A DNA stretch of 64,000 bases, taken from positions 682,001-746,000 of the forward strand of contig NZ_JAGQDG010000001.1 of the NCBI RefSeq assembly GCF_018069865.1, in the 5' to 3' direction. The translations under genes were made by a program, and so were the position numbers. The stretch comes from Ideonella paludis. GTDB lineage: Bacteria > Pseudomonadota > Gammaproteobacteria > Burkholderiales > Burkholderiaceae_C. The notes under the pieces were generated by a model. The model worked only from the letters and a program-made list of their open reading frames with translations, did no database searches and was not told the origin of the DNA. Shown here in pieces: positions 1 to 64,000 of the stretch; the stretch's first letter is position 1; each line of letters opens with the position of its first letter.

Positions 1-54
1 TTCGACGGCAGCCGGGACATCGTGTTTCCAGAGGCTCCGAAGAAAGCGCCTTGA
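1..54 (+). CDS. 3' end of a gene cut by the window edge
   Basis: Reading from base 1 gives an open frame of 17 codons ending FPEAPKKAP followed by TGA at 52-54. This looks like the last residues of a protein whose body lies outside the window. Too little is visible to name a family. It lies 53 bases upstream of the SDR gene on the same strand, so the two may be co-transcribed. Confidence 0.4.
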   Translation, partial: FDGSRDIVFPEAPKKAP

Positions 55-107
55 CGGCGCCGGCCGCCATTGAAAAGTCCCCGTCGTCTGACCCACTGGA
101 GAAAGCC

Positions 108-833
108 ATGTCGATTGAACAAAACTTTAAGCATCAACACGTCGTGATCACTGGCGGCTCCAGTGGCATTGGGCTGTGCCTGGCCCAGGACTTGGCCCAG
201 CGGGGTGCCCGCTTGACCCTGGTGGGCCGAGACGCCGACAAGCTGTCGCAGGCCGCAGCGCAAGTCCAAGGGCCGGTGCAGGTGGCCAGTGTCGACGTCA
301 GCGACGAGCAGGCCGTGGCGGACTTCTTCGGCCAGTTAGGCCCGCTGGATCACCTGGTCACCGCCGCTGCCGGGACGGTGCGCGGCAACGTCGTGGACTT
401 GCCAGTCTCTCAGGCTCGGGCTTTGTTCGAGAGCAAGTACTGGGGCCAATACCACTGCGCCAAGTACGCCGCCGCGCAGTTAGCGGCGCGGGGGTCCGTG
501 GTGCTGTTCTCAGGCTGGATCAGTCGCAAGCCCATGGCTGGAGTGTCCACCTTGGCCGCCGTCGATGCCGCCATTGAGGCCCTGGGGCGCACCTTGGCTT
601 TGGAACTAGCACCGCGCCGCGTCAACGTGGTGACGCCTGGGATGATTAACACCCCGCTCTGGAATGCACGCCTGGGGGCGGCAGCGCAGCAGGCCCACTT
701 CGACAAGGTGGGGCAGTCACTGCCTGTCGGACGTGCTGGCGCGCCTCAAGACGTGGCCCATGCCGTGCGGTTTCTGTTGGAGAACGGCTTTACGACCGGC
801 GCGGTCATTGACGTCGATGGCGGACAGCGGTGA
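108..833 (+). CDS. SDR family oxidoreductase lacking the usual Tyr-Lys pair
   Basis: A 241-residue Rossmann-fold protein of the short-chain dehydrogenase/reductase family. The cofactor loop TGGSSGIG is near residue 15 and the family-typical VNVVTPGMINTPLW follows later. The start at 108 is chosen because GGAGA precedes that ATG; an in-frame upstream extension has no ribosome site. The usual catalytic YxxxK is absent: the equivalent stretch reads LAAVD just before AAIEAL. A known SDR subgroup shares this degenerate site, so the chemistry is not predictable from the classical mechanism. The substrate is unknown. The gene ends facing the LysR gene. Confidence 0.85.
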   Translation: MSIEQNFKHQHVVITGGSSGIGLCLAQDLAQRGARLTLVGRDADKLSQAAAQVQGPVQVASVDVSDEQAVADFFGQLGPLDHLVTAAAGTVRGNVVDLPVSQARALFESKYWGQYHCAKYAAAQLAARGSVVLFSGWISRKPMAGVSTLAAVDAAIEALGRTLALELAPRRVNVVTPGMINTPLWNARLGAAAQQAHFDKVGQSLPVGRAGAPQDVAHAVRFLLENGFTTGAVIDVDGGQR

Positions 834-867
834 GGCAGGCAAACTCAGGACCAGGCCAGACGCCGTC

Positions 868-1797
868 TCACGCGCCATGCCTGCCCGAACGGTCAGACGC
901 TGTCAGGACGTCGGCGAGTTGCTCCACAAAGCGTCGGACCCGGGCGGGCAGCAGGCGTGTGGTGGTCAAAGCGTGAACCGGCACCGGACTGGGCTGCCAG
1001 CCCTTCAAGACGGGCTGCAACTGCCCCGTGCCGACATAGACGGCGGCCAAATGCTCATCCAACAAGCCCACCCCGCAGCCCGCCAAGGCCAGTTGGCATG
1101 CCAGATGTGGCCCACCGGCCACCAAACGGCCTTGCACGGTGATCCGCTCTCTGGGGGCCAGCGAATCATCGCTGCGCCGCACGGACCACACCGACCCCGG
1201 CTCACCGGGGCGCAGCCGGATGCACTCAACCGCAGCCAAGTCCTGCGGCGACCGCAAGGGCCGACTCAGCCTCCGCAAGAAGTCGGGGCTGGCATACAAG
1301 CCTTGGGCCAAACTGCCCAGAGGCCGCGCAATGAGGTCAGAGTCCCGCACGGGCCCCATGCGGATGGCCAGGTCCAGGTTGTTGGACAGCAAGTCTTCCA
1401 CTCGCGAGCTGAGCAGCATCTCGACCTTGACCATCGGGTAGTGCTGTGTGAAGCGAGCCAGCAGTGGCGCCAGATAGAGGTTGGCAAAGTCGGGCGTGCA
1501 AGCGACCCGCACCACCCCGGAGACCACATGAACCGCCTCAGAGATCTGCTCATGGGCTAGGCGCGCTTCTTCGACCAAATGGGCACAACGCTGAAAGTAA
1601 GCCAACCCTTCATCAGTCGTAGCCACGCGGCGCGTGGTGCGCGTCAACAGCTTGACGCCCAGATAGGCCTCTAGCGCGGCAATGCGACGTGACAGGGTAG
1701 AGGCAGGCAGCGCCAAACGCTCGGCAGCCTTGGTAAAGCTTTGGGCCTGCACCACTTCCACAAACAAACCAATGTCGCTCAACAGTTGACGTGTCAT
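868..1797 (-). CDS. LysR family transcriptional regulator
   Basis: About 309 residues. The N-terminal winged HTH (FVEVVQAQSFTKAAERLALP, then STLSRRIAALE) is followed by a LysR substrate-binding domain. The start at 1797 (MTRQLLSDIGLF) fits the family; the open frame extends ten codons further without a better start. It is divergent from the isochorismatase-family gene at 1905. A palindrome in the gap (1816-1834) is a plausible operator, so it probably controls that hydrolase and itself. The effector is unknown. Confidence 0.9.
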   Translation of the reverse strand: MTRQLLSDIGLFVEVVQAQSFTKAAERLALPASTLSRRIAALEAYLGVKLLTRTTRRVATTDEGLAYFQRCAHLVEEARLAHEQISEAVHVVSGVVRVACTPDFANLYLAPLLARFTQHYPMVKVEMLLSSRVEDLLSNNLDLAIRMGPVRDSDLIARPLGSLAQGLYASPDFLRRLSRPLRSPQDLAAVECIRLRPGEPGSVWSVRRSDDSLAPRERITVQGRLVAGGPHLACQLALAGCGVGLLDEHLAAVYVGTGQLQPVLKGWQPSPVPVHALTTTRLLPARVRRFVEQLADVLTASDRSGRHGA

Positions 1798-1815
1798 GGC
1801 GAGATTATCCCGCCT

Positions 1816-1834
1816 ATGGAATAACACGTTCCAT
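1816..1834. promoter_or_regulatory. Candidate LysR operator
   Basis: ATGGAA and TTCCAT form a perfect 6-base inverted repeat separated by 7 bases. The site is in the 107-base gap between the divergent LysR gene and hydrolase gene. LysR proteins bind such interrupted palindromes; assignment here rests on position and symmetry only. Confidence 0.5.
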
Positions 1835-1904
1835 TCGATCTATTTATCTCAATGGTGAAGCTCTCTAGCATTCCAGCACTCGATGTCAACCTCTTGGAGA
1901 AACC

Positions 1905-2666
1905 ATGTCATCTACACCTCGTCGCCAGTTTTTGAGCGCTAGCGCAGCCACTGTCGCCACCGCTACAGCACTGAGCACGGGTGCAGCCTTAGCTGCACCA
2001 ACCACCCACAAACCCCTTCGCAAGGAACACCCAATGACCCCCTTCCAACACACGCAATTCAATGTCGACAACACCGCCTTGGTGCTGGTCGACCACCAAG
2101 TCGGCACCATCGGCTGGGCCGGTGAACTCGCCAACGATGACGAACGCAAGCAGCTCAAAATGTGGGTGCGTGTGATGGCGCGCTTTGCCAAGAGTGCAGG
2201 CATGCCAGTCGTGCTGACCACCAGCCTGGAAGGTGAGGCCCAAGGCCCTTTGTTGCCAGAGTTCAAAGAGATCCTGCCGGCAGAGTACGCGGCCCGCATT
2301 CAACGCACGGGAGTGATCAATGCCTGGGACGACCCACAGTTCGTGAAGGCCGTGCGCGCCACAGGCAAGAAGAACCTGCTGATGGGTGGCCTGACCACCG
2401 ACGTCTGCTTGGTGCCCCCCGCACTGTCGGCCAAGCAAGAGGGCTTCAACGTGGTGGCCTTGCTGGACATCTCGGCGGCGTGCACCAAGATGGCGGCTCA
2501 AAACTCACGCGACCTGCTGCACAAAGCAGGCATTGAAGTGATGGCCGTGACCCCCATGATCACCAGCATGTTGGGCAACTACAAGAACCCCGCCTCGGCC
2601 GGCTTCTTTGAGGCCTTTGCCAAGGAAGGTGTCTACCAAGCCTTCGGCCAAGGCAACCTGCGCTGA
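1905..2666 (+). CDS. Tat-exported isochorismatase-family cysteine hydrolase (YcaC-like)
   Basis: A 253-residue protein with an N-terminal twin-arginine signal (RRQFL at residues 6-10, then an Ala-rich hydrophobic stretch ending ALAAP). The rest is an isochorismatase-like domain: LVLVDHQVG carries the catalytic Asp and GGLTTDVCL the nucleophilic Cys. Closest in style to YcaC-type hydrolases of uncertain substrate. The start at 1905 has TTGGAGA upstream and is needed for the signal. An internal ATG at 2034 would give a cytoplasmic form. Export of this family is uncommon. Divergent LysR gene upstream. Confidence 0.85.
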   Translation: MSSTPRRQFLSASAATVATATALSTGAALAAPTTHKPLRKEHPMTPFQHTQFNVDNTALVLVDHQVGTIGWAGELANDDERKQLKMWVRVMARFAKSAGMPVVLTTSLEGEAQGPLLPEFKEILPAEYAARIQRTGVINAWDDPQFVKAVRATGKKNLLMGGLTTDVCLVPPALSAKQEGFNVVALLDISAACTKMAAQNSRDLLHKAGIEVMAVTPMITSMLGNYKNPASAGFFEAFAKEGVYQAFGQGNLR

Positions 2667-2678
2667 GCCGGCGCCTGC

Positions 2679-2698
2679 GGGGCGCGCTTGCGCGCCCC
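2679..2698. terminator. GC hairpin between convergent genes
   Basis: GGGGCGCGC and GCGCGCCCC form a perfect 9-base stem around TT. It lies between the hydrolase stop (2666) and the VOC gene stop (2709). No T tract follows, so it may be a weak or bidirectional terminator. Confidence 0.4.
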
Positions 2699-2708
2699 TC
2701 ACCAGGCG

Positions 2709-3077
2709 CTAGGCCATGGAGTGCAAGCCCACCTTATTGCCCTCCGTGTCAATGAAGTGGGCAAAGTAGCCGAAGTTGTTGCCAATCTCGGTCTTGGGCA
2801 CCACCACGGTGCCGCCGGCCGCCACCGCCCGCGCCAGCATGGGGGCCAGATCGTCGCCACCGTTGAGGTACACCAGCGTGCCTGTTTGCGCGGGCTGGCC
2901 GCCCTCGCCCTGCACGATGGCGCCGCCCACCGACTCGTGGTCTGTGCCCAGCATGCCCATGGTCATCGGGCCCATGACAAAGGGCTCAATCTTGAAGCCC
3001 AGCACCGCCTCATAAAAGCGTTGGGCGCGCGGAAAGTCCGTGACCGGGATCTCAAACCAATTCAGCACATGGGCCAT
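2709..3077 (-). CDS. VOC (glyoxalase/bleomycin-resistance fold) protein
   Basis: A 122-residue protein beginning MAHVLNWFEIPVTDFPRA and ending DTEGNKVGLHSMA. This is the two-module vicinal-oxygen-chelate layout, with FYEAVLGF typical of the first helix. The start at 3077 has AGAGGAGA upstream. Such short VOC proteins are often lactoylglutathione-lyase-like, but the substrate cannot be read from sequence. Confidence 0.88.
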   Translation of the reverse strand: MAHVLNWFEIPVTDFPRAQRFYEAVLGFKIEPFVMGPMTMGMLGTDHESVGGAIVQGEGGQPAQTGTLVYLNGGDDLAPMLARAVAAGGTVVVPKTEIGNNFGYFAHFIDTEGNKVGLHSMA

Positions 3078-3182
3078 GGGGGTCTCCTCTTGAATGGAGG
3101 CATCGACAGCACGGCTGCCAATGCCTCGAACCGATGGTGCCCACACCATACGCTCCCACCGGTTTTGCTTCAAGCGCGCCTT

Positions 3183-3221
3183 CCCTGAGCCAGGCGCAGC
3201 GGCTGCGTCTGGCGCTCAGGG
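3183..3221 (-). terminator. Long hairpin at the end of the 3216-4331 gene
   Basis: CCCTGAGC at 3183-3190 pairs with GCTCAGGG at 3214-3221, with further pairing of GCGCAG and CTGCG(T) inside. The hairpin overlaps the stop codon of the upstream minus-strand gene and precedes the VOC gene. No T run follows. Confidence 0.4.
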
Positions 3222-4331
3222 CACGACGCTCGCCTTGAGAAATCGCCGCCGGGCCAACACCTCATACTCCAGCCCTTCCTCATCGCGGTCTGCACGCCGC
3301 ACCTTCAGCTGATTGAACAAGCCAGAGCTGCGGTCGTAGCGACCGAACCAGGTGTTGAGTTGAGCAAGGTGGCAGTGGCCTTGCCAGTGGAAGGGGAAGT
3401 CCGCGGCTGTCTCCATGCTGTAGTGCACCGGCCCAAAGCCGGCATAGCGGGCCGCCTCGTCTTCACTGGCCCCCGCTGGCGCGGGGCAGGCTTGGGCCAG
3501 GGCTGGCGCAGGCCGCCCACTGGCATAGCGCGCCAAGGCTGCCTCCAAAGTGCTTTGCAAGGCCGGGCGCAGCTCCACCTTGCGCGCTTGCCCTTCGGGC
3601 CCAAAGGTCTGGCGGCGCGGCACCGAGAACTGATAGCGGTAGTCCACCGTGATGGCAGCAACGCCCGCGGGCAGCTCGGTGGGGCGCAGCAGCGCGACAT
3701 GGTCCTGCCCGAAGCTGCCCTCCACATAGGCCACGTAGAAGCGGCCCTGCAGCTTGACCAAGTCATACCATTGGTGAGCACCGCGGTCATTGGTGGAGAA
3801 CAGCTCTGGGTCCAGGACGATACCGCCCTTGGCGCTCTGCGTGTCGCCCTTCGAAGGCCTCACGAAGCCCCGGCCTACCCGCTTGAGTGCGCTGTACTCG
3901 GTGAACAGGCCGGTGCCCCCCACATAAGTTCGCTGCAACAGGTCGCGGCGGCCGTCCTCGTCCATGTCCATCAGCAAATAGGTGCTGCATCCCATCTCGC
4001 CGGGCTGTGGCTCCACCGACCGGCGCAGCGCTTGCCACTCATCGTCCGTCACGGCGGCAGGCTTGCGCGCGGGCCAGACGCACTGCTGGTCATCCGACTC
4101 ACCCTTGCGTTTCGTATCGATTTGCACCACGCCTGGCGCCTCAAAGGCACGCAAGGCGTTCTCCAGCGCAAACTCTTTGTCTGTGGCCGCGTGGTCCTGA
4201 ATGGCCTTGAGCAACACGGCTGCATCCGCCGCAGCGCGGTCGGCAGCGTGCAGCGGTGCCGCCAGTCCCGCCAAGGCCAGCGCGGTGACGGAAAGAGCAC
4301 GCCTGCTGCGGCCGGTGAAAGAGCGAGTCAT
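3216..4331 (-). CDS. Secreted protein of unknown function
   Basis: A 371-residue protein with a clear Sec signal (RRALSVTALALAGLAAPLHAA, cut near residue 29). The mature part is soluble, has several Cys (QQCVWPAR, MGCSTYLL, AQACPAP, GHCHLAQ) and contains DMDEDGRRDLL, which resembles a short EF-hand-like or FG-GAP-like calcium loop. I do not recognise the family. Probably periplasmic. It is divergent from the MazG-PIN gene. Confidence 0.7.
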   Translation of the reverse strand: MTRSFTGRSRRALSVTALALAGLAAPLHAADRAAADAAVLLKAIQDHAATDKEFALENALRAFEAPGVVQIDTKRKGESDDQQCVWPARKPAAVTDDEWQALRRSVEPQPGEMGCSTYLLMDMDEDGRRDLLQRTYVGGTGLFTEYSALKRVGRGFVRPSKGDTQSAKGGIVLDPELFSTNDRGAHQWYDLVKLQGRFYVAYVEGSFGQDHVALLRPTELPAGVAAITVDYRYQFSVPRRQTFGPEGQARKVELRPALQSTLEAALARYASGRPAPALAQACPAPAGASEDEAARYAGFGPVHYSMETAADFPFHWQGHCHLAQLNTWFGRYDRSSGLFNQLKVRRADRDEEGLEYEVLARRRFLKASVVP

Positions 4332-4431
4332 GGTGAGAGGGGGCTATCTAATTACCCCGGCATTTTGCGTTGAGGCACACTGCACCCTTTGTTTGAATAC
4401 GACACAGTGGCGCCCGCCGCTGTGCTGCTGA

Positions 4432-5910
4432 ATGGACCTGTTAGCCCTTCAAAACACCTTGCGCCAGTTCGCCGCCGAACGCGACTGGCAGCCTTTTCAC
4501 ACACCCAAGAACTTGGCCATGGCCTTGGTGGTGGAAGCGGCGGAATTGGTAGAACTGTTTCAGTGGCTGACGCCGGAGCAAAGCGCTCTGCTCAGCGACG
4601 ATGCGGTGATGCACGACAAAGTCAGCGACGAGGTGGCTGATGTCCTGCTGTATTTGCTGCAACTGGCCGACCACACCCAGGTCGACCTGAAGCGTGCTGT
4701 GGGCCGCAAGCTGCAAAAGAACGCCCGCATGTACCCGCCGCTGCGTCCCGGCCAAGTGGCTGGCCCTGGGCGCGAAGCGCCACCCGAAACCCATGTGCTG
4801 GTGGACTATGAGAACGTCCAACCCACCGAGGCCCAACTGCGGGCGCTGATCCCGGCCGCCACGCATGTGTGGCTGTTCCACGGCCAGCACCAAAAGGCCG
4901 AGCGCCTGAACTTTGCCGGCTTTGGCGACCACCTGACCCTGGTGCCCATCACCCACACCGGCAAGAACGCGCTGGATTTTCATCTCTCGTTCTACATGGG
5001 CTACATCGCTTCGCGCCACCCGGAGGCGCACTTTGTGGTGCTCTCCAACGACAAGGGCTATGGACCGATGCTGGCCCATGCCAGCGCGCTGGGCTTTGAC
5101 GCGCAGGCCGTGGGCATGCCGCGTGGCAAGGCGGCGGCCAAGGTGGCCGCCAAGACGCCGCGCGGCCGTGGTGCCAGCAGCAGCGGCCGCACACGTGCGC
5201 AGCCTGCCGGCGCAGCCGCAGACGCAGCGGTGCGCAGCACAGCCCCGGCCCCGCGCACATCAGCCAGCCCGGCCGCAGCGCCCGCTAAGGCCACCCGCCG
5301 AACACGCGGCCAAACCAACGACACAGACCTCAGCCCAGCGGTGGCCACCAATGAGGTCTCAGCATCGCCTGCGGCCCCAGCCGCGCCCGAAAAGCGCTCG
5401 CGCCGCAAGGCGGCCAGCCCAGCCGCATCCACCACAGCGGCCACATCAGCACCCGCCGTGGCCGCGCCTGTCACCGCGCAGCGGGAGGTCGAAGCCCCGG
5501 CCAAGCCTGCGCGCAGCAGGGGCCGCGCCAGCCCAAGCAAGGCCGACGCTGCGGCCACCCCAACAACCGCTGCCAGCGCCACCAAAGCACCGGCGCGCAC
5601 CCCTAAACCCGCCGCCAAGGCAGTTGCTCAGCCGGCCACCAAGCGCCGGGGCGAGCCCTCCCCCAAAGCCGCGGCAAAGGCGGCCAGTGCTGATGAGCCC
5701 AGCGCCGCCGCCCAGCGCAAGCTGCTGGCCACGCTGCGCCGCATGGGCGACAGCCTGCCCACCAAGCTGGCACCGCTGCAGCGCTATGTGGCCTCCACAC
5801 TGGGTGAGCAGTCCACCCCCGCGCAAGTGGACGCGCTGCTGCTGGCTTTGGCCCGCGCCGGGCACCTCAGCGTCAGCGCCAATGGCAAAGTGGAGTACGC
5901 GCTGTCATGA
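4432..5910 (+). CDS. MazG-like nucleotide pyrophosphohydrolase fused to a PIN-like nuclease domain
   Basis: A 492-residue chimera. Residues 1-100 are a MazG-like dNTP pyrophosphatase with E35/E38 in VEAAELVE and E67/D70 in SDEVADVL as Mg ligands. Residues 121-220 are a PIN-like domain with acidic residues D125 (HVLVDYENV), D182 (NALDFHLSFY) and D207 (LSNDKGY). An Ala/Pro/Lys-rich linker follows to about residue 425, then a helical C-terminal domain. The frame is unbroken between domains. A GTG near residue 122 could give a separate PIN product. In relatives these two domains usually seem to be separate genes. Its stop overlaps the DMT transporter start (ATGA). Confidence 0.85.
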   Translation: MDLLALQNTLRQFAAERDWQPFHTPKNLAMALVVEAAELVELFQWLTPEQSALLSDDAVMHDKVSDEVADVLLYLLQLADHTQVDLKRAVGRKLQKNARMYPPLRPGQVAGPGREAPPETHVLVDYENVQPTEAQLRALIPAATHVWLFHGQHQKAERLNFAGFGDHLTLVPITHTGKNALDFHLSFYMGYIASRHPEAHFVVLSNDKGYGPMLAHASALGFDAQAVGMPRGKAAAKVAAKTPRGRGASSSGRTRAQPAGAAADAAVRSTAPAPRTSASPAAAPAKATRRTRGQTNDTDLSPAVATNEVSASPAAPAAPEKRSRRKAASPAASTTAATSAPAVAAPVTAQREVEAPAKPARSRGRASPSKADAAATPTTAASATKAPARTPKPAAKAVAQPATKRRGEPSPKAAAKAASADEPSAAAQRKLLATLRRMGDSLPTKLAPLQRYVASTLGEQSTPAQVDALLLALARAGHLSVSANGKVEYALS

Positions 5911-6818
5911 CCCGCACGCAAGCGAATGCGGTCATGCTGACCGTGGCCGTGATCTGGGGCCTGGCCTTTGTGCCGCAGGCCTGGGGCATGGCCGATATGG
6001 GGCCGATGGCTTTTACCGGCCTTCGCTTTGCACTGGGCGCGCTGGTGGTGGCCCCGCTGGCTTGGCGGGAACACCGCCAAACCGCCCAAGCCGAAGCGGC
6101 GGCGCCCGGCCCGGCCCTGCCCGGCGGCCTCTGGCTGTGGATGTCGGCTTTGGGTGTGCTGATCTTTGCCGGTGCCGGCATGCAGCAAATGGGCTTGCTC
6201 AGCACCAGCGTCACCAATGCCGGCTTTCTGACCGGCCTGTACGTGCCCCTGGTGCCTATCTTGGGCTGGTGGTTCTTCAAACGAGCGCCGCACCCGGTGG
6301 TATGGCCTGCGGCACTGGGCTGCTTGCTGGGCACCTGGCTCTTGGCTGGGGCCAAGCAGGTGGAGATCGCCGCCGGGGATTGGTGGGTCATCGCCAGTTG
6401 CATCCCCTGGGCGCTGCACATCACCTTGGTGGGCTGGGTGGCCGAGCGCTGGAACGCGCCTTATCGCTTGGCCTGCGTGCAGTTCGCCATGTGCTCGGCC
6501 TTGGGCTTGGCCACCGCTTGGTGGCTGGAGCCATTGAGCTGGTCGGCCATTCAAGCCGCAGCCGGAGCCATTGCCTACACCGGCCTCATCTCGGTGGGCG
6601 TGGGCTACACCGCGCAAGTGGTGGCGCAGCGCTACACCCACCCAGCCGATGCGGCCATCATCCTATCCAGCGAAACCGTGTTTGCGGCGCTCTTCGGTGC
6701 CCTGCTGATGGGGGATCGCTTGAGCCTGTTGGGCTGGGCCGGATGTTCCCTCATCCTGGTGTGTATCGTGGCCGCCCAGTGGGTGCCGCTGGTGTGGCGG
6801 CGCGGGGCGACCGCCTAG
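5907..6818 (+). CDS. DMT superfamily (EamA) transporter
   Basis: A 303-residue membrane protein with about ten hydrophobic helices and two EamA repeats. The first begins VIWGLAFVPQAW, the second ASCIPWALHITLVGW. The C-terminal AAIILSSETVFAALFGALLMGDRLS is diagnostic for the family. Likely an inner-membrane metabolite exporter; the substrate is unknown. It overlaps the preceding gene by four bases, implying translational coupling. Confidence 0.9.
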   Translation: MTRTQANAVMLTVAVIWGLAFVPQAWGMADMGPMAFTGLRFALGALVVAPLAWREHRQTAQAEAAAPGPALPGGLWLWMSALGVLIFAGAGMQQMGLLSTSVTNAGFLTGLYVPLVPILGWWFFKRAPHPVVWPAALGCLLGTWLLAGAKQVEIAAGDWWVIASCIPWALHITLVGWVAERWNAPYRLACVQFAMCSALGLATAWWLEPLSWSAIQAAAGAIAYTGLISVGVGYTAQVVAQRYTHPADAAIILSSETVFAALFGALLMGDRLSLLGWAGCSLILVCIVAAQWVPLVWRRGATA

Positions 6819-6833
6819 TCTGAGCCGGCGCCT

Positions 6834-6850
6834 GGGGCTCCATCAGCCCC
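6834..6850. terminator. Hairpin between convergent genes
   Basis: GGGGCT (6834-6839) and AGCCCC (6845-6850) form a stem, with outer pairing of TGAGC (6821) and GCTCA (6855). It serves the ends of the DMT transporter and the DinB gene. There is no clear T run. Confidence 0.4.
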
Positions 6851-7343
6851 GACGCTCAGGCTCGCGCAAGTGCAAAAACTTGGTGTAGAGATCGCGTGGC
6901 GGTGCCACCTCTATGCTCTTGAGCATCTGCCCCACATTGCCCCGGTGGTAGAAGCCATGCACCACGATGTGGGTCAGCATCTCTTCGCGGCTCATGGTGC
7001 CGCCGTCACCGTCGGTGAATCGAAAGTGAATGCGCTCGGCCAGTTGCGCCTCGCTCAACTGCGCCACATAGGCCTCGTACCAACCATCGGTTTCAGCCAC
7101 CTCAAACTGCAAGGCGCCCAGCTCCGGCGTGGCCTCGGTGTTGGTGGCGCTGTAGCCATGCGGCTCGCCCAGCAAGTGCGCCCGGAAGATCCGGTCCACC
7201 ACATAGATGTGGTTGAGCATGCGAGTCGCCATGTGCACCACCTGCGGGTGCGCTTGGGCATCGACCTCCGCCAGTGCGCTGAACAGTTCGTTATTGGCCC
7301 AGGACTTTTGGGCGAAGAGGGAAGAGAGTGAGGTGAGGGACAT
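6843..7343 (-). CDS. DinB family protein
   Basis: A 166-residue four-helix-bundle protein. Likely metal-binding His are in MLNHIYVVDRIF, THIVVHGFYHRGNVGQ and nearby, matching the DinB/YfiT metalloenzyme pattern of three His. The start at 7343 (MSLTSLSSLFAQKSW) is chosen; the longer open frame overlaps the LysR gene and lacks family similarity. DinB proteins are often thiol-dependent transferases or damage-related; the role here is unknown. Confidence 0.88.
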   Translation of the reverse strand: MSLTSLSSLFAQKSWANNELFSALAEVDAQAHPQVVHMATRMLNHIYVVDRIFRAHLLGEPHGYSATNTEATPELGALQFEVAETDGWYEAYVAQLSEAQLAERIHFRFTDGDGGTMSREEMLTHIVVHGFYHRGNVGQMLKSIEVAPPRDLYTKFLHLREPERRG

Positions 7344-7380
7344 GGCGCAGGCATCCGTCTGGGTGAGGCTTTGAGCGATG

Positions 7381-8271
7381 CTACTGCAGCGCCCGCCCCA
7401 ACCCTTGCGCCAAATGGTCATAGACCAAGCGCACCAAAGGGTTGCCGCGGATCTCGCGGTGCACGGCCAGCCAGCAGGGCAGAGGTGGGATCTTGAGTTG
7501 GGGCAGCAGCGGCTGGACCTCGGGCCACTGCCGCCATTGCTGCGCGCTGGTGAAGCCAATGCCTGCGCCGGCGGCAATGAGCTGGCCGTAGGCGATCTGG
7601 TCGTCGGTGCGCAGGGCAAAGTGCTGGGGCGTGAGGGCGATGCCCCTCTGGGCAAAGCCGCGCAAGATGGTGTCGTCGCGGTCATAGCCCAGCAGGCGGT
7701 GGCTCAGCAGGTCTTGCGGGGTTTGCGGCACACCCGCTTGCTGCAGGTAGCGGCGGTGGGCACAAGGGTGCACCTGCATCTCACCCACCTTACGCGCCAC
7801 CAAAGACGCCTGCTGCGGACGCAGCATGCGCACGGCGATGTCGGCCTCGCGGCGCAGCAGGTTGGCCAGGCCGTTGGAGACGACCAACTCCACCTGGATG
7901 CCGGGCTCGGCCTGCTGCAGCTCGGCCAGCAAAGGCGGCAGCACGCAACTGGCCATCACCTGGCTGGCCGCAATGCGCACCGTGCCCTGGGTGCTGTGCT
8001 GCCGGCGGGCCAGGGCTTGGCCCAGCGCCAGCGCACCGGCTTGCATCTGGCGAGCGGCATCGGCCAGGGCCAGGGCCGCGGTGGTGGGCGCAAGCCCCCG
8101 GCCGGTGCGCTCGAACAGGGCCACACCGAGTTGAGACTCCAGCTCGCTGATGTGGCGCGACAGCGTGGGCTGGTGCGCCCCCAGGCTGCGCGCCGCCCCC
8201 ATCAGGCTGCCGGCTTCCAGCGCCGCCAAAAAGCTGCGCACCAGGGTCCAATCAAAGTGAGGCTGGCTCAT
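7381..8271 (-). CDS. LysR family transcriptional regulator
   Basis: About 296 residues. HTH in FLAALEAGSLMGAARSLGAHQPTLSRHI, then a substrate-binding domain. Start at 8271 (MSQPHFDW) or 8283 (MQNRMSQ); neither has a strong ribosome site. It is divergent from the epimerase-like gene at 8369. CATACGA (8269-8275) and TCGTATG (8310-8316) form an interrupted inverted repeat across the gap that could be its operator. Confidence 0.88.
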   Translation of the reverse strand: MSQPHFDWTLVRSFLAALEAGSLMGAARSLGAHQPTLSRHISELESQLGVALFERTGRGLAPTTAALALADAARQMQAGALALGQALARRQHSTQGTVRIAASQVMASCVLPPLLAELQQAEPGIQVELVVSNGLANLLRREADIAVRMLRPQQASLVARKVGEMQVHPCAHRRYLQQAGVPQTPQDLLSHRLLGYDRDDTILRGFAQRGIALTPQHFALRTDDQIAYGQLIAAGAGIGFTSAQQWRQWPEVQPLLPQLKIPPLPCWLAVHREIRGNPLVRLVYDHLAQGLGRALQ

Positions 8272-8368
8272 ACGATTTTGCATACCTGGGTTGAATGGAT
8301 CGTGGATTGTCGTATGCCATGAAGCCGCCCACACTGAGGTCTCTCTTGACCCTTGTGATGGCACCTCC

Positions 8369-9319
8369 ATGACCCACACCGTTTTGATCCTGGGCGTTCG
8401 CGGCCGCTTGGGCCAAGCCCTGGCACTGGCCTTTGCCCACAGCGGCTGGCGCGTGCTGGGCCACACCCGTGGGCCGCTGCCCGCCGCCCTGCAAGCTGCA
8501 GGCGTGCAGCCCGTGACCACGCCGCTGGCCCAGCCGGCTGACTTGGCCCGTGCGGCCCAGGGGGCGCAGGTGGTGGTGCATGCCGTCAACCCGCCTTACA
8601 CGCGCTGGGCCACCGAGGCCCTGCCCGGGCTGCAACAAGGCATGGCCGTGGCCGAGCACCTGCACGCGCTGCTGATGTTCCCCGGCAATGTCTATGCCTT
8701 TGGGGCGCAGATGCCCCCGCTGCTGCGGCCCGACACCCCCGTGCAGCCCAGCACCCGCAAAGGCGCCATTCGCGCCCAGATGGAAGGCCTGCTGGCCCGC
8801 CACGCCACGCTGCGCAGTGTGCTGATCTGTGCGGGAGATTTTTACGGCGCCCCCAAAGGCACCTGGCTGGATTTGGTCATCGCCAAGCAGTGGCGGCAGG
8901 GCAAGCTGGTCTACCCCGGCCCCTTGGACCGCCCGCATGCCTGGGCCTATTTGCCGGACCTGGCGCTGGCCTTTGTGGCCGCTGCGCGGCAAGCGCTGGC
9001 CGTGCCCCACGTGGGGCTACAGCGCTGGCACTTTGCGGGCCACACCCTCACCGGCCAAGAATGCCTGGGGGCCTTGCAGCGGGCTGCTGCGGGCTTGGGC
9101 GTCACCCCTGCCCAGGGCTGGAAGGTGGGCGGCATGCCGTGGCCCCTGCTGCGCTGGGGCGGGCTGCTGGTGCCGATGTGGCGCGAGGTGGCCGAGATGG
9201 CCTACCTGTGGGACGTGCCCCACGCGCTGGACGGGCAGGCCATGCACGAAGCCCTGGCCCTGCCCCCGGCCACACCGGTGGATGAAGCCTTGGCGGCGGC
9301 GCTTCAGCAGATTCCCTAA
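8369..9319 (+). CDS. NAD(P)-binding epimerase/dehydratase-like protein
   Basis: A 316-residue Rossmann protein beginning MTHTVLILGVRGRLGQALA (GxxGxxG-type loop). It has VVHAVNPPYTRW and later FPGNVYAFG in the position of the SDR active Tyr. Extended/atypical SDR. The long lead-in upstream of 8369 lacks similarity, so the ATG at 8369 is preferred. The substrate is unknown; a role linked to the divergent LysR regulator is likely. Confidence 0.82.
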   Translation: MTHTVLILGVRGRLGQALALAFAHSGWRVLGHTRGPLPAALQAAGVQPVTTPLAQPADLARAAQGAQVVVHAVNPPYTRWATEALPGLQQGMAVAEHLHALLMFPGNVYAFGAQMPPLLRPDTPVQPSTRKGAIRAQMEGLLARHATLRSVLICAGDFYGAPKGTWLDLVIAKQWRQGKLVYPGPLDRPHAWAYLPDLALAFVAAARQALAVPHVGLQRWHFAGHTLTGQECLGALQRAAAGLGVTPAQGWKVGGMPWPLLRWGGLLVPMWREVAEMAYLWDVPHALDGQAMHEALALPPATPVDEALAAALQQIP

Positions 9320-9362
9320 GGCATTGTTGGGGCCAATTCCTGGCGGCGACAATGGAGCCGCC

Positions 9363-10544
9363 ATGAACACCACCGAAGTCTTCCTGATCGCGATGCTCAT
9401 CATTCTCACCGTGCCCTATGCGGTGTGGCGGCTGGGGCGCACCGAGCACTTTGCGCCCCTGGTGGTGGTGCAAATCTTGACGGGCATAGCGCTGGGGCCG
9501 GGCGTGCTAGGGGCGGTGTTCCCGGAGTACTACCAGTTCGTCTTCGCGCCGCCGGTCATCCAATCGCTCAACGGCATTGCGTGGTGGGCAGTGAGCTTGT
9601 TTGTGTTCATCGCCGGCATTGAGTTGGACCTGCGTGCGGCCTGGAAGGACAGGCGCGAGAGCGGCATCACCGCGGGCCTGGCTCTGGGCGTGCCCGTGCT
9701 GCTGGGCAGTGCGGCCGCCACGCTGATGCTGGGGCAAAGCGTGTGGATGGGCCCCAAAGCGACGGATTGGCAATTTGTGGCGGGCGTGGGCATGTCTTGC
9801 GCCGTCACCGCGCTGCCGATCTTGATCTTGTTCATGGAGAAGCTGGCCATCCTGCGCCAGCCTTTAGGCCAACGTATCTTGCGCTATGCCAGCTTGGACG
9901 ACATCGCCATCTGGGGCGTGCTGGCCGTCATCCTGATGGACTGGCATCGGGTGGGCAAGCAAGCGCTGTTTCTGGCCCTGTTCGCTGCGGCCGCCTGGGG
10001 CCTGCGGCGCGCCATGCTCAAGCTGCCCGCCAAAGACCGCTGGTATGTCGCCTTGATCTGGCTGGTGGTGTGCGCCTTCGGCGCCGACTGGTGCGGCCTG
10101 CATTACATGGTGGGTGCCTTCTTGGCCGGTGTGGTGATGGACGCCGAGTGGTTTGACCAAGATCAGATGGACCTGCTGCGCCACCACGTGCTGCTGGTGA
10201 TGATGCCGGTGTTCTTTCTCTCCACCGGCCTGCGCACGAGTTGGGGGGTGGGCGGCTCGGCCGTGTTCTTGATGGCCGGCGTGCTATTGCTGGCCTCTGT
10301 GGCGGGCAAGCTGGCCGGCGTTCACCTGGCCGGCCGCATCTTGGGCTGGAAGCCCGGCGAGGCTTCCTTGATTGGCTGGCTGCTGCAAACCAAGGCGCTG
10401 ATCATGATCATCTTTGCCAACGTGCTGCTGGACAAACAAATCATCACCGCCGACACCTTCACCGCCCTGCTGCTGATGGCGGTGGGCAGCACCATGCTGA
10501 CCATTCCGGTGGTGACGCCCAAGCTCGCACGCTGGCGCGCCTGA
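9363..10544 (+). CDS. Cation:proton antiporter (CPA2/KefB-like membrane domain)
   Basis: A 393-residue membrane protein with about 12 helices. It contains LTGIALGPGVLG, FIAGIELDLRAAWKD and ASLDDIAIWGVL, the Na+/H+ exchanger signature with the conserved Asp pair. No TrkA_N or USP domain follows, so it is a short form. The start at 9363 follows the epimerase-like gene by 43 bases. Likely exchanges Na+ or K+ for H+ at the inner membrane. Confidence 0.9.
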   Translation: MNTTEVFLIAMLIILTVPYAVWRLGRTEHFAPLVVVQILTGIALGPGVLGAVFPEYYQFVFAPPVIQSLNGIAWWAVSLFVFIAGIELDLRAAWKDRRESGITAGLALGVPVLLGSAAATLMLGQSVWMGPKATDWQFVAGVGMSCAVTALPILILFMEKLAILRQPLGQRILRYASLDDIAIWGVLAVILMDWHRVGKQALFLALFAAAAWGLRRAMLKLPAKDRWYVALIWLVVCAFGADWCGLHYMVGAFLAGVVMDAEWFDQDQMDLLRHHVLLVMMPVFFLSTGLRTSWGVGGSAVFLMAGVLLLASVAGKLAGVHLAGRILGWKPGEASLIGWLLQTKALIMIIFANVLLDKQIITADTFTALLLMAVGSTMLTIPVVTPKLARWRA

Positions 10545-10594
10545 CCGGGCGTCACTGAACTTCAGGCAATGCCCTTACTCCAGCGCTGTTAAAT

Positions 10595-10611
10595 AGGTAT
10601 TTGCAATACTT
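10595..10611. promoter_or_regulatory. Palindrome upstream of hmp, candidate NsrR site
   Basis: The 17-base site AGGTATTTGCAATACTT has arms GTATT/AATAC. It lies 50 bases upstream of the hmp start in an AT-rich stretch, with the perfect palindrome TGTTTAAACA directly after it (10611-10620). NsrR represses hmp in other bacteria by binding AT-rich palindromes, and an nsrR gene is nearby. The assignment is inference. Confidence 0.5.
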
Positions 10612-10660
10612 GTTTAAACAACATCGCCATTTGGAGCGATGCGCTTTGGAGAACACACCC

Positions 10661-11851
10661 TTGCTCGACGACACCACCCGCGCCTTGGTCAAGGCCACCG
10701 TGCCCACCCTGGCTACCCACGGTGAGGCCTTGACCCGCCACTTCTATCAACGCCTGTTCAGCCACCACCCCATGCTCAAGGAGGTCTTCAACCAAGGCCA
10801 CCAGCACACTGGCAGCCAGCAGCAAGCCTTGGCCGCCGCCGTGCTGGCCTATGCCCAACACATCGACGACCCCAGCGCGCTGCACCCCGCTCTGCTGCAC
10901 ATTGCGCACAAGCATGTGTCTTTGGGCATCCGCCCCGAGCACTACCCACTGGTGGGCCAGCAACTGCTGGCCGCCATGAGCGACGTGATGGGCGACGCCG
11001 CCACCCCCGAGCTGCTGGCCGCCTGGGGTGCGGCCTATGCGCAGCTGGCTGAGGTTTTGATCGACCTGGAGCGCACGCTCTATGCCCAAGCAGCCCAACA
11101 AGCCGGCGGTTGGAGTGGCGCACGCAGCATGCGCGTGCGGCGCAAAACGCCGCACGGCGAGGCCATCTGCAGCTTTGAGCTGGTGCCCGCCGACGGCGGC
11201 CCACTGCCCCACTACCGCCCAGGCCAGTATGTGAGCGTCAGCCAATGGGTACCCAGCTGGGGCCTGCAGCAGTGGCGCCAGTACAGCCTGGTCGGCGCCG
11301 CTGGCGGAGACTGCCTGGAGATTGGCGTGAAGCGCGAGCGGCCCCAAGGCGGCTGCCCCATGGGCCAGGTCTCAACCGCGCTGCACGAGCGCGTACAAGA
11401 AGGCGATGTGCTGGCCGTCAGCGCCCCGGCGGGCGACTTTGTGCTGCACGAAGACCGCAGCACCCCGCTGCTGCTGCTGAGCGGCGGCGTGGGCATCACC
11501 CCCATGATGTCCATGCTGGCCCATCTGGCCGCCACCCGCAGCCCGCGCGAGCTGCACTTCTGGCACGCCTGCCAAAGCCCCCGGCATCAAGCCTTTGCGG
11601 CCGAGGTTCAAGCCCATCTGGCCCACCTTCCGAACGCGCACTGGCGCGTGGCCTTTGAAGCCGATGCGCCGGCCGAGCCTTGGGCGCAGGCTGGGCGGCT
11701 GAATGTGGGCGATCTTCCGCCCGGGTTGCTGGCCCGCGCAGACGTTTACCTCTGCGGGCCGCTGGGCTTTATGGCGGCGCAGCGGGAGGCTTTGCTGGCG
11801 GCGGGGTTGCCGAGCGAGCAGTTGCATCAGGAAAGTTTTGGCGTGGGTTGA
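10661..11851 (+). CDS. hmp: Flavohaemoglobin, nitric oxide dioxygenase
   Basis: A 396-residue protein that oxidises NO to nitrate using NAD(P)H. The globin domain (1-140) has the proximal His in HIAHKHVSLGI. The FAD domain has WRQYSLVG and the NAD domain has GGVGITPMMSML and YLCGPLGFM. I choose the TTG at 10661: it has GGAGA eight bases upstream, and MLDDTTRALVKATVP then lines up with the known Hmp N-terminus. Longer in-frame starts would add residues the family lacks. NsrR, its usual repressor, is encoded at 14289. Confidence 0.93.
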   Translation: MLDDTTRALVKATVPTLATHGEALTRHFYQRLFSHHPMLKEVFNQGHQHTGSQQQALAAAVLAYAQHIDDPSALHPALLHIAHKHVSLGIRPEHYPLVGQQLLAAMSDVMGDAATPELLAAWGAAYAQLAEVLIDLERTLYAQAAQQAGGWSGARSMRVRRKTPHGEAICSFELVPADGGPLPHYRPGQYVSVSQWVPSWGLQQWRQYSLVGAAGGDCLEIGVKRERPQGGCPMGQVSTALHERVQEGDVLAVSAPAGDFVLHEDRSTPLLLLSGGVGITPMMSMLAHLAATRSPRELHFWHACQSPRHQAFAAEVQAHLAHLPNAHWRVAFEADAPAEPWAQAGRLNVGDLPPGLLARADVYLCGPLGFMAAQREALLAAGLPSEQLHQESFGVG

Positions 11852-11891
11852 CAGCGCTGATGCGCCTTCTGGCTGGGGCGGTTCACTACTG

Positions 11892-11898
11892 GCTTAAC
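11892..11898 (-). other. Terminal cassette core site (GTTAAGC)
   Basis: On the minus strand the sequence CACTCAAGCGTTAAGC closes the array. ACTCAAGCGTTA matches the L'-R' end typical of aadA-type attC sites. A matching R'' arm is not obvious, so it may be a half site left by insertion. Confidence 0.45.
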
Positions 11899-11923
11899 GC
11901 TTGAGTGAACGGACGCGCTTGGT

Positions 11924-12109
11924 CTACTGGATCAAGTAGACCCGTGTGCCGCTCGGTACAACACCCAGCACTCCAAGCGTACCTAGCCACCAGGGCCAGT
12001 CTGGGGGTAGCAGGCCCAGCACATTGAGGACAGCAAAGACGCCAATATGAGAGAGCCACAACAGACAAGCCACCGACCAAGCTCTGCCGTGGACCTCAAG
12101 CGTTGGCAC
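11924..12109 (-). CDS. Small membrane protein in cassette cluster
   Basis: A 61-residue ORF with a GTG start, two hydrophobic segments (ACLLWLSHIGVFAVLNVLGL and WWLGTLGVLGVV) and a short polar tail. It starts six bases after the stop of the preceding ORF, so the two may share one cassette. No family recognised. Confidence 0.45.
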   Translation of the reverse strand: MPTLEVHGRAWSVACLLWLSHIGVFAVLNVLGLLPPDWPWWLGTLGVLGVVPSGTRVYLIQ

Positions 12110-12115
12110 TGAGGT

Positions 12116-12358
12116 TCAGATGCGGTTCAGACCTGACAAGAGCAGAACAAGCAATGCCGTCGCGCCAAGACCAAGCCCAACACCAAAGATGGCGGAGACC
12201 ACCGCAACGCCACTCAAGGTTGCACAACTCCATGACCCTGCGCCGCAGTTGACATCTGGGCTCAACCCCGCAAAGACGATCAAACCGGCCACAACCGTGA
12301 GTGACGCGCAGCTCAGCAGCGACCGGCGCGATGGGGGAAGCGGTGCAATTTCTCGCAT
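12116..12358 (-). CDS. Small two-helix membrane protein, cassette ORF
   Basis: An 80-residue ORF beginning MREIAPLPPSRRSL, with hydrophobic segments at about 15-35 and 48-75 and a Cys pair between them. Its ATG lies three bases after a perfect core site GTTAAAC, the layout expected for an integron cassette. No family recognised. Confidence 0.5.
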   Translation of the reverse strand: MREIAPLPPSRRSLLSCASLTVVAGLIVFAGLSPDVNCGAGSWSCATLSGVAVVSAIFGVGLGLGATALLVLLLSGLNRI

Positions 12359-12361
12359 GGC

Positions 12362-12368
12362 GTTTAAC
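12362..12368 (-). other. Cassette core site (GTTAAAC)
   Basis: Perfect GTTRRRY match on the minus strand, followed by GCC and the ATG at 12358. The same GTTAAAC-GSC-ATG arrangement occurs at 14005-14011. A clear R'' partner was not found. Confidence 0.45.
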
Positions 12369-12388
12369 GAAGAGCCCGGCCTCAAAGG

Positions 12389-12865
12389 CTAGCCGCCATT
12401 TCTTCGCCAGCTATCAATGTATTGGTCAAGGAGTTCGAGCTGGCGAGTTGGGAACTCATGTTGCACCCAATCCTTCTTGTAACCGGCGGCGCCAAATTTG
12501 TGGAAGACACGCCCTGCCGCAGAGGAGACGGCCTCGCCGAACACGAGAGGATGAACTTCAGTTTGAAACAGCAGCTGCCCCTCTGCGTCTGGTCGATTGC
12601 TCCAGAGTTCTTGGAACTCCAGCACTCGGAGCTTGACTTGATTGCTGCCAGACCATTCGAGCACCCACCTGTACTCACCTGGTTCTTCGTCGAAACCGAC
12701 AGAGATGCTATGCGCCCCAGCGAGGATGGCGGTAGCTGCTAAGACCAAGTTGCCTAGAGCATCTGACAAATACGAAGCGCTGATTTCGCAGGTTGCTTCA
12801 CCCGACGTCACAGTACATTCGGCCCAGCCGGAGCCAACGAGACGATAGTCAATGGTGAGAGGCAT
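12389..12865 (-). CDS. Unknown soluble protein, cassette ORF
   Basis: A 158-residue protein beginning MPLTIDYRLVGSGWAEC. It is a mixed alpha/beta acidic protein with GFDEEPGEYRWVLEW in the centre and a Trp-rich C-terminus (LLDQYIDSWRRNGG). The start codon overlaps a core site GTT-ATGC. Codon use is more AT-rich than in flanking genes. I do not recognise the family; such single-domain proteins are common in integron cassettes. Confidence 0.6.
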   Translation of the reverse strand: MPLTIDYRLVGSGWAECTVTSGEATCEISASYLSDALGNLVLAATAILAGAHSISVGFDEEPGEYRWVLEWSGSNQVKLRVLEFQELWSNRPDAEGQLLFQTEVHPLVFGEAVSSAAGRVFHKFGAAGYKKDWVQHEFPTRQLELLDQYIDSWRRNGG

Positions 12866-12868
12866 AAC
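12862..12868 (-). other. Cassette core site (GTTATGC)
   Basis: GTTATGC on the minus strand with the ATG of the downstream ORF embedded in it. It matches GTTRRRY except for one base. No well-paired R'' arm is visible in the 64 bases upstream. Confidence 0.35.
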
Positions 12869-12932
12869 GGATAACGTTTCAATTCATCAGACCAATAAAA
12901 CGAAGGAGGGGCGGGTCGGCTGCAGTGGCAAA

Positions 12933-13289
12933 CTAAGCCGCAGAGGGCCACTGATGATGAAAGCAGCCAGCGCAGTTTTGTTCATCATCGTAAATCTCCA
13001 ATCGATGGCGAATACCTGCCGCAGCAAGTGCAGAGGACACAACCGCTGCGTCGCGCAAAAACTCCGCAGTTGTTGACGCGTCACCGTCGATAGCTGGCGG
13101 ACAAACATCACCGACAAGGTGGCGGAACACAATGCTGCCCGAGCCGCTCACGCGAATCGAAAAATCGGTAGAGACAACCCGGAAGCCGCTAGCTTGAATA
13201 GCGCTCAACAGCTCAGCCTTGGATGGCCAAGGGTCGTAAGTGCCGGTCAGCGTTGCGTCGGTGTCGGTCTGCGATTCAACGTCTGACAT
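12933..13289 (-). CDS. Unknown soluble protein, cassette ORF
   Basis: A 118-residue protein starting MSDVESQTDTDATLTG. It is acidic and its C-terminus carries a CxxC (EQNCAGCFHHQW). The ATG is embedded in the core site GTTATGT that ends the attC-like element at 13286-13342. No family recognised; lower GC than neighbours. Confidence 0.55.
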   Translation of the reverse strand: MSDVESQTDTDATLTGTYDPWPSKAELLSAIQASGFRVVSTDFSIRVSGSGSIVFRHLVGDVCPPAIDGDASTTAEFLRDAAVVSSALAAAGIRHRLEIYDDEQNCAGCFHHQWPSAA

Positions 13290-13342
13290 AACTGGCTGGC
13301 ACGAAGCGGGCGAAGCCCGCTGTAAGCCCATCCGTGTTTATG
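13286..13342 (-). repeat. attC-like recombination site
   Basis: A 57-base imperfect palindrome. The minus-strand CATAAAC at one end pairs with GTTATG(T) at the other apart from one bulged A; GGCT pairs with AGCC. The centre is a perfect hairpin AGCGGGC-TTC-GCCCGCT (13305-13321). Size and layout fit a 59-base element, although R'' is not canonical. Confidence 0.5.
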
Positions 13343-13356
13343 GATGGTGGGAACAC

Positions 13357-13659
13357 TCATCGCACCAGTGGCGTATTCAGTGTTCTTTTACCTTCCTGCT
13401 CTTTTCTTCTGATCAGTTCCATGTTGTTCATCCCTGCGAACATGGAATCTCCGTTTTCGAAGGCCTGACGGCTTTCTCGCTCATCGTCGAATTGTGGGTC
13501 TATTTCATAGAGGTAGTCGCGCAACCCTTCGAATGCCCCAAGAACGCGATCTAGTTTTTCGTGTACGTGCTTCAGGCGTTCGTTCAGATACCAGCCATGA
13601 GCAAACCAGAGGACAATCGCGGCAATGATGATCGCTTTTTCTATGCTGGTCTCAAACAT
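13357..13659 (-). CDS. Single-pass membrane protein with coiled-coil region, cassette ORF
   Basis: A 100-residue protein. Residues 7-23 (KAIIIAAIVLWFAHGWY) form one transmembrane helix, followed by a charged helical segment (RLKHVHEKLDRVLGAFEGL) likely to form a coiled coil. The start at 13659 has CGGAGGAA seven bases upstream; the longer open frame would run through attC. The core site GTTGGGT lies 18 bases upstream. Function unknown. Confidence 0.6.
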   Translation of the reverse strand: MFETSIEKAIIIAAIVLWFAHGWYLNERLKHVHEKLDRVLGAFEGLRDYLYEIDPQFDDERESRQAFENGDSMFAGMNNMELIRRKEQEGKRTLNTPLVR

Positions 13660-13677
13660 CAATTTCCTCCGTGAATG

Positions 13678-13735
13678 ACCCAACTTCGCCACTCAGCGAG
13701 AGCCGAAGGCAATCCGATGCAGCGGCCTGTTAAAC
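13678..13735 (-). repeat. attC site (58 bases)
   Basis: On the minus strand it begins GTTTAAC (perfect RYYYAAC) and ends GTTGGGT (perfect GTTRRRY). All seven positions of these outer boxes can pair, allowing G-T wobbles. Inside, GCCGCT pairs with AGTGGC, and the tip carries GCC-TTC-GGC. This is the folded structure expected of an integron attC, at the canonical length. Confidence 0.65.
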
Positions 13736-13764
13736 GGTCAGTAGCACAGCTGCAACTGGGCTTG

Positions 13765-14001
13765 CTATTTGAATCCACGCTCATGAGCCATCCTCATCCA
13801 CGTATCGTCAACTGAACCGTTGAATCCGACAACAGCGTCAACCCCGCAATGCGGGCAAATTCCAGTTTGGTCTTGTGAATCGCCATCACACCATTCGATA
13901 ACTGTCTGTGGAGAAAACTCAGACAAGCAGTAATAGCAAGCCGCTACTTCGCTCGCGAGTAGCTGCTCTCGGTGCATTGACGAATCGCAAGTTCTTTTCA
14001 T
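13765..14001 (-). CDS. Small zinc-ribbon-type protein, cassette ORF
   Basis: A 78-residue protein with two CxxC pairs (C22/C25 and C49/C52 in ICPHCGVD) that would hold one zinc, and a conserved-looking VIEWCDGD between them. It resembles a widespread family of small cytoplasmic zinc-ribbon proteins of unknown role. ATG at 14001 lies three bases after a perfect core site GTTAAAC; the in-frame extension upstream crosses that site and is not used. Confidence 0.6.
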   Translation of the reverse strand: MKRTCDSSMHREQLLASEVAACYYCLSEFSPQTVIEWCDGDSQDQTGICPHCGVDAVVGFNGSVDDTWMRMAHERGFK

Positions 14002-14004
14002 GCC

Positions 14005-14011
14005 GTTTAAC
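14005..14011 (-). other. Cassette core site (GTTAAAC)
   Basis: Perfect GTTRRRY on the minus strand, followed by GGC-ATG of the zinc-ribbon ORF. It marks the rightmost recognisable cassette boundary. Confidence 0.5.
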
Positions 14012-14288
14012 CGTGTTTTGGGGAGACAGGACTGCCGCATAACAACAATGCCTGTCCATGCAATTCCGGGCGCACCTTGTTCAACAAAGCACACGCCAGC
14101 AATGACTTGCATTTTGATTCCGGATTTTTCAAGCAGCGTATCCGGCCGCCAAATGCGGCACCCTCCCTAGGCCTGATTCTGGCTGCTCCAACAGGCCGTT
14201 GGCAAGGTGCGCTCACCCACGGCCAAATAGCCGAGCTCAGCCGTGGCGTGCCGTATGCTCAAACCCTTCGCTCCCCCAGAGCCCCACC

Positions 14289-14735
14289 ATGCAACTCACT
14301 CGCTTTACCGACTTTGGCCTTCGTGTGCTGATGTACCTCTGTGCGCCAGCGCGCGAGCAGGCCGTCACGGTGGCGGAGATTGCGGAGCGGTTTGAGGTCT
14401 CGCGTCACCACCTCAACAAGGTGGTGCAGTTTTTGGCCCAGCAGGGCTGGGTGGTGACCAGCCGGGGCAAGGGCGGCGGCTTGGCGCTGGCGCAGCCGCC
14501 CAGCCACTATCGGCTGGGCCAGCTCATCCGCACCTTGGAAGGCGATGTGCCGCTGATCGACTGTGCCGAGCCGCCTTGCGCGCTGCACCGCCGCTGCGGG
14601 CTCAAGCCGCTGTTGGATGAGGCGCTGGACGCGTTTTACACCGCGCTGGATGCGCACACCCTGGCGGACACGCACACGCCCAAGACGCAGCAGGTGATCG
14701 TCAAGCTGCAGCGCCAAGCCGTCAGCCGCCCGTAG
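14289..14735 (+). CDS. nsrR: Rrf2-family nitric-oxide-sensing repressor NsrR
   Basis: A 148-residue protein beginning MQLTRFTDFGLRVLMYL, matching NsrR from the first residue. HTH in VAEIAERFEVSRHHLNKVVQFL. The iron-sulphur Cys are in LIDCAEPPCALHRRCGLK (three Cys in the NsrR spacing). NsrR loses repression when its cluster reacts with NO. hmp lies 2.4 kb upstream. The 3' end overlaps the convergent AraC gene by 14 bases. Confidence 0.92.
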   Translation: MQLTRFTDFGLRVLMYLCAPAREQAVTVAEIAERFEVSRHHLNKVVQFLAQQGWVVTSRGKGGGLALAQPPSHYRLGQLIRTLEGDVPLIDCAEPPCALHRRCGLKPLLDEALDAFYTALDAHTLADTHTPKTQQVIVKLQRQAVSRP

Positions 14736-15756
14736 GCGGGTTGGCCCGCAACCCGCTGGGCGTCTGCCCCCACCACCGCCGCACCGTGCGGCTGAAGTTG
14801 GAGGTGTCGGCATAGCCCAGGCGGGCGGCGATCTCGTCCACTGTCCATTGCGTGTGTTGCAGCATCCACAAGGCTTGGGCTTGGCGGGCTTGGTCGAGTA
14901 AGGTTTGGAACGAGGTGGCTTCGGCGGCGAGCCGCCGCATCAGGGTGCGGGGGGAGATGCCCAGCAGACCGGCCATGTCCACCAGGCTGGGGTAGCGGCC
15001 ATGCTCGACCCGGGCCAGGTGGGCGGCCACTTGTTGGCTCATGCTGGGCGGGGTGTGTTGGGCCAGGGCTTGTTCGCAGGCTTGGGTGGCGGCGGCGTGT
15101 GCGGCGGCGTCGGCGCCCAGCACGGGCAGCGCCAGCGTGGTGCTGGGGGCCTCCACCGCCAAGGCGGGCTGCTCAAAGCGCCACCGCACCGGCGCAAAGC
15201 GCTCGTACTGCGCCGCCCAGGGCGGGCGTGGGCCGGGCAGGTCTACCACCAAGCCCACCGGCAGGTGGCCAACGGCGGCCTCCACGATGCGCAGCATGGC
15301 GGCGGCCATGGTGTCTGCCATCACGCCGCGCGCCGCGCCCCAGGGCAGCAGCTCGGTGGCTTGCAAGCGCAGGCCCTGTGGGCCGGCTTGGGCCTGCCAC
15401 ATGAGGGTGTCGTTGCGCAGGGCGGCATAGCGGCCCAGCACCATGAGCGCATGGCCCAAGGTGGGGGCGGTGACCGCCGCATAGCCCATGGGGCCGTGGG
15501 CCGAGATGGGGGCTTGGCCGCCCAAGTCCAGCCCCAGCCAGGGCCGGCCCGTGGCGGCCACGGCCGCTTCCACCAGGCGCGACACCGTGGCCAGTGTCAA
15601 ACCCGCCTCGCGCTGCAGCAAGCTGGGCCAGTCTAGGCCGGCGGCGGCCAGCACTTGGTCGCCGTCCACGTCGGCATGCTGCAGCAGCATGCGCAGCAGC
15701 CGGGCATAGATGGCGGGCACGGGGGCGGTGGTGGGTTCGGGGGCGGGCGTGTGCAT
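14722..15756 (-). CDS. AraC family regulator, probable regulator of alkB
   Basis: A 344-residue protein. The N-terminal half is the arabinose-binding-like domain found in OruR/ArgR-type regulators (AYARLLRML, GYAAVTAPTLGHAL). The C-terminal half holds two HTH motifs (VDMAGLLGISPRTLMRRLAAE and VDEIAARLGYADTSNFSRTVRRWWGQTPS). It is divergent from alkB, so control of alkane hydroxylation is likely. In the gap, GTCA-CTTTA-TGAC (15774-15786) and two TGTCATCC repeats (15841, 15856) are candidate binding sites. Confidence 0.88.
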   Translation of the reverse strand: MHTPAPEPTTAPVPAIYARLLRMLLQHADVDGDQVLAAAGLDWPSLLQREAGLTLATVSRLVEAAVAATGRPWLGLDLGGQAPISAHGPMGYAAVTAPTLGHALMVLGRYAALRNDTLMWQAQAGPQGLRLQATELLPWGAARGVMADTMAAAMLRIVEAAVGHLPVGLVVDLPGPRPPWAAQYERFAPVRWRFEQPALAVEAPSTTLALPVLGADAAAHAAATQACEQALAQHTPPSMSQQVAAHLARVEHGRYPSLVDMAGLLGISPRTLMRRLAAEATSFQTLLDQARQAQALWMLQHTQWTVDEIAARLGYADTSNFSRTVRRWWGQTPSGLRANPPTGG

Positions 15757-15869
15757 GAGGGCGCTTTAGTCTTGTCACTTTATGACGATGCGGTGGCAGG
15801 TGCATCGGTGGTTGCCCCTCGCCGCCGCGGCCACACTGCGTGTCATCCTCAACGCTGTCATCCACCCAC

Positions 15870-17039
15870 ATGTCCACTCTTGTTGAGTTGCCCAGCGCGC
15901 CTCCGCCGGCCTACCGGGACCGCAAGCGCCCCGCTTGGCTGTTGTCGGTGCTGATGCCCACCACGGCATTGCTGGGCCCGCTGGGCTGGTTCACCACGGG
16001 CGAGGCGGCGTGGCTGTGGCTGCCGCTGGCCTTGAACTACCTGGGCATTGCGCTGATGGACGCGCTGCTGGGCGAAGACCTCTCCAACCCGCCCGAGCAG
16101 GCGGTGCCGCGCCTGGAGGCTGAGCGCTATTACCAATGGGTGACCTGGGCCACGCTGCCGGTGCTGTGGGCCACCATGCTGTGTTGCGCGTGGTTTGTGG
16201 CGCGGCATGAGCTGCCCTGGCATGGCTGGCTGGCCATGGTGTTGACGGGCGGCGCCGTGGGCGGCTATGCCATCAACCTGGCGCATGAGCTGGGCCACAA
16301 GCGCAGCAGCTTTGAGCGCTGGCTGGCCAAGCTGGCCCTGGCGCCTTATGGCTACGGCCACTTCACCATCGAGCACAACCGGGGCCACCACCGCGACGTG
16401 GCCACACCGGCAGACCCGGCCTCGTCACGCATGGGCGAGAGCATTTGGCGCTTTGCGCTGCGCGAGCTGCCCGGCACCGCCCGCCGCGCCTGGGCGCTGG
16501 AGCGCCAGCGGCTGGAGGTGGACGGCTTGGCACTGTGGTCGTGGCACAACCAGATCTTGCAGCCCGCTGCGGTGACGCTGCTGCTGTGGGCTGGCCTGGC
16601 GCTGTGGCTGGGCGTGGGCGTGTGGCCCTACTTGCTGGCCAGCTCGGTGTGGGCCTGGTTTCAGCTGACCAGCGCCAATTATGTGGAGCACTACGGCCTG
16701 CTGCGCCAGACAGACGCGCGGGGCAAGCCCGAGACCTGCAAGCCGCACCACTCTTGGAACAGCAACCATGTGTTCAGCAACTGGGCGCTGTTCCACCTGC
16801 AGCGGCATTCAGACCACCACGCCCACCCGCTGCGGCGCTATCAGTCGCTGCGCGACTTTCCTGATTTGCCGCGCCTGCCCAGCGGCTACTTCGGCATGTT
16901 CTTGCTGGCCTATGTGCCGCCGCTGTGGTTTGCGGTGATGGACCCGCGCCTGCTGGCGGCGGTGGGGCGGGATGCCGGCCGGATCAACTTCTGCCCGCGC
17001 CAGCGTGAGGCGCTGATCGCACGCTACGGTTTGCGTTGA
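15870..17039 (+). CDS. alkB: Alkane 1-monooxygenase
   Basis: A 389-residue integral-membrane di-iron hydroxylase. It has the His boxes HELGHK, EHNRGHHRDV, LQRHSDHHAHP and the extra NYVEHYG, and about six helices. It converts n-alkanes to 1-alkanols using rubredoxin-supplied electrons; no rubredoxin gene is in the window. The ATG at 15870 is chosen over an upstream in-frame start because the family begins just before the first helix. Divergent from an AraC regulator. Confidence 0.93.
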   Translation: MSTLVELPSAPPPAYRDRKRPAWLLSVLMPTTALLGPLGWFTTGEAAWLWLPLALNYLGIALMDALLGEDLSNPPEQAVPRLEAERYYQWVTWATLPVLWATMLCCAWFVARHELPWHGWLAMVLTGGAVGGYAINLAHELGHKRSSFERWLAKLALAPYGYGHFTIEHNRGHHRDVATPADPASSRMGESIWRFALRELPGTARRAWALERQRLEVDGLALWSWHNQILQPAAVTLLLWAGLALWLGVGVWPYLLASSVWAWFQLTSANYVEHYGLLRQTDARGKPETCKPHHSWNSNHVFSNWALFHLQRHSDHHAHPLRRYQSLRDFPDLPRLPSGYFGMFLLAYVPPLWFAVMDPRLLAAVGRDAGRINFCPRQREALIARYGLR

Positions 17040-17048
17040 GCCCAGTGC

Positions 17049-17321
17049 TCAGCGGTAAAACGCTTCGACCGTGCCCTTGAGTTTGACGGTGATGGGCCGG
17101 CCCTTGCGGTCCACCGTCTTGCCCACAGGCACGCGGATCCAGCCCTCAGACAAGCAGTACTCCTCCACGTCAAAGCGCTCTTTGCCGTTGAAGCGGATGC
17201 CGATGTCGTGCTCAAAAATGGCCGCGACATGATGCGGGCTCTTCGGGTCCACTGAGAGGCGGTCGGGCAGGGCGGGCTTGTCGGTGGCGGAGGTGCTGGA
17301 AGCGGCGTTGGCGTCGGTCAT
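17049..17321 (-). CDS. DUF3297 family protein
   Basis: A 90-residue protein with the family-typical ALPDRLSVDPKSPHH, IGIRFNGKERFDVEEYCLSEGWIRVPVG and DRKGRPITVKLKGTVEAFY. Function unknown. It ends facing alkB with a 9-base gap, and starts 31 bases from the stop of yebC, so it is probably co-transcribed with yebC. Confidence 0.9.
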   Translation of the reverse strand: MTDANAASSTSATDKPALPDRLSVDPKSPHHVAAIFEHDIGIRFNGKERFDVEEYCLSEGWIRVPVGKTVDRKGRPITVKLKGTVEAFYR

Positions 17322-17351
17322 GGTGTCGGTGATGAAGAGTCAGAAAGAGGC

Positions 17352-18062
17352 TCAGTCGGCCAGGCCGGCAAAGACGTTTTGCACGTCTTCGTTGGCGTCC
17401 AGCGCGGCCAAAAAGGTTTCCACCTCGTCGAGCTGCTCGGCCGTGAGGCTGCTCGCGGCAACGGGGTTCTTGGGCTTGTAGCCCAGTTTGGCAGACAGCA
17501 CGGTGAAGCCTTGCGCGGGCAGGGCGCGGCTCACCAGGTCGAGGTCGGTCGGGTCGGTCAGGAACAGCGTGGCGCCGTCTTCGCCGGGCTCCAGGTCTTG
17601 CGCACCAGCTTCAATAGCGGCCATCTCGGCGTCGGCGCCCGTGGCGCTGGGCTCGGCTTCGATCAGGCCCAGGTGGTCAAAGTCCCAGGCCACCGAGCCC
17701 GAGGTGCCCAGTTGCCCCTTGCGGAACAGCACCCGCATGTCAGACGCCGCGCGGTTGACGTTGTCGGTCAGGCACTCCACCATCACCGGCACGCGGTGCG
17801 GCGCAAAGCCTTCGTAGAGCGCGTATTCAAAGTGCACGGTCTCGCCGGTCAGGCCCGCGCCCTTTTTGATGGCGCGATCCAGCGTGTCCTTGGGCATGGA
17901 GACCTTGCGGGCCTGCTCCACCACCAGGCGCAAGCGCGCATTCGCCGCCGGGTCCGCCCCATGGCGCGCGGCCATCATGATGTCTTTGGCCAGCTTGCCG
18001 AACAGCCGCCCTTTGGCATTGGCCGCCAGGTCTTTATGCTTTGCTTTCCATTGCGCGCCCAT
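17352..18062 (-). CDS. YebC/PmpR (TACO1) family protein
   Basis: A 236-residue protein beginning [28 protein letters not shown]. It has [35 protein letters not shown] and the acidic C-terminal [11 protein letters not shown]. The family acts in transcription regulation and in translation of difficult proline stretches. The slightly divergent N-terminus suggests the YeeN-like subgroup rather than the principal YebC. Confidence 0.9.
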
Positions 18063-18275
18063 CGCTCGCTCCTATCTATCGTGTGTGCTGGTGCAGAGAG
18101 TGCCAGTCAGGCCGGGGTCCAAGGCCCCTGGCATGTGGCGGGCGGTGGTGGCGTCAAAGAGCGAGGATTTTAGGGGAGACCCTGTGGTCTGAGGCGCTCC
18201 GGGCGTCCACGGCTCAAGCTCGCCGCAAAATGGGCCGAAAACCGAACACCCACCCCACCACTTCGGGGCCCCGCC

Positions 18276-19064
18276 ATGTGCCGTCTTGCCGCCTACCTCG
18301 GTGAGCCGCTCTTCCTGGAAGAGCTGATCGCCAAACCCCGCCACTCGCTGATGCGGCAGTCGCTGCGCGCCGAGGAGGCCAAGATCGTCACCAACGGCGA
18401 CGGCTTTGGCATAGGCTGGTATGGCGAGCGTGAGCAGCCCGGCGTCTACCGCGAGGTGATGCCCGCCTGGAGCGACGACAACCTGCTGGCGCTCTCGCAA
18501 ACCCTCTCGTCACGCCTGTTCTTTGCCCATGTGCGCGCCGCCACCGCAGGCGGCATTGCCCGGCAAAACTGCCACCCCTTCCGCTGGGGCCGCTACCTCT
18601 TCATGCACAACGGCCAGATTGGCGGCTACCCGCTGCTGCGCCGCAGCCTGGAAGCCCAACTGCCCGACGAGTTGTATGGCGAGCGGCGCGGTGGCACCGA
18701 TTCTGAGCTGCTGTTCTTGCTGATGCTGGCGCGCATGCAAGCGGGCACCCCGGCGCAGGACGCGGTGCTGCAGGTCCTGGATGAGACCCTGGCCTTGATG
18801 CGCGAGCGCAGCATCACCGCCCCGCTGCGCTTTGCCGCCGTGCTGGCCGACGGCGAGCGCCTGCACGCCTTTCGCATCGCCAGCGACGCCCAACCCCCCA
18901 CGCTTTATCTGCGCCGCTGCGAGACCGGCACCATCATCGCCAGCGAGCCGCTGTGCGAGGACGAGCCCGGCTGGCAAATGCTGCCCGATGGCGCGGTGGT
19001 GACGGTGGAGGCCGGTGCGGCGGGGGTGCAGATGCGGCGGCATGAGGTGGGTGTGACGGTGTGA
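18276..19064 (+). CDS. Class II glutamine amidotransferase (YafJ-like)
   Basis: A 262-residue Ntn-type amidotransferase. Cys2 (MCRLAAYLG) is the N-terminal nucleophile after Met removal. FFAHVRAATAG and CHPFRWGRYLFMHNGQIGGY are the glutamine-binding signatures. There is no synthase domain, so the ammonia acceptor is unknown (YafJ/EgtC-type). Divergent from yebC across about 210 bases. Confidence 0.9.
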   Translation: MCRLAAYLGEPLFLEELIAKPRHSLMRQSLRAEEAKIVTNGDGFGIGWYGEREQPGVYREVMPAWSDDNLLALSQTLSSRLFFAHVRAATAGGIARQNCHPFRWGRYLFMHNGQIGGYPLLRRSLEAQLPDELYGERRGGTDSELLFLLMLARMQAGTPAQDAVLQVLDETLALMRERSITAPLRFAAVLADGERLHAFRIASDAQPPTLYLRRCETGTIIASEPLCEDEPGWQMLPDGAVVTVEAGAAGVQMRRHEVGVTV

Positions 19065-19089
19065 GCGCGGGGCGCTGCCTGCGTTGCCC

Positions 19090-19629
19090 TCAGCCCAGCG
19101 CCCGCCACATATGCACCTTGGCCCGGTAGTCGCTGCCCGTCCAGATGGCCATCGGCTCGATGCCAAAGATTTGGAAGCCACAAGCCTCATACAAAGCCAT
19201 GGCCGGCGCATTGCCCTCGGTCACCGTCAACGTCACCAGCTTCACCCCGGGCCTCGCCTGAGCGGCGTCCAGCGCGGCTGCCATCAGCGCCCGCCCCGCG
19301 CCGCTACCCCGAGCCGGCTCGCTGACAAACATGCCGATCACATGCGCCTTGTGCCGTGTCTTGGGCTTGGCGGCAAATTCAATCGTCACCGTGCCCACCA
19401 GCGCGTCCCCCACAAACGCCCCAAAGCCGATGCTCAGCCCCGACGGGTCAGCGATGCGCCGCAACCACCAGGCCTCGGGCTCTTGCGCACGCTCTTCCGG
19501 TGTCGAGGTGAAGGCGTCGGGCGCCGAGGCATAGGCGTGCAGCATCAGGCTGCGGTAGGGGTGGAGGTCGGCGGGCTGCAGGGGGCGGACGAGCAGGCGA
19601 GCGGCGGCGGTGTGGGGGGCTTGAGTCAC
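19090..19629 (-). CDS. GNAT family N-acetyltransferase
   Basis: A 179-residue protein. The acetyl-CoA site is HVIGMFVSEPARGSGAGRALM, with a C-terminal GNAPAMALYEACGF typical of the fold. The GTG at 19629 (VTQAPHTAAARLLVRPL) is preferred since the longer frame begins in the promoter of the neighbouring operon. Acceptor unknown. Confidence 0.88.
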   Translation of the reverse strand: MTQAPHTAAARLLVRPLQPADLHPYRSLMLHAYASAPDAFTSTPEERAQEPEAWWLRRIADPSGLSIGFGAFVGDALVGTVTIEFAAKPKTRHKAHVIGMFVSEPARGSGAGRALMAAALDAAQARPGVKLVTLTVTEGNAPAMALYEACGFQIFGIEPMAIWTGSDYRAKVHMWRALG

Positions 19630-19745
19630 GGCAATCCTGCCAGGGGACAGGCTCAGGGGGTTTGGATGGATTCTGCTGCAGGACCACCGGGGCTCGCCGC
19701 GCTTTGGCTTGTCTGCCCGGAACCCCGTACAAACCCCCAAATTAC

Positions 19746-19757
19746 TTTAGAACTAAA
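19746..19757. promoter_or_regulatory. Candidate MarR operator of the aminobenzoate operon
   Basis: TTTAG and CTAAA form a perfect inverted repeat around AA in a short AT-rich island 75 bases upstream of the monooxygenase start. A MarR gene lies inside the operon, making this a plausible operator. Based only on symmetry and position. Confidence 0.4.
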
Positions 19758-19830
19758 CCTTTTACATTGCAGCTATTGCGCTGCCTGAGCCCGCGTTGTG
19801 TGGGTGGGGTGGCGCCTGGACGGAGGCTGC

Positions 19831-22206
19831 ATGAAGATCGTCTGCATTGGCGGGGGCCCGGCGGGGCTGTACTTTGGGCTGTTGATGAAAAAGCTCAACC
19901 CGGCCCACGACATCACCGTAGTGGAGCGCAACAAGCCCTATGACACCTTTGGGTGGGGCGTGGTGTTCTCGGACGCCACCATGGACAACATGCGGGTGTG
20001 GGACCCAAGCTCGGCGGCCGAGATCCAGCAGGCGTTTAACCACTGGGACGACATCGAGACCCACATCAAGGGCGAGGTCATCCGCTCGGGCGGCCATGGC
20101 TTTGTGGGCATTGGGCGCAAAAAGCTGCTGAACATCTTGCAGGCCCGCTGCGAGGCGCTGGGCGTGAAGCTGGTGTTCGAGGCCGATGTGCAGTCGGACG
20201 AGGACTTCCCCGACGCCGACCTGATCATTGCCAGCGACGGCATCAATTCGCGCATTCGTGGCCGCTATGAGGCGGTGTTCAAGCCCGACATCGTCACCCG
20301 GCCCAACCGCTACATCTGGCTGGGCACCAAGCGCCTGTACGACGCCTTCACCTTCTTGTTCGAGAAGACCGAGCACGGCTGGTTCCAGGCCCATATCTAC
20401 AAGTTTGACGAGACCACCTCGACCTTCATCGTCGAGTGCCCCGAGCAGGTGTGGCAGGCCCATGGGCTGGACCAAGCCGACCAGGCCCAGAGCATTGCCT
20501 TTTGCGAAAAGCTCTTTGCGCAAAACCTGCAAGGCCATGCGCTGATGACCAATGCGCGCCACCTGCGCGGCTCGGCTTGGCTGAACTTTCAGCGGGTCAA
20601 GTGCGCGCAGTGGTCGCACTTCAACGGCCGCTCGCACGTGGTGCTGATGGGCGATGCGGTGCACACCGCCCACTTCGCGATTGGCTCGGGCACCAAGCTG
20701 GCGATTGAAGACGCGATTGAGCTGACCCGGCAGTTCAAGGAGTTGGGGGACGCGCCCGCGCAAATCCCCGAAGTGCTGGCCCGCTACCAAGCCCTGCGCG
20801 CGGTGGACGTGCTGCGCCTGCAAAACGCCGCCTGGAATGCGATGGAGTGGTTCGAGGCTTGCGGCGAACGCTATTGCGACCAGTTGCCGCCGCCGCAGTT
20901 GGTTTATTCCATGCTGACCCGCAGCCAGCGCATCAGCCACGAGAACCTGCGCTTGCGCGACAAGGCCTGGCTGGAAGGCTATGAGCGCTGGTTTGCGGCG
21001 CAAGCGGGGCTGGATGTCCCGCAAGCCGTGCCCCCCATGTTTACGCCGTATACCTTGCGAGGCACCACGTTGAAAAACCGCGTGATGGTCTCACCCATGG
21101 CCCAGTACTCGGCCGTGGACGGCGTCGTGGGCGACTACCACCTGGTGCACCTGGGCGCGCGCGCCCTGGGCGGCGCCGGGCTGGTAATGGTGGAGATGAC
21201 GGCCCCGAATGCAGAAGGCCGCATCACGCCCGGCTGCCCTGGGCTTTGGAACGACGCACAGCAAGCTGCCTTCACCCGCATCGTGCGCTGGGTGCACCAG
21301 CACAGCAGCGCCAAGATCGCGCTGCAACTGGGCCACGCCGGCCCCAAGGGCTCGACCTGCGCGCCCTGGCAGGGCGGCGGCATGGACCAGGCCCTGCCGG
21401 CGGGCGGGCCAGACGCCAACTGGCCGCTGCTGGCGGCGTCCGCCCTGCCTTACCTACCCGACGGTCAAGTCCCCCGCGCGATGACGCGCACCGACATGGA
21501 CGCGGTGCGCGACGCACTGGTGGCCAGCACCCGCCGCGCGGCCGAGTGCGGCTTTGACTGGCTGGAGCTGCACTGCGCCCACGGCTATCTGCTGTCCAGC
21601 TTTATCTCGCCGCTGACCAACCGCCGCGAGGACGACTACGGCGGCTCACTAGAGAGACGCCTGCGCTACCCACTGGAGGTGCTGCGTGCGGTGCGTGCGG
21701 CCTGGCCGGCGCACCTGCCGCTGTCGGTGCGCATTTCAGCGCACGATTGGGTGGAAGGCGGCATCACGCCCGATGATGCGGTGGCCATGGCCCGCGCCTT
21801 CAAGGCGGCCGGCGCCGACATGATCGACGTGTCTTCCGGCCAGGTCAGCCCCGCGCAAAAGCCGGTCTATGGCCGCATGTACCAAACGCCGTTTGCCGAC
21901 CGCGTGCGCCAAGAGGCGGGCATTGCCACCATCGCGGTGGGCGCCATCAGCGAGGCCGACCATGTCAACAGCATCATCGCCGCCGGCCGGGCCGACCTCT
22001 GCGCCGTGGCCCGCCCGCACCTGGCCAACCCGGCCTGGACGTTGACCGAAGCCGCCAAGATTGGCTACACACCGGTGGAGTGGCCACGCGCTTATGTGTC
22101 GGGCAAGTCGCAGATGGAAAGCCTGTTCGCCCGCGAGAAGGCGCAAGCGGCTGCCGTGCCGGGCTTGAGTGCAGCCGAGCAGGCCAACCGCGCGGCGGGG
22201 CTGTGA
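19831..22206 (+). CDS. 2-aminobenzoyl-CoA monooxygenase/reductase (two-domain flavoprotein)
   Basis: A 791-residue fusion. Residues 1-400 form an FAD aromatic hydroxylase ([47 protein letters not shown]). Residues 410-780 form an Old-Yellow-Enzyme-type reductase ([35 protein letters not shown]). In Azoarcus evansii this enzyme hydroxylates and then reduces the ring of 2-aminobenzoyl-CoA. Automated labels also call it salicylyl-CoA 5-hydroxylase. The flanking CoA ligase supports the aminobenzoate role. ATG at 19831 has GGAGG upstream. Confidence 0.9.
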
Positions 22207-22207
22207 G

Positions 22208-22978
22208 ATGGGCGCCCACCGACATGCCCTGATCACCGGCGCCAGCCGGGGCATTGGCGCCGCCATTGCGCAAGCCTTGGCTGCACAAGGCTACAGCTTG
22301 ACCTTAGTCGGTCGAAACGAGGCCGGCTTGCAGGCCTTGCAGGCGCAATTGCCCAACCCGCAAGCCCACGGCTGGGCTGTGGCCGATGTGGCAGATGAAG
22401 CGGCGGTGGCCGCCGCGTTTGCGAAAGCCCGCAGCGAGCGCGGCGAGGTGGCGGTGTTGGTGAACAACGCAGGCCAAGCCGAGAGCGCACCGCTGGGCAA
22501 AACCAGCATGGCGCTGTGGCAGCAGATGCTGGCTGTCAACCTGACGGGCACGTTCTTGTGCACGCGCGAGGCCCTGCCCGCGATGCAGGCCGCCGGCTGG
22601 GGCCGCATCATCAATGTGGCCAGCACCGCGGCCCAGCGCGGCTATGCCTATGTGGCGGCCTATGCAGCGGCCAAGCACGGCGTGCTGGGGCTGACGCGCT
22701 CGGTGGCGCTGGAAGTAGCGCGCAAGGGCATCACCGTGAATGCGGTGTGCCCCGGCTACACCGAGACCGACCTGCTGCGCGAAAGCATTGCCAATGTGGT
22801 GGCCAAGACCGGCCGCAGCTCGGCGCAAGCCCGCGCCGAGTTTGCCAAGAGCAACCCGCAGCAGCGCCTGGTGCAGCCCGAAGACGTGGCCACCATGGTG
22901 GCCTGGCTAGCCAGCGACGCGGCCGTGGCCATCACCGGCCAGGCCTTGTCCGTCAGCGGTGGCGAGGTGATGGCATGA
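22208..22978 (+). CDS. SDR family dehydrogenase, aminobenzoyl-CoA pathway
   Basis: A 256-residue protein with TGASRGIG, NNAG and the catalytic Tyr and Lys in YAAAKHGVLGL. It begins one base after the monooxygenase stop, within the operon. It probably oxidises a 3-hydroxyacyl-CoA after ring opening (beta-oxidation step); the exact substrate is inferred from context. Confidence 0.88.
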   Translation: MGAHRHALITGASRGIGAAIAQALAAQGYSLTLVGRNEAGLQALQAQLPNPQAHGWAVADVADEAAVAAAFAKARSERGEVAVLVNNAGQAESAPLGKTSMALWQQMLAVNLTGTFLCTREALPAMQAAGWGRIINVASTAAQRGYAYVAAYAAAKHGVLGLTRSVALEVARKGITVNAVCPGYTETDLLRESIANVVAKTGRSSAQARAEFAKSNPQQRLVQPEDVATMVAWLASDAAVAITGQALSVSGGEVMA

Positions 22979-23484
22979 GCACCGCCAAAAAGCCCGCCGC
23001 CCCACCGGGCACCGGCCTGGAAGCCCGCGTGGTAGCCAGCGACCATGCAGCGCTGAAGCTGTGGCTGCGCCTGCTGTCCTGCACGCGCGAGATTGAAGGC
23101 GAGATCCGCAGCCGCTTGCGCGAGCAGCACGGCGTGTCGCTGGCCCGCTTTGACTACCTGGCCCAATTGCACCGCCGCCCCGAGGGCCTGCGCATGCGCG
23201 AGCTCTCTAAAGCGCTGATGGTGACGGGCGGCAATGTGACCGGCCTGACCGACGAGCTGGAGCGCGAAGGCCTGGTCACTCGCCTGGCCGATGCGGCCGA
23301 CCGCCGCGTGTGGGTGGTGCGCCTGACGCCCGAAGGCCAGCGCAGCTTTGAGGCCATGGCGGCCGAGCACGAGGGCTGGATCGTCGAGCTGTTTGCGGGC
23401 TTATCAGCCCAGGAGCTGCGGCAGATGTACGGCCTGCTGGGCACGCTGCGCCAGCACCTTCAAGATAACGACTCTATTGAGTAG
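22975..23484 (+). CDS. MarR family transcriptional regulator
   Basis: A 169-residue winged-helix protein: [29 protein letters not shown] is the HTH and [16 protein letters not shown] the wing. It overlaps the SDR stop by four bases. Probably represses this operon until a pathway CoA thioester or aminobenzoate binds, acting at the palindrome near 19750. Confidence 0.88.
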
Positions 23485-23494
23485 GCGAGAAACC

Positions 23495-24364
23495 ATGTCA
23501 GACACCTCTTCACCCCACGCCCCTCACCTCGCTCAGCTGCAAGAGGGCAACCGCCGCCCCATGGCCGCTTATCAAGCCCAACACTTTGCGGTGAGCTGCC
23601 AAGACGGCGTGGCCACCGTGGTGCTGAACCGCCCGGAGCGCAAGAACCCGCTGACCTTTGCCTCCTATGCCGAGCTGCGGGATTACTTCCGCGCGCTCAG
23701 CCTTGCGCCGGATGTGCATGCGGTGGTGGTCACCGGCGCGGGGGGCAACTTTTGCTCGGGCGGTGATGTGCACGAGATCATTGGCCCGCTGCTGCAGCTG
23801 CCCACCCATGAGCTGCTGATGTTCACCCGCATGACGGGCGATTTGGTCAAGGCCATGCGGGCCTGCCCGCAGCCCATTGTGGCGGCGGTGGACGGTGTGT
23901 GCGCCGGGGCTGGCGCCATCATCGCCATGAGCGCCGACCTGCGCTTGGGCACCGCCCGCAGCAAGACGGCCTTCTTGTTCAACCGCGTGGGCCTGGCCGG
24001 TTGCGACATGGGCGCCTGCGCCATCTTGCCGCGTCTCATCGGCCAGGGCCGGGCGTCAGAGCTGCTCTACACCGGCCGTGCGCTCAAGGGTGAGGAAGGC
24101 GAGCGTTGGGGCTTCTTCAACCGCTTGGTGGAGCCAGAAGGCCTGCTGGCCGAGGCTCAAGCCTTGGCCCAGAGTGTGGTGGCCGGGCCGACCTTTGCGA
24201 ACGGCATCACCAAGACCATGCTGCATCAAGAGTGGGCGATGACGATTGAGCAGGCCATTGAGGCCGAGGCGCAAGCCCAGGCCCTGTGCATGCTGACCCA
24301 AGACTTCCGCCGTGCGTATGAGGCTTTTGTGGCCAAGCAAGCGCCCATCTTCCAAGGAAACTGA
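23495..24364 (+). CDS. Enoyl-CoA hydratase/isomerase family protein
   Basis: A 289-residue crotonase-fold protein. [14 protein letters not shown] forms the first half of the oxyanion hole and [23 protein letters not shown] the second. The N-terminal 30 residues are an extra extension. Located inside the aminobenzoyl-CoA operon; likely hydrates or hydrolyses the ring-derived enoyl-CoA. Confidence 0.9.
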
Positions 24365-24367
24365 GCC

Positions 24368-25582
24368 ATGAGCCACCCTGGGTTGCAGCATCTGGACTGG
24401 CCTTTTTTTGAGGCCCGGCATGGCGAATTGGCTAACGCTCTCGATCAGTGGGCCGCAGAAACCTTGCCCTCGCTGCCGCATGAAGACATGGCCCTGGGTG
24501 CGCGGGCGGCCGATGCGGCCTGCCGCGCCCGCGTCAAAGCGCTGGGCCAAGCCGGCTGGCTGCGCCATGCCGTGGGCGGCACGGCCTGGGGTGGGGCGGC
24601 AGAGACCATAGACACCCGCAGCATCTGCCTGCTGCGCGAGACCCTGGCCCGCCACGACGGCCTGGCCGACTTTGCGTTTGCCATGCAGGGCTTGGGCTCG
24701 GGCGCCATCAGCCTAGCCGGGGATGACGCGCAAAAAGCCCGCTGGCTGCCAGCGGTGGCGCGGGGCGAAGCCCTGGCGGCCTTTGCACTGTCTGAGCCCG
24801 ACGCCGGCTCGGATGTGGCCGCCATGCAGTGCGCGGCCCGGGTCGAGGGCGACACGGTGGTGATCAATGGCGAGAAGACCTGGATCTCCAACGGCGGCAT
24901 TGCCGATTTTTATGTGGTGTTTGCGCGCACGGGTGAGGCCCCCGGCGAGTCAACGAAGAGCGAGCCCCAGCGGGGCTCGCGGGGCATCTCCGCCTTTGTG
25001 GTGGAGGCGGGCACCCCCGGCTTTGAGGTGGCTGAGCGCATCGCCGTGATCGCGCCGCACCCGCTGGCGCGGCTGTGCTTCAGCGACTGCCGCATCCCTC
25101 TGAGCCACCGCATTGGCGGCGCGGGTGAGGGCTTCAAAGTGGCCATGCGCACGCTGGATGTGTTCCGCACCTCGGTGGCCGCCGCCGCCCTGGGATTTGG
25201 CCGCCGCGCGCTGCAAGAAGGGCTGCACCGCGCCAAGACCCGGCCCATGTTTGGCGGCGTGCTGGCCGACTATCAGCTGACCCAAGCCAAGCTGGCCGAC
25301 ATGGCCACCACGCTGGACGGCGCGGCCCTGCTGACCTACCGCGCGGCTTGGCTGCGCGACTGCGGCAAGACCGTCACCAAAGAAGCGGCCATGGCCAAGA
25401 TGGCGGCCACCGAAGGGGCGCAGCAGGTGATTGACGCGGCGGTTCAGCTTTGGGGTGGGCGTGGCGTGGTCAGCGACGAGCCCGTCGAGCGGCTCTACCG
25501 CGAGATCCGTGCCCTGCGCATTTACGAAGGGGCGACTGAAGTGCAAAAGCTCATCATCGCCCGCGAACTGTTGAAGGAGTGA
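24368..25582 (+). CDS. Acyl-CoA dehydrogenase family protein
   Basis: A 404-residue flavoprotein. It has [15 protein letters not shown] (FAD/substrate loop), [34 protein letters not shown], and the catalytic Glu in IYEGATEVQ. It starts three bases after the hydratase stop. Oxidises an acyl-CoA intermediate, passing electrons to ETF. Confidence 0.92.
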
Positions 25583-25585
25583 CCT

Positions 25586-27241
25586 GTGCCCACTGCCCAC
25601 CTCGACACCTTCACCCGAGACCACCTGCCACCGCCCGCGCAGCAGCCGGAGTTTGTGTTCAGCCTGCCCGAGCTGCAGTTCCCTCAGCAGCTCAACTGTG
25701 CGGTAGAACTGCTGGACAAAGCGGTTGAGCAGGGCCGCGGTGCGGCCCCCTGCATCCATGCGCCCACGCCCGAAGGCACGCTGACCTGGAGCTATGCCGA
25801 GCTGCAGGCTCAAGCCAACCGCATCGCGCAAGTCTTGGTGCACGAGATGGGCTTGGTGCCCGGCAACCGCGTGCTGCTGCGCGCGCCCAACAACCCCATG
25901 CTGGCGGCCTGCTGGTTTGGCGTGGTCAAAGCCGGCGGCGTGGCCGTGGGCACCATGCCGCTGCTGCGCGCCAAAGAGCTGGGCGTGATGATCGAACGCG
26001 CCCAGATCAGCCATGCCTTGGTGGACGCCGCCTTGCTCGAAGAGTTCAGCCTGGTGCTGGCCCAAGACAACGCCCGCACGCTGACCCAGTGGCGCAGCTT
26101 TGAGGGGCGCGGCCTGGGCGGCACACCGCAGTCACTGGAGGCCGACATGGCGCGCCACAGCGACCGCTTCACGGCCGTGAACACCGCCGCGGATGACACC
26201 TGCTTGCTGGCCTTCACCTCGGGCACCACCGGCGTGCCCAAGGCCACCATGCACTTTCATCGGGACGTGATGGCCATCTGCGCCTGCTGGCCGCCGCATG
26301 TGCTGCGCGCTGAGGCCAGCGATGTCTTCATCGGCAGCCCGCCGCTGGCCTTCACCTTTGGTTTGGGCGGCATGCTGCTCTTTCCCATGAGCGTGGGTGC
26401 CAGCACGGTGTTGCTGGAGAAGGCCGCACCGCCCAACTTGCTGGAGGCCATCGCGCGCTTCAAAGCCACCGTGCTGTTCACCGCACCCACCAGCTACCGG
26501 GTGATGGCACCGCAGGCGGCGGCGCTCAAGCTCTCGGCCCCCCAAGGCGGCAGCTTGCGCAAGTGTGTGTCGGCCGGCGAAGCCCTGCCCGCCAGCACCC
26601 GCGCGCTGTGGAAGGACGCTACGGGCATTGAGATGATCGACGGCATTGGCTCCACCGAATTGCTGCACATCTTCATCTCGGCCGATGAAGCCAGTGCCAG
26701 GCCCGGTGCCACCGGCAAAGCCATCCCGGGCTACCAAGCTTGTGTGGTGGACGAGCACATGCAGCCGGTGCCCGTGGGCCAGGTGGGCAAGCTGGCCGTG
26801 AAGGGGCCCACGGGCTGCCGCTATCTGGACGACGAGCGCCAAGCCAACTATGTGCGCGAGGGCTGGAACCTGACCGGCGATGCCTATGTGATGGACGCCG
26901 ATGGCTACTTTCACTATCAAGCCCGCACCGACGACATGATCATCTCGGCTGGCTACAACATCGCCGCACCCGAGGTCGAAGAGGCCTTGATGCAGCACCC
27001 GGCCGTGGCCGAATGTGGTGTGATCGGCGTGGCCGACGAGGAGCGCGGCCAGATCGTGAAGGCCTTTGTGGTGCTGCGCGCAGGCCACGCCCCTGACGAG
27101 GCCATGGTGCGCACCTTGCAAGACTTTGTGAAAGCCACAGTCGCCCCCTACAAATACCCCCGCGCCCTCCAGTTTTTGACCGAGCTGCCCCGCACCCAAA
27201 CCGGCAAACTGCAACGCTTCCGTCTGAAGGACATCTCATGA
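25586..27241 (+). CDS. abmG: 2-aminobenzoate-CoA ligase (benzoate-CoA ligase family)
   Basis: A 551-residue ANL-superfamily enzyme. ATP-binding motif FTSGTTGVPKATMHFHRD, then GIGSTELLHIFIS, LTGDAYVMDADGYF and the catalytic Lys in QTGKLQRFRLK. GTG start with GGAG upstream. Activates 2-aminobenzoate with ATP and CoA, the entry step for the monooxygenase at 19831. The symbol follows the Azoarcus naming and is given by homology and context. Confidence 0.88.
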   Translation: MPTAHLDTFTRDHLPPPAQQPEFVFSLPELQFPQQLNCAVELLDKAVEQGRGAAPCIHAPTPEGTLTWSYAELQAQANRIAQVLVHEMGLVPGNRVLLRAPNNPMLAACWFGVVKAGGVAVGTMPLLRAKELGVMIERAQISHALVDAALLEEFSLVLAQDNARTLTQWRSFEGRGLGGTPQSLEADMARHSDRFTAVNTAADDTCLLAFTSGTTGVPKATMHFHRDVMAICACWPPHVLRAEASDVFIGSPPLAFTFGLGGMLLFPMSVGASTVLLEKAAPPNLLEAIARFKATVLFTAPTSYRVMAPQAAALKLSAPQGGSLRKCVSAGEALPASTRALWKDATGIEMIDGIGSTELLHIFISADEASARPGATGKAIPGYQACVVDEHMQPVPVGQVGKLAVKGPTGCRYLDDERQANYVREGWNLTGDAYVMDADGYFHYQARTDDMIISAGYNIAAPEVEEALMQHPAVAECGVIGVADEERGQIVKAFVVLRAGHAPDEAMVRTLQDFVKATVAPYKYPRALQFLTELPRTQTGKLQRFRLKDIS

Positions 27242-27636
27242 CAGTTCACACCACGCTCTTGCCCGAAGGCTGGCCCCGGCCCAAGGGTTATGCCAATGGC
27301 ATTGCGGCCCAGGGCCGCTGGGTGTTTGTGGCGGGCATGGTGGGCTGGGACGCCCAAGGCGTCTTCCACAGCGACGACTTTGCCGCCCAGACCCGCCAAG
27401 CGCTGCAAAACGTGCTGGCCGTGCTGCGCGAGGCCGGCGCCGGCCCCGAACACATGGCCCGCATGACCTGGTATGTGACCAATAAGGCCGAGTACCTGGG
27501 TGCGCTGCGCGAGGTGGGCCAAGCCTATCGCGAGGTCATGGGCGCCCACTACCCGGCGATGGCGGCCGTCGAAGTTTCAGGCCTGATGGAAGACCGGGCT
27601 AAAGTTGAAATTGAGGTGACGGCCGTCGTACCCTGA
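27238..27636 (+). CDS. RidA (YjgF/YER057c/UK114) family protein
   Basis: A 132-residue trimer-type deaminase-fold protein ending AAVEVSGLMEDRAKVEIEVTAVV, where the conserved Arg and Glu region normally binds the imine. It overlaps the ligase by four bases. In this operon it may hydrolyse reactive enamine/imine products formed from the amino-substituted ring. Confidence 0.88.
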   Translation: MTVHTTLLPEGWPRPKGYANGIAAQGRWVFVAGMVGWDAQGVFHSDDFAAQTRQALQNVLAVLREAGAGPEHMARMTWYVTNKAEYLGALREVGQAYREVMGAHYPAMAAVEVSGLMEDRAKVEIEVTAVVP

Positions 27637-28512
27637 TCAAGCGGCGCGCTGGCGCAGGGCCTGCACGGCCAGGCGGCCCAGCGCATCCGAGGCCAAGGGG
27701 CTGTCGCCGGTCACCAGCAAGCCGTCTTGGTGGCAACGGCCTGTGATGTCGGTGTTCAGGATCTTCACCCCCAAGGCCTTGAGCCGCTCGCCCATGTACC
27801 AAGGCATAGGCCCAGGCACATAGCCGATGGCGGGGGTCTGCTTGTCCATGCCATCTGGGAAGGCGCAGATCTCATAGCCCTCGAATGCAAAGGCTTGGCC
27901 TTCCGCACCCACCTGGGCCGCCAGCAAGCTGGCCGGGCCATGGCACAAGGCGATGACCAACTTGTCGTGCTGCACAGCCCAGCGCAGAACTTGGCCTAAC
28001 TCGGGGCTTTGGGGCAGGCCCAGCATGGCGCCATGTCCCCCCGGCAAGAAGACCGCCAGATAGGGTGAGTTCGGACCCAAGGCGGTTTGCACCACGTCGG
28101 ACAGCTTGAGCGGGTTGTCCAGCTTGGCCAGATACTTCTGATGGGTGCCGGTCACCAACTCGTCTTCGCTGGGCATGGCCCACATCTCCAACTTCACCGA
28201 TTGGCCGCTGATGGTGGCCACATCCACCTGAAAGCCGGCTTGGTCTAAGTGATAGAGCGGCAGCAGTGTCTCCACCGGGTGGTTGCCTGTCGAGAACTTG
28301 CGGCCATTGGCCATGGTCATATAGCGCTCATCAGTCCCCACCATCAGCACCTTCCAGCGGCCGCCGGGGTTGGCGTTGTCGTAGACGACAGGCTGGGCGC
28401 CCGTGCGGGACGCAGTGAATTGGCTCAAGGAATAGGGCGAAGGAAAGAAGGCGTTGTACTCGGCCCGGTCTGGGCTGGGTTCTTGCTCTGGGGTCCGCGA
28501 GGGTGTGCTCAT
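27637..28512 (-). CDS. hchA: DJ-1/PfpI family glyoxalase III / protein deglycase Hsp31
   Basis: A 291-residue protein with FLPGGHGAMLGLPQSPEL, the catalytic Cys in ALCHGPASLL, and C-terminal DGLLVTGDSPLASDALGRLA. These match HchA. It detoxifies methylglyoxal and repairs glycated groups, and acts as a holding chaperone in E. coli. ATG at 28512; the upstream open frame crosses the divergent AraC gene and is discarded. Confidence 0.92.
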   Translation of the reverse strand: MSTPSRTPEQEPSPDRAEYNAFFPSPYSLSQFTASRTGAQPVVYDNANPGGRWKVLMVGTDERYMTMANGRKFSTGNHPVETLLPLYHLDQAGFQVDVATISGQSVKLEMWAMPSEDELVTGTHQKYLAKLDNPLKLSDVVQTALGPNSPYLAVFLPGGHGAMLGLPQSPELGQVLRWAVQHDKLVIALCHGPASLLAAQVGAEGQAFAFEGYEICAFPDGMDKQTPAIGYVPGPMPWYMGERLKALGVKILNTDITGRCHQDGLLVTGDSPLASDALGRLAVQALRQRAA

Positions 28513-28662
28513 CACGACGTCCTGGTTGAATGGTTGAAGCCCCTGATTGGACGCAGCCGGCCTGCGGCTGTGAATGCCTGAACGACCAGCAGACATGCCT
28601 GATCCTCCACAGACGCGGCGGGCGCCAGGGGTGCCTCCTGCACGGCGATACAGTGATGGGGT

Positions 28663-29526
28663 ATGAGCGCCATCGACCTTTCTCAGTTTTTGCAGCACCT
28701 GCCCCGGCCGGGCGAACGTCGCTATGAGCCACTGGGCTTGACCTTGTTGCACAGCGTGGCCGCAGCGCCGCCCAGCAGCGTGTGGCATGAGCCGGCCTTG
28801 GTCTATGTGCTGCAAGGCCAAAAGTGCGGACAGTTGGGCAGTCAGTACTTTGAAGTCAACGCGGGTGAGTGGCTGTTGATCCACCTGCCGCAGGTGATGA
28901 GCTGCGACACCAGCCAGTTGCAAGGCGATCCTTTTTTGGCCATGGCCTTGAGCATCGACATGGACTTGGTGGCCGAGTTGATTCTCAGCACCAGCTCGCT
29001 CAAAGATCCTCCGGCAGAGCCCGCCACCGAGAGCACTGTCGCCGCCCAAAGCGCAGCCGAGCAGTCTGCCCTGGCTCGCCTCTTGGACTGCTTGGCGTCG
29101 GAACTCGACCAGCAGGTCTTGGGCGCCTCTTTGCGGCGCGAGCTGCACTATCGCGCGCTGTGCAGCCCGGCGGGCGCCCTGCTCAGGCAGATGGCCAAGG
29201 CAGGCTCGAAGGCCTGGGCGCTGTGGCGGGTGGTGCAGCACATGCGTGCCAACCTCCAGCAAACGCGAGACATGAGCCGCTTGGCCAAGTCAGCGGCCAT
29301 GAGTGAGTCCGCCTTTTACTCAGCCTTCAAGCGGCAGTTGGGGGCCTCTCCCCTGCAGTACCTGAAGCAAATGCGCTTGCAGCGGGCCCGGCAGTTGATG
29401 GCACTCCAAGGCTTTGGCGTGGCCCAAGCCGCTTTTGCGGTGGGTTATGCCAGCGCCAGCCAGTTCAGCCGCGAGTATCGACAGTGGTTTGGCCATCCGC
29501 CCAGTGAAGCCGCGCAGTGGCTGTAG
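28663..29526 (+). CDS. AraC family regulator
   Basis: A 287-residue regulator. The N-terminal cupin-like AraC-type domain (SVWHEPALVYVLQGQKCGQLG) is followed by two C-terminal HTH motifs (MSRLAKSAAMSESAFYSAFKRQLGASPLQYL and AQAAFAVGYASASQFSREYRQWFG). Divergent from hchA with 150 bases between starts, so it probably activates hchA in response to an aldehyde or similar stress. Confidence 0.88.
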   Translation: MSAIDLSQFLQHLPRPGERRYEPLGLTLLHSVAAAPPSSVWHEPALVYVLQGQKCGQLGSQYFEVNAGEWLLIHLPQVMSCDTSQLQGDPFLAMALSIDMDLVAELILSTSSLKDPPAEPATESTVAAQSAAEQSALARLLDCLASELDQQVLGASLRRELHYRALCSPAGALLRQMAKAGSKAWALWRVVQHMRANLQQTRDMSRLAKSAAMSESAFYSAFKRQLGASPLQYLKQMRLQRARQLMALQGFGVAQAAFAVGYASASQFSREYRQWFGHPPSEAAQWL

Positions 29527-29539
29527 CGACAATCAGACC

Positions 29540-30013
29540 ATGCCTCTCCAAACTGATCTCTTGATCCACCACCGCGATGCCATCCCCGCTATGGCAGAGG
29601 GCTTTATGCAGCAGTGGCCCCAGTGGTATGGCCCGGGTGGCCCAGGTGACGCCACAGCCGACCTGCAGGCCTTTGCCCGCTCAGAGGGCCTGCCCTTGGG
29701 CGTGGTGGTGTTGAGCGCCGGCCAGGTGTGTGGCGTGGCGGCACTCAAAGCCCAGTCGATAGATGCATTTGCGCACTGGGGCCCTTGGGCGGCGGCGGGC
29801 TTTGTGCCGCCCTCGCTGCGTGGCCAAGGCCTGGGCGCGGCCCTGCTGCGCGGCCTGGTGCAAGAGGCAGCCCGACAAGGGCATGACACGCTGTACTGCG
29901 GCACGGCCACCGCCCAGCGTCTGTTGGAGCGTGAAGGCTGGGCTTGGTGCGCTGAGGCGGATCAAAACGGGCAGCGGGTGCAGGTTTACAAGGTCTTCAC
30001 CCAACAATCTTGA
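29540..30013 (+). CDS. GNAT family N-acetyltransferase
   Basis: A 157-residue protein with an acetyl-CoA loop AAGFVPPSLRGQGLGAALLRGLV and C-terminal AQRLLEREGWAW. It follows the AraC gene by 13 bases, so may be co-transcribed. Acceptor unknown. Confidence 0.87.
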   Translation: MPLQTDLLIHHRDAIPAMAEGFMQQWPQWYGPGGPGDATADLQAFARSEGLPLGVVVLSAGQVCGVAALKAQSIDAFAHWGPWAAAGFVPPSLRGQGLGAALLRGLVQEAARQGHDTLYCGTATAQRLLEREGWAWCAEADQNGQRVQVYKVFTQQS

Positions 30014-30077
30014 GCCAAGTTCTGGCCAAGGCTTGTCATCCCCGCAGCCGCCCCCACAGTTAAGGAGGGCCGCGCCG

Positions 30078-30410
30078 ATGATGGTGTGGGCACTTGGAGG
30101 GCTAGAAGCCATGTGGAAGCGACTGTTGGCGTTGTGGGCGGTGGTGCGGGGCGATGCCACGCGCTTGTTCCATGCCTTGCGTCACCCCGAAGCCCCTGGC
30201 TGGCTCAAGGTGGGCACGGCTTTGTTGCTGCTGTATTTACTCTCGCCGGTAGACCTGATCCCGGATGTCATCCCCGTCTTGGGCGTGGTGGATGACTTGA
30301 TCATCATCCCAGCGGTGATCCGCTGGATGCTCAGAAGGCTGCCCGCTCACATCCGCGCCCATGCGCAGCAGAGAACCACGGGCCAAGCAGATGTGGTGGA
30401 CATGCGCTAA
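30078..30410 (+). CDS. YkvA family (DUF1232) membrane protein
   Basis: A 110-residue protein with the family core LLLLYLLSPVDLIPDVIPVLGVVDDLIIIPAVIRWM, two short membrane helices around SPVDLIPD. AAGGAGG lies nine bases before the ATG at 30078; an internal ATG at 30111 is an alternative. Function unknown. Confidence 0.85.
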   Translation: MMVWALGGLEAMWKRLLALWAVVRGDATRLFHALRHPEAPGWLKVGTALLLLYLLSPVDLIPDVIPVLGVVDDLIIIPAVIRWMLRRLPAHIRAHAQQRTTGQADVVDMR

Positions 30411-30450
30411 GGCGTTGAAGCCCCACACGGACCAAGGCGATACTGTGACC

Positions 30451-30930
30451 ATGCCACACACGCTTCGCCTTCGCGCTTTGAGCCTCACTTTGGCTTGCGC
30501 TGCTGTGCTGTGGGCCAGCGGCAGCGCTGGGGTGAGAGCGCAAAGCACACCTGCAGACGACCCCAAGCTGGGCTCGTGGAAGCGCACCTCAGCTTGCGTG
30601 GCCGTGATGAAGCGTGAGATCGTGGGCTTGGCCGAGCAACACAAGGCGGGCAAGCGCCAGGTTGAGCCGGACATGGTGCGCTTGGCGGAATGGAGCTTTG
30701 CGCTGATCGGCACGGCCTATAAACAAGGCTTGCGCAAGCCCCAGGCCGACAAGCTCTTAGAAGAAGCCGAAGCCGCACTCAAGGCCCAAAGCCCGGACGA
30801 GCAACAAGCCTTGCTGCAGGCCTGCCAAAGTGAAGGTCAGAAAACTTATAAGGACGCCAACTTTGTGGAGCGGGCCTTGGTGAGCAACCGCGCCAAGGCG
30901 CGCGTCGAGGCGATGCTCAAGCCAAAGTGA
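30451..30930 (+). CDS. Secreted protein of unknown function
   Basis: A 159-residue protein with a Sec signal (LRALSLTLACAAVLWASGSAGVRAQ) and a mainly helical mature part with two Cys (TSACVAVMKRE and QACQSEGQ). No known family recognised. Likely periplasmic. Confidence 0.75.
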   Translation: MPHTLRLRALSLTLACAAVLWASGSAGVRAQSTPADDPKLGSWKRTSACVAVMKREIVGLAEQHKAGKRQVEPDMVRLAEWSFALIGTAYKQGLRKPQADKLLEEAEAALKAQSPDEQQALLQACQSEGQKTYKDANFVERALVSNRAKARVEAMLKPK

Positions 30931-31837
30931 GCTGGCGTTGGCTGCGAAAGCAGCGCGCTTGGCCGGTCACCGGGTCAGTAAAACGCAACTCGCGCGCCAA
31001 GAGCTGGAGCGGCTGGTCATAGTCTTCCACTTGGCCCGCAGGCACTTCGGGCAGCAGGGTGGGATAGATGCGGTCACCGCGCAGCGGCAAGCCCAGGCCC
31101 AACATGTGCACGCGCAGCTGATGGGTGCGGCCGGTCTCTGGGTGTAAACGGTAGAGGCCCCACTCGCCATCGCTGCGCAGCAGCTCAATCTGGGTGCGGG
31201 CATTGGGCTCGCCGGGCACTTCTTGCATCTGCATGAATTGCGCAGAGGTCTCGATGCGACTCTCTCGCAGCAGCGGCCAATTCAAATTTGGGTTCAGCGG
31301 CGCCACCGCCTCATAGACCTTGTGCACAGCACGGTCCCTGAACAGGCTTTGATAGGCATGACGCTCCTCAGGCCGCACGCCAAACACCACCACGCCTGCG
31401 GTTTCTCTGTCCAGCCGGTGCAAGGGCACCAGGGTGGTGAGGCCCAGTTCACGCTGCAGTCTAGCCAGCAGGGTTTCGCGGGCGTAGCGGCCTTTGGGCG
31501 CGGTGGCCAAGAAATGCGGCTTGTCGGCCACCACCAGGTGCTCGTCTTGATACAGCAGGGGTGAGGCAAACGGCAGGTCCGGCTCGTCGGGCAGCTCGCG
31601 CCAATACCAAAGCCGCTGTCGCGCTGCATAGGGTGCGTCCACCGCCAAGGGCTGGCCTTGGGCATCCAGCACCTCGCCACGCAGCAGGCGAGCGCGCCAC
31701 TCGGCCTCATTCAACACCGGCAGGCGCTGCACCAAAAAACTCAGCATGCTGGGCTGGGCGCCGTCGGGGGTGACCACGCAACTGGCGGACACCCCCTCTT
31801 TGGGCGCCGGCCGCCAAGCGGGCTTGGGTCTGGCCAT
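30917..31837 (-). CDS. RluA-type pseudouridine synthase
   Basis: A 306-residue protein with the catalytic Asp in PLHRLDRETAGVVVFG and ETGRTHQLRVHMLGLGLPLRGDRIYP near the end. It converts uridine to pseudouridine in rRNA or tRNA; the target position cannot be told. The end overlaps the preceding plus-strand gene by 14 bases. Confidence 0.9.
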   Translation of the reverse strand: MARPKPAWRPAPKEGVSASCVVTPDGAQPSMLSFLVQRLPVLNEAEWRARLLRGEVLDAQGQPLAVDAPYAARQRLWYWRELPDEPDLPFASPLLYQDEHLVVADKPHFLATAPKGRYARETLLARLQRELGLTTLVPLHRLDRETAGVVVFGVRPEERHAYQSLFRDRAVHKVYEAVAPLNPNLNWPLLRESRIETSAQFMQMQEVPGEPNARTQIELLRSDGEWGLYRLHPETGRTHQLRVHMLGLGLPLRGDRIYPTLLPEVPAGQVEDYDQPLQLLARELRFTDPVTGQARCFRSQRQLTLA

Positions 31838-31846
31838 GGGCGAGCC

Positions 31847-32239
31847 TTACTTGCCGCTCTTCATGCCCACCAGCCAGCGTCGCACTTCGAAGGTCAACAA
31901 GCCGCTGTGGACGGCCGGGTCTGCCACCGCAAAGGCCTTCACCTCGTCTTCCGTCAAGCCCGACTCCGAGATCATCATGCCGCCAAAGCCGCTGTCCATG
32001 AACGGGCCACCCAGGCTCAACTTACCCTGTTGCTGCCACTGGCGGTAATGGGCAATGTGTTTGTCCAAGCCCGGCTGCTGAAACAGCGGCGTCTGCGGCT
32101 GCCAAGCCGGGCCCGGCTTGTGGAACACCACAAAGCGTTGGTCCGCGGGCGGCCGTGCATCGCCCTGCGCCCAAGCCGCCCCCACGGTGCACAGCCACAG
32201 CAGCGCCCACACGCTCATCCACCCCCGCCAGCTCTTCAT
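31847..32239 (-). CDS. Exported YciI-like protein
   Basis: A 130-residue protein with a Sec signal (WMSVWALLWLCTVGAAWAQ) followed by a YCII-type ferredoxin-like fold (FVVFHKPGPAW, HIAHYRQWQQQGKLSLGGPFMDSG, DEVKAFAVADPAVHSGLLTFEVRRW). AAGGAG precedes the ATG at 32239. Most YciI proteins are cytoplasmic, so export is notable. Catalytic role unproven. Confidence 0.83.
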   Translation of the reverse strand: MKSWRGWMSVWALLWLCTVGAAWAQGDARPPADQRFVVFHKPGPAWQPQTPLFQQPGLDKHIAHYRQWQQQGKLSLGGPFMDSGFGGMMISESGLTEDEVKAFAVADPAVHSGLLTFEVRRWLVGMKSGK

Positions 32240-32339
32240 ACCCACTCCTTTTTGGCCGCAAACAGCTGAGCCACGGCCAGACCAACCGCAGCGAAGTGAC
32301 GGTGTACCCCGCCCCAAAACCGCTGTCAAAGCACAGAGT

Positions 32340-32496
32340 TGTGGACAAGTTTTGAACATCCAGGGGCTTATCCACAGGCCGAGTGGCCAAAGCCGAAGTT
32401 GTTGTCGCATCAGCGGGGCGCATTCAAGGGCTCCACGCACAGGGTTAAAAATCTCCTAAGCGCTTGAAAAAATTGATGTTTTTGCACTTATCCACA
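32340..32496. other. Cluster of DnaA boxes in an AT-rich divergent gap
   Basis: Two perfect boxes TTATCCACA (32368-32376 and 32488-32496), both followed by G, and one inverted box with a single mismatch (TGTGGACAA at 32340-32348). Between and after them lie AT-rich stretches (TTAAAAATCTCC, TTGAAAAAATTGATG, GAATTTAAAGAATTC to 32550). The gap 32240-32650 separates divergent genes. This could be a replication origin, a DnaA-titration site or a DnaA-controlled promoter. dnaA is not in the window. Confidence 0.5.
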
Positions 32497-32650
32497 GACT
32501 CGCTCGCCCTCTACCAGTACTACCAATTCAAGAATTTAAAGAATTCAGTTGAATAACAGGGTCCCTCTTTTTTTCGACGGCGGCGCGTTGTTGCCACAGG
32601 CTCCAAACTTCGGGCTCAGCCCCACAGCGCCCTGCCGGACAATCCAAGGC

Positions 32651-34048
32651 ATGACAGCGCACGATCCGTCTTCACCCTCCACGCCCAGCCCTTCAGCCAC
32701 AAGCCATGTGGGCGATCAGACCGAGGCCTTGGCCGACTTGGCCCGTCGCGAGCGGTTTTTTGAGGCGGTGAGTCAAAGCCTGGAGAGCGGCCGCTTCAAG
32801 CGGCTCTTGTTGTCCAAACCGCGCAGTGGAGGACCGGCGGTGGCCGAGCAGCTGCAACGGGTGGACGTAAAGCGGGTGCAGATCAAAGGCCAAGCTTGCT
32901 TGTCTTTGCTGTACCAACACAAAACCCGCGACATCACCAAAAACCCGCCGCTGGCGGAAGCCTTGGTGCAACTGCAAACCCTGGTGGGCGACAGCTTCAG
33001 CCATGCCCACCTCTTCACGCGGGATGAAACCCTTCAGTTGTTGATCTCCAAGCGCGGCAAAGTGGCTCTGCAACGTTCACGCGTAGAGCCCCACGACGAC
33101 GAAGCCGACAAAACTGCTTTAGATGAGGGTGCTTTGCAGGACGATGCTGCTTCTTCAGACGCTGGTGATGAAGACGACGACCGCATTGGCCACGCCCGCC
33201 AAAAGCAGCATTTGGTCAAGCAGAGCGAGCCGTTTTTGCAAGCCTTGGGCGTGACAGATAAATCGGGCCAACTCGTGCCAGCCATGGCGCGCAAATGGCG
33301 GCAGATCAACAAGTTTGTCGAAGTCCTGGACCATGCGGTGGACGAAGCCGGCCTGCTGGCCACCCCAGGGCGCGAGCTGCACATGGTGGACTTTGGCGCA
33401 GGCAAGGGCTATCTGACTTTTGCGGCCCATCAGCACCTGCAACGCCAGCACCACTTGCGTCTGAGAACCTCCGGCGTAGAACTGCGCGAAGGCTTGGTGG
33501 CCCAGACCAACCAGATTGCCCGCGGTCTGAAGCTGGCAGGTTTGGAGTTTGTGTGCGGCGATGTGCGCAGCGTGGTGCCCGAGCGCATCGACGTGATGAT
33601 TGCCTTGCACGCCTGCGATGTGGCGACCGACTATGCGCTGCACACCGGCATCCGCGCACAGGCGGCGGTGATCATCAGCTCACCGTGCTGCCATAAAGAG
33701 CTGCGGCCACAAATGGTGGCGCCCGCCACCCTGAAGGCGCTGCTGAGCCACGGCATCCACCAAAGCCAACAGGCCGAAATGCTGACCGACACCCTGCGTG
33801 CCTTGCTGCTGGAAAGCCAAGGCTACAAAACCAAGGTCTTCGAGTTCATCTCACCCGAAGCCACCAGCAAAAACAAGATGATCTTGGCCCTGCGCCGCAC
33901 GGTGGGCACAAGTACCACCCAAGCCGCTGCCGAAGCCAAGCGACGTGAGCAGGCTTGGCAAGAGGCTGAGAGCCTGATGAGGGAGTTTGGGATCAGGAAG
34001 CAGTGCTTGCGGGGACTGCTGGAAGCGGCTGTTTCTGGACAGCATTGA
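32651..34048 (+). CDS. Class I SAM-dependent methyltransferase
   Basis: A 465-residue protein. The N-terminal domain (about 1-200) has an acidic, disordered stretch (DDEADKTALDEG through DAGDEDDD). The C-terminal catalytic domain has motif I VDFGAGKGYLTFAAH, VELREGLV, and ALHACDVATDYAL followed by ISSPCCHKEL. The layout resembles RNA-type methyltransferases; the substrate is unknown. The start at 32651 is chosen over a longer in-frame extension. Confidence 0.82.
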   Translation: MTAHDPSSPSTPSPSATSHVGDQTEALADLARRERFFEAVSQSLESGRFKRLLLSKPRSGGPAVAEQLQRVDVKRVQIKGQACLSLLYQHKTRDITKNPPLAEALVQLQTLVGDSFSHAHLFTRDETLQLLISKRGKVALQRSRVEPHDDEADKTALDEGALQDDAASSDAGDEDDDRIGHARQKQHLVKQSEPFLQALGVTDKSGQLVPAMARKWRQINKFVEVLDHAVDEAGLLATPGRELHMVDFGAGKGYLTFAAHQHLQRQHHLRLRTSGVELREGLVAQTNQIARGLKLAGLEFVCGDVRSVVPERIDVMIALHACDVATDYALHTGIRAQAAVIISSPCCHKELRPQMVAPATLKALLSHGIHQSQQAEMLTDTLRALLLESQGYKTKVFEFISPEATSKNKMILALRRTVGTSTTQAAAEAKRREQAWQEAESLMREFGIRKQCLRGLLEAAVSGQH

Positions 34049-34083
34049 ACATCAAGCTTGTTTCCCTGCATCACCATGGCACC

Positions 34084-34374
34084 ATGAAGCACGCCGGGCC
34101 AGCAAGCCTTCAGCAACTCAGCCCTCTGCTTGAGGAGATCAGGGCCATTGGCGGCCTGAGGGAGCCAAAGCTTGGCATCTTTTACCGTGGGGCTTCGGCC
34201 TTCTTGCACTTTCACGAAGACCCCAGCGGCTTGTTTGCTGATGTGAAACTAGATGGAAAGGCGTTCAGCCGTTTCTCTGTCGACGACTTGGAAGCGCAAG
34301 CAAAACTGCTGGAGCTTGTTGCACGCACCCTGAAGGATTCTGGGGTTTGTCGGCGGCGTTCAGGCCAAGGTTAA
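34084..34374 (+). CDS. Small conserved hypothetical protein
   Basis: A 96-residue protein with PKLGIFYRGASAFLHFHEDPSGLFADVKL, a pattern I have seen in small bacterial proteins of unknown role. The last dozen residues (SGVCRRRSGQG) look unlike a natural terminus and may reflect a small 3' frameshift. It lies ten bases before the DUF1697 pseudogene. Confidence 0.7.
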   Translation: MKHAGPASLQQLSPLLEEIRAIGGLREPKLGIFYRGASAFLHFHEDPSGLFADVKLDGKAFSRFSVDDLEAQAKLLELVARTLKDSGVCRRRSGQG

Positions 34375-34384
34375 CGAAGATCTC

Positions 34385-34918
34385 ATGCCCACCTACGTCG
34401 CGTTCCTTCGCGCCATCAACGTCACCGGCCGCTTCCTGAAAATGAGCGCCTTGGCTGAGGCCTTTCATCAGCTAGAACATGCCGATGCGCGAACCTTTAT
34501 CAATTCGGGTAACGTCATATTCAGTGCATCAAGTGATTCTGCACAGACCTTGCAGAATTCGCTGGAGCAGCAGCTTGAGCCGCTGATCGGCTTTCGGTCG
34601 GAGGTGTTTTTGCGCAGCGGGGATGAGGTCAAGGCGATCTCTGCTGTGGCGAATGATCTGAAGGCTCGTGTGAGCAATGAGGGCGACATCAATGTCTGCT
34701 TTCTTTAAGCCCCCTTGAGTGCTGCGCAACGGGCTGAATTTGACCAATTGAAGACCGATATCGACGACTTTGTGCTGGGCGAGCGAGAGGTCTATTGGCT
34801 GTGCCAAACCAAGCAATCACAGAGCAAGTTCTCGAATGCGGTGCTGGAGCGCAAACTCAAGGCCAGAAGCACACTGCGGCGGGCGAGCATGCTCTCTGGT
34901 TTGGTGAACGAACTCTGA
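34385..34918 (+). pseudogene. DUF1697 gene with an in-frame stop
   Basis: The first part (MPTYVAFLRAINVTGRFLKMSALAEAF, INSGNVIF) and the second part (FDQLKTDIDDFVLGEREVYWLC, STLRRASMLSGLVNEL) are in the same frame and together make a full-length DUF1697 protein. They are split only by TAA at 34706-34708 between NVCFL and APLSAAQ. A single substitution (AAA or AAG to TAA) explains it. The break is either a real recent nonsense mutation or a base-call error. Confidence 0.82.
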
Positions 34919-34932
34919 GACGAGAGGCTTCA

Positions 34933-35277
34933 ATGACACACTATCTGATCTCCTTCCCCGCCTCGGCCATGAGTCATATTCCGGCAAGCGAGATGCCTGC
35001 GGTTTCGGACACTGCCCATGCGGTAATCCGCGAAGCGAAGGCGGCGGGGGTGTATGTGTTTGGCGGTGGCATTGACGAGTCCATTTCACCGGTGATGGTC
35101 ACGGGCGAGGGACAGGTTTCTGTGGGGACGTACCCAGAGACCGCCAAGTTCAACGGCGGCTTTTGTGTGGTCAAAGTCAGCACCCGGGAAGAGGCCGAAG
35201 CTTGGGCTGCGAAGATTGCTGCGGGATGCCGCTGTGCTCAAGAACTCAGGCCGTTCATGTTTGACCCTGAGTGCTGA
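34933..35277 (+). CDS. YciI-like protein
   Basis: A 114-residue protein: MTHYLISFPASAM, YVFGGGIDESISPVMVTGEGQV, and KVSTREEAEAWAAKIAAGCRCAQELRPFM fit the YCII/DGPF fold often seen with sigma factors. AGAGGC lies upstream of the ATG. Function unknown. Confidence 0.8.
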   Translation: MTHYLISFPASAMSHIPASEMPAVSDTAHAVIREAKAAGVYVFGGGIDESISPVMVTGEGQVSVGTYPETAKFNGGFCVVKVSTREEAEAWAAKIAAGCRCAQELRPFMFDPEC

Positions 35278-35324
35278 ATTGACGTTGTTCTTTATTGAAA
35301 GCAATCCTTCTGGCAGCGTTATTC

Positions 35325-35771
35325 ATGAAGCTCGTGTTCACCAAAGGCAGCGGCAAGTTTGACACCTTGGATGTAGTCCGGCCGGGTGGCAGGATCGAGC
35401 GAATGGATTGTCCTAAGCAGGGGATCATTCCGCATGACATGGTCCATTACGCTGTGGAGCACACCTTGAAGCAGCGAGGGTTTCTGGGCCGAGTCAAAGA
35501 GGGCGAAGCAGCAGGGTTCCACATGGAGGCCGAGGCGCAGAGTGATGCCGTCGAACGCCTGGTGGAGGTTTTTCAAGGAGACGCCTGGTCCGGTGGAACC
35601 ACAGCCGCTGCCGAGATGATGGCCTTGTATGCCGTGACTTGCTCTGCAAGAGCTTGCCCGGCGCTACCCATTGAAGCCAAAGAAATTGAGGCCGTTCGCA
35701 CAGCCATTGAAGCGCTGACCATGCAATGGCAGGCCGTGAAAGTGGGGCACTCCCTCACGTTGGAGCTTTAG
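35325..35771 (+). CDS. Conserved hypothetical protein
   Basis: A 148-residue soluble protein. The N-terminal half is a compact beta domain (MKLVFTKGSGKFDTLDVVRPGGRIERMDCPKQGIIPHDMVHYAVE); the C-terminal half is helical. I do not recognise the family. ATG at 35325 is preferred to an upstream in-frame start that would add a short hydrophobic stretch. Confidence 0.7.
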   Translation: MKLVFTKGSGKFDTLDVVRPGGRIERMDCPKQGIIPHDMVHYAVEHTLKQRGFLGRVKEGEAAGFHMEAEAQSDAVERLVEVFQGDAWSGGTTAAAEMMALYAVTCSARACPALPIEAKEIEAVRTAIEALTMQWQAVKVGHSLTLEL

Positions 35772-35886
35772 CGTTACCCGGAGTCCCAACGAGTTCCACC
35801 GCCTGGCGTTTCGACAACACGGCACCATGGCCAAACCCGCAGCACCGGTGCGTTTGAAAATGCCCGGCGATGTTGAGGGAGTTCGT

Positions 35887-36636
35887 TCAGACGCAGCGCC
35901 CCCCATCCACCGGAAACTCCACGCCGGTGATGAAGGACGACTCGTCGCTGGCCAAGAACACAGCCGCTTGGGCCACGTCATTGGGGGTGGAGAGGCGCCC
36001 CAGTGGGATGTTGGCCTGGAACTTTTGGCGGTTCTCTGGGGTGTCGGGCAGGCCCATGAAGGATTCGAGCAGGGCGGTGACGCCCATCACCGGGCAGATG
36101 CAGTTGACGCGAATGCCGTCAGGGCCCAACTCAGCCGCCATGGACTTGGACAAGATGTTGACCGCACCTTTGGAGCCGTTGTACCAAGTCAGACCCGGCC
36201 GGGGCCGGATGCCTGCGGTGGAGCCGATGTTGATGATGACGCCGCCCTTGGCCTCGCGCATCAGCGGCACCACGGCATGGGTCATGTGGAAGATGGACTT
36301 GACGTTGATGGCATAGACCTTGTCGAAGGTGGCTTCGTCCACCTCCAGCAGGGGTTGGTTGCGGTGGGTCCAGCCGGCGTTGTTGACGACGATGTCCAGG
36401 CGTTTGAATTGGGCCAGGGTGGCGGCTACTGTCGCGTCGATGTCGGCCCGTTGGGTCACGTCACAGCGCACGGCCAAGGCCCGCGGGCCCAGTTCAAGCG
36501 CCAGGGCCCGGGCGCCGGCTTCGTTGATGTCGGCCAGCACCACGGCCGCACCTTGGGCAATGTATTGGCGGGCGATTTCGGCGCCAAAGCCGCTGGCGGC
36601 TCCGGTGACGATGGCAACTTTGGCGGACAAGCGCAT
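35887..36636 (-). CDS. SDR family oxidoreductase
   Basis: A 249-residue classical SDR: TGAASGFG, NNAG, Ser in NIGSTAG, catalytic YNGSKGAV, and ITGVEFPVDGGRCV. CCAGGAG precedes the ATG at 36636. Related to glucose-dehydrogenase-type and 3-oxoacyl-reductase-type SDRs. The substrate is not inferable. A divergent MipA gene follows upstream. Confidence 0.9.
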   Translation of the reverse strand: MRLSAKVAIVTGAASGFGAEIARQYIAQGAAVVLADINEAGARALALELGPRALAVRCDVTQRADIDATVAATLAQFKRLDIVVNNAGWTHRNQPLLEVDEATFDKVYAINVKSIFHMTHAVVPLMREAKGGVIINIGSTAGIRPRPGLTWYNGSKGAVNILSKSMAAELGPDGIRVNCICPVMGVTALLESFMGLPDTPENRQKFQANIPLGRLSTPNDVAQAAVFLASDESSFITGVEFPVDGGRCV

Positions 36637-36741
36637 GGCAACTCCTGGAGGTGGGCGAGGATGAAAGCCCATGATCGCAGCAGGCTTCTGGCTTGCCAAC
36701 ATGGCTTGTACTTAAGATGCAGCTCATGACCTTAAGGCACC

Positions 36742-37692
36742 ATGGCCGATATGACTCACACCCAGCTGTTCTTGTGGCTTCAGCCCTGGCGTCAGAGGGG
36801 CAGTTCTGTCTCTCAGCGCTACCTTGGGGTTCAACCTTGGCTGTTTGCCAGTGTGCTGATGTGGAGCGGGGCGATGGCCCAAGCGCAAGAACAAGCGCCG
36901 GCAGCCCACGCAACTGATCAGAGTGCCGAGCCCGGGGAGGCACCCCGCCCTGAAGACAAGCCTGCCAGCTTTGACTACCAGGTGGGCGTGGCCATGATTT
37001 GGGGGTCCTCTTACTCGGGCAGTTCCAAGCAGACGGTCAAGTTGCGGCCGGTGTGGGGCGTGCAGTATGGGCGATTCAGGCTGGCCACCTCTCGCGCCTC
37101 TTTAGTGGAGCGCAGTGGCGGCCAGGGTGCTTTGCCTGGGGCCAGTGTGGAATTGGGCAGCATTGACCGCTGGCGTTTTGATGCAGCGTTGCGCGTCGAT
37201 GCTGGCCGCAAGTCCAAGGACGCCCCGGAGCTGCAAGGCCTTCCAGACATTGATCCCACCTTGAGGCTGCGGCTGCTGGCCGAGTACCGGCTCACTGAGG
37301 ATGCGCGAGTGGGATTGAACCTGTCGACTGATGTGGCCAACAAGCGGGGTGGCACTTTGCTGAGCTTGGACTATGGCCGAGGAGGCAGCTTGGCCCCTCA
37401 GTGGCGCTGGAGCGCCGGCGTGGGCCTGCAAGCAGCAGACGCTACTTATATGAACAGTTATCACGGCATTCCGCCTGGCACCACCAGCGCCTGGCCGGTC
37501 TACCAACCGTCATCGGGCTTGCACAGTGCGCGGGCGGGTGTCGGCGTGACTTGGCGCTTTGCGCCGCATTGGCGCGCTGGCGCTGCAGCTGGTGTGAGCA
37601 CCTTGCTGGGGCCGGCTGCGGACAGCCCCTTGACCCAGCAACGGGTGGGGGGCAATGTGACGGTGGGGTTGGTCTATATCGGCAAGCCTTGA
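36742..37692 (+). CDS. MipA/OmpV family outer-membrane protein
   Basis: A 316-residue precursor. A long N-region precedes the signal hydrophobic stretch (PWLFASVLMWSGAMAQAQ). The mature barrel starts DYQVGVAMIWGSSYSG and ends GGNVTVGLVYIGKP, as expected of MipA/OmpV. It sits in the outer membrane. MipA links murein synthases and hydrolases in E. coli; this member's role is unproven. Confidence 0.87.
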   Translation: MADMTHTQLFLWLQPWRQRGSSVSQRYLGVQPWLFASVLMWSGAMAQAQEQAPAAHATDQSAEPGEAPRPEDKPASFDYQVGVAMIWGSSYSGSSKQTVKLRPVWGVQYGRFRLATSRASLVERSGGQGALPGASVELGSIDRWRFDAALRVDAGRKSKDAPELQGLPDIDPTLRLRLLAEYRLTEDARVGLNLSTDVANKRGGTLLSLDYGRGGSLAPQWRWSAGVGLQAADATYMNSYHGIPPGTTSAWPVYQPSSGLHSARAGVGVTWRFAPHWRAGAAAGVSTLLGPAADSPLTQQRVGGNVTVGLVYIGKP

Positions 37693-37810
37693 GCTACCTG
37701 AGGGGCTTCTCATCATTGTCAGTACCCTGACGCTTTGTAATGGCAAGCCTGAGGGCTCGCTTGTGTTCCTCTCGCTAAGATCTCTTCTTTCCTGACCCTT
37801 AAAGGCATTT

Positions 37811-38401
37811 ATGCTGGCGTTGATCTTGGGCCTTGTGCTGTTTCTTGGCATTCATTCGGTGCGTGTCTTTGCCGAAGACTGGCGCACTGCCAGACGTGCC
37901 GCGATGGGTGAGAACGCCTGGAAGGGCATGTACTCGGTGGTCTCGGCGGTGGGGCTGGGCTTGATCATCTGGGGCTATGGTCTGGCCCGACAGGCCCCCG
38001 TGGTGCTGTGGGATACACCCACTTGGACGCGCCACTTCGCAGCCTTGTTGACCCTGTTGTCTTTTGTGTTGCTGGTGGCGGCCTATGTGCCGCGTAATGC
38101 ACTTAAAGCCAGGCTGCAACACCCCATGATTTTGGGCGTGAAGGTGTGGGCTTTGTCGCACCTGTTGGCCAACAACACCTTGGCCGATCTGCTGCTGTTC
38201 GGAGGATTCTTGGTGTGGGCCATCCTCTGCTTCCGTTCGGCACGGCGGCGTGAGCCGCTGGCCACGGCGCAGGCACCATCCGCCGCAGCAACGTCGTTGA
38301 CGGTGGCCATTGGCGTGGGCGCGTGGGCTGTGTTTGCCATGTGGGGCCATGCGGCCTTGATCGGCATCCGGCCCTTTGTCGCGGTAACGCCTACTTCTTG
38401 A
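37811..38401 (+). CDS. NnrU family membrane protein
   Basis: A 196-residue protein with about five helices. MLALILGLVLFLGIHSVRVFAEDWR, YSVVSAVGLGLIIWGYG and HPMILGVKVWALSHLLANNTLADLLLFG match the NnrU family, first found in nitrite/NO reduction regions. The stop overlaps the phosphoesterase gene on the other strand. Confidence 0.9.
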   Translation: MLALILGLVLFLGIHSVRVFAEDWRTARRAAMGENAWKGMYSVVSAVGLGLIIWGYGLARQAPVVLWDTPTWTRHFAALLTLLSFVLLVAAYVPRNALKARLQHPMILGVKVWALSHLLANNTLADLLLFGGFLVWAILCFRSARRREPLATAQAPSAAATSLTVAIGVGAWAVFAMWGHAALIGIRPFVAVTPTS

Positions 38402-40355
38402 TCTCGAAGCGATCCACGACCCGCCAGCCCGTGGGCAGGGGGTCGCTGAAGCTGGGGCGCGCGGGTACTTTGTCCAGCCCAATGAGAAACACTTCCAGCC
38501 CGGCTTCGGTGAGCTTAAAGCGCAGAAAGCCTTTGTAGTCCTCAATGGCCAGCGAGCCAAAGGCGTTGTTGGGCAACTGAGCAAAGGCGCCGCACATCAG
38601 CGCCAGATAAGCCCCAAACAACAGGCCGCCACCCAGCACGCCCATCAGCCCGACGCTGACCCACGTGGCCAGGGCGGCGGCGGTGGCCAGCCAGGGCCCA
38701 GGCAGCCATTGGCCCATGGTGTCTTTGACACCCAGGGCTTCCAGCCCGGCTTGCTGCAAGCCCACGCAGCTCAGCCAATAGAGCGCAAAGATCAAGAAGC
38801 CATGCGCCATGCCATGCAGCAAACCGCTGATAAGGCGCCAAGCTTGGGGGCCGGGCCCTTCCCAGGCGATGCGCACGCAGCCTGCCAGCAAGCCCATATT
38901 GATGAAGGCTGCAAAGGGGCTGAAGACCATGGCTTTAAGCCACAGCACGGCAGCGTCTCCAAAAGGCAGGGTGGCCATTGGCGCAAAGCCGTCTTGGGCG
39001 AAGCTCGCCTGGAACACGCCTGAGTTGACATAGGCGTTGAGCCCATAGATCACACCCAGGCACAGCGCAAAGCCGACATTGGAGTTCCAAATCTCGTCCA
39101 GGGTCTTGCTCATTCCTAACTTTAAAGGTGAGCGGCTGAAGCCGATGCGAAACATTGCCCAGAGGTTGGCCCAGGCCAGCCGGCGGCTGCTTGCGGGGTG
39201 GGGCCACACGGCTTGGGGTTCGAACTTTGGCAGGGTGGGGTCGATGATGTCCACCCGCCCGGCTCGGACGCGCTGCTGCAAGTCAGGGCTGACAGCATGG
39301 GGTTCGGGCTCGCGGTTCAGCACCTTGGGAGCCTGCACATCTTGGCAATGGGTGGGATGGGCAAAGGCGCCACCCACGCCGCAGGTCACCAAGTGGCTGT
39401 CATGCTGGGTCAGCGGGTCGCAGGCCAAGGTCTCGCGGGCATAGTGATGCAGGTCGCCCGCCAAGCGCAGGCGAATGCGTGCGCCTGCGGCCTCGATGGC
39501 GGCTTCCAAGCGCTGGTAGCGCTTGGGGTAGCCTGCAGAGGCACCATCGCCCAAGGGGCGGGTCCAAAAGGGCTCCGGGTAGAGCAGCATCACGTCGTCG
39601 CCGGCACAAATGCCGCCGCCATCGCGGCCGGCTTGAAGCAGAGCCGTGAAGGCTTCGAGCTGCTGACGGTCGATGTCACCCACCAAGGCGAAGTCCAGAC
39701 CCAGCAGCCAAAAGCCTTGGGGCAGGCGGGCCGCAAACCAGGTTTGACGCTGCGGTGTGCGTGCGCCATTCACAGCGCCTTTGTCGTAGTTCACAAAGTA
39801 ACGACAAAATGTGGAGGCGGAGTCAAACCAGTCGTGGTTCTGCGGAATTCCTGCGATGAATTTGTGGGGACCTTGGGCTGTTGCGGCGGCCTCCGGGTCA
39901 TGGCGGACAAAGCGGCTCTGTGGGTCTCGGGCCAGTGCAAAGGGCTCGATGAAGCGGTATTGGTACTCCTCAGGGCTGGCGGTGGGGTAAGCCAGGTCAC
40001 CCCCCAAGACCAGCAACTCTCCCTCCGGCAAAGTGAGCCGATCTTCATGGCCCGCACCGGTGCTGACTTCCAGCTCTCGCTTGAGCAGCGCCTGAGCCAC
40101 GGTGAAGCTGGCGTTACCCCCGTCGCCGGTGTCGGACAGGAAGTCGAACCAAAAGGGCTCTTCACGGCTGGCGCTGCGCTGGGAAAAGTCCAAGGGCTGC
40201 AGCACCGGCGAAAAGGTTTCGCGTCGATCCAGATTGCGCTGAAAGCTGGCGGATTGCAGCAATTCGCGCCCCGCCTGCCACAGCACCGGCGGCGAATACC
40301 AGGCGACAGGGCGTCGGTGGCGGGGTGTCTCTTGGGTGCCGAAGGTGGTGCTCAT
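38391..40355 (-). CDS. Metallophosphoesterase fused to a membrane domain
   Basis: A 654-residue protein. Residues 1-350 carry a calcineurin-like phosphoesterase: DFLSDTGDGGNA, VLGGDLAYP, IPQNHDWFD (GNHD has become QNHD) and LRLAGDLHHYAR. The remainder holds about five or six hydrophobic helices and a short cytoplasmic tail. Such an arrangement suggests a membrane-anchored hydrolase; the substrate is unknown. Confidence 0.82.
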   Translation of the reverse strand: MSTTFGTQETPRHRRPVAWYSPPVLWQAGRELLQSASFQRNLDRRETFSPVLQPLDFSQRSASREEPFWFDFLSDTGDGGNASFTVAQALLKRELEVSTGAGHEDRLTLPEGELLVLGGDLAYPTASPEEYQYRFIEPFALARDPQSRFVRHDPEAAATAQGPHKFIAGIPQNHDWFDSASTFCRYFVNYDKGAVNGARTPQRQTWFAARLPQGFWLLGLDFALVGDIDRQQLEAFTALLQAGRDGGGICAGDDVMLLYPEPFWTRPLGDGASAGYPKRYQRLEAAIEAAGARIRLRLAGDLHHYARETLACDPLTQHDSHLVTCGVGGAFAHPTHCQDVQAPKVLNREPEPHAVSPDLQQRVRAGRVDIIDPTLPKFEPQAVWPHPASSRRLAWANLWAMFRIGFSRSPLKLGMSKTLDEIWNSNVGFALCLGVIYGLNAYVNSGVFQASFAQDGFAPMATLPFGDAAVLWLKAMVFSPFAAFINMGLLAGCVRIAWEGPGPQAWRLISGLLHGMAHGFLIFALYWLSCVGLQQAGLEALGVKDTMGQWLPGPWLATAAALATWVSVGLMGVLGGGLLFGAYLALMCGAFAQLPNNAFGSLAIEDYKGFLRFKLTEAGLEVFLIGLDKVPARPSFSDPLPTGWRVVDRFEIKK

Positions 40356-40382
40356 GGCGGCATGCTACCGCCGAGACTGGCT

Positions 40383-41789
40383 TCAAATGCGAATCGAAGA
40401 GACGGCCTGAGCCAATTGGTTGGCTTGAGACTTCAGGCTTTCTGCAGCGGCTGCGCTTTGCTCAACCAAGGCGGCATTTTGTTGGGTGACGGCATCCAGT
40501 TGATGCACGGCGTCATTGACCAAAACCAGGCCGTCGCGTTGTTCGCCCGTGGCCGCGGTGATCTCGCTGATGATGTGTGAAACGCGCTGGACGGAGCCCA
40601 CGATGTCGGTCATGGTGGTGCCGGCATCTTGAACCAAGCGCGTCCCACTCTCGACCTTGTCCACACTGGCGCTGATGAGGGATTTGATTTCGCGTGCAGC
40701 CTCTGCCGAGCGCTGAGCCAAGGAGCGCACCTCACCAGCCACCACCGCAAAGCCGCGACCTTGCTCCCCTGCGCGGGCGGCTTCTACCGCGGCATTCAAG
40801 GCCAGGATGTTGGTTTGGAATGCAATGCCATCGATCACGCCGATGATGTCGCCAATCTTGCGAGAGCTCTGTTGAATGTCTTGCATGGTGCTCACCACGG
40901 CGGCCACCACTTCGCCGCCGCGTTCGGCCACCTGTGCGGCACTGGCGGCCAGGTCATTGGCCGTGCGCGCGGACTCGGCGGTTTGCTTGACGGTGCTGGT
41001 CAATTCCACCACTGACGAAGAGGTCTGCTGCAGATGGCCGGCAGCTTGTTCTGTGCGATGACTCAAGTCTGCGTTACCACCCGCAATCTCGGCGGAAGCC
41101 GATTGAATGCTGCCAATGGTCTGGTGCACTGCGGCCATAGAGCCATGCAGTTGCAGCAGCGCTTGCTTGAGCGCGGTGGCCGCACGCGTGCTGGTGTCGA
41201 TGTCACGAACATCCAGGCTGATGTGGGCATCGGTTTGAACCTTGCTCACCAGCAAACTCAACTCGTCGCCTTGGTTGGCATCTCGGCGAAGCAGCACGGC
41301 CATGTAAATCTCGAAGGCGGTTTGGGCAACGACGTAGCCGGCATGGGCCAAGACCCGGGCGAAGTCGGGCTCGGTAAGGCAGTACGTTCCGTAGCCCGCT
41401 GCTTGCAGGCGGTCAAAGGCAATGTGGTGCACTGCCACCAGCCCGGCACCCAGGAGCAAAGGCCGCCAATCGCGGTAGGACAGCAGAAACGCCAGCACCA
41501 CGAACACGCCAAAGTGGAACTCCACAATGCCTCGGGCCAATTGAATGTGCAAAGCCACACTGCCCATCAGGGTCGCGGCCAGTGTCAGGCGGGAGGCCAA
41601 GCTACCGGGAAAGAGCCGGGCGATGCCTAAACCGACCACCAGCAGCGGCAATCCCACCATCAAGGCGAGATTCACTTGGTTGAAGTGCCAGCCGGTTGCC
41701 ACGGCGATCACCGTAGAGACCAAGAGGGCGAGACTCATCAGTCGGTCTGCCCGAGCTGAAATTCGGGTCGGGGTGTTGGTCGCGTCCAT
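40383..41789 (-). CDS. Methyl-accepting chemotaxis protein
   Basis: A 468-residue receptor. Several N-terminal transmembrane helices (about residues 15-150) form a membrane sensor rather than a periplasmic domain. The signalling domain has the hairpin tip [49 protein letters not shown]. Signal unknown; a membrane-dissolved or energy-related cue is plausible. Confidence 0.92.
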
Positions 41790-41818
41790 CGCCTTTAGTC
41801 CTTTCGGGGCCGAATGTC

Positions 41819-41837
41819 CGCTGCCTGCGAGGCAGCG
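41819..41837. other. Perfect hairpin in the chemotaxis gene leader
   Basis: CGCTGCCT and AGGCAGCG pair perfectly around GCG, 30 bases before the receptor start codon. It could shape the mRNA leader or be a weak terminator of the preceding transcript. Confidence 0.35.
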
Positions 41838-41842
41838 GCGAA

Positions 41843-41863
41843 GTTCACGCAGTCTGCGCGAAC
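41843..41863. promoter_or_regulatory. Near-perfect palindrome upstream of the chemotaxis gene
   Basis: A 21-base inverted repeat with 10-base arms (GTTCACGCAG and CTGCGCGAAC, 9 of 10 paired) around a central T, 53 bases before the receptor start. It looks like the binding site of a dimeric regulator; none can be assigned. Confidence 0.4.
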
Positions 41864-41927
41864 GTGGTGCCGGAAAAGAGGAGAAAAGAGGCCGGACGCC
41901 GGGGTAATCGTCTAAACCCTTAGGGGT

Positions 41928-42419
41928 TCACTGCAGACGCTTGACCTTGGCCGTGGTATTCAGGCCTTCAATTTGCAAGTAAAACGCCCCCAAAACCCCG
42001 CGACGAATGGTGACTTTGGGGTTCTTAGCCGGCCAATACACGCGGCTGCCGTCGGTGACCTGCCAAACCTGGCCGTTGGCTAAGGTGAACTTGGTTTTAG
42101 CGTCCCAACCCTCAAAGTCGCCAGGCAGCATGCTGGTGATGGTGTCGACGGCGCCTTCTTGTGCGACCTTTTGTTCCATGCCAAAGCGCTCAGCAGGCGT
42201 TTGAACAGGGAGAGGGACAGCCGGCATCGCAGCGGCCACCGGGGCGGCGGGCTGTGCAACGGCCATGTCGGCCAGTTTGTCGTAACACGCCAAGCGTGCG
42301 GAGGCCTCGCTGACTTGGCGGCAGCGTTGCCAGTCTGCCGCCACTGGAGTGGCCCACGCAGCAGTGATGAAGCCGGCCGACAAGGACAGGGCTGTGGCAA
42401 AGGTGGCGAGAGCGTACAT
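41928..42419 (-). CDS. Periplasmic protein of unknown function
   Basis: A 163-residue protein with a signal peptide (YALATFATALSLSAGFITAAWA). Next comes a short DWQRCRQVSEASARLACYDKLAD region with two Cys, typical of exported proteins that open with W..C......R..CYD. The C-terminal beta domain includes LANGQVWQVTDGSRVYWPAKNPKVTIRRG. The start at 42419 is preferred because it opens the signal. Role unknown. Confidence 0.78.
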   Translation of the reverse strand: MYALATFATALSLSAGFITAAWATPVAADWQRCRQVSEASARLACYDKLADMAVAQPAAPVAAAMPAVPLPVQTPAERFGMEQKVAQEGAVDTITSMLPGDFEGWDAKTKFTLANGQVWQVTDGSRVYWPAKNPKVTIRRGVLGAFYLQIEGLNTTAKVKRLQ

Positions 42420-42610
42420 AGGCTTGAGGTCGGTCGCTGAGCGAGAAGATTGGGATGATGCCGCATCTGCGTCGGCTCGGGGAATTCCCAGGCTTCGAGA
42501 TAGGGGCCGGTCAAAAACAGAGGGCCCACTTGGCCGCACAATCCTAGCTTGTTCTCAGACGTGGCCATTACCCATTGCGCCACCGTCACCGCCTGATCAA
42601 GGAGACCCTC

Positions 42611-44194
42611 ATGCTGACCCGCACTGCTTCGTTCTCGCTTTCTGCTGTGGCCTTGGGGGTCGCGCTTTGGGCCGGGGTTTATGCCCCAGAGGCCCATGCT
42701 GCTGCCCCGGCGGGCTATAGCGCGCCTTCCAGCACCATCACGTGGCTGGCGGCTGCGGGAGATGCTGACATCGAGAAGGCTTTTGCGCAGGGCAAGGCTG
42801 AGAAGAAGCCAGTGTTGGTGTACTGGGGCGCCAAGTGGTGCCCGCCGTGCAACCAGCTCAAGGCCACCTTGTTCAACCGCCAGGACTTTGCCGAGCGGGC
42901 CAAGCACTTTGTGGCGGTGAATATCGATGGTGACTTGCCAGGGGCCCAGAAGCTGGGCTCACGTTTCAAGGTGCGGGGTTATCCCACCATGATTCTGTTC
43001 AGCCCTGACGGTGCGGAGATCACCCGCCTGCCCGGCGAGGTGGATGCCCCCATGGTGATGAATGTGCTGCAGATGGGCTTGGCCGGTGGGCGGCCCGTCA
43101 AGACGGTGTTGGCTGAGGCGCGGGCGGGCAAGCCCGTGACGGCTAATGAGTGGCGCATGTTGGCGTATTACTCTTGGGACACCGATGAAGCGCAACTGGT
43201 GCCCGCGCCGGAGCGGCCGGGCTTGTTGGCGCAGCTTGCGGCGGCCTGCCCGCCGGCCGAAGCCGACACGGCGATGCGCTTGCTGTTGAAGTCGCTGGCG
43301 GAGAGTGACGAGGGCAAGGGTGTCAAGCCCGACGCAGCGCTGCGCGACAAGGTCCGCAAGATGCTCGCCGACCCCGTGGCCACGCGCGCTCAGATGGATG
43401 TGGTGGTGAATGCTTCTGCCGATGTGGTGCGGGGTCTTGCCCCGCAAGCCGGTGCGGAACGCAAGCAACTGGTCGAGGCTTTCGATGCCGCCTTGCAGCG
43501 TCTGCAGGGTGACAAGAGCTTGTCACGCTCCGACCGCATGTCCGCCTTGATCGGTCGGGTGGAGCTGGCTCGCATCGACATGCCCAAAGACACGGTGCAG
43601 CCCAAGCTGGCCGACGCCTTGACCCAGCAGGTCAAAGCCGAGGTCAGCAAGGCCGATACGGAGATCACTGATGGCTATGAGCGCCAGGCAGTCATCACCT
43701 CGGCCGCGCACCTCTTGGGGCAAGCAGGCTTGTGGAAGGAGTCGGATGCCCTGCTCAAGGCCAATTTGAGCAAGAGTCATTCTCCTTACTACCTGATGAG
43801 CCAGTTGGGCAGCAATGCCAAAAAGCAGGGTCGCACGGCGGACGCGCTGGATTGGTACAGCCAAGCCTTTGCCAAGAGCGAAGGCCCGGCCACGCGTTTG
43901 CAATGGGGTTCCAGCTATCTGAGTGCCTTGGTCGACATGTCACCCCAAGATGCCAAGCGCATTGAGCAGACGGCCAGCCAGCTCATCACCGAGGCGGCCA
44001 ACCAGCAGGGCGCGTTTTATGAGCGCAGTGCTCGTTCATTGCAGCGTGTGGGCCAGAAGCTGGCCGCTTGGAATGGCAAGGGCGAGCACAAAGACGTGAT
44101 CCAGCGCCTGCGCCAGCAGATCACCCCTGTCTGCGCCAAGCTGCCCACGGAGGGTGGGCAAAAATCGGTGTGTGAAGGCGTGATCAAGGCGTGA
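42611..44194 (+). CDS. Exported thioredoxin-fold protein with long helical C-terminus
   Basis: A 527-residue protein. Signal peptide (SFSLSAVALGVALWAGVYAPEAHA), then a thioredoxin domain (about 35-165) with active site AKWCPPCNQL and cis-Pro in GYPTMILF. About 350 residues of helical TPR-like sequence follow. AAGGAGA precedes the ATG. Likely a periplasmic thiol-disulphide protein; partner unknown. Confidence 0.85.
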   Translation: MLTRTASFSLSAVALGVALWAGVYAPEAHAAAPAGYSAPSSTITWLAAAGDADIEKAFAQGKAEKKPVLVYWGAKWCPPCNQLKATLFNRQDFAERAKHFVAVNIDGDLPGAQKLGSRFKVRGYPTMILFSPDGAEITRLPGEVDAPMVMNVLQMGLAGGRPVKTVLAEARAGKPVTANEWRMLAYYSWDTDEAQLVPAPERPGLLAQLAAACPPAEADTAMRLLLKSLAESDEGKGVKPDAALRDKVRKMLADPVATRAQMDVVVNASADVVRGLAPQAGAERKQLVEAFDAALQRLQGDKSLSRSDRMSALIGRVELARIDMPKDTVQPKLADALTQQVKAEVSKADTEITDGYERQAVITSAAHLLGQAGLWKESDALLKANLSKSHSPYYLMSQLGSNAKKQGRTADALDWYSQAFAKSEGPATRLQWGSSYLSALVDMSPQDAKRIEQTASQLITEAANQQGAFYERSARSLQRVGQKLAAWNGKGEHKDVIQRLRQQITPVCAKLPTEGGQKSVCEGVIKA

Positions 44195-44229
44195 GGCTCC
44201 ACAGCAGCAACACAAGGGGTGAATGAACC

Positions 44230-44511
44230 ATGAAAGCCATTTGGCAGGGCGTGACCATCGCCGAGAGTGAGGACACCGTGGTGGTGGAGGGCAACCACTA
44301 TTTCCCGGAGTCCTCGCTGCGCAAGGAATACACCACTTTCAGCAACCACCGCACGGGCTGTGCCTGGAAGGGGCAAGCGCATTACATGAGCTTGTTTGTG
44401 AACGGCGAGATGGGCGCTGACTTGGTGTGGTTCTATCCGGAACCCACTGAAGCCGCGTCGGAGATCAAAGGCCGAGTGGCCTTTGGGCGCGGCGTGCAGG
44501 TTGTCGACTGA
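44230..44511 (+). CDS. DUF427 family protein
   Basis: A 93-residue protein with EGNHYFPESSL, HRTGCAWKGQAHYMSLFVNGE and DLVWFYPEP, all typical of DUF427. Function unknown. It starts 35 bases after the thioredoxin-fold gene and may be co-transcribed. Confidence 0.9.
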   Translation: MKAIWQGVTIAESEDTVVVEGNHYFPESSLRKEYTTFSNHRTGCAWKGQAHYMSLFVNGEMGADLVWFYPEPTEAASEIKGRVAFGRGVQVVD

Positions 44512-44517
44512 CCGGCC

Positions 44518-44802
44518 TCAGGGCCGAACATCCAAGAACTGAGTCAGGTAGGGTGCGCCCGCTTCCGGGGCGTAGACCTGCACTTTTTTGATGGTCTCAG
44601 ACCCCGAGCAGCCGCGCTGCTGGACCCGGCACAAAAAGCTGTAGTGCAGGCCCCCCAGGTCACGCGTCGCCACCGCAAAAGGCTCGGCGTGGAGGCCAGG
44701 CAGGCCGGTCATGGCGTAGTTCAGCGCAGATTTGGCAGCAGGAGGGACGGCGAACTCGAATGCGCTCCAGTCCGCGACCCTGTGTTTGACGGGGGACAGC
44801 AT
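44518..44802 (-). CDS. Hypothetical protein
   Basis: A 94-residue protein with YSFLCRVQQRGCSGSETIKKVQVYAPEAGAPYLTQF. Two Cys are close together, with no signal peptide. I do not recognise it. It ends facing DUF427 with a six-base gap. Confidence 0.6.
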   Translation of the reverse strand: MLSPVKHRVADWSAFEFAVPPAAKSALNYAMTGLPGLHAEPFAVATRDLGGLHYSFLCRVQQRGCSGSETIKKVQVYAPEAGAPYLTQFLDVRP

Positions 44803-44918
44803 GGCCTCTAGCTCCTTGATGAGCGACCCACAGCGGGCCTCTTCTTTGACACGTTAAGAGACGCGTGCAAGAGACATCAGGCATTGAAAGAGGCATGTAA
44901 CGATTTGCTTGAGGGGAC

Positions 44919-45359
44919 TCAGGCTGCCGAGAACCAGAACAATGCATCCCCTGGTATCTGCCCAGAAGGGTCATTGGGCAAGGTGATGGTGGCACCCGCA
45001 GGCAGTGCGAGGTAGGTCCAGACCATTCCCTCTGGCGTTGGGTTCGGAAGTGCAGCGGGGTCGATCAGGCTACCGATGGCGACGTTGCTTGGGCCAATCT
45101 CTGCCGTGCTGGGGGTTGGTTGGGGCCAGGGGTTGATCGAGCCTACGTTCTGGCGTGCGGCCTTGGTGATAAAGACGCCATTGCTGGAGCGCACAAAGAG
45201 GTAGGCCCCGTTGGCCGCCGCCGGTGGCACGGACCAGCGTGCACCCTCCGTGACCACGCTCACCGTGGTGGGCATGCCCTTTGGCGAATTGGGCGGCGTG
45301 CGCGGCCGCAGCGGGCCACCGACTTTGCCTTTGGCGCTGGGCTTGGAGTCTTGGGGCAT
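44919..45359 (-). CDS. Hypothetical protein downstream of Ser/Thr kinase
   Basis: A 146-residue protein. A basic, Pro-rich N-terminus (KPSAKGKVGGPLRPRTPPNSPKG) precedes a beta-rich domain (GAYLFVRSSNGVFITKAA, YLALPAGATITLPNDPSG). No signal peptide. It follows the kinase by 16 bases on the same strand and has many Ser/Thr, so it may be a kinase substrate or partner. Family not recognised. Confidence 0.65.
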   Translation of the reverse strand: MPQDSKPSAKGKVGGPLRPRTPPNSPKGMPTTVSVVTEGARWSVPPAAANGAYLFVRSSNGVFITKAARQNVGSINPWPQPTPSTAEIGPSNVAIGSLIDPAALPNPTPEGMVWTYLALPAGATITLPNDPSGQIPGDALFWFSAA

Positions 45360-45375
45360 GTTCAGTTACTCACGG

Positions 45376-48165
45376 TTAAAAGAAGGGTAGGGTGGGCCGC
45401 GGCTTGGGGGCAATCGTTGGCACTTTGTCGAGATCTGCCTTCAGGGCCGAAACCCTTTGCATGACGGGGCTGTCAGCGCCCATCGCTTGCTCCAGCAGCG
45501 GCAGCGCCGCATTGACCAGTGCCATGGCGTCGTCCTTGCGCTGCAGGGCCGCGAGGGTGGGCACGCAGTTGAGGCTGTTGAGATGGGTCAGAACACGGTG
45601 GGGTGTAGGCGTGTTCAGCCACGAGGGCTGGCAGATCGGCCCCATCGCGCTCAGTGCCTCTTGATAGCGGCCCTGAGCCTGCAGGATCAGACCTTCGTAC
45701 AGGCCGGTCTTGAGGGACTCGCGGCTGGCGGAAAGCCCAGGATGCTGTTGCAGCAGTTGGCGTGCGCGTTGGACCCAAGGTTTGGCCTCCTGCGGCCGAG
45801 CGGCCCAGAGATGGGCTTCTGCCAGGGCGTTGAACAAGGGCAGTTCAAGGCTGGCGTCTACAGAGCTTTCGGCCGCATCTTTGGCGGCTTGGGCCAGAGC
45901 GAGCAGGTCTTCATGGTGGGCGGGCGCACCTTGCATGCCGGCCAGCTTGGCCAATGAGGCCAAGATGTCGCGGAAAAAGGCGGGCGTGACCTTGCTGCGG
46001 TCCAGGTTGAGTAGCAGCGGTCTGGCTTGGGCAGCCAGGTCGATATGGCCCATTTTTTGGTAGGCAGCCAGCAGCTCTGCGCGCAGCATGCTGCACGTTG
46101 CACTGGAGGCGCCCATGGCCTCGCCGCAGGCACTGACGGTGGGCGCCAGCCAAGCGACCGTGTGCGCATAGCGGCCTTCATTCATCTCGATGTTGACGCG
46201 GTAGATGGCCACCGGGTTGAAGCGTGCCCAAGGAAAGTCCTGCGTATGGACCTGCGCCAATTGCTCGGCGGCGGCAAGGTGGCGACGGGCCGATTCAGGC
46301 TGTTGACGCAGTGTCTCAATCTGGGCGATGTCCAGATGGGTTTGCATCAGGGCTTCAGCGTCGACGTCCTCCGGGTCTTTGGCGGCCAGTTCGAGGTAGA
46401 CGTTCAGAGCCTGCTGGGCCAAGGTCAATTGCTGGGTGTGCTGGGCCAGATAGCCAGCGGCGGCACTCATCTGTCTGAACAGACGGCGGCTGGGTTCAGC
46501 ACGCGGACTTTCATCTAGCGCTTGCCTAAGGAAGTGCCGGGCTTCCTGGTACTTGCCCAGATCCACATGGCCGATGCACAGGTCGAGCAGGGCCATGACA
46601 CGCTCTGTCGCTTGCTCATGAGGTGAGAGGTAGTTCAGGCGTTGGAGATGGCTGTCTGCGGCCCCTTCATAGTCTCCAAGGCGGCGCTGGCCCATCGCGA
46701 TCCCACTCAACAGCTCAATGGCCAAGTGTCGATCTTGCTCTGTCTTGAGTGCGCGGAGTTTGGCGCCACTGGCGCGCAAGATGTCGCTGGCCGACAAGGT
46801 TTGGTCGGTCGAGGCATCGTGGTCGGCGCTGGAGAACAGGTCCGTCATGAAGCGGTAGGCGGACTGCGCGCGGGTTGCTTCTTCCCGGGCCTGCAGGCCC
46901 AGCGCGGTGGCCACCAAAGACACGCTCGTCAAGGCCAGCACGCTCAAGCTGCCCAGTGCTGTGGCCCAGGGGTGGCGTCGCACCAGCTTGCTGAACAAGT
47001 ATCCGGCGCTGGGGGGGCGGATACTCAGCGGCTCGCCCGCCAGCCAGCGTGTGATGTCTGCGTTAAAGGCTTCTGCGGAGGCATAACGATGCTCGGCCTG
47101 TGGCGCCAAGGCTTTGAGACACAAAGTGTCGAGGTCGCCACGCAGGGCGCGCCGCAGAGCGGCGGGGTCCGCACTGCGTTGGCGAACTGCAGCGGCAGGG
47201 GGGACGCATTTGCTTGGAGGGCGCACGTCGTCCCAAGGCAGGTTGATGGCGGCGCCAGCTCTGCCCAGCAGGTGATGGTGAAACGGATGCTGGCCCACCA
47301 GCAATTCGTAGAACACGATGCCCAGGGCGTAGATGTCGCTGGTGGTGCCCAGGGCTTCTCCACGCCACTGCTCTGGGCTGGCATAGCCTGGCGTGAGGTG
47401 CCGCCCCATGGCTTGGGTCAGCTCCGTCTGGGGGGTGTCGAGCTGCAAGGGCTTGGCAATGCCAAAGTCCAGCAGCTTCACGTCGCCCGCCTCGTTGACC
47501 AAGATATTGCTGGGCTTGAGATCGCGGTGCAAGACCAGTTTGCCGTGGGCGTATTGCACGGCCCGCAGCACTTGTTGGAACAGGGCCAAGCGTTGGCGCA
47601 GCGTGAGCTGTTGGGCGTCTGCATGCTCGAGCAAGGTTTGGCCTTGCACGTACTCCATCACCAAGTAGGGCAATCCGCTGTCGCTCAGGCCGACGTCATA
47701 GAGCCGGGCAATGTTGCGGTGCTCCAGGCTGGCCAGGATGTTGCGCTCGCGCAGCAAGCGCGCGGCCAGCACGTCTTGGCCCGGGCCGGCATGCGGCAGC
47801 TTGAGCGCGACTTGGCGCTGGACTTGCTCGTCGGCGCGCTCGGCCAGCCAGACGGTGCTCATGCCGCCCTCACCCAGGGGCTCAAGCAAGCGCCAGGGCC
47901 CGATCATTTGCCCGGCCTGCGGTCGCCCGGTGGTGCTGGCAGCATCGGCCAAGGCCGTGGGCAGCCGGCCAAGAAAGTCTTGTGTTTCAACGGCCGCCCG
48001 CTCACTCATCAAATGCTGCAGCACTTGGTGCGCCGAGGCGTCCAGACGCAGCTTGTCCAGCCAAGGCTGCAGGTCTTCGGGGGGGAGTTCTTGGGCTTGC
48101 TCAGCCAATTCCAGCAACTCACGCCACTGGCTGGGTTTGAGCCCTGAGGTATCAAGGGGCTTCAT
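45376..48165 (-). CDS. Membrane Ser/Thr protein kinase with tetratricopeptide-like C-terminal region
   Basis: A 929-residue protein. Kinase domain at about 90-375: glycine loop LGEGGMSTVW (97-106), Lys122, HRDLKPSN (213-220), DFG (233-235), YASPEQ (261-266). One transmembrane helix at about 401-423. The C-terminal 500 residues are helical TPR-like repeats, probably periplasmic. ATG at 48165 is chosen over an upstream GTG. It follows the sigma-factor gene by 43 bases on the same strand. Confidence 0.9.
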   Translation of the reverse strand: MKPLDTSGLKPSQWRELLELAEQAQELPPEDLQPWLDKLRLDASAHQVLQHLMSERAAVETQDFLGRLPTALADAASTTGRPQAGQMIGPWRLLEPLGEGGMSTVWLAERADEQVQRQVALKLPHAGPGQDVLAARLLRERNILASLEHRNIARLYDVGLSDSGLPYLVMEYVQGQTLLEHADAQQLTLRQRLALFQQVLRAVQYAHGKLVLHRDLKPSNILVNEAGDVKLLDFGIAKPLQLDTPQTELTQAMGRHLTPGYASPEQWRGEALGTTSDIYALGIVFYELLVGQHPFHHHLLGRAGAAINLPWDDVRPPSKCVPPAAAVRQRSADPAALRRALRGDLDTLCLKALAPQAEHRYASAEAFNADITRWLAGEPLSIRPPSAGYLFSKLVRRHPWATALGSLSVLALTSVSLVATALGLQAREEATRAQSAYRFMTDLFSSADHDASTDQTLSASDILRASGAKLRALKTEQDRHLAIELLSGIAMGQRRLGDYEGAADSHLQRLNYLSPHEQATERVMALLDLCIGHVDLGKYQEARHFLRQALDESPRAEPSRRLFRQMSAAAGYLAQHTQQLTLAQQALNVYLELAAKDPEDVDAEALMQTHLDIAQIETLRQQPESARRHLAAAEQLAQVHTQDFPWARFNPVAIYRVNIEMNEGRYAHTVAWLAPTVSACGEAMGASSATCSMLRAELLAAYQKMGHIDLAAQARPLLLNLDRSKVTPAFFRDILASLAKLAGMQGAPAHHEDLLALAQAAKDAAESSVDASLELPLFNALAEAHLWAARPQEAKPWVQRARQLLQQHPGLSASRESLKTGLYEGLILQAQGRYQEALSAMGPICQPSWLNTPTPHRVLTHLNSLNCVPTLAALQRKDDAMALVNAALPLLEQAMGADSPVMQRVSALKADLDKVPTIAPKPRPTLPFF

Positions 48166-48208
48166 GGTCTTGTGGCAGGACACGCAAAGTGCCGGACAGA
48201 AGGGACAT

Positions 48209-48769
48209 TCAGTCTTTGCGCAAGGCCATGCTTAAAAAGGTTCGTGCCTTGTTCCAGTCGCGCACCACCGTCTTGGTGGTCACGCCCAGCGCGTCGGCAA
48301 TCTCTTGGTTGGACAGCCCCACGAAGTAGCGCATTTCCACCACCTGGACCAAGCGCGGGTCTATCTCCCCCAAGGCTTCCAGCGCTTCGTGCACCCCCAG
48401 GATTTCGTCCTCGCCTTGCGGCAGGGCGTTCATGGCTTCGGTGTTGAGGGTCACACGGGCAGCCAAGCCGCCGCCGCGCCGCTGCGCCGAGTGTTGCCTG
48501 ACCGTATCCACGACCACCGAGCGCATGACCTGTGCGGCATAGGCCAGGAAGTGGCCGCGGTCTTGGGCCTCCAGGCGCTCCTTGCTGTGCAGACGCAAGA
48601 AGGCTTCGTGCACCAGCATGCCGGTGTCCATCAGCAGGCGATCGTCTTGCCAGCGCAAGCGGGCATGTGCAATGCGCTGCAATTCTGGATAAAGCAGGTC
48701 GAACAAATGCCCCATCGCCAAGGGTTCACCTTGGCGAGCGGCGTTCAGCAGCACGGTCACGTCTCCCAT
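48209..48769 (-). CDS. ECF-type sigma factor (TIGR02999-like)
   Basis: A 186-residue sigma factor. Region 2 is FDLLYPELQRIAHARLRWQDD through HFLAYAAQVMRSVVVDTVR. Region 4 is VEMRYFVGLSNQEIADALGVTTKTVVRDWNKARTFL. No anti-sigma gene is nearby; instead a Ser/Thr kinase gene follows. This resembles kinase-controlled ECF systems. The start at 48769 fits the family. Confidence 0.88.
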   Translation of the reverse strand: MGDVTVLLNAARQGEPLAMGHLFDLLYPELQRIAHARLRWQDDRLLMDTGMLVHEAFLRLHSKERLEAQDRGHFLAYAAQVMRSVVVDTVRQHSAQRRGGGLAARVTLNTEAMNALPQGEDEILGVHEALEALGEIDPRLVQVVEMRYFVGLSNQEIADALGVTTKTVVRDWNKARTFLSMALRKD

Positions 48770-48948
48770 GCTGTCAACTCCTCTGGTTGAGATCATTGTT
48801 GTGGTTTAGGTGCATCAGAGTGAGCCTTAATTCACTACCATCCTGTGTGACAACCGTTCATACCGCTGGGGCTGCATTTGGTCGCAGCGTCCTGTTGCGC
48901 TGGGTAGGGCTCTGCCACCATCAGCGCTTCGAATCATTGGAGGTGTGC

Positions 48949-50913
48949 ATGAGACTTCGTCGCTCAGCGCCGATAGGCGCTTCAGGGGTGGCCGCTGCGG
49001 CGGTAGCGTTGGCGGCCATCGTGCCCGGTTTGGCGCAAGCGGTGTCCCCGCCTAAGCCAGGTGTGCCGGCGGTGGTGCCACTGCGAGACTTTTTCGCCAA
49101 CCCAGCCCAGGCCTTTTTTCGCATCAGTGATGATGGTCGCTGGCTGTCATGGATGCAGCCGGCCGTGGGAGAAGGGGGCAGCACGCCCCGCATGAACATT
49201 TTTGTGCAAGCGCTGGAGGGCAGCAAGCCCACCGCCTCCCCCAAACAGATGACTCGCGAAAGCGCGCGCGACATTAACAACTACTTTTGGAAGGGCGGCA
49301 GCACCCTGCTCTACCAAAAGGACTTTGGCGGCGATGAGAACTTCCACGTCGTGGCGGTGGATGTGGCCACGGGCAAGGTGGTCGACCTGACACCTCATGA
49401 GGGTGCCCGCGCCGAGATCGTCGACAACCTGGAAGACGACCCGGACCATGTGCTGGTACAGCACAACAAGCGTGACAAGCAAGCCATGGATCTCTACCGC
49501 GTGCATGTCCGCACCGGCGCCGAGACCTTGGTGGCCAGCAATCCGGGCAATGTCTTGGGCTGGGTGACGGACCACCAAGGCAAGGTCCGCATGGCGGTAG
49601 CGTCTGATGGCGTGAACAACAAGATCCTCTACCGCGCGACTGAGGCCGAGCCCTTCAAGACGGTCATCGAAACCGATTTCCGCACCGAGGTGCAGCCGCT
49701 GTTTTTCGACTTTGATAACAAGCAGGTGTTCCTGCTCTCCAACCGGGGCCGTGACCTCAAGGCCCTGGTGAAATGGGACCCGGCCCAACCCGAGGCCGAG
49801 CAGGTGGTGTGGCAACACCCCAAGGTGGATCTGGCGGGGGCGACCTATTCCAAGCTGCGCAAGGTGCTGGCCACGGTGGAGTACGCCGATGATCTGCCGG
49901 GGCGGCATGTGTTTGATGCCAAGACAGCGTCTCTGATGGACACGCTGAAGCAGCGTCTGCCGGGCTATCAGATCGAGGTGCAGGCGGCCACGCGCCAAGA
50001 AGACAAGTTCATCATCGCGGCCTATAACGACCGGACTTCGGGCACGCGCTATCTGTTTGATGCCAAGGTCGGCGGCTTGAACAAGCTGGCGGTGCTCAAC
50101 CCCAAGCTGCCCGAGCCCGCGATGGCCCCCATGAAGCCGATCCGCTACAAGGCGCGTGATGGGCTGGAGATCCCGGGCTACCTGACCCTGCCGGTGGGCC
50201 GCCCCGCCAAGAACTTGGCCTGCATCGTCAACCCGCACGGCGGCCCCTGGGCGCGCGATATGTGGGGCTTCAACCCCGAGGTGCAGTTCTTGGCCAACCG
50301 CGGCTATTGCGTGTTGCAGATGAACTTCCGGGGCTCGACCGGCTATGGCCGAAAGTTCTGGGAAGCCAGCTTCGGCCAATGGGGCCTGAAGATGCAGGAC
50401 GATGTCACCGACGGCGCGCAATGGCTGATCAAACAAGGCATTGCCGACCCCAAACGCTTAGGCATTTATGGCGGCAGCTACGGCGGCTATGCCACTTTGG
50501 CAGGCATCACCTTCACGCCGGATCTGTATGCGGCGGCCGTGGACTATGTGGGCGTGGCCAATCTCTTCACCTTCATGAAGACGATTCCGCCCTACTGGGA
50601 GCCCTTCCGCCAGCAGATGTACGCCATGGTGGGCAACCCGGACGACCCCAAGGACAACGCGCGCCTCGCGGCCACCTCGCCGGTGCTGCATGCCGACAAG
50701 ATCAAGACGCCGCTGCTGGTGGCGCAAGGGGCCAAGGACCCGCGCGTCAACAAGGCCGAGAGCGACCAAATGGTCGAGGCCTTGAAGAAGCGCGGGGTGA
50801 CGGTGCAGTACATCGTCAAGGACAACGAAGGCCACGGCTTCCGCAACGAGGAAAACCGCTTCGAGTTCTACGAGGCCATGGAGGCTTTCTTTGGCAAGCA
50901 CCTGAAGCCCTGA
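48949..50913 (+). CDS. S9 family prolyl-oligopeptidase-type peptidase
   Basis: A 654-residue precursor. Signal peptide ([20 protein letters not shown]), beta-propeller (about 60-400), then an alpha/beta hydrolase domain with Ser in [13 protein letters not shown], Asp in [10 protein letters not shown] and His in NEGHGF. GGAGG lies before the ATG. Cleaves short peptides after Pro or Ala; exported. Confidence 0.92.
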
Positions 50914-50943
50914 AGAAGCTTCGGCAGCCCGATGCTGAATGAC

Positions 50944-50968
50944 AAAGAGGCCCCACGGGGCCTCTTTT
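50944..50968 (+). terminator. Rho-independent terminator
   Basis: AAAGAGGCCCC and GGGGCCTCTTTT pair around AC, 30 bases after the S9 peptidase stop, with a T run built into the stem. It can act in both directions and also ends the convergent GST gene. Confidence 0.8.
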
Positions 50969-50996
50969 CGTTGGAGCAGGGGCTTCCAGCCGGCGC

Positions 50997-51605
50997 TTAC
51001 TTGATCAGGCCTTCTGCCTTCATGGCGGCTTGCACGGCCGGGCGGGCGGCAATGCGCTCGCGCAATGCGTTCAAGCGGGCATAGGGGCTCAGGTCCACGC
51101 CCACCAAGCGGGCCCAGTTGCTGACGGTGAAGAGGTAGCCGTCGGCGACGGTGAAGGTCTCGCCCAGCAACCAGGTCTTGCCTTTCAACTGGCCGTCCAG
51201 CCACGCAAAGTTGCCAGCCAGCTTGTCGCGGGCAATGGCCTTGGCTTCTTCCGGCATGGCCGGGTTGAACAGCGGCGAAAAGCCCTTGTGCAACTCGCTG
51301 GTGATGAAGTTGAGCATCTCCATCAGGCGGTAGCGGGCCAGGGTGCCGGCGGCCGGGGCCAGGCCCGTTTGCGGCGCTTGGTCGGCGATGTATTGCACGA
51401 TGGCGGGGCCTTCGGTCAGGCGCTCGCCATTGTCCAGCTCCAGCAGCGGCACTTGGCCACGGGCGTTGATGGTCAGGTAGTCGGTGCCGTCGGCGAGCTT
51501 CTTGGTCTTGGTGGAGGCCAAGATCAGCTCAAAGGGCAAACCGGCCTCGAGCAGGGCAATGTGAGGAGAGAGCGAGCAAGCGCCCGTGCTGTAGTAGAGC
51601 TTCAT
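50997..51605 (-). CDS. Glutathione S-transferase
   Basis: A 202-residue protein beginning MKLYYSTGACSLSPHIALLEAG, the bacterial beta-class N-terminus with the Cys10 that binds glutathione. GQVPLLELDNGERLTEGPAIVQYIAD carries the cis-Pro and Glu-Gly motif. C-terminal helical domain complete. ATG at 51605. Confidence 0.9.
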   Translation of the reverse strand: MKLYYSTGACSLSPHIALLEAGLPFELILASTKTKKLADGTDYLTINARGQVPLLELDNGERLTEGPAIVQYIADQAPQTGLAPAAGTLARYRLMEMLNFITSELHKGFSPLFNPAMPEEAKAIARDKLAGNFAWLDGQLKGKTWLLGETFTVADGYLFTVSNWARLVGVDLSPYARLNALRERIAARPAVQAAMKAEGLIK

Positions 51606-51819
51606 AAGAGGATTCGTGAAGTGAGTGGGAACAGCACATGATGCTGCCACTGTCGGTCCCGAGCACGGCGCAGGGTTTTCGTTGACGGCGTGCAAACGCG
51701 CTGAACGCAGCGCCGGTCTGGGCCAGCTCAGCCTGCGCAGGCCGCCGTTCATCCCACGGCGTGGGCTATTCACGCGCAAGAGGCCGCAGATGAGCCAGCG
51801 GGCAGTCAGAATCGCGGCC

Positions 51820-53352
51820 ATGACTAAGCCCTCCTCACTTCCTCATCTTCTGCGTGGACTGGCGCTGGTGGCGACATTGGGCGCTGCCGCGGCTCAAGCC
51901 GCCCAGCCGCCCAGCCTGAGCCTCAAGCCGTGCCGTTTGCGAGGCGTGGAGCACGAGGCCCGCTGTGGCGTGCTCAAGCGCCCACTGGACCCGGCCCAGC
52001 CCCAAGGTACGCAGATCGACATCCACGTCGCGGTGTTGCCCGCCGTGGCGCGGGTCAAGAAGCCGGACCCGGTGCTGTTTTTTGCGGGCGGCCCGGGGCA
52101 GAGCGCGATTGACCTGGCCCAGCCCATCAGCCACATGCTGTCTCGCTTTGGCAACCGGCGCGATGTGGTTTTGATCGACCAGCGTGGCACGGGCCGCAGT
52201 GCCCCGCTGAAGTGCGCCGAGGAGTCGCCCGGCGAGCCTTTGGCCAAGAGCCTGCACATGGACCGCCAAAAGGAGCTGTGGCAGGCCTGTGTGAAGACCT
52301 TGAACGCCTTGCCGCATGGCGATTTGCGCCACTACACCACGAGCATTGCGATGGCAGATGCTGACGCCGTGCGGGCTGCTTTGGGCTATGAGCAGGTCAA
52401 CGTGGTGGGCGGCTCTTACGGCACGCGGGCCGTGTTGGAGTATTTGCGTCAGTTCCCGCAGCAGGTGCGCCGCGCCGTGCTGGATGGCGTCGCGCCACCT
52501 GACATGGTCTTGCCGGTCACCTTTGCGGCCGATGCTCAAGCCGCGATGGACAAGATGCTGGACGATTGCGAGGCCGACACGCGTTGTGCGTCGCTCTACC
52601 CCCGCTTGCGGGCCGATTGGAAGGGCTTGCTCGCTGAGCTGCCGAAAGAGGCGCGGGTGATCCATCCCATCACCGGGCGCGAAGAGCTGATGACGCTGAC
52701 GCGCGACCAGATCGCGCAATGGGCCCGGGTGCCGCACTACACGCCGGTCTTGGCCTCGGGCTTGCCCTATGCCATCACCGAAGCCAAGGCGGGTCGCTTC
52801 ACGCCTTTGGTCGGTTTGGTGTCGGCCATGACAGGGCCGCGCGGCATGGGCTTGGCGATGGGCATGCATTTCGCCGTGGTCTGCGCCGAGGACATGCCAC
52901 GCTTGGGCTCGGTGACGGAAGTTTCGACCGACTTTGGGGACGGCACGCTGCGCCAATACAAAGAGGCTTGTGCAGGCCTGACGGTAGGCACGCCGCCTGC
53001 CGCGTTCTATACCTTGCCGCCCGTGAAGGTGCCGACCTTGCTGCTGTCGGGCGGGGCGGACCCGGCCACTCCCCCACGCCATGGTGAGCGCGTCAGCAAA
53101 GCCCTAGGCCCCTTGGCCCGCCACGTGGTGATTCCGCAGGCCGGCCACGGCACTTTGAGCCTGGGTTGTGTGCGCGATGCAGTGTTCCGCTTTGTGGACA
53201 CCGAGTCCGCCAGCACCGCGCTCGAAGAGGTGACCGCCAGCGCCAAAGGCGCCAACTGCGCCCAGAAGATGCCGCGCCCGCCCGCCTTTGCACCCATTCA
53301 GCCTCGTGTTCCCCCCGTGACCGCCGGCAGCACCCCAGGAGCCCAGCGATGA
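51820..53352 (+). CDS. Exported alpha/beta hydrolase with TAP-like C-terminus
   Basis: A 510-residue protein. Signal (RGLALVATLGAAAAQAAQ), oxyanion region FFAGGPGQSAID, nucleophile VVGGSYGTRAVLEYL, Asp in LSGGADPATPPRHG and His in QAGHGTLSLGC. It resembles secreted tripeptidyl/prolyl aminopeptidases. Its stop overlaps the ABC ATPase start (ATGA), so it forms an operon with the exporter. An upstream in-frame ATG at 51790 is possible. Confidence 0.88.
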   Translation: MTKPSSLPHLLRGLALVATLGAAAAQAAQPPSLSLKPCRLRGVEHEARCGVLKRPLDPAQPQGTQIDIHVAVLPAVARVKKPDPVLFFAGGPGQSAIDLAQPISHMLSRFGNRRDVVLIDQRGTGRSAPLKCAEESPGEPLAKSLHMDRQKELWQACVKTLNALPHGDLRHYTTSIAMADADAVRAALGYEQVNVVGGSYGTRAVLEYLRQFPQQVRRAVLDGVAPPDMVLPVTFAADAQAAMDKMLDDCEADTRCASLYPRLRADWKGLLAELPKEARVIHPITGREELMTLTRDQIAQWARVPHYTPVLASGLPYAITEAKAGRFTPLVGLVSAMTGPRGMGLAMGMHFAVVCAEDMPRLGSVTEVSTDFGDGTLRQYKEACAGLTVGTPPAAFYTLPPVKVPTLLLSGGADPATPPRHGERVSKALGPLARHVVIPQAGHGTLSLGCVRDAVFRFVDTESASTALEEVTASAKGANCAQKMPRPPAFAPIQPRVPPVTAGSTPGAQR

Positions 53353-54170
53353 TTGAAGTCAGCAGCTTGAGCAAGCGCTTTGTGCAAGGCAGCGGCAAAA
53401 AGGCCCAGACCGTGCAGGCCGTCAGCGGCGTGAGTTGGCGTGCGGCCAATGGCCAGATCACGGGCCTGCTCGGCCCCAACGGCGCGGGCAAGACCACCTC
53501 CCTGCGCATGGTGGCCGGGCTCATCGCTCCCGATGAAGGCGAGGTCCGTGTGGATGGCATTCATGTGGCCACCGAGACGCAGCGCGCCCTGGCCCGCTTG
53601 GGGGCGCTGTCCGACGCGCGTGGGCTCTATCCCCGCCTCACCGCCCGCGAGAACATCGTCTACTTTGGCCGCCTGCATGGTTTGAGTGCAGCCGCCGCTG
53701 CGGCTCGGGCCGAGCATCTCGCTCAGTTGTTGGAGATGAAGCCCCTGCTGGACCGGCGCACCGAGGGCTTCAGCCAGGGTGAGCGCATGAAGACGGCGCT
53801 GGCGCGTGCGCTGGTGCATGACCCCGCCAACATCATCTTGGATGAGCCGACCAACGGCTTGGATGTGCTGGCCACCCGCGCCTTGCGCGAGGCCTTGCGG
53901 CGCTTGCGCGATGAGGAAGGCAAGTGCATCGTGTTCTCTTCGCACATCATGCAAGAGGTGGAGCGTCTTTGCGACCAGGTGGTGGTGATCTCGCACGGGC
54001 GCACCGTGGCTGAAGGCACCGTGCCTGACCTGCTGCAGCGCGCAGGAGAGCACGATTTTGAAGAAGCATTCATCGGCCTGGCCTTCAGCGCAGAGGAGCG
54101 GCGGGCGGCCGGTTTGCAATTGGCGCGCGAGGCCGTGCCGGGCCACGCCGCGCAAGGGGGGGTTCTGTGA
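53349..54170 (+). CDS. ABC transporter ATP-binding protein (NatA-like)
   Basis: A 273-residue ATPase. Walker A LLGPNGAGKTTSL, signature FSQGERMKTALARALV, Walker B NIILDEPTNGLD, switch FSSHIMQEVERL. It pairs with the permease gene that overlaps its stop. Belongs to the ABC-2 export group; the substrate (Na+ or a drug/peptide) is not determined. Confidence 0.92.
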   Translation: MIEVSSLSKRFVQGSGKKAQTVQAVSGVSWRAANGQITGLLGPNGAGKTTSLRMVAGLIAPDEGEVRVDGIHVATETQRALARLGALSDARGLYPRLTARENIVYFGRLHGLSAAAAAARAEHLAQLLEMKPLLDRRTEGFSQGERMKTALARALVHDPANIILDEPTNGLDVLATRALREALRRLRDEEGKCIVFSSHIMQEVERLCDQVVVISHGRTVAEGTVPDLLQRAGEHDFEEAFIGLAFSAEERRAAGLQLAREAVPGHAAQGGVL

Positions 54171-55333
54171 TGTCGCGCTTTTGGATTGTCTTGGTCAAAG
54201 AGCTGGTGGACGCGCTGCGCGACCGCCGCACCTTGTTCACCGTGCTGCTCAGTTCAGTGGCCATGGGCCCACTGGTGCTGGTCTTGTTGTCCACCATGAT
54301 TGGCAATATCGAGAAGCGGGCCGATGCCCGGGAAATGGTGGTGATGGGGCTGGAGCATGCCCCTACGCTGCGCAACTACCTCGAGCGCCAAACCTTCACG
54401 CTGACCGAAGCGCCGGCCGACTTTGAGAAGCAGCTCAAAGACAGCAAGCTGGGCGACCCGGTGCTGGTGGTGGGCGAGACGTTTGAGGCCGAGCTGGCGG
54501 CCGGTGAGGTGCCGGTGGTGGAGCTGGTCACCGCCAGCGCGAATCAGCGCGCCCAAGCCAGCGTCGGCCGCTTAACGCGCGTCTTGCAAGGCTTCAACCA
54601 AGAGCAGAGCATGCTGCGCATCTCGATGCGTGGCGTGGCTCCGGCCAGCTTGCAATCCATGGCTGTGCAAGAGCGGGATCTCTCCAACGCGTCGGCTCGG
54701 GCGGCTCAGCTCACGGGCATGCTGCCCTTCTTCACCCTGATGGCCGTGCTCTATGGTTGCCTGGCGGCGGCGCTAGACACCACGGCGGGCGAGCGCGAGC
54801 GTGGCTCCTTGGAACCCTTGCTGATGAACCCCACCGAGCGCTTTACCTTGGTGGCCGGCAAGTGGGGCGCGGTGGCGGCCATTGGTTGGCTCATTGGTGC
54901 GTTAGGCTGCCTGAGCTTTTTGCCAGGCCAGTGGTTGCTGCGCAGTGAGAGCCTGGCAGCCATGTTCCGCTATGGTTGGGTCGAGCTGAGTGGCTTCTTG
55001 GCGGTGCTGACGCCGCTGGTCGGGGCGCTGGCGGCCATGCTGATGGCCTTGGCCATTCGCTGCAAGAGCTACAAGGAGGCCCAGGCCAATGCGGCGGTGA
55101 TGCTGACCTTGGTGTCCTTGCTGCCCATGCTCGCCATGTTCAACCAAGAAGGTGAGCAGGCTTGGCACTTGACCGTGCCGGTGCTGGCCCAGTTCACCTT
55201 GATGGGCCGGGTGTTGCGCGGCGAGACCATGGGCATGACCGACTTTCTCATCCCTGCGGCCATGAGTGTGGCGATTGCACTGCTGGCGCTGGCCTATGTG
55301 GCCAAGCAACTGACGCGGGCCGCGGTCAAGTGA
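54170..55333 (+). CDS. ABC-2 type permease (NatB-like)
   Basis: A 387-residue membrane protein. First helix near residue 20, a large extracytoplasmic domain (about 50-175), then five helices. The ABC-2 hallmark AALDTTAGERERGSLEPLLMNPTERFTLVAGK is present. ATG at 54170 shares one base with the ATPase stop. Forms the membrane part of the exporter encoded with 53349-54170. Confidence 0.9.
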   Translation: MSRFWIVLVKELVDALRDRRTLFTVLLSSVAMGPLVLVLLSTMIGNIEKRADAREMVVMGLEHAPTLRNYLERQTFTLTEAPADFEKQLKDSKLGDPVLVVGETFEAELAAGEVPVVELVTASANQRAQASVGRLTRVLQGFNQEQSMLRISMRGVAPASLQSMAVQERDLSNASARAAQLTGMLPFFTLMAVLYGCLAAALDTTAGERERGSLEPLLMNPTERFTLVAGKWGAVAAIGWLIGALGCLSFLPGQWLLRSESLAAMFRYGWVELSGFLAVLTPLVGALAAMLMALAIRCKSYKEAQANAAVMLTLVSLLPMLAMFNQEGEQAWHLTVPVLAQFTLMGRVLRGETMGMTDFLIPAAMSVAIALLALAYVAKQLTRAAVK

Positions 55334-55349
55334 GCGACCTGGGCCTGAC

Positions 55350-55718
55350 TCACGCCGCATTGAGCAGGCGCCAGACCTCGTCCTGCCACGGCAGGGCGCA
55401 GACCAAGCGGTTGTAGTAGAGCGCGGACTCATTGACCGAGAGCACATCGCCGCTCTCGCTCACCAACCGCAGGTTGGTCACCACGCACATCGGGTTGGCC
55501 ATGGCCAATACACCGGACCCTATCTGAACCCAGTCCCAGGCCAACCCCGCGCCTGGGGTGTTGCCCTGTTCGGCCCACAAGGTCTGCCCACTTGTGGGAT
55601 GTTCACCATCTGCGGCAAAAGTAACGCACGACCCTAGGTGAACAAATCTTAAACGGCGTTTAGTATTCGCCTGACAAAATATGGTCGGCCAAGAATAGAG
55701 CGACCAGGGAGGTGGCAT
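55350..55718 (-). CDS. Hypothetical protein, start uncertain
   Basis: The C-terminal part (DWVQIGSGVLAMANPMCVVTNLRLVSESGDVLSVNESALYYNRLVCALPWQDEVWRLL) looks like a genuine small protein resembling other Burkholderiales hypotheticals. The N-terminus is unclear. An ATG at 55718 adds a poorly protein-like stretch, and a TTG at 55580 would give a 76-residue product. It is convergent with the permease and divergent from luxR. Function unknown. Confidence 0.45.
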   Translation of the reverse strand: MPPPWSLYSWPTIFCQANTKRRLRFVHLGSCVTFAADGEHPTSGQTLWAEQGNTPGAGLAWDWVQIGSGVLAMANPMCVVTNLRLVSESGDVLSVNESALYYNRLVCALPWQDEVWRLLNAA

Positions 55719-55873
55719 GGTCAATGCGGTACTAGCGGGCATGGAGGTGCTTGCGGATATCGGCATGGCCTGAAGTCTGGAGAAGACGTCGTGTGCTTGC
55801 TAGCTGTAAATCCTGTCAGGGATAAAGCCGGAGCTGAGCCTCTGTGTGGGGTGTTGGGCGTGGGGGCTTGGCC

Positions 55874-56590
55874 ATGCTGAGCCCAAGTTTTCAGGCCATC
55901 ATGGCCGTGAAGAGCCAGGTGGAGTTCAAAGACGAGATCATTCGGTTCGCTGGTGATCTGGGGTTTAAGTACGTGTCTGCCATGACCGTGATTGACCACT
56001 CTTTGACCCACTCTGAGTTTTTTAACGTCGATAACATGCCGCTGGCTTGGCAAGAAGCCAGCGCAGGCCTGAGCGAGTCCTTCCGACGTGACCCCGTGAT
56101 GCAGCACTGCAAGCGCGGCACGGTGCCCATCATTTGGGATCAAACCACCTATGTCCAGCAGGGCCTTGGCTCTCACTGGGAGGAGCAGGCCGCCTATGGC
56201 TACCGCACCGGCATTGCCTTGGCCTTGCACATGCCTGAGGGCCGCCACTTTGTGATGGGGGTGGACCGTGACCGCCGCCTGCCCAAAAGCCCCATCAGCC
56301 TGACACGCATGGTGGCGTCTTTGCAGTTGTTTGCGGTGCACGCGCAGGAAGCGGCGTCTCGGCTCTTTGTGCCGGTAGAGACCCAGGCCCAAAGGCCTTC
56401 TTTGACCCGGCGCGAGCTGGAATGCCTGAGCTGGACCATGGAAGGCAAAACAGCCTGGGAGACCGGGGCCATCCTGTCCATCAGCGAGCGCACGGCCGTG
56501 CTTCATTTGCAAAACGCCATGCAAAAGCTGGGTGCCGTCAGTAAGCATCAAGCCGTACTCAAGGCCATGCGCCTGGGCTTGATCCGGTAA
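55874..56590 (+). CDS. LuxR-type regulator with autoinducer-binding domain (LuxR solo)
   Basis: A 238-residue regulator. The autoinducer-binding domain (about 15-165) keeps W59, D73, P74, W88 and G113, equivalents of the acyl-homoserine-lactone pocket residues. The usual Tyr four residues after W59 is Ser63. The GerE HTH (175-235) holds LTRRELECLSWTMEGKTAWETGAILSISERTAVLHLQNAMQKLG. ATG at 55874 has GGGGG upstream. No luxI synthase is in the window. A lux box follows its stop, before the peptide gene. A weaker CTG-N10-CAG (55804-55819) precedes luxR itself. Confidence 0.9.
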   Translation: MLSPSFQAIMAVKSQVEFKDEIIRFAGDLGFKYVSAMTVIDHSLTHSEFFNVDNMPLAWQEASAGLSESFRRDPVMQHCKRGTVPIIWDQTTYVQQGLGSHWEEQAAYGYRTGIALALHMPEGRHFVMGVDRDRRLPKSPISLTRMVASLQLFAVHAQEAASRLFVPVETQAQRPSLTRRELECLSWTMEGKTAWETGAILSISERTAVLHLQNAMQKLGAVSKHQAVLKAMRLGLIR

Positions 56591-56600
56591 AACCAGACAC

Positions 56601-56616
56601 CTGTCAGAGTTGACAG
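56601..56616 (+). promoter_or_regulatory. lux box upstream of the peptide gene
   Basis: CTGTCAGAGTTGACAG has perfect arms CTGTCA/TGACAG around GAGT and fits CTG-N10-CAG, the core of LuxR-family sites. It lies 10 bases after the luxR stop and 74 bases before the peptide ATG. A TTGACG at 56633-56638 could be a -35 element; the -10 is unclear. Confidence 0.72.
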
Positions 56617-56690
56617 TGTGAGTGCTTCGCGATTGACGCTCCAATAGAGACACGCAGGATTTGCTGCGCTCTTGAAGATCCGAGGCCCCT

Positions 56691-56897
56691 ATGTATCAAG
56701 TCACTCACATTCATGCACAACCCTCCTACACGGCCACTCCTGTCGTGTCGACTGGCGCGGAACTGGTCGAGCTGGACATGGCGGCCCTGCAATGCGTGGC
56801 CGGTGGCCTCGCGGCGTCTGCAGGAGAAAGCACCGAGCTGCCTTACCGCGGCTGGAGCAGCGGCGGCAACGACTCGCTGCCCTATCGCGGCTGGTAA
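56691..56897 (+). CDS. Double-glycine leader peptide precursor with two LPYRGW repeats
   Basis: A 68-residue precursor. The leader (1-39) ends ELDMAALQCVAGG, a classic GG cleavage site preceded by hydrophobic and acidic positions. The 29-residue product region contains LPYRGW twice (residues 50-55 and 63-68, the second at the exact C-terminus). They are separated by SSGGNDS, which has another GG. The DNA of the two repeats (56838-56855, 56877-56894) differs at two third-codon bases, so the peptide is under selection or an old duplication. GAGG lies five bases before the ATG. Next genes: HlyD adaptor and C39 ABC exporter. No modification enzyme nearby. Likely an exported signal or bacteriocin-like peptide. 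Confidence 0.8.
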   Translation: MYQVTHIHAQPSYTATPVVSTGAELVELDMAALQCVAGGLAASAGESTELPYRGWSSGGNDSLPYRGW

Positions 56898-56942
56898 TGG
56901 GTTGGTAGCGGCGCGGGCTGCTTGCAGCCGGAGCGCGCCGCC

Positions 56943-58202
56943 ATGAGTTTTTTTCGTCCCGAATCCCTCCACAGCCGGCGTCAGGCCTGGTTGGGCTCCA
57001 TCCATGTGATGCAGCCTCTGGGCTTGGCTTGGCTGACCTTTGGGGTGCTGGCGACGCTTGTCGCCGTCAGCACCTTTCTTTTTCTAGGTGAGTTGCCGCG
57101 CACCACGCGTTTGACCGGGCTGGTGGTGCCGCAAAAGGGGTGGGTTCGGGTCGTGCCGCCGGTGGCCGGGCGCTTGCTGGCGGTGGAGGTCGAAGAGGGG
57201 CAGCGTGTGGCCGAAGGGGCCGCGCTGTTCACGCTGGAGGTCGTCTCTCCTCAATGGGGCGAGGCGACGTCGTTGGGGCTGCGGCAGAGCTTTGAGGCTC
57301 GGCGCCGCAGCTTGGACGAAGCGGGCAAGCAGTCGCAGATGCTGCTGCTCGAACAGTCCAAAGGGTTGGCGCAGCGCTTGGCCGCTGCCCGCCGTGAAGC
57401 TGCCGTGTTGGCCACTCAGTCAGCCCTGCAGCAGCAGCGGCAGGCATTGGCAGAGCGAGCGGTGGCGCGGCTCGAGACACTGGTTGCGGAGCAGTTTGTT
57501 TCAGCAGCTCAGGTTCAAGAAAAAACAGGGGAGCTACTGAGCAGTAGGGCGGAGGGCGCGGCGATCGCCCGCCAGCGCGAGGCGCTGGATGCGGAGATCG
57601 CTGCGCTGGAAGCCCAAGCCCGCCAGTTGCCGCTGCTCGCCGCCCAACGTCTGGGTGAGTTGGAGCGCGAACATGGCGAGTTGGCCGAGTTGGCGACCCG
57701 CGAAAGCGGCAGCCAAGCGCCGCGTCGTGTGGCGGTGCAAGCGCCTGTTGCAGGCACCCTCTCAGCCGTTCATGCCAGCCGGGGCCAAGCCGTGTCGCCG
57801 GATGCTGCGGTGCTGACCTTGACGCCCGAGGGCGAGCCCTTGGTGGCCTATCTCTATGCGCCCTCCAGTGCTTTGGGCTTTGTGCGGGTGGGCCAAGCCG
57901 TGAAGCTGCGGGTCCAGGCCTTTCCCCATCAAAAATTTGGCTGGCTGCCCGGGCAAGTGTCCGCGGTGGCTCAAGCTTCAGCCCAGGCCGAGGAGCTGGC
58001 CCAGGTGGCCGGGTTGGGGCGCGGCGCGGCGGTCGAGCCGCTCTATCGCATCACGGTGGCCCTGCGCCAGACGAATCTGACCGCTGCAGGTGCTGCGCGC
58101 CCGCTGCGCGCCGGCATGCAGTTGGAGGCCGACGTGGTGCTGGAGCAGCGGCGCCTGGTTGAGTGGCTGTTTGAGCCACTCTTGGCCTGGGCTCGGCGAT
58201 GA
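56943..58202 (+). CDS. HlyD-family membrane fusion protein
   Basis: A 419-residue adaptor. Transmembrane helix at about 27-48 (LGLAWLTFGVLATLVAVSTFLF), lipoyl half-motif VVPPVAGRLLAVEVEEGQRVAEG, long coiled coil (about 115-255), second lipoyl half APVAGTLSAVHASRGQAVS, and a beta-barrel domain. It bridges the exporter to an outer-membrane channel, as in peptide export systems. It starts 45 bases after the peptide gene. Confidence 0.9.
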   Translation: MSFFRPESLHSRRQAWLGSIHVMQPLGLAWLTFGVLATLVAVSTFLFLGELPRTTRLTGLVVPQKGWVRVVPPVAGRLLAVEVEEGQRVAEGAALFTLEVVSPQWGEATSLGLRQSFEARRRSLDEAGKQSQMLLLEQSKGLAQRLAAARREAAVLATQSALQQQRQALAERAVARLETLVAEQFVSAAQVQEKTGELLSSRAEGAAIARQREALDAEIAALEAQARQLPLLAAQRLGELEREHGELAELATRESGSQAPRRVAVQAPVAGTLSAVHASRGQAVSPDAAVLTLTPEGEPLVAYLYAPSSALGFVRVGQAVKLRVQAFPHQKFGWLPGQVSAVAQASAQAEELAQVAGLGRGAAVEPLYRITVALRQTNLTAAGAARPLRAGMQLEADVVLEQRRLVEWLFEPLLAWARR

Positions 58203-58212
58203 GGACGGCAGG

Positions 58213-60375
58213 ATGAGCTTGTCTGCTGCCGACCCGTCCCGGCTGAACCTCGGCTGGCGCCGCTCCACCGTGCCGATGGTGTTGCAAACCGAGGCGGCCG
58301 AATGTGGCCTGGCCTGCTTGGCCATGGTGGCCAGCGCACATGGCTTGCGGGTGGACCTGCCCGCTTTGCGGGCACGCTTTCGCATCTCCATGAAGGGTTG
58401 CACGGCGGCCGACCTGGCGCAGATGGGCCAGAGCCTGGGCTTGGCACCCCGGGCCTTGCGGGCGGAGTTGGTGCATCTGCCGCAGCTCAAATTGCCCTGT
58501 ATCTTGCATTGGGACCTGAACCATTTTGTGGTGTTGGTCAGTGTCAAGGGCGATGAGCTGACGGTGCACGACCCCGCGCGTGGCATTCGTCGCTTGAGCG
58601 CGGCGGAGCTCTCGCCGCATTTCACCGGCGTGGTGTTGGAGTTCACTCCCACGCCCAGCTTTCGCAGCGGTGATGAGCGCCAGCCTGTGCGCCTGAGGGC
58701 GCTGCTGGGCCCGGTGACGGGTTTGCGCCGTGCCTTGGCCCAGGTGCTCTTGCTGGCCTTGGCGCTGGAGCTGTTCGTGATGCTGTCGCCCTTCTTCATG
58801 CAGTGGGTGGTGGATGGGGTGTTGGTGAGCGGTGAGCGCCAGCTGTTGCCCACCTTGGCGGTGGGTTTTGGGCTCTTGGTGCTGATCCAAGGCCTGACGG
58901 CGGCGGGGCGCTCTTGGGCCGTGTTGCACTTGTCGGCGACCTTGCAGTTGCAGTGGATGGGCCAAGTATTCGCTCATTTACTGCGTTTGCCCATGGCCTG
59001 GTTTGAGCGCCGCCACACCGGTGATGTCTGGTCGCGTTTTGGTGCGGTTCAGCAGATTCAAGACAAGCTGACCGGCGCTTTTGCCGAAGGCCTGATTGAC
59101 GGTGTGATGGTGCTGCTGACCCTGGTGCTGATGCTGGTCTACAGCCCGCTGCTGGCCAGCTTGGCGGTGGGGGCGGTGCTGCTGTATGCCTTGCTGCGCG
59201 CGCTGCTGTGGCGCCCGCTGCGCGAGGCGGCTGAGGAGGCCTTGATCCATGAGGCCAAGCGCTCCAGTCACTTTTTAGAGTCCTTACGCGGCATGGGCGC
59301 CATCAAGCTGTTCAATGCCGAGGCTTTGCGCCAGTCGGGCTTTATGAACTTGGTGGTGGATGCGATGAATGCCGGGCTCACCGTGCGCAAGCTGGAGCTG
59401 GCTTTGGCGGTGGTGCACCGGGTGGTGTTCGGGCTGGAGCGCGTCGGCGTGGTCTGGCTGGGTGCGGTGTTGGTGATGGACCAACACCTGTCGCTGGGCA
59501 TGTTGTTCGCCTTCATGGCCTACCAAGATGTGTTCGCTCAGCGCACCTCGGCTTTGATCGACAAGGTCCATGAGCTGCGCCTGGTGCGGCTGCAGGCCGA
59601 GCGTTTGTCCGACATTGTGTTGACGGCACCGGAGGCGGACGAGCCGGGGGCTTGGGCGGCCAAGCCACCTGACGGGGTGGTGGCGGGTTCGCTGACGCTG
59701 CGCGATGTGCACTTTCGCTACTCAGACCTGGAGCCCGAGGTGCTGCGCGGTGTGAGCTTTGAGGTGCAGCCCGGCGAGTCGGTGGCCATTGCCGGGCCGT
59801 CTGGCGGCGGCAAGACCACCTTGCTCAAGCTCTTGCTGGGCATCCATGCGCCCAGCCAGGGCGAATTGGTGGTGGACGGCCAGCCGCTGGCTCAGCTGGG
59901 TGCCAAGGCCTGGCGGCAGCGGGTCGGGGCGGTGCTGCAAGAGGAGCCCTTGTTCGCGGGCTCGGTGGCCGACAACATCAGCTTCTTTGCGCCGGACGCC
60001 GACCCCGCCTGGGTCGAGGAGTGCGCCAAGCTCGCCTCGGTGCACGACGAGATCATGGCCATGCCCATGGGCTATGCCACCTTGGTGGGCGATATGGGGA
60101 CGGTCTTATCGGCCGGGCAAAAGCAGCGCGTGTTGCTGGCGCGGGCGCTGTACCGGCGGCCCAGCGTGCTGCTGCTGGACGAAGCCACCAGTGCGCTGGA
60201 CGTGGAGCGGGAGCGGGCGGTGAACGCGGCGGTGGCCGCGCTCAAGCTGACCCGCATCATCGTGGCCCACCGCCCCGAGACCATTGCCAGCGCTGACCGC
60301 GTGATCGTGCTGGTGGGCGGGGTGGTGCGCGAAGACAGGCCTATTCGGCCTGTCAATACCAACAGTGAAAGTTAG
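58213..60375 (+). CDS. Peptidase-containing ABC transporter (C39 domain)
   Basis: A 720-residue bacteriocin-type exporter. The N-terminal C39 peptidase has Gln25, Cys31 (AAECGLACL), His105 (LNHFVVLV) and Asp121 (VHDPARG), all catalytic positions intact. Six transmembrane helices lie at about 170-440. The ATPase has Walker A GPSGGGKTTLL, signature LSAGQKQR, Walker B VLLLDEATSALD and the switch His in VAHRPET. It would cut the GG leader of the 56691 peptide and export the product. ATG at 58213 is 10 bases after the HlyD stop. Confidence 0.93.
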   Translation: MSLSAADPSRLNLGWRRSTVPMVLQTEAAECGLACLAMVASAHGLRVDLPALRARFRISMKGCTAADLAQMGQSLGLAPRALRAELVHLPQLKLPCILHWDLNHFVVLVSVKGDELTVHDPARGIRRLSAAELSPHFTGVVLEFTPTPSFRSGDERQPVRLRALLGPVTGLRRALAQVLLLALALELFVMLSPFFMQWVVDGVLVSGERQLLPTLAVGFGLLVLIQGLTAAGRSWAVLHLSATLQLQWMGQVFAHLLRLPMAWFERRHTGDVWSRFGAVQQIQDKLTGAFAEGLIDGVMVLLTLVLMLVYSPLLASLAVGAVLLYALLRALLWRPLREAAEEALIHEAKRSSHFLESLRGMGAIKLFNAEALRQSGFMNLVVDAMNAGLTVRKLELALAVVHRVVFGLERVGVVWLGAVLVMDQHLSLGMLFAFMAYQDVFAQRTSALIDKVHELRLVRLQAERLSDIVLTAPEADEPGAWAAKPPDGVVAGSLTLRDVHFRYSDLEPEVLRGVSFEVQPGESVAIAGPSGGGKTTLLKLLLGIHAPSQGELVVDGQPLAQLGAKAWRQRVGAVLQEEPLFAGSVADNISFFAPDADPAWVEECAKLASVHDEIMAMPMGYATLVGDMGTVLSAGQKQRVLLARALYRRPSVLLLDEATSALDVERERAVNAAVAALKLTRIIVAHRPETIASADRVIVLVGGVVREDRPIRPVNTNSES

Positions 60376-60378
60376 CGT

Positions 60379-60573
60379 TTACTCTTGCTTCATCGGGCAG
60401 GTGTTGAAGCCCAGCATGGGGTAGAGCGGGCAGAAGCGGGTCAGGCCGGTCAAGAGCGGCACCACGCCGACCCAACCCCAGACACCGATGGTGCCCATCA
60501 GGGTCAGCGCAATCAGGATGACGCCCACGGCGATACGGGCAATGCGGTCGATGCCGCCAACATTCAGCTTCAT
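60379..60573 (-). CDS. DUF2892 (YgaP-like) membrane protein
   Basis: A 64-residue protein: MKLNVGGIDRIARIAVGVILIALTLMG, then VGVVPLLTGLTRFCPLYPMLGFNTC. It has two membrane helices and the CPLY...C motif of the family. GAGGAG precedes the ATG at 60573. It is the third gene after ykgJ-like and crp/fnr-like genes, with a CRP-type operator in front. Confidence 0.9.
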   Translation of the reverse strand: MKLNVGGIDRIARIAVGVILIALTLMGTIGVWGWVGVVPLLTGLTRFCPLYPMLGFNTCPMKQE

Positions 60574-60648
60574 GGAGTACTCCTCGGTGTGAAGCCTGCC
60601 AACGCAGCAGGCGATGGATGTACTTTGCGCTGAGATCGGCCGACCGTC

Positions 60649-60664
60649 TGTGACTGCGGTCACA
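60649..60664. promoter_or_regulatory. CRP-type operator before DUF2892
   Basis: TGTGACTGCGGTCACA is a perfect TGTGA-N6-TCACA palindrome overlapping the stop of the Crp/Fnr gene, 76 bases upstream of the DUF2892 start. The Crp/Fnr protein here has the R-E-x-x-x-R recognition helix that reads TGTGA, so autologous control is likely. Confidence 0.7.
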
Positions 60665-61334
60665 CAGGGCCTTGGGCCAGGTCTCTTAAGGCTTTGGCAT
60701 CCACCACGGTGATGCGCTCGCGCCCCAGTTGCAGCCAACCGGCTTGCTCAAAGCGCTTGAGCAAGCGCGTCACCATTTCGCGCACCGTGCCCAGCTCGTC
60801 GGCCAAGGCCTGGTGGGTGGTGGTGATGGGGCTGCCTCGGCCCAAGAGGCAGGTGGCCAGGCGCTGGTCCAGGCGCTGAAAAGCCACGGCCTCGGCCAAG
60901 GCCATCAGGTCGGCGAGGCGGTCGCCAAACACGCCGAACACAAAGGCGCGGAAGGCGGGCTCGGCGACCCAGCGCTCAAAACCGACCTTGTCGATCAACA
61001 GCAACTCGGTGGGGGAGGCCGTGAGGCCATGCACCGAAAACGACTGATGCCCAAAGAGGCAGGAGGTGGAGGCGACGCAGACCTCACCGGGCGTGACGCG
61101 GTACAGCTCCAGCGAGCGCCCTTGGGGCGAGCCGCGCGCCACCTTGATGTCACCCGAGAGCACCAGCGGAAAGCCCTGGCAGGGCGAGCCCTCATCAAAC
61201 AGCACCGTGCCTGCGGGGGCTTGGATGGGCAGCACGTGCTGCGCCAAGACCTCCTCCAGCACGGGGGCGGACAGTTGCGACAGCGCCGGGTAGAGCGGCA
61301 GCAAGCGGGCCAGCAGGTCGGGGGTGGTGCTCAT
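60660..61334 (-). CDS. Crp/Fnr family transcriptional regulator
   Basis: A 224-residue protein. Cyclic-nucleotide-type beta-roll (about 30-120), then a DNA-binding domain with [27 protein letters not shown]. The recognition helix residues R, E and R (VREMVTR) match CRP rather than FNR. Several Cys lie in the sensor half ([16 protein letters not shown]), but no N-terminal FNR-type cluster is seen. It overlaps the YkgJ-like gene by four bases. Confidence 0.9.
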
Positions 61335-61603
61335 GGGCGAGGAGGGCGGGTGGGCTGGGTCGCGTGTTCCAAGTGGGTGAGCCAGAGCATAGCGGCTTCA
61401 CGGCTCTCGCCACACATGGCCACGCTGGGTTGCAAAGAGGCGCACACGGCTGGGCGCTCGGGCTGCCCAAAAATCTGGCACTGGTCTTGATCGTTGAGCT
61501 GCACGCAGCGCACCCCAGCCGGCTTGCCGTGGGGCATGCCGGGAATGGGGCTGCTGATGGACGGCGCCGTGCAGCAGGCGGCGCAGTGAGGGCGGCAGTT
61601 CAT
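61331..61603 (-). CDS. YkgJ family cysteine cluster protein
   Basis: A 90-residue protein with Cys at [24 protein letters not shown] and [12 protein letters not shown], the zinc/iron-sulphur YkgJ pattern. ATG at 61603; the upstream frame crosses a parS-like site. First gene of the operon with the Crp/Fnr gene. Confidence 0.88.
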
Positions 61604-61616
61604 GGGTGCCTTGAAT

Positions 61617-61632
61617 TGTTTCACGTGGAACG
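61617..61632. other. parS-like site
   Basis: TGTTTCACGTGGAACG matches the parS consensus TGTTTCACGTGAAACA at 14 of 16 bases. It lies in the gap between the divergent YkgJ-like and mnmG genes. Confidence 0.6.
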
Positions 61633-61828
61633 CTCGCCGCCGCGCATATTGCCACCCCAGGGAGAAGGCAGGCTTCGTAAAATCAGGGGTTCGCCGGGCC
61701 AGTGCGCCTGCGACCGAGTCGACCGAACCCACCGGTCGGGCACTTTGCCCGCCCCGTTTCCCTGTCCAGCTTGGTGCCTTGGGGGCTGTCTGCCCTTTCG
61801 CGCACTAGGCATTGTCTGGAGCACGCCC

Positions 61829-63823
<1,995 letters not shown>

Positions 63824-64000
63824 CCCCCAAGAGCGTGGCTAGCAGCGTGGGCGGCAGCGGCATCATCGGCCGCAACGCGCAACAGCCGAGGCTCGCCGGG
63901 GCGCAATGGCGTCCCATACTGCCATGCCACCCCGTCGTTGGGCGCTGCTTTCGTTCCCCCTCATGCGCATGTCTTGCGATACTCCCTGAACACTTGCTGC

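Follow-up and report, generated by a model that had tools for sequence, protein, structure and literature searches.

A LuxR regulator beside a double-glycine precursor with hexapeptide repeats: a candidate peptide-based quorum-sensing circuit in Ideonella paludis and its relatives

Introduction

LuxR proteins are the textbook sensors of AHLs, and many LuxR solos are without a known ligand. A locus of Ideonella paludis, in which a LuxR gene is followed by genes for a small double-glycine (GG) precursor and a candidate exporter, raises the question of what such a regulator senses. We give a probability of about 0.7 to the reading that the locus encodes quorum sensing by a ribosomally made peptide, with a LuxR of the AHL type as the receptor. 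If the whole clade reads gene-encoded peptides, its ligands would be predictable from the sequence adjoining the receptor gene. Quorum-sensing specificity would in that case be reprogrammable by DNA alone, the split between Gram-positive peptide and Gram-negative AHL signalling would break down, and RsaM, a known partner of LuxI/LuxR circuits, would gain a natural circuit without an AHL.

Results and discussion

All coordinates are positions within the window, the whole 64,000-nt stretch of DNA that was analysed. The luxR gene (55874..56590, forward strand) encodes Autoind_bind and GerE domains, both above Pfam cut-offs, and is followed on the same strand by the lux box CTGTCAGAGTTGACAG (56601..56616) and by a single operon holding the 68-residue precursor (56691..56897), an HlyD-type periplasmic adaptor (56943..58202; Pfam HlyD_3 and HlyD_D23) and an exporter in which a C39 peptidase domain is fused to an ABC transporter (58213..60375; Peptidase_C39, ABC_membrane and ABC_tran, all above Pfam cut-offs). 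In the window translation the precursor has a predicted leader of residues 1-39 that ends in AGG, the GG being residues 38-39, and then carries the hexapeptide LPYRGW twice on the forward strand, at residues 50-55 (56838..56855) and at the C-terminal residues 63-68 (56877..56894), the DNA of the two copies differing at synonymous positions only. These parts are all as an earlier note on this DNA had described them; the locus is larger than it stated, because an rsaM-family gene that it missed (122 aa; 55350..55718, reverse strand) lies divergently upstream.

The precursor gives only weak matches, far below cut-offs, to Pfam and NCBIfam. No gene of the operon was recognisable as that of an importer, no immunity-like gene is obvious among the ORFs at the locus and no two-component receptor among the immediate neighbours. 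The genes flanking luxR are not those of a pip peptidase or peptide importer but rsaM and the peptide/exporter operon, although a TAP-like α/β hydrolase is encoded about 2.5 kb upstream, at 51625-53352. The observation that luxI was not visible extends to the whole genome, in which the PF00765 profile has no match.

The divergent upstream gene is, by predicted fold, a member of the RsaM family. The AlphaFold model of its product (pLDDT 88) has as its top PDB match the RsaM homologue 4o2h, with a Foldseek E-value of 1.2e-4 and a VIA Z-score of 11.3 against 4.3 for the next entry, rows at or below 4.3 being treated as noise. Of 59 relatives, 56 match PF16245 at E ≤ 1, the best at 1.5e-6; the window member scores 15 bits (E 0.024), short of the cut-off of 25. 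The gene is divergent from luxR, at a distance of no more than 600 nt, in 79 of the best 80 of 166 confirmed stretches and in 61 of 63 other loci, lying 1.6 to 10 kb away in the remaining three, and 79 of 80 RsaM-positive genomes are also LuxR-positive. Elsewhere in the order 4 of 399 genomes match RsaM, two of them in other families; one of these two has an adjoining LuxR, with little downstream DNA in the stretch, and the second has no LuxR in the stretch examined.

A direct search of genome contigs with the precursor found no relative; because the peptide is short and variable, relatives were sought through LuxR instead. This gave 157 loci from the Ideonella/Roseateles/Rubrivivax group, with 131 distinct LuxR sequences. 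The module is conserved across these 131 loci as LuxR, then lux box, then a small ORF that has P-x2-4-W at or close to its end, with HlyD and C39-ABC coming next in most. An ATG ORF ending in P-x2-4-W, with at most three residues after the Trp, follows soon after the box in 117 of the 131 in the sense direction; the antisense direction gives 2, and dinucleotide shuffles give 2.8 ± 1.5. When the end must be exactly PxxxW, the three figures become 105, 0 and 0.2. Our script chose a P-x2-4-W peptide in 119 loci, strictly xPxxxW in 116, and 11 of the 12 others show a motif variant by eye, leaving only L040 with none; LPR-type motifs lacking Trp occur in eight loci. HlyD lies within 1 kb downstream of LuxR in 74 of the best 80 of 166 loci, and in the other 63 is found downstream within 6 kb in 50 and within 1 kb in 48. 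The earlier note had proposed a search of relatives for the precursor motif beside LuxR and C39-ABC genes, and had held that its reading would fail if the small ORF were not kept there; the search through LuxR recovers the conserved module, small ORF included. Tandem LuxR arrays, on the other hand, gave no support to the idea of a separate peptide for each paralogue.

That these short ORFs are regulatory leader peptides, acting by attenuation or ribosome arrest, or simply chance frames, is strongly disfavoured. One case does resemble such an arrangement, a 10-aa ORF ending in Trp in genome G308 that is followed, by eye, by a hairpin and a T run. The excess of sense over antisense ORFs speaks against this explanation, as do the GG leader present in most precursors and the frequent repetition of the xPxxxW hexapeptide within a precursor, with up to five tandem in-frame copies. 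The copies moreover diverge mainly at synonymous sites: among within-gene pairs 64 of 72 are identical in protein and only 12 of 72 in DNA, with 126 synonymous and 18 nonsynonymous differences across 47 genes. Co-variation of the peptide with LuxR, described below, is likewise at odds with leader peptides or chance frames. Four loci (L070, L080, L068 and L217) have predicted cores of exactly six residues after the GG. The predicted core of the window's own precursor is 29 residues, so that predicted cores differ widely in length, a property that bears on whether they could act on membranes as class II bacteriocins and microcins do. The 29-residue product that had been put forward is kept as one possibility, the conserved unit in relatives being six residues.

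In related branches the LuxR gene and a tiny peptide ORF are kept and the leader is not. In one genus (g12, 12 genomes) an ATG ORF of 10-37 aa that carries the motif comes after 11 of the 12 boxes linked to LuxR, although two of these ORFs could start further upstream, and a non-ATG frame comes after the twelfth box. Among 20 paralogue-type loci a leaderless ORF is likewise present in 12, compared with 0 in antisense and 0.04 in shuffled sequence. The leaderless loci examined showed no adjoining exporter, and a search at E ≤ 1e-80 found no counterpart of this C39 exporter in two g12 genomes, G026 and G308. The GG/C39 secretion route is thus not universal, since g12 and many paralogue-type loci do without the leader and, where examined, without an adjoining exporter. 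These leaderless ORFs beside LuxR, and the two genomes without a C39 match, are what one would expect if the peptide were mainly an intracellular micropeptide ligand or inhibitor of LuxR, with export a later addition or a route for lowering its level. We consider this quite improbable, as HlyD stays downstream of LuxR in most loci and export therefore appears usually to be kept, and as leaderless peptides of Gram-positive bacteria are, in the accessible text of PMC10518010, still secreted signals.

The lux box is near-invariant. In the 4.8 Mb genome of I. paludis CTGTCAGAGTTGACAG is the only exact match to the pattern CTGTMAGANYTGACAG, with two one-mismatch boxes elsewhere, of which one falls within an ORF and one lies 90 nt ahead of an ORF, and in relatives the box has at most one mismatch in 122 of the 131 loci. 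Exact boxes occur in 52 of 64 genomes. They number 65, compared with a single site for the reversed pattern, and 48 of the 65 lie, by position, at the LuxR-peptide promoter. LuxI (PF00765) is present in 9 of the 64 genomes. These include the three of genus g29, in which the box before the peptide is degenerate, with 4 mismatches.

Does the LuxR protein itself carry a trace of the peptide? Across the 88 loci having all four proteins, and with the last copy in each precursor taken as the hexamer, distance between LuxR ligand domains tracks distance between hexapeptides when HTH, RsaM, ABC and HlyD are held constant (r 0.26, p 0.001), whereas these four, each tested likewise, give p-values of 0.08 to 0.94; the Mantel permutations used leave part of the phylogeny in, and with ABC alone held constant RsaM is also weakly linked to the peptide (r 0.10, p 0.017). 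Pocket columns were defined by a list of LasR residues that we take to line its pocket and that includes LasR Ala70, the match of our best column. In 115 loci with LuxR and RsaM, thinned to 96, 75 and 45, these columns alone correlate with the hexapeptide (r 0.35, p 0.002), the rest of the ligand domain does not (r 0.03-0.06, not significant), none of 400 variability-matched column sets reaches the pocket value, and the pocket's correlation with the leader is 0.07. LasR Ala70 does not occur in the accessible text of PMC12061423; when the test was repeated without column 70, using the positions given in that text, r was 0.377 (p 0.001). It is thus the residues of the pocket, and not the rest of LuxR, that co-vary with the hexapeptide.

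The strongest pairing joins LuxR70 to hexapeptide position 5. In the 95 loci whose position 5, next to the terminal Trp, is Thr or Gly, LuxR70 is Gly in 0 of 60 with Gly at position 5 and in 32 of 35 with Thr, and 15 of 17 independent contrasts go as this predicts, with 0 opposite. LuxR101 is Lys, Arg, His or Gln in 0 of 76 loci in which position 3 is Lys or Arg and in 25 of 39 otherwise. Position 1 and LuxR115 are only weakly linked when phylogeny is taken into account (4 of 11 contrasts, p 0.06). The four residue groupings were chosen after the co-variation table had been seen. The scan of independent pairs was blind, and of its 781 tests only LuxR70/position 5 survives Bonferroni correction (0.048); 4 tests fall at p < 0.005 against 3.9 expected by chance, the test being discrete and conservative. 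LuxR Asp73, Pro74, Trp88 and Gly113 are invariant. The residues that we take to contact AHLs, by contrast, appear from the alignment not to be conserved as a set, as the equivalent of LasR Tyr64 is variable and that of LasR Trp60 is only aromatic in most (Trp, Tyr or Phe, with a few Leu, Met or Ala).

These patterns make LuxR the probable receptor of the peptide encoded beside it. A step further, we think it somewhat likelier than not that its pocket reads the ribosomally encoded hexapeptide residue by residue (LuxR70/position 5 by size, LuxR101/position 3 by charge, and LuxR51/55/63 with position 4). This would amount to a diversified, species-specific pheromone code of Gram-negative bacteria that replaces AHLs and keeps LuxR, RsaM and the lux box, with sister branches using bare peptides of about 9-20 residues that have neither a leader nor an adjoining exporter gene. 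The residue pairings make the peptide-receptor claim testable.

A different account is that LuxR senses some other ligand, an exogenous AHL or a plant compound, and that the exported peptide is an output, antagonistic or host-directed. Many GG peptides with C39 exporters are bacteriocins, luxI is present in a minority of the genomes, and LuxR solos of such a kind are known from the accessible text of PMC10134790. We nevertheless regard this account as unlikely: it leaves unexplained why the LuxR pocket, and not the exporter, tracks the peptide, and it sits poorly with the six-residue predicted cores in relatives and with a g12 peptide that persists without a leader, in two genomes without the C39 match. 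The earlier note's anatomy and lux box hold, and so does its proposal that LuxR controls a peptide served by a dedicated exporter; of the two roles offered there, we favour pheromone over antagonism because of the six-residue cores, the lack of an obvious immunity-like gene at the locus and the pocket co-variation.

In the peptide-signal circuit that we propose, LuxR would act via the lux box to drive the operon of precursor, HlyD and C39-ABC, and the exporter would cut off the leader and secrete the peptide, the functional unit being x-P-x-x-x-W. Either the whole peptide or a fragment processed from it would then re-enter cells and bind the autoinducer pocket of LuxR. This would complete a self-inducing loop, with the RsaM-family protein as its modulator. 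AHL pockets are small and the hexapeptide is about 600-800 Da; therefore only a fragment may bind. We infer that binding would activate rather than inhibit LuxR, and that the genes controlled would include the operon itself.

A search of the journal literature, nearly all of it open access, found no comparable system. One close parallel is LuxI/LuxR with RsaM, which shares a LuxR of ligand and HTH domains, rsaM beside luxR and a lux box before the proposed signal gene; here, however, that gene encodes a peptide, and it and the exporter hold the place of luxI. ComC/ComA, class II bacteriocins and microcins are GG-leader peptides with C39 exporters, and HlyD is found here too; in contrast to them the conserved unit is six residues and often repeated, and neither the two-component receptor nor the immunity gene of ComC/ComA and bacteriocins is obvious among the immediate neighbours. 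Leaderless communication peptides of Firmicutes and the RRNPP/Rgg systems, as far as the accessible sources describe them, likewise place a tiny ORF for a species-specific peptide beside its own receptor gene, but here the receptor candidate is a LuxR, the bacteria are Gram-negative and most loci have a GG leader and a C39 exporter. Among LuxR solos of the PipR/OryR type, PipR is described in the accessible text of PMC4981722 as dependent on an ABC importer and as responsive to peptide-like material, Ser-His-Ser among it. A peptide-like ligand is thus shared with our proposal, but that of PipR comes from outside and has no gene in the bacterium, and the neighbours of the pip luxR are peptidase and importer genes. 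According to the accessible text of PMC10710839 an rsaM gene is always next to luxR and/or luxI, and the divergent rsaM/luxR pair without luxI corresponds to its topology type 6; the accessible passages name no ligand for it, and the word 'peptide' does not appear in the main text.

The module and its RsaM-family gene

The luxR gene, lux box, 68-residue double-glycine precursor, HlyD adaptor and C39 peptidase-ABC exporter reported in an earlier note are all present at 55874-60375 on one strand, with intergenic gaps of 100, 45 and 10 bases along the run from luxR to the exporter gene. The box, CTGTCAGAGTTGACAG, is the sole exact match to CTGTMAGANYTGACAG in a scan of the host genome, and the two LPYRGW copies are the same in protein, their DNA differences being synonymous only. 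As that note had observed in the window, luxI is missing, and the whole genome proved negative for LuxI (PF00765), for which nine of 64 genomes are positive. Its parts list stood but was incomplete, having overlooked a divergent gene upstream of luxR (55350-55718, minus strand) encoding 122 residues with the predicted fold of the RsaM family. The AlphaFold model (pLDDT 88, from a 59-row alignment) matches BCAM1869, an RsaM homologue of known crystal structure (4o2h), by Foldseek (E 1.2e-4) and by VIA (Z 11.3 across 112 residues, the runner-up entry scoring 4.3). PF16245 (DUF4902), tied to RsaM in the text drawn on here from a review of the family (PMC10710839), matches 56 of 59 relatives, the window's own copy scoring under the cut-off. 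According to the same text, RsaM proteins regulate LuxI/LuxR circuits from genes adjoining luxI and/or luxR.

Further upstream lie an ABC-2 type transporter pair (ATPase and permease, 53346-55333), whose position beside the module is kept in many relatives, not all, and a TAP-like alpha/beta hydrolase (Abhydrolase_1, Abhydrolase_4 'TAP-like'; 51625-53352), relatives of which recur near the module in many loci; the latter is possibly a peptide-processing enzyme.

Conservation in relatives

Of 299 family genomes, 88 have LuxR matches (E <= 1e-20), distant LuxRs among them. From the 166 stretches confirmed by a named scan, the best 80 were retained as loci; they come from Ideonella, Roseateles, Paucibacter, Mitsuaria, Rubrivivax, Rhizobacter, Methylibium, Piscinibacter and more. 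The divergent rsaM and luxR are no more than 600 nt apart in 79 of these best 80 and in 61 of 63 other loci, the exceptions to close pairing being L257 (1.6 kb), L070 (1.8 kb) and L091 (10 kb), and 79 of 80 RsaM-positive genomes are LuxR-positive. HlyD follows LuxR within 1 kb in 74 of the best 80, and in 48 of the 63 others (50 within 6 kb). The 157 loci combined gave 131 distinct LuxR sequences, with a box downstream of LuxR at one mismatch or fewer in 122 and at two or fewer in 128. A search of 64 genomes with the exact pattern gave 65 sites in 52 of them, 48 being LuxR-peptide promoters by position, and with the reversed pattern a single site.

The small ORF that the note had proposed to seek beside LuxR in relatives is there: soon after the box, 117 of the 131 loci have an ATG ORF with P-x2-4-W within three residues of its C-terminus (controls: 2 antisense, 2.8 +/- 1.5 in shuffles), and 105 have an exact PxxxW C-terminus (0 antisense, 0.2 in shuffles). 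Among 116 hexamers, in which Pro and Trp are imposed by the search pattern, position 1 is mostly Leu, Ala, Ser or Gly, position 3 usually Lys or Arg, and position 5 usually Gly or Thr. Precursors carry one to five copies; copy pairs within a gene are identical in protein in 64 of 72 cases and in DNA in 12, with 126 synonymous and 18 nonsynonymous differences although synonymous sites make up only about a quarter of the total. In some precursors the predicted core past the double glycine is just six residues long (APRPMW in L070, APGRRW in L080, LPKATW in L068, SPFHRW in L217), so the six-residue unit is probably what matters.

Twelve of the 131 loci lacked an automatic peptide call. Three hold xPxxxW in a longer ORF or past a start codon other than ATG; in eight the motif is of LPR type and lacks Trp, and in L040 neither motif was found. 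LPRVS, LPRIGGL, LPRVG or similar, some in two copies, replace the Trp ending in L048, L225, L233, L247, L248, L259, L270 and L272.

Co-variation of the LuxR pocket and the peptide

With HTH, RsaM, ABC and HlyD distances held constant, LuxR ligand-domain distance correlates with hexapeptide distance across 88 loci (partial r 0.26, p 0.001); the same test on the HTH, RsaM, ABC and HlyD gave p from 0.08 (RsaM) to 0.94, and RsaM with only ABC held constant r 0.10 (p 0.017). When the LasR autoinducer pocket was transferred through a profile alignment, the pocket columns alone gave partial r 0.35 (p 0.002, as low as 499 permutations allow) and non-pocket ligand-domain columns a non-significant 0.03-0.06. 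As the 115 loci were thinned to 96, 75 and 45, the pocket r was 0.35, 0.35 and 0.29. None of 400 draws of variability-matched non-pocket columns equalled the pocket value. With the leader in place of the hexapeptide, r was 0.07 for the pocket and 0.14 for non-pocket columns.

Individual pairings are numbered on the last hexapeptide copy. Where position 5 is Gly, LuxR70 is non-Gly in 60/60, often Trp, Tyr, Phe or Met, and where it is Thr, LuxR70 is Gly in 32/35; of 17 independent contrasts, drawn on a tree made without pocket columns, 15 go as predicted, none opposite and 2 are unchanged. LuxR101 is other than K/R/H/Q in 76/76 loci with Lys or Arg at position 3 and K/R/H/Q in 25/39 otherwise (contrasts: 9 as predicted, none opposite, 6 unchanged). 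LuxR55 is Thr in 40/56 with Gly at position 4 vs 9/59 otherwise (10 to 1, 8 unchanged), and LuxR115 is Cys in 20/26 with Ala at position 1 vs 8/89 otherwise, with contrasts of just 4/11 (p 0.06). Among 781 column-by-position tests run as a blind scan, LuxR70/position 5 ranked best (two-sided 6.1e-5, Bonferroni 0.048) and no other pair survived Bonferroni; four tests fell under 0.005 vs 3.9 predicted by chance, and the top six entries are all at positions 70, 51, 101, 63 and 55, which belong to the pocket. We take LuxR70 to be a pocket position from the LasR pocket list. With pocket positions checked against the text of PMC12061423 that we used and column 70 omitted, r was 0.377 (p 0.001). We read this as receptor pocket and peptide appearing complementary by size and charge.

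A proposed peptide circuit

We suggest that LuxR would activate the box promoter so that precursor and exporter are made, C39 would cleave past the double glycine and export the product, the hexapeptide, whole or in part, would re-enter the cell and bind LuxR, and RsaM would modulate the circuit. We infer export, uptake, binding, sign and targets, and give the mechanism as a whole a probability of roughly 0.7. For an AHL pocket a hexapeptide is a large ligand, and the operon showed no recognisable importer.

The module would work like a pheromone circuit. It falls outside the definition of AHL systems because luxI is absent and contact residues are not conserved, and outside that of RRNPP systems because the receptor is of another kind. 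Divergent rsaM-luxR solos without luxI are known, in Pelomonas, Kinneretia and others, as type 6 in the RsaM review (PMC10710839), the main text of which does not contain the word 'peptide'. PipR, also a LuxR, can respond to small peptides of external origin (PMC4981722); among the papers covered by our literature search, none described a LuxR with its own encoded peptide signal.

Leaderless forms

Genus g12 has the box in 12 of 21 genomes, preceded by LuxR in 12/12 and followed in 11 by a leaderless ATG ORF of 10-37 residues with the motif (two of which may start upstream) and in the twelfth by a non-ATG frame. One example, MQVLLPRNAW, has a ribosome-binding site and what looks by eye like a terminator; two of these 12 genomes (G026, G308) have no C39 exporter match at E <= 1e-80. 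Among 20 further LuxR and RsaM loci, of which L301 is a full box-plus-exporter locus and the others are more distant, leaderless ORFs are present in 12 and carry P-R/T-x-G-W/F at or near the C-terminus, examples being MICLPRVGW and MSQAAIAVRTSFPRTGW (controls: 0 antisense, 0.04 in shuffles); in three of the 12 a CTACAAG-type palindrome unlike the usual box precedes the ORF. The core thus seems to consist of LuxR, RsaM and peptide, one branch having leader and exporter as well, and in leaderless lineages the peptide must be released by another route or used intracellularly. In L255 a leaderless ORF has five near-identical TPRGG(S/G)W units, with no exporter match inside the fetched stretch.

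Other arrangements and box sites

Arrays of three to five LuxR matches accompany a single peptide gene in L070, L081, L082 and L091. In the host genome, a one-mismatch box lies 90 nt ahead of an ORF beginning MQVVCLDLEGVLVP (L100, G000:C19:90908), possibly a second target. A protein family predicted to be secreted, with no Pfam match at E <= 0.01 in the three members tested, adjoins or neighbours extra boxes (L176:4025-5071, L180:3774-4889, L182:3936-4907, L179:14153-15157) and comprises further possible targets. Genus g29 precursors (L072, L073, L076) have four PSPKGTW-type copies, a very short leader and a degenerate box, without an adjoining HlyD and C39 pair. The genus also has a class I lanthipeptide cluster (L184:4322-15438, also L179) with Trp halogenase, LanB, LanC, three double-glycine-type precursors, HlyD and C39-ABC, in which an exact box separates the halogenase gene from lanB; as these genomes have luxI, this box may instead be under an AHL receptor.
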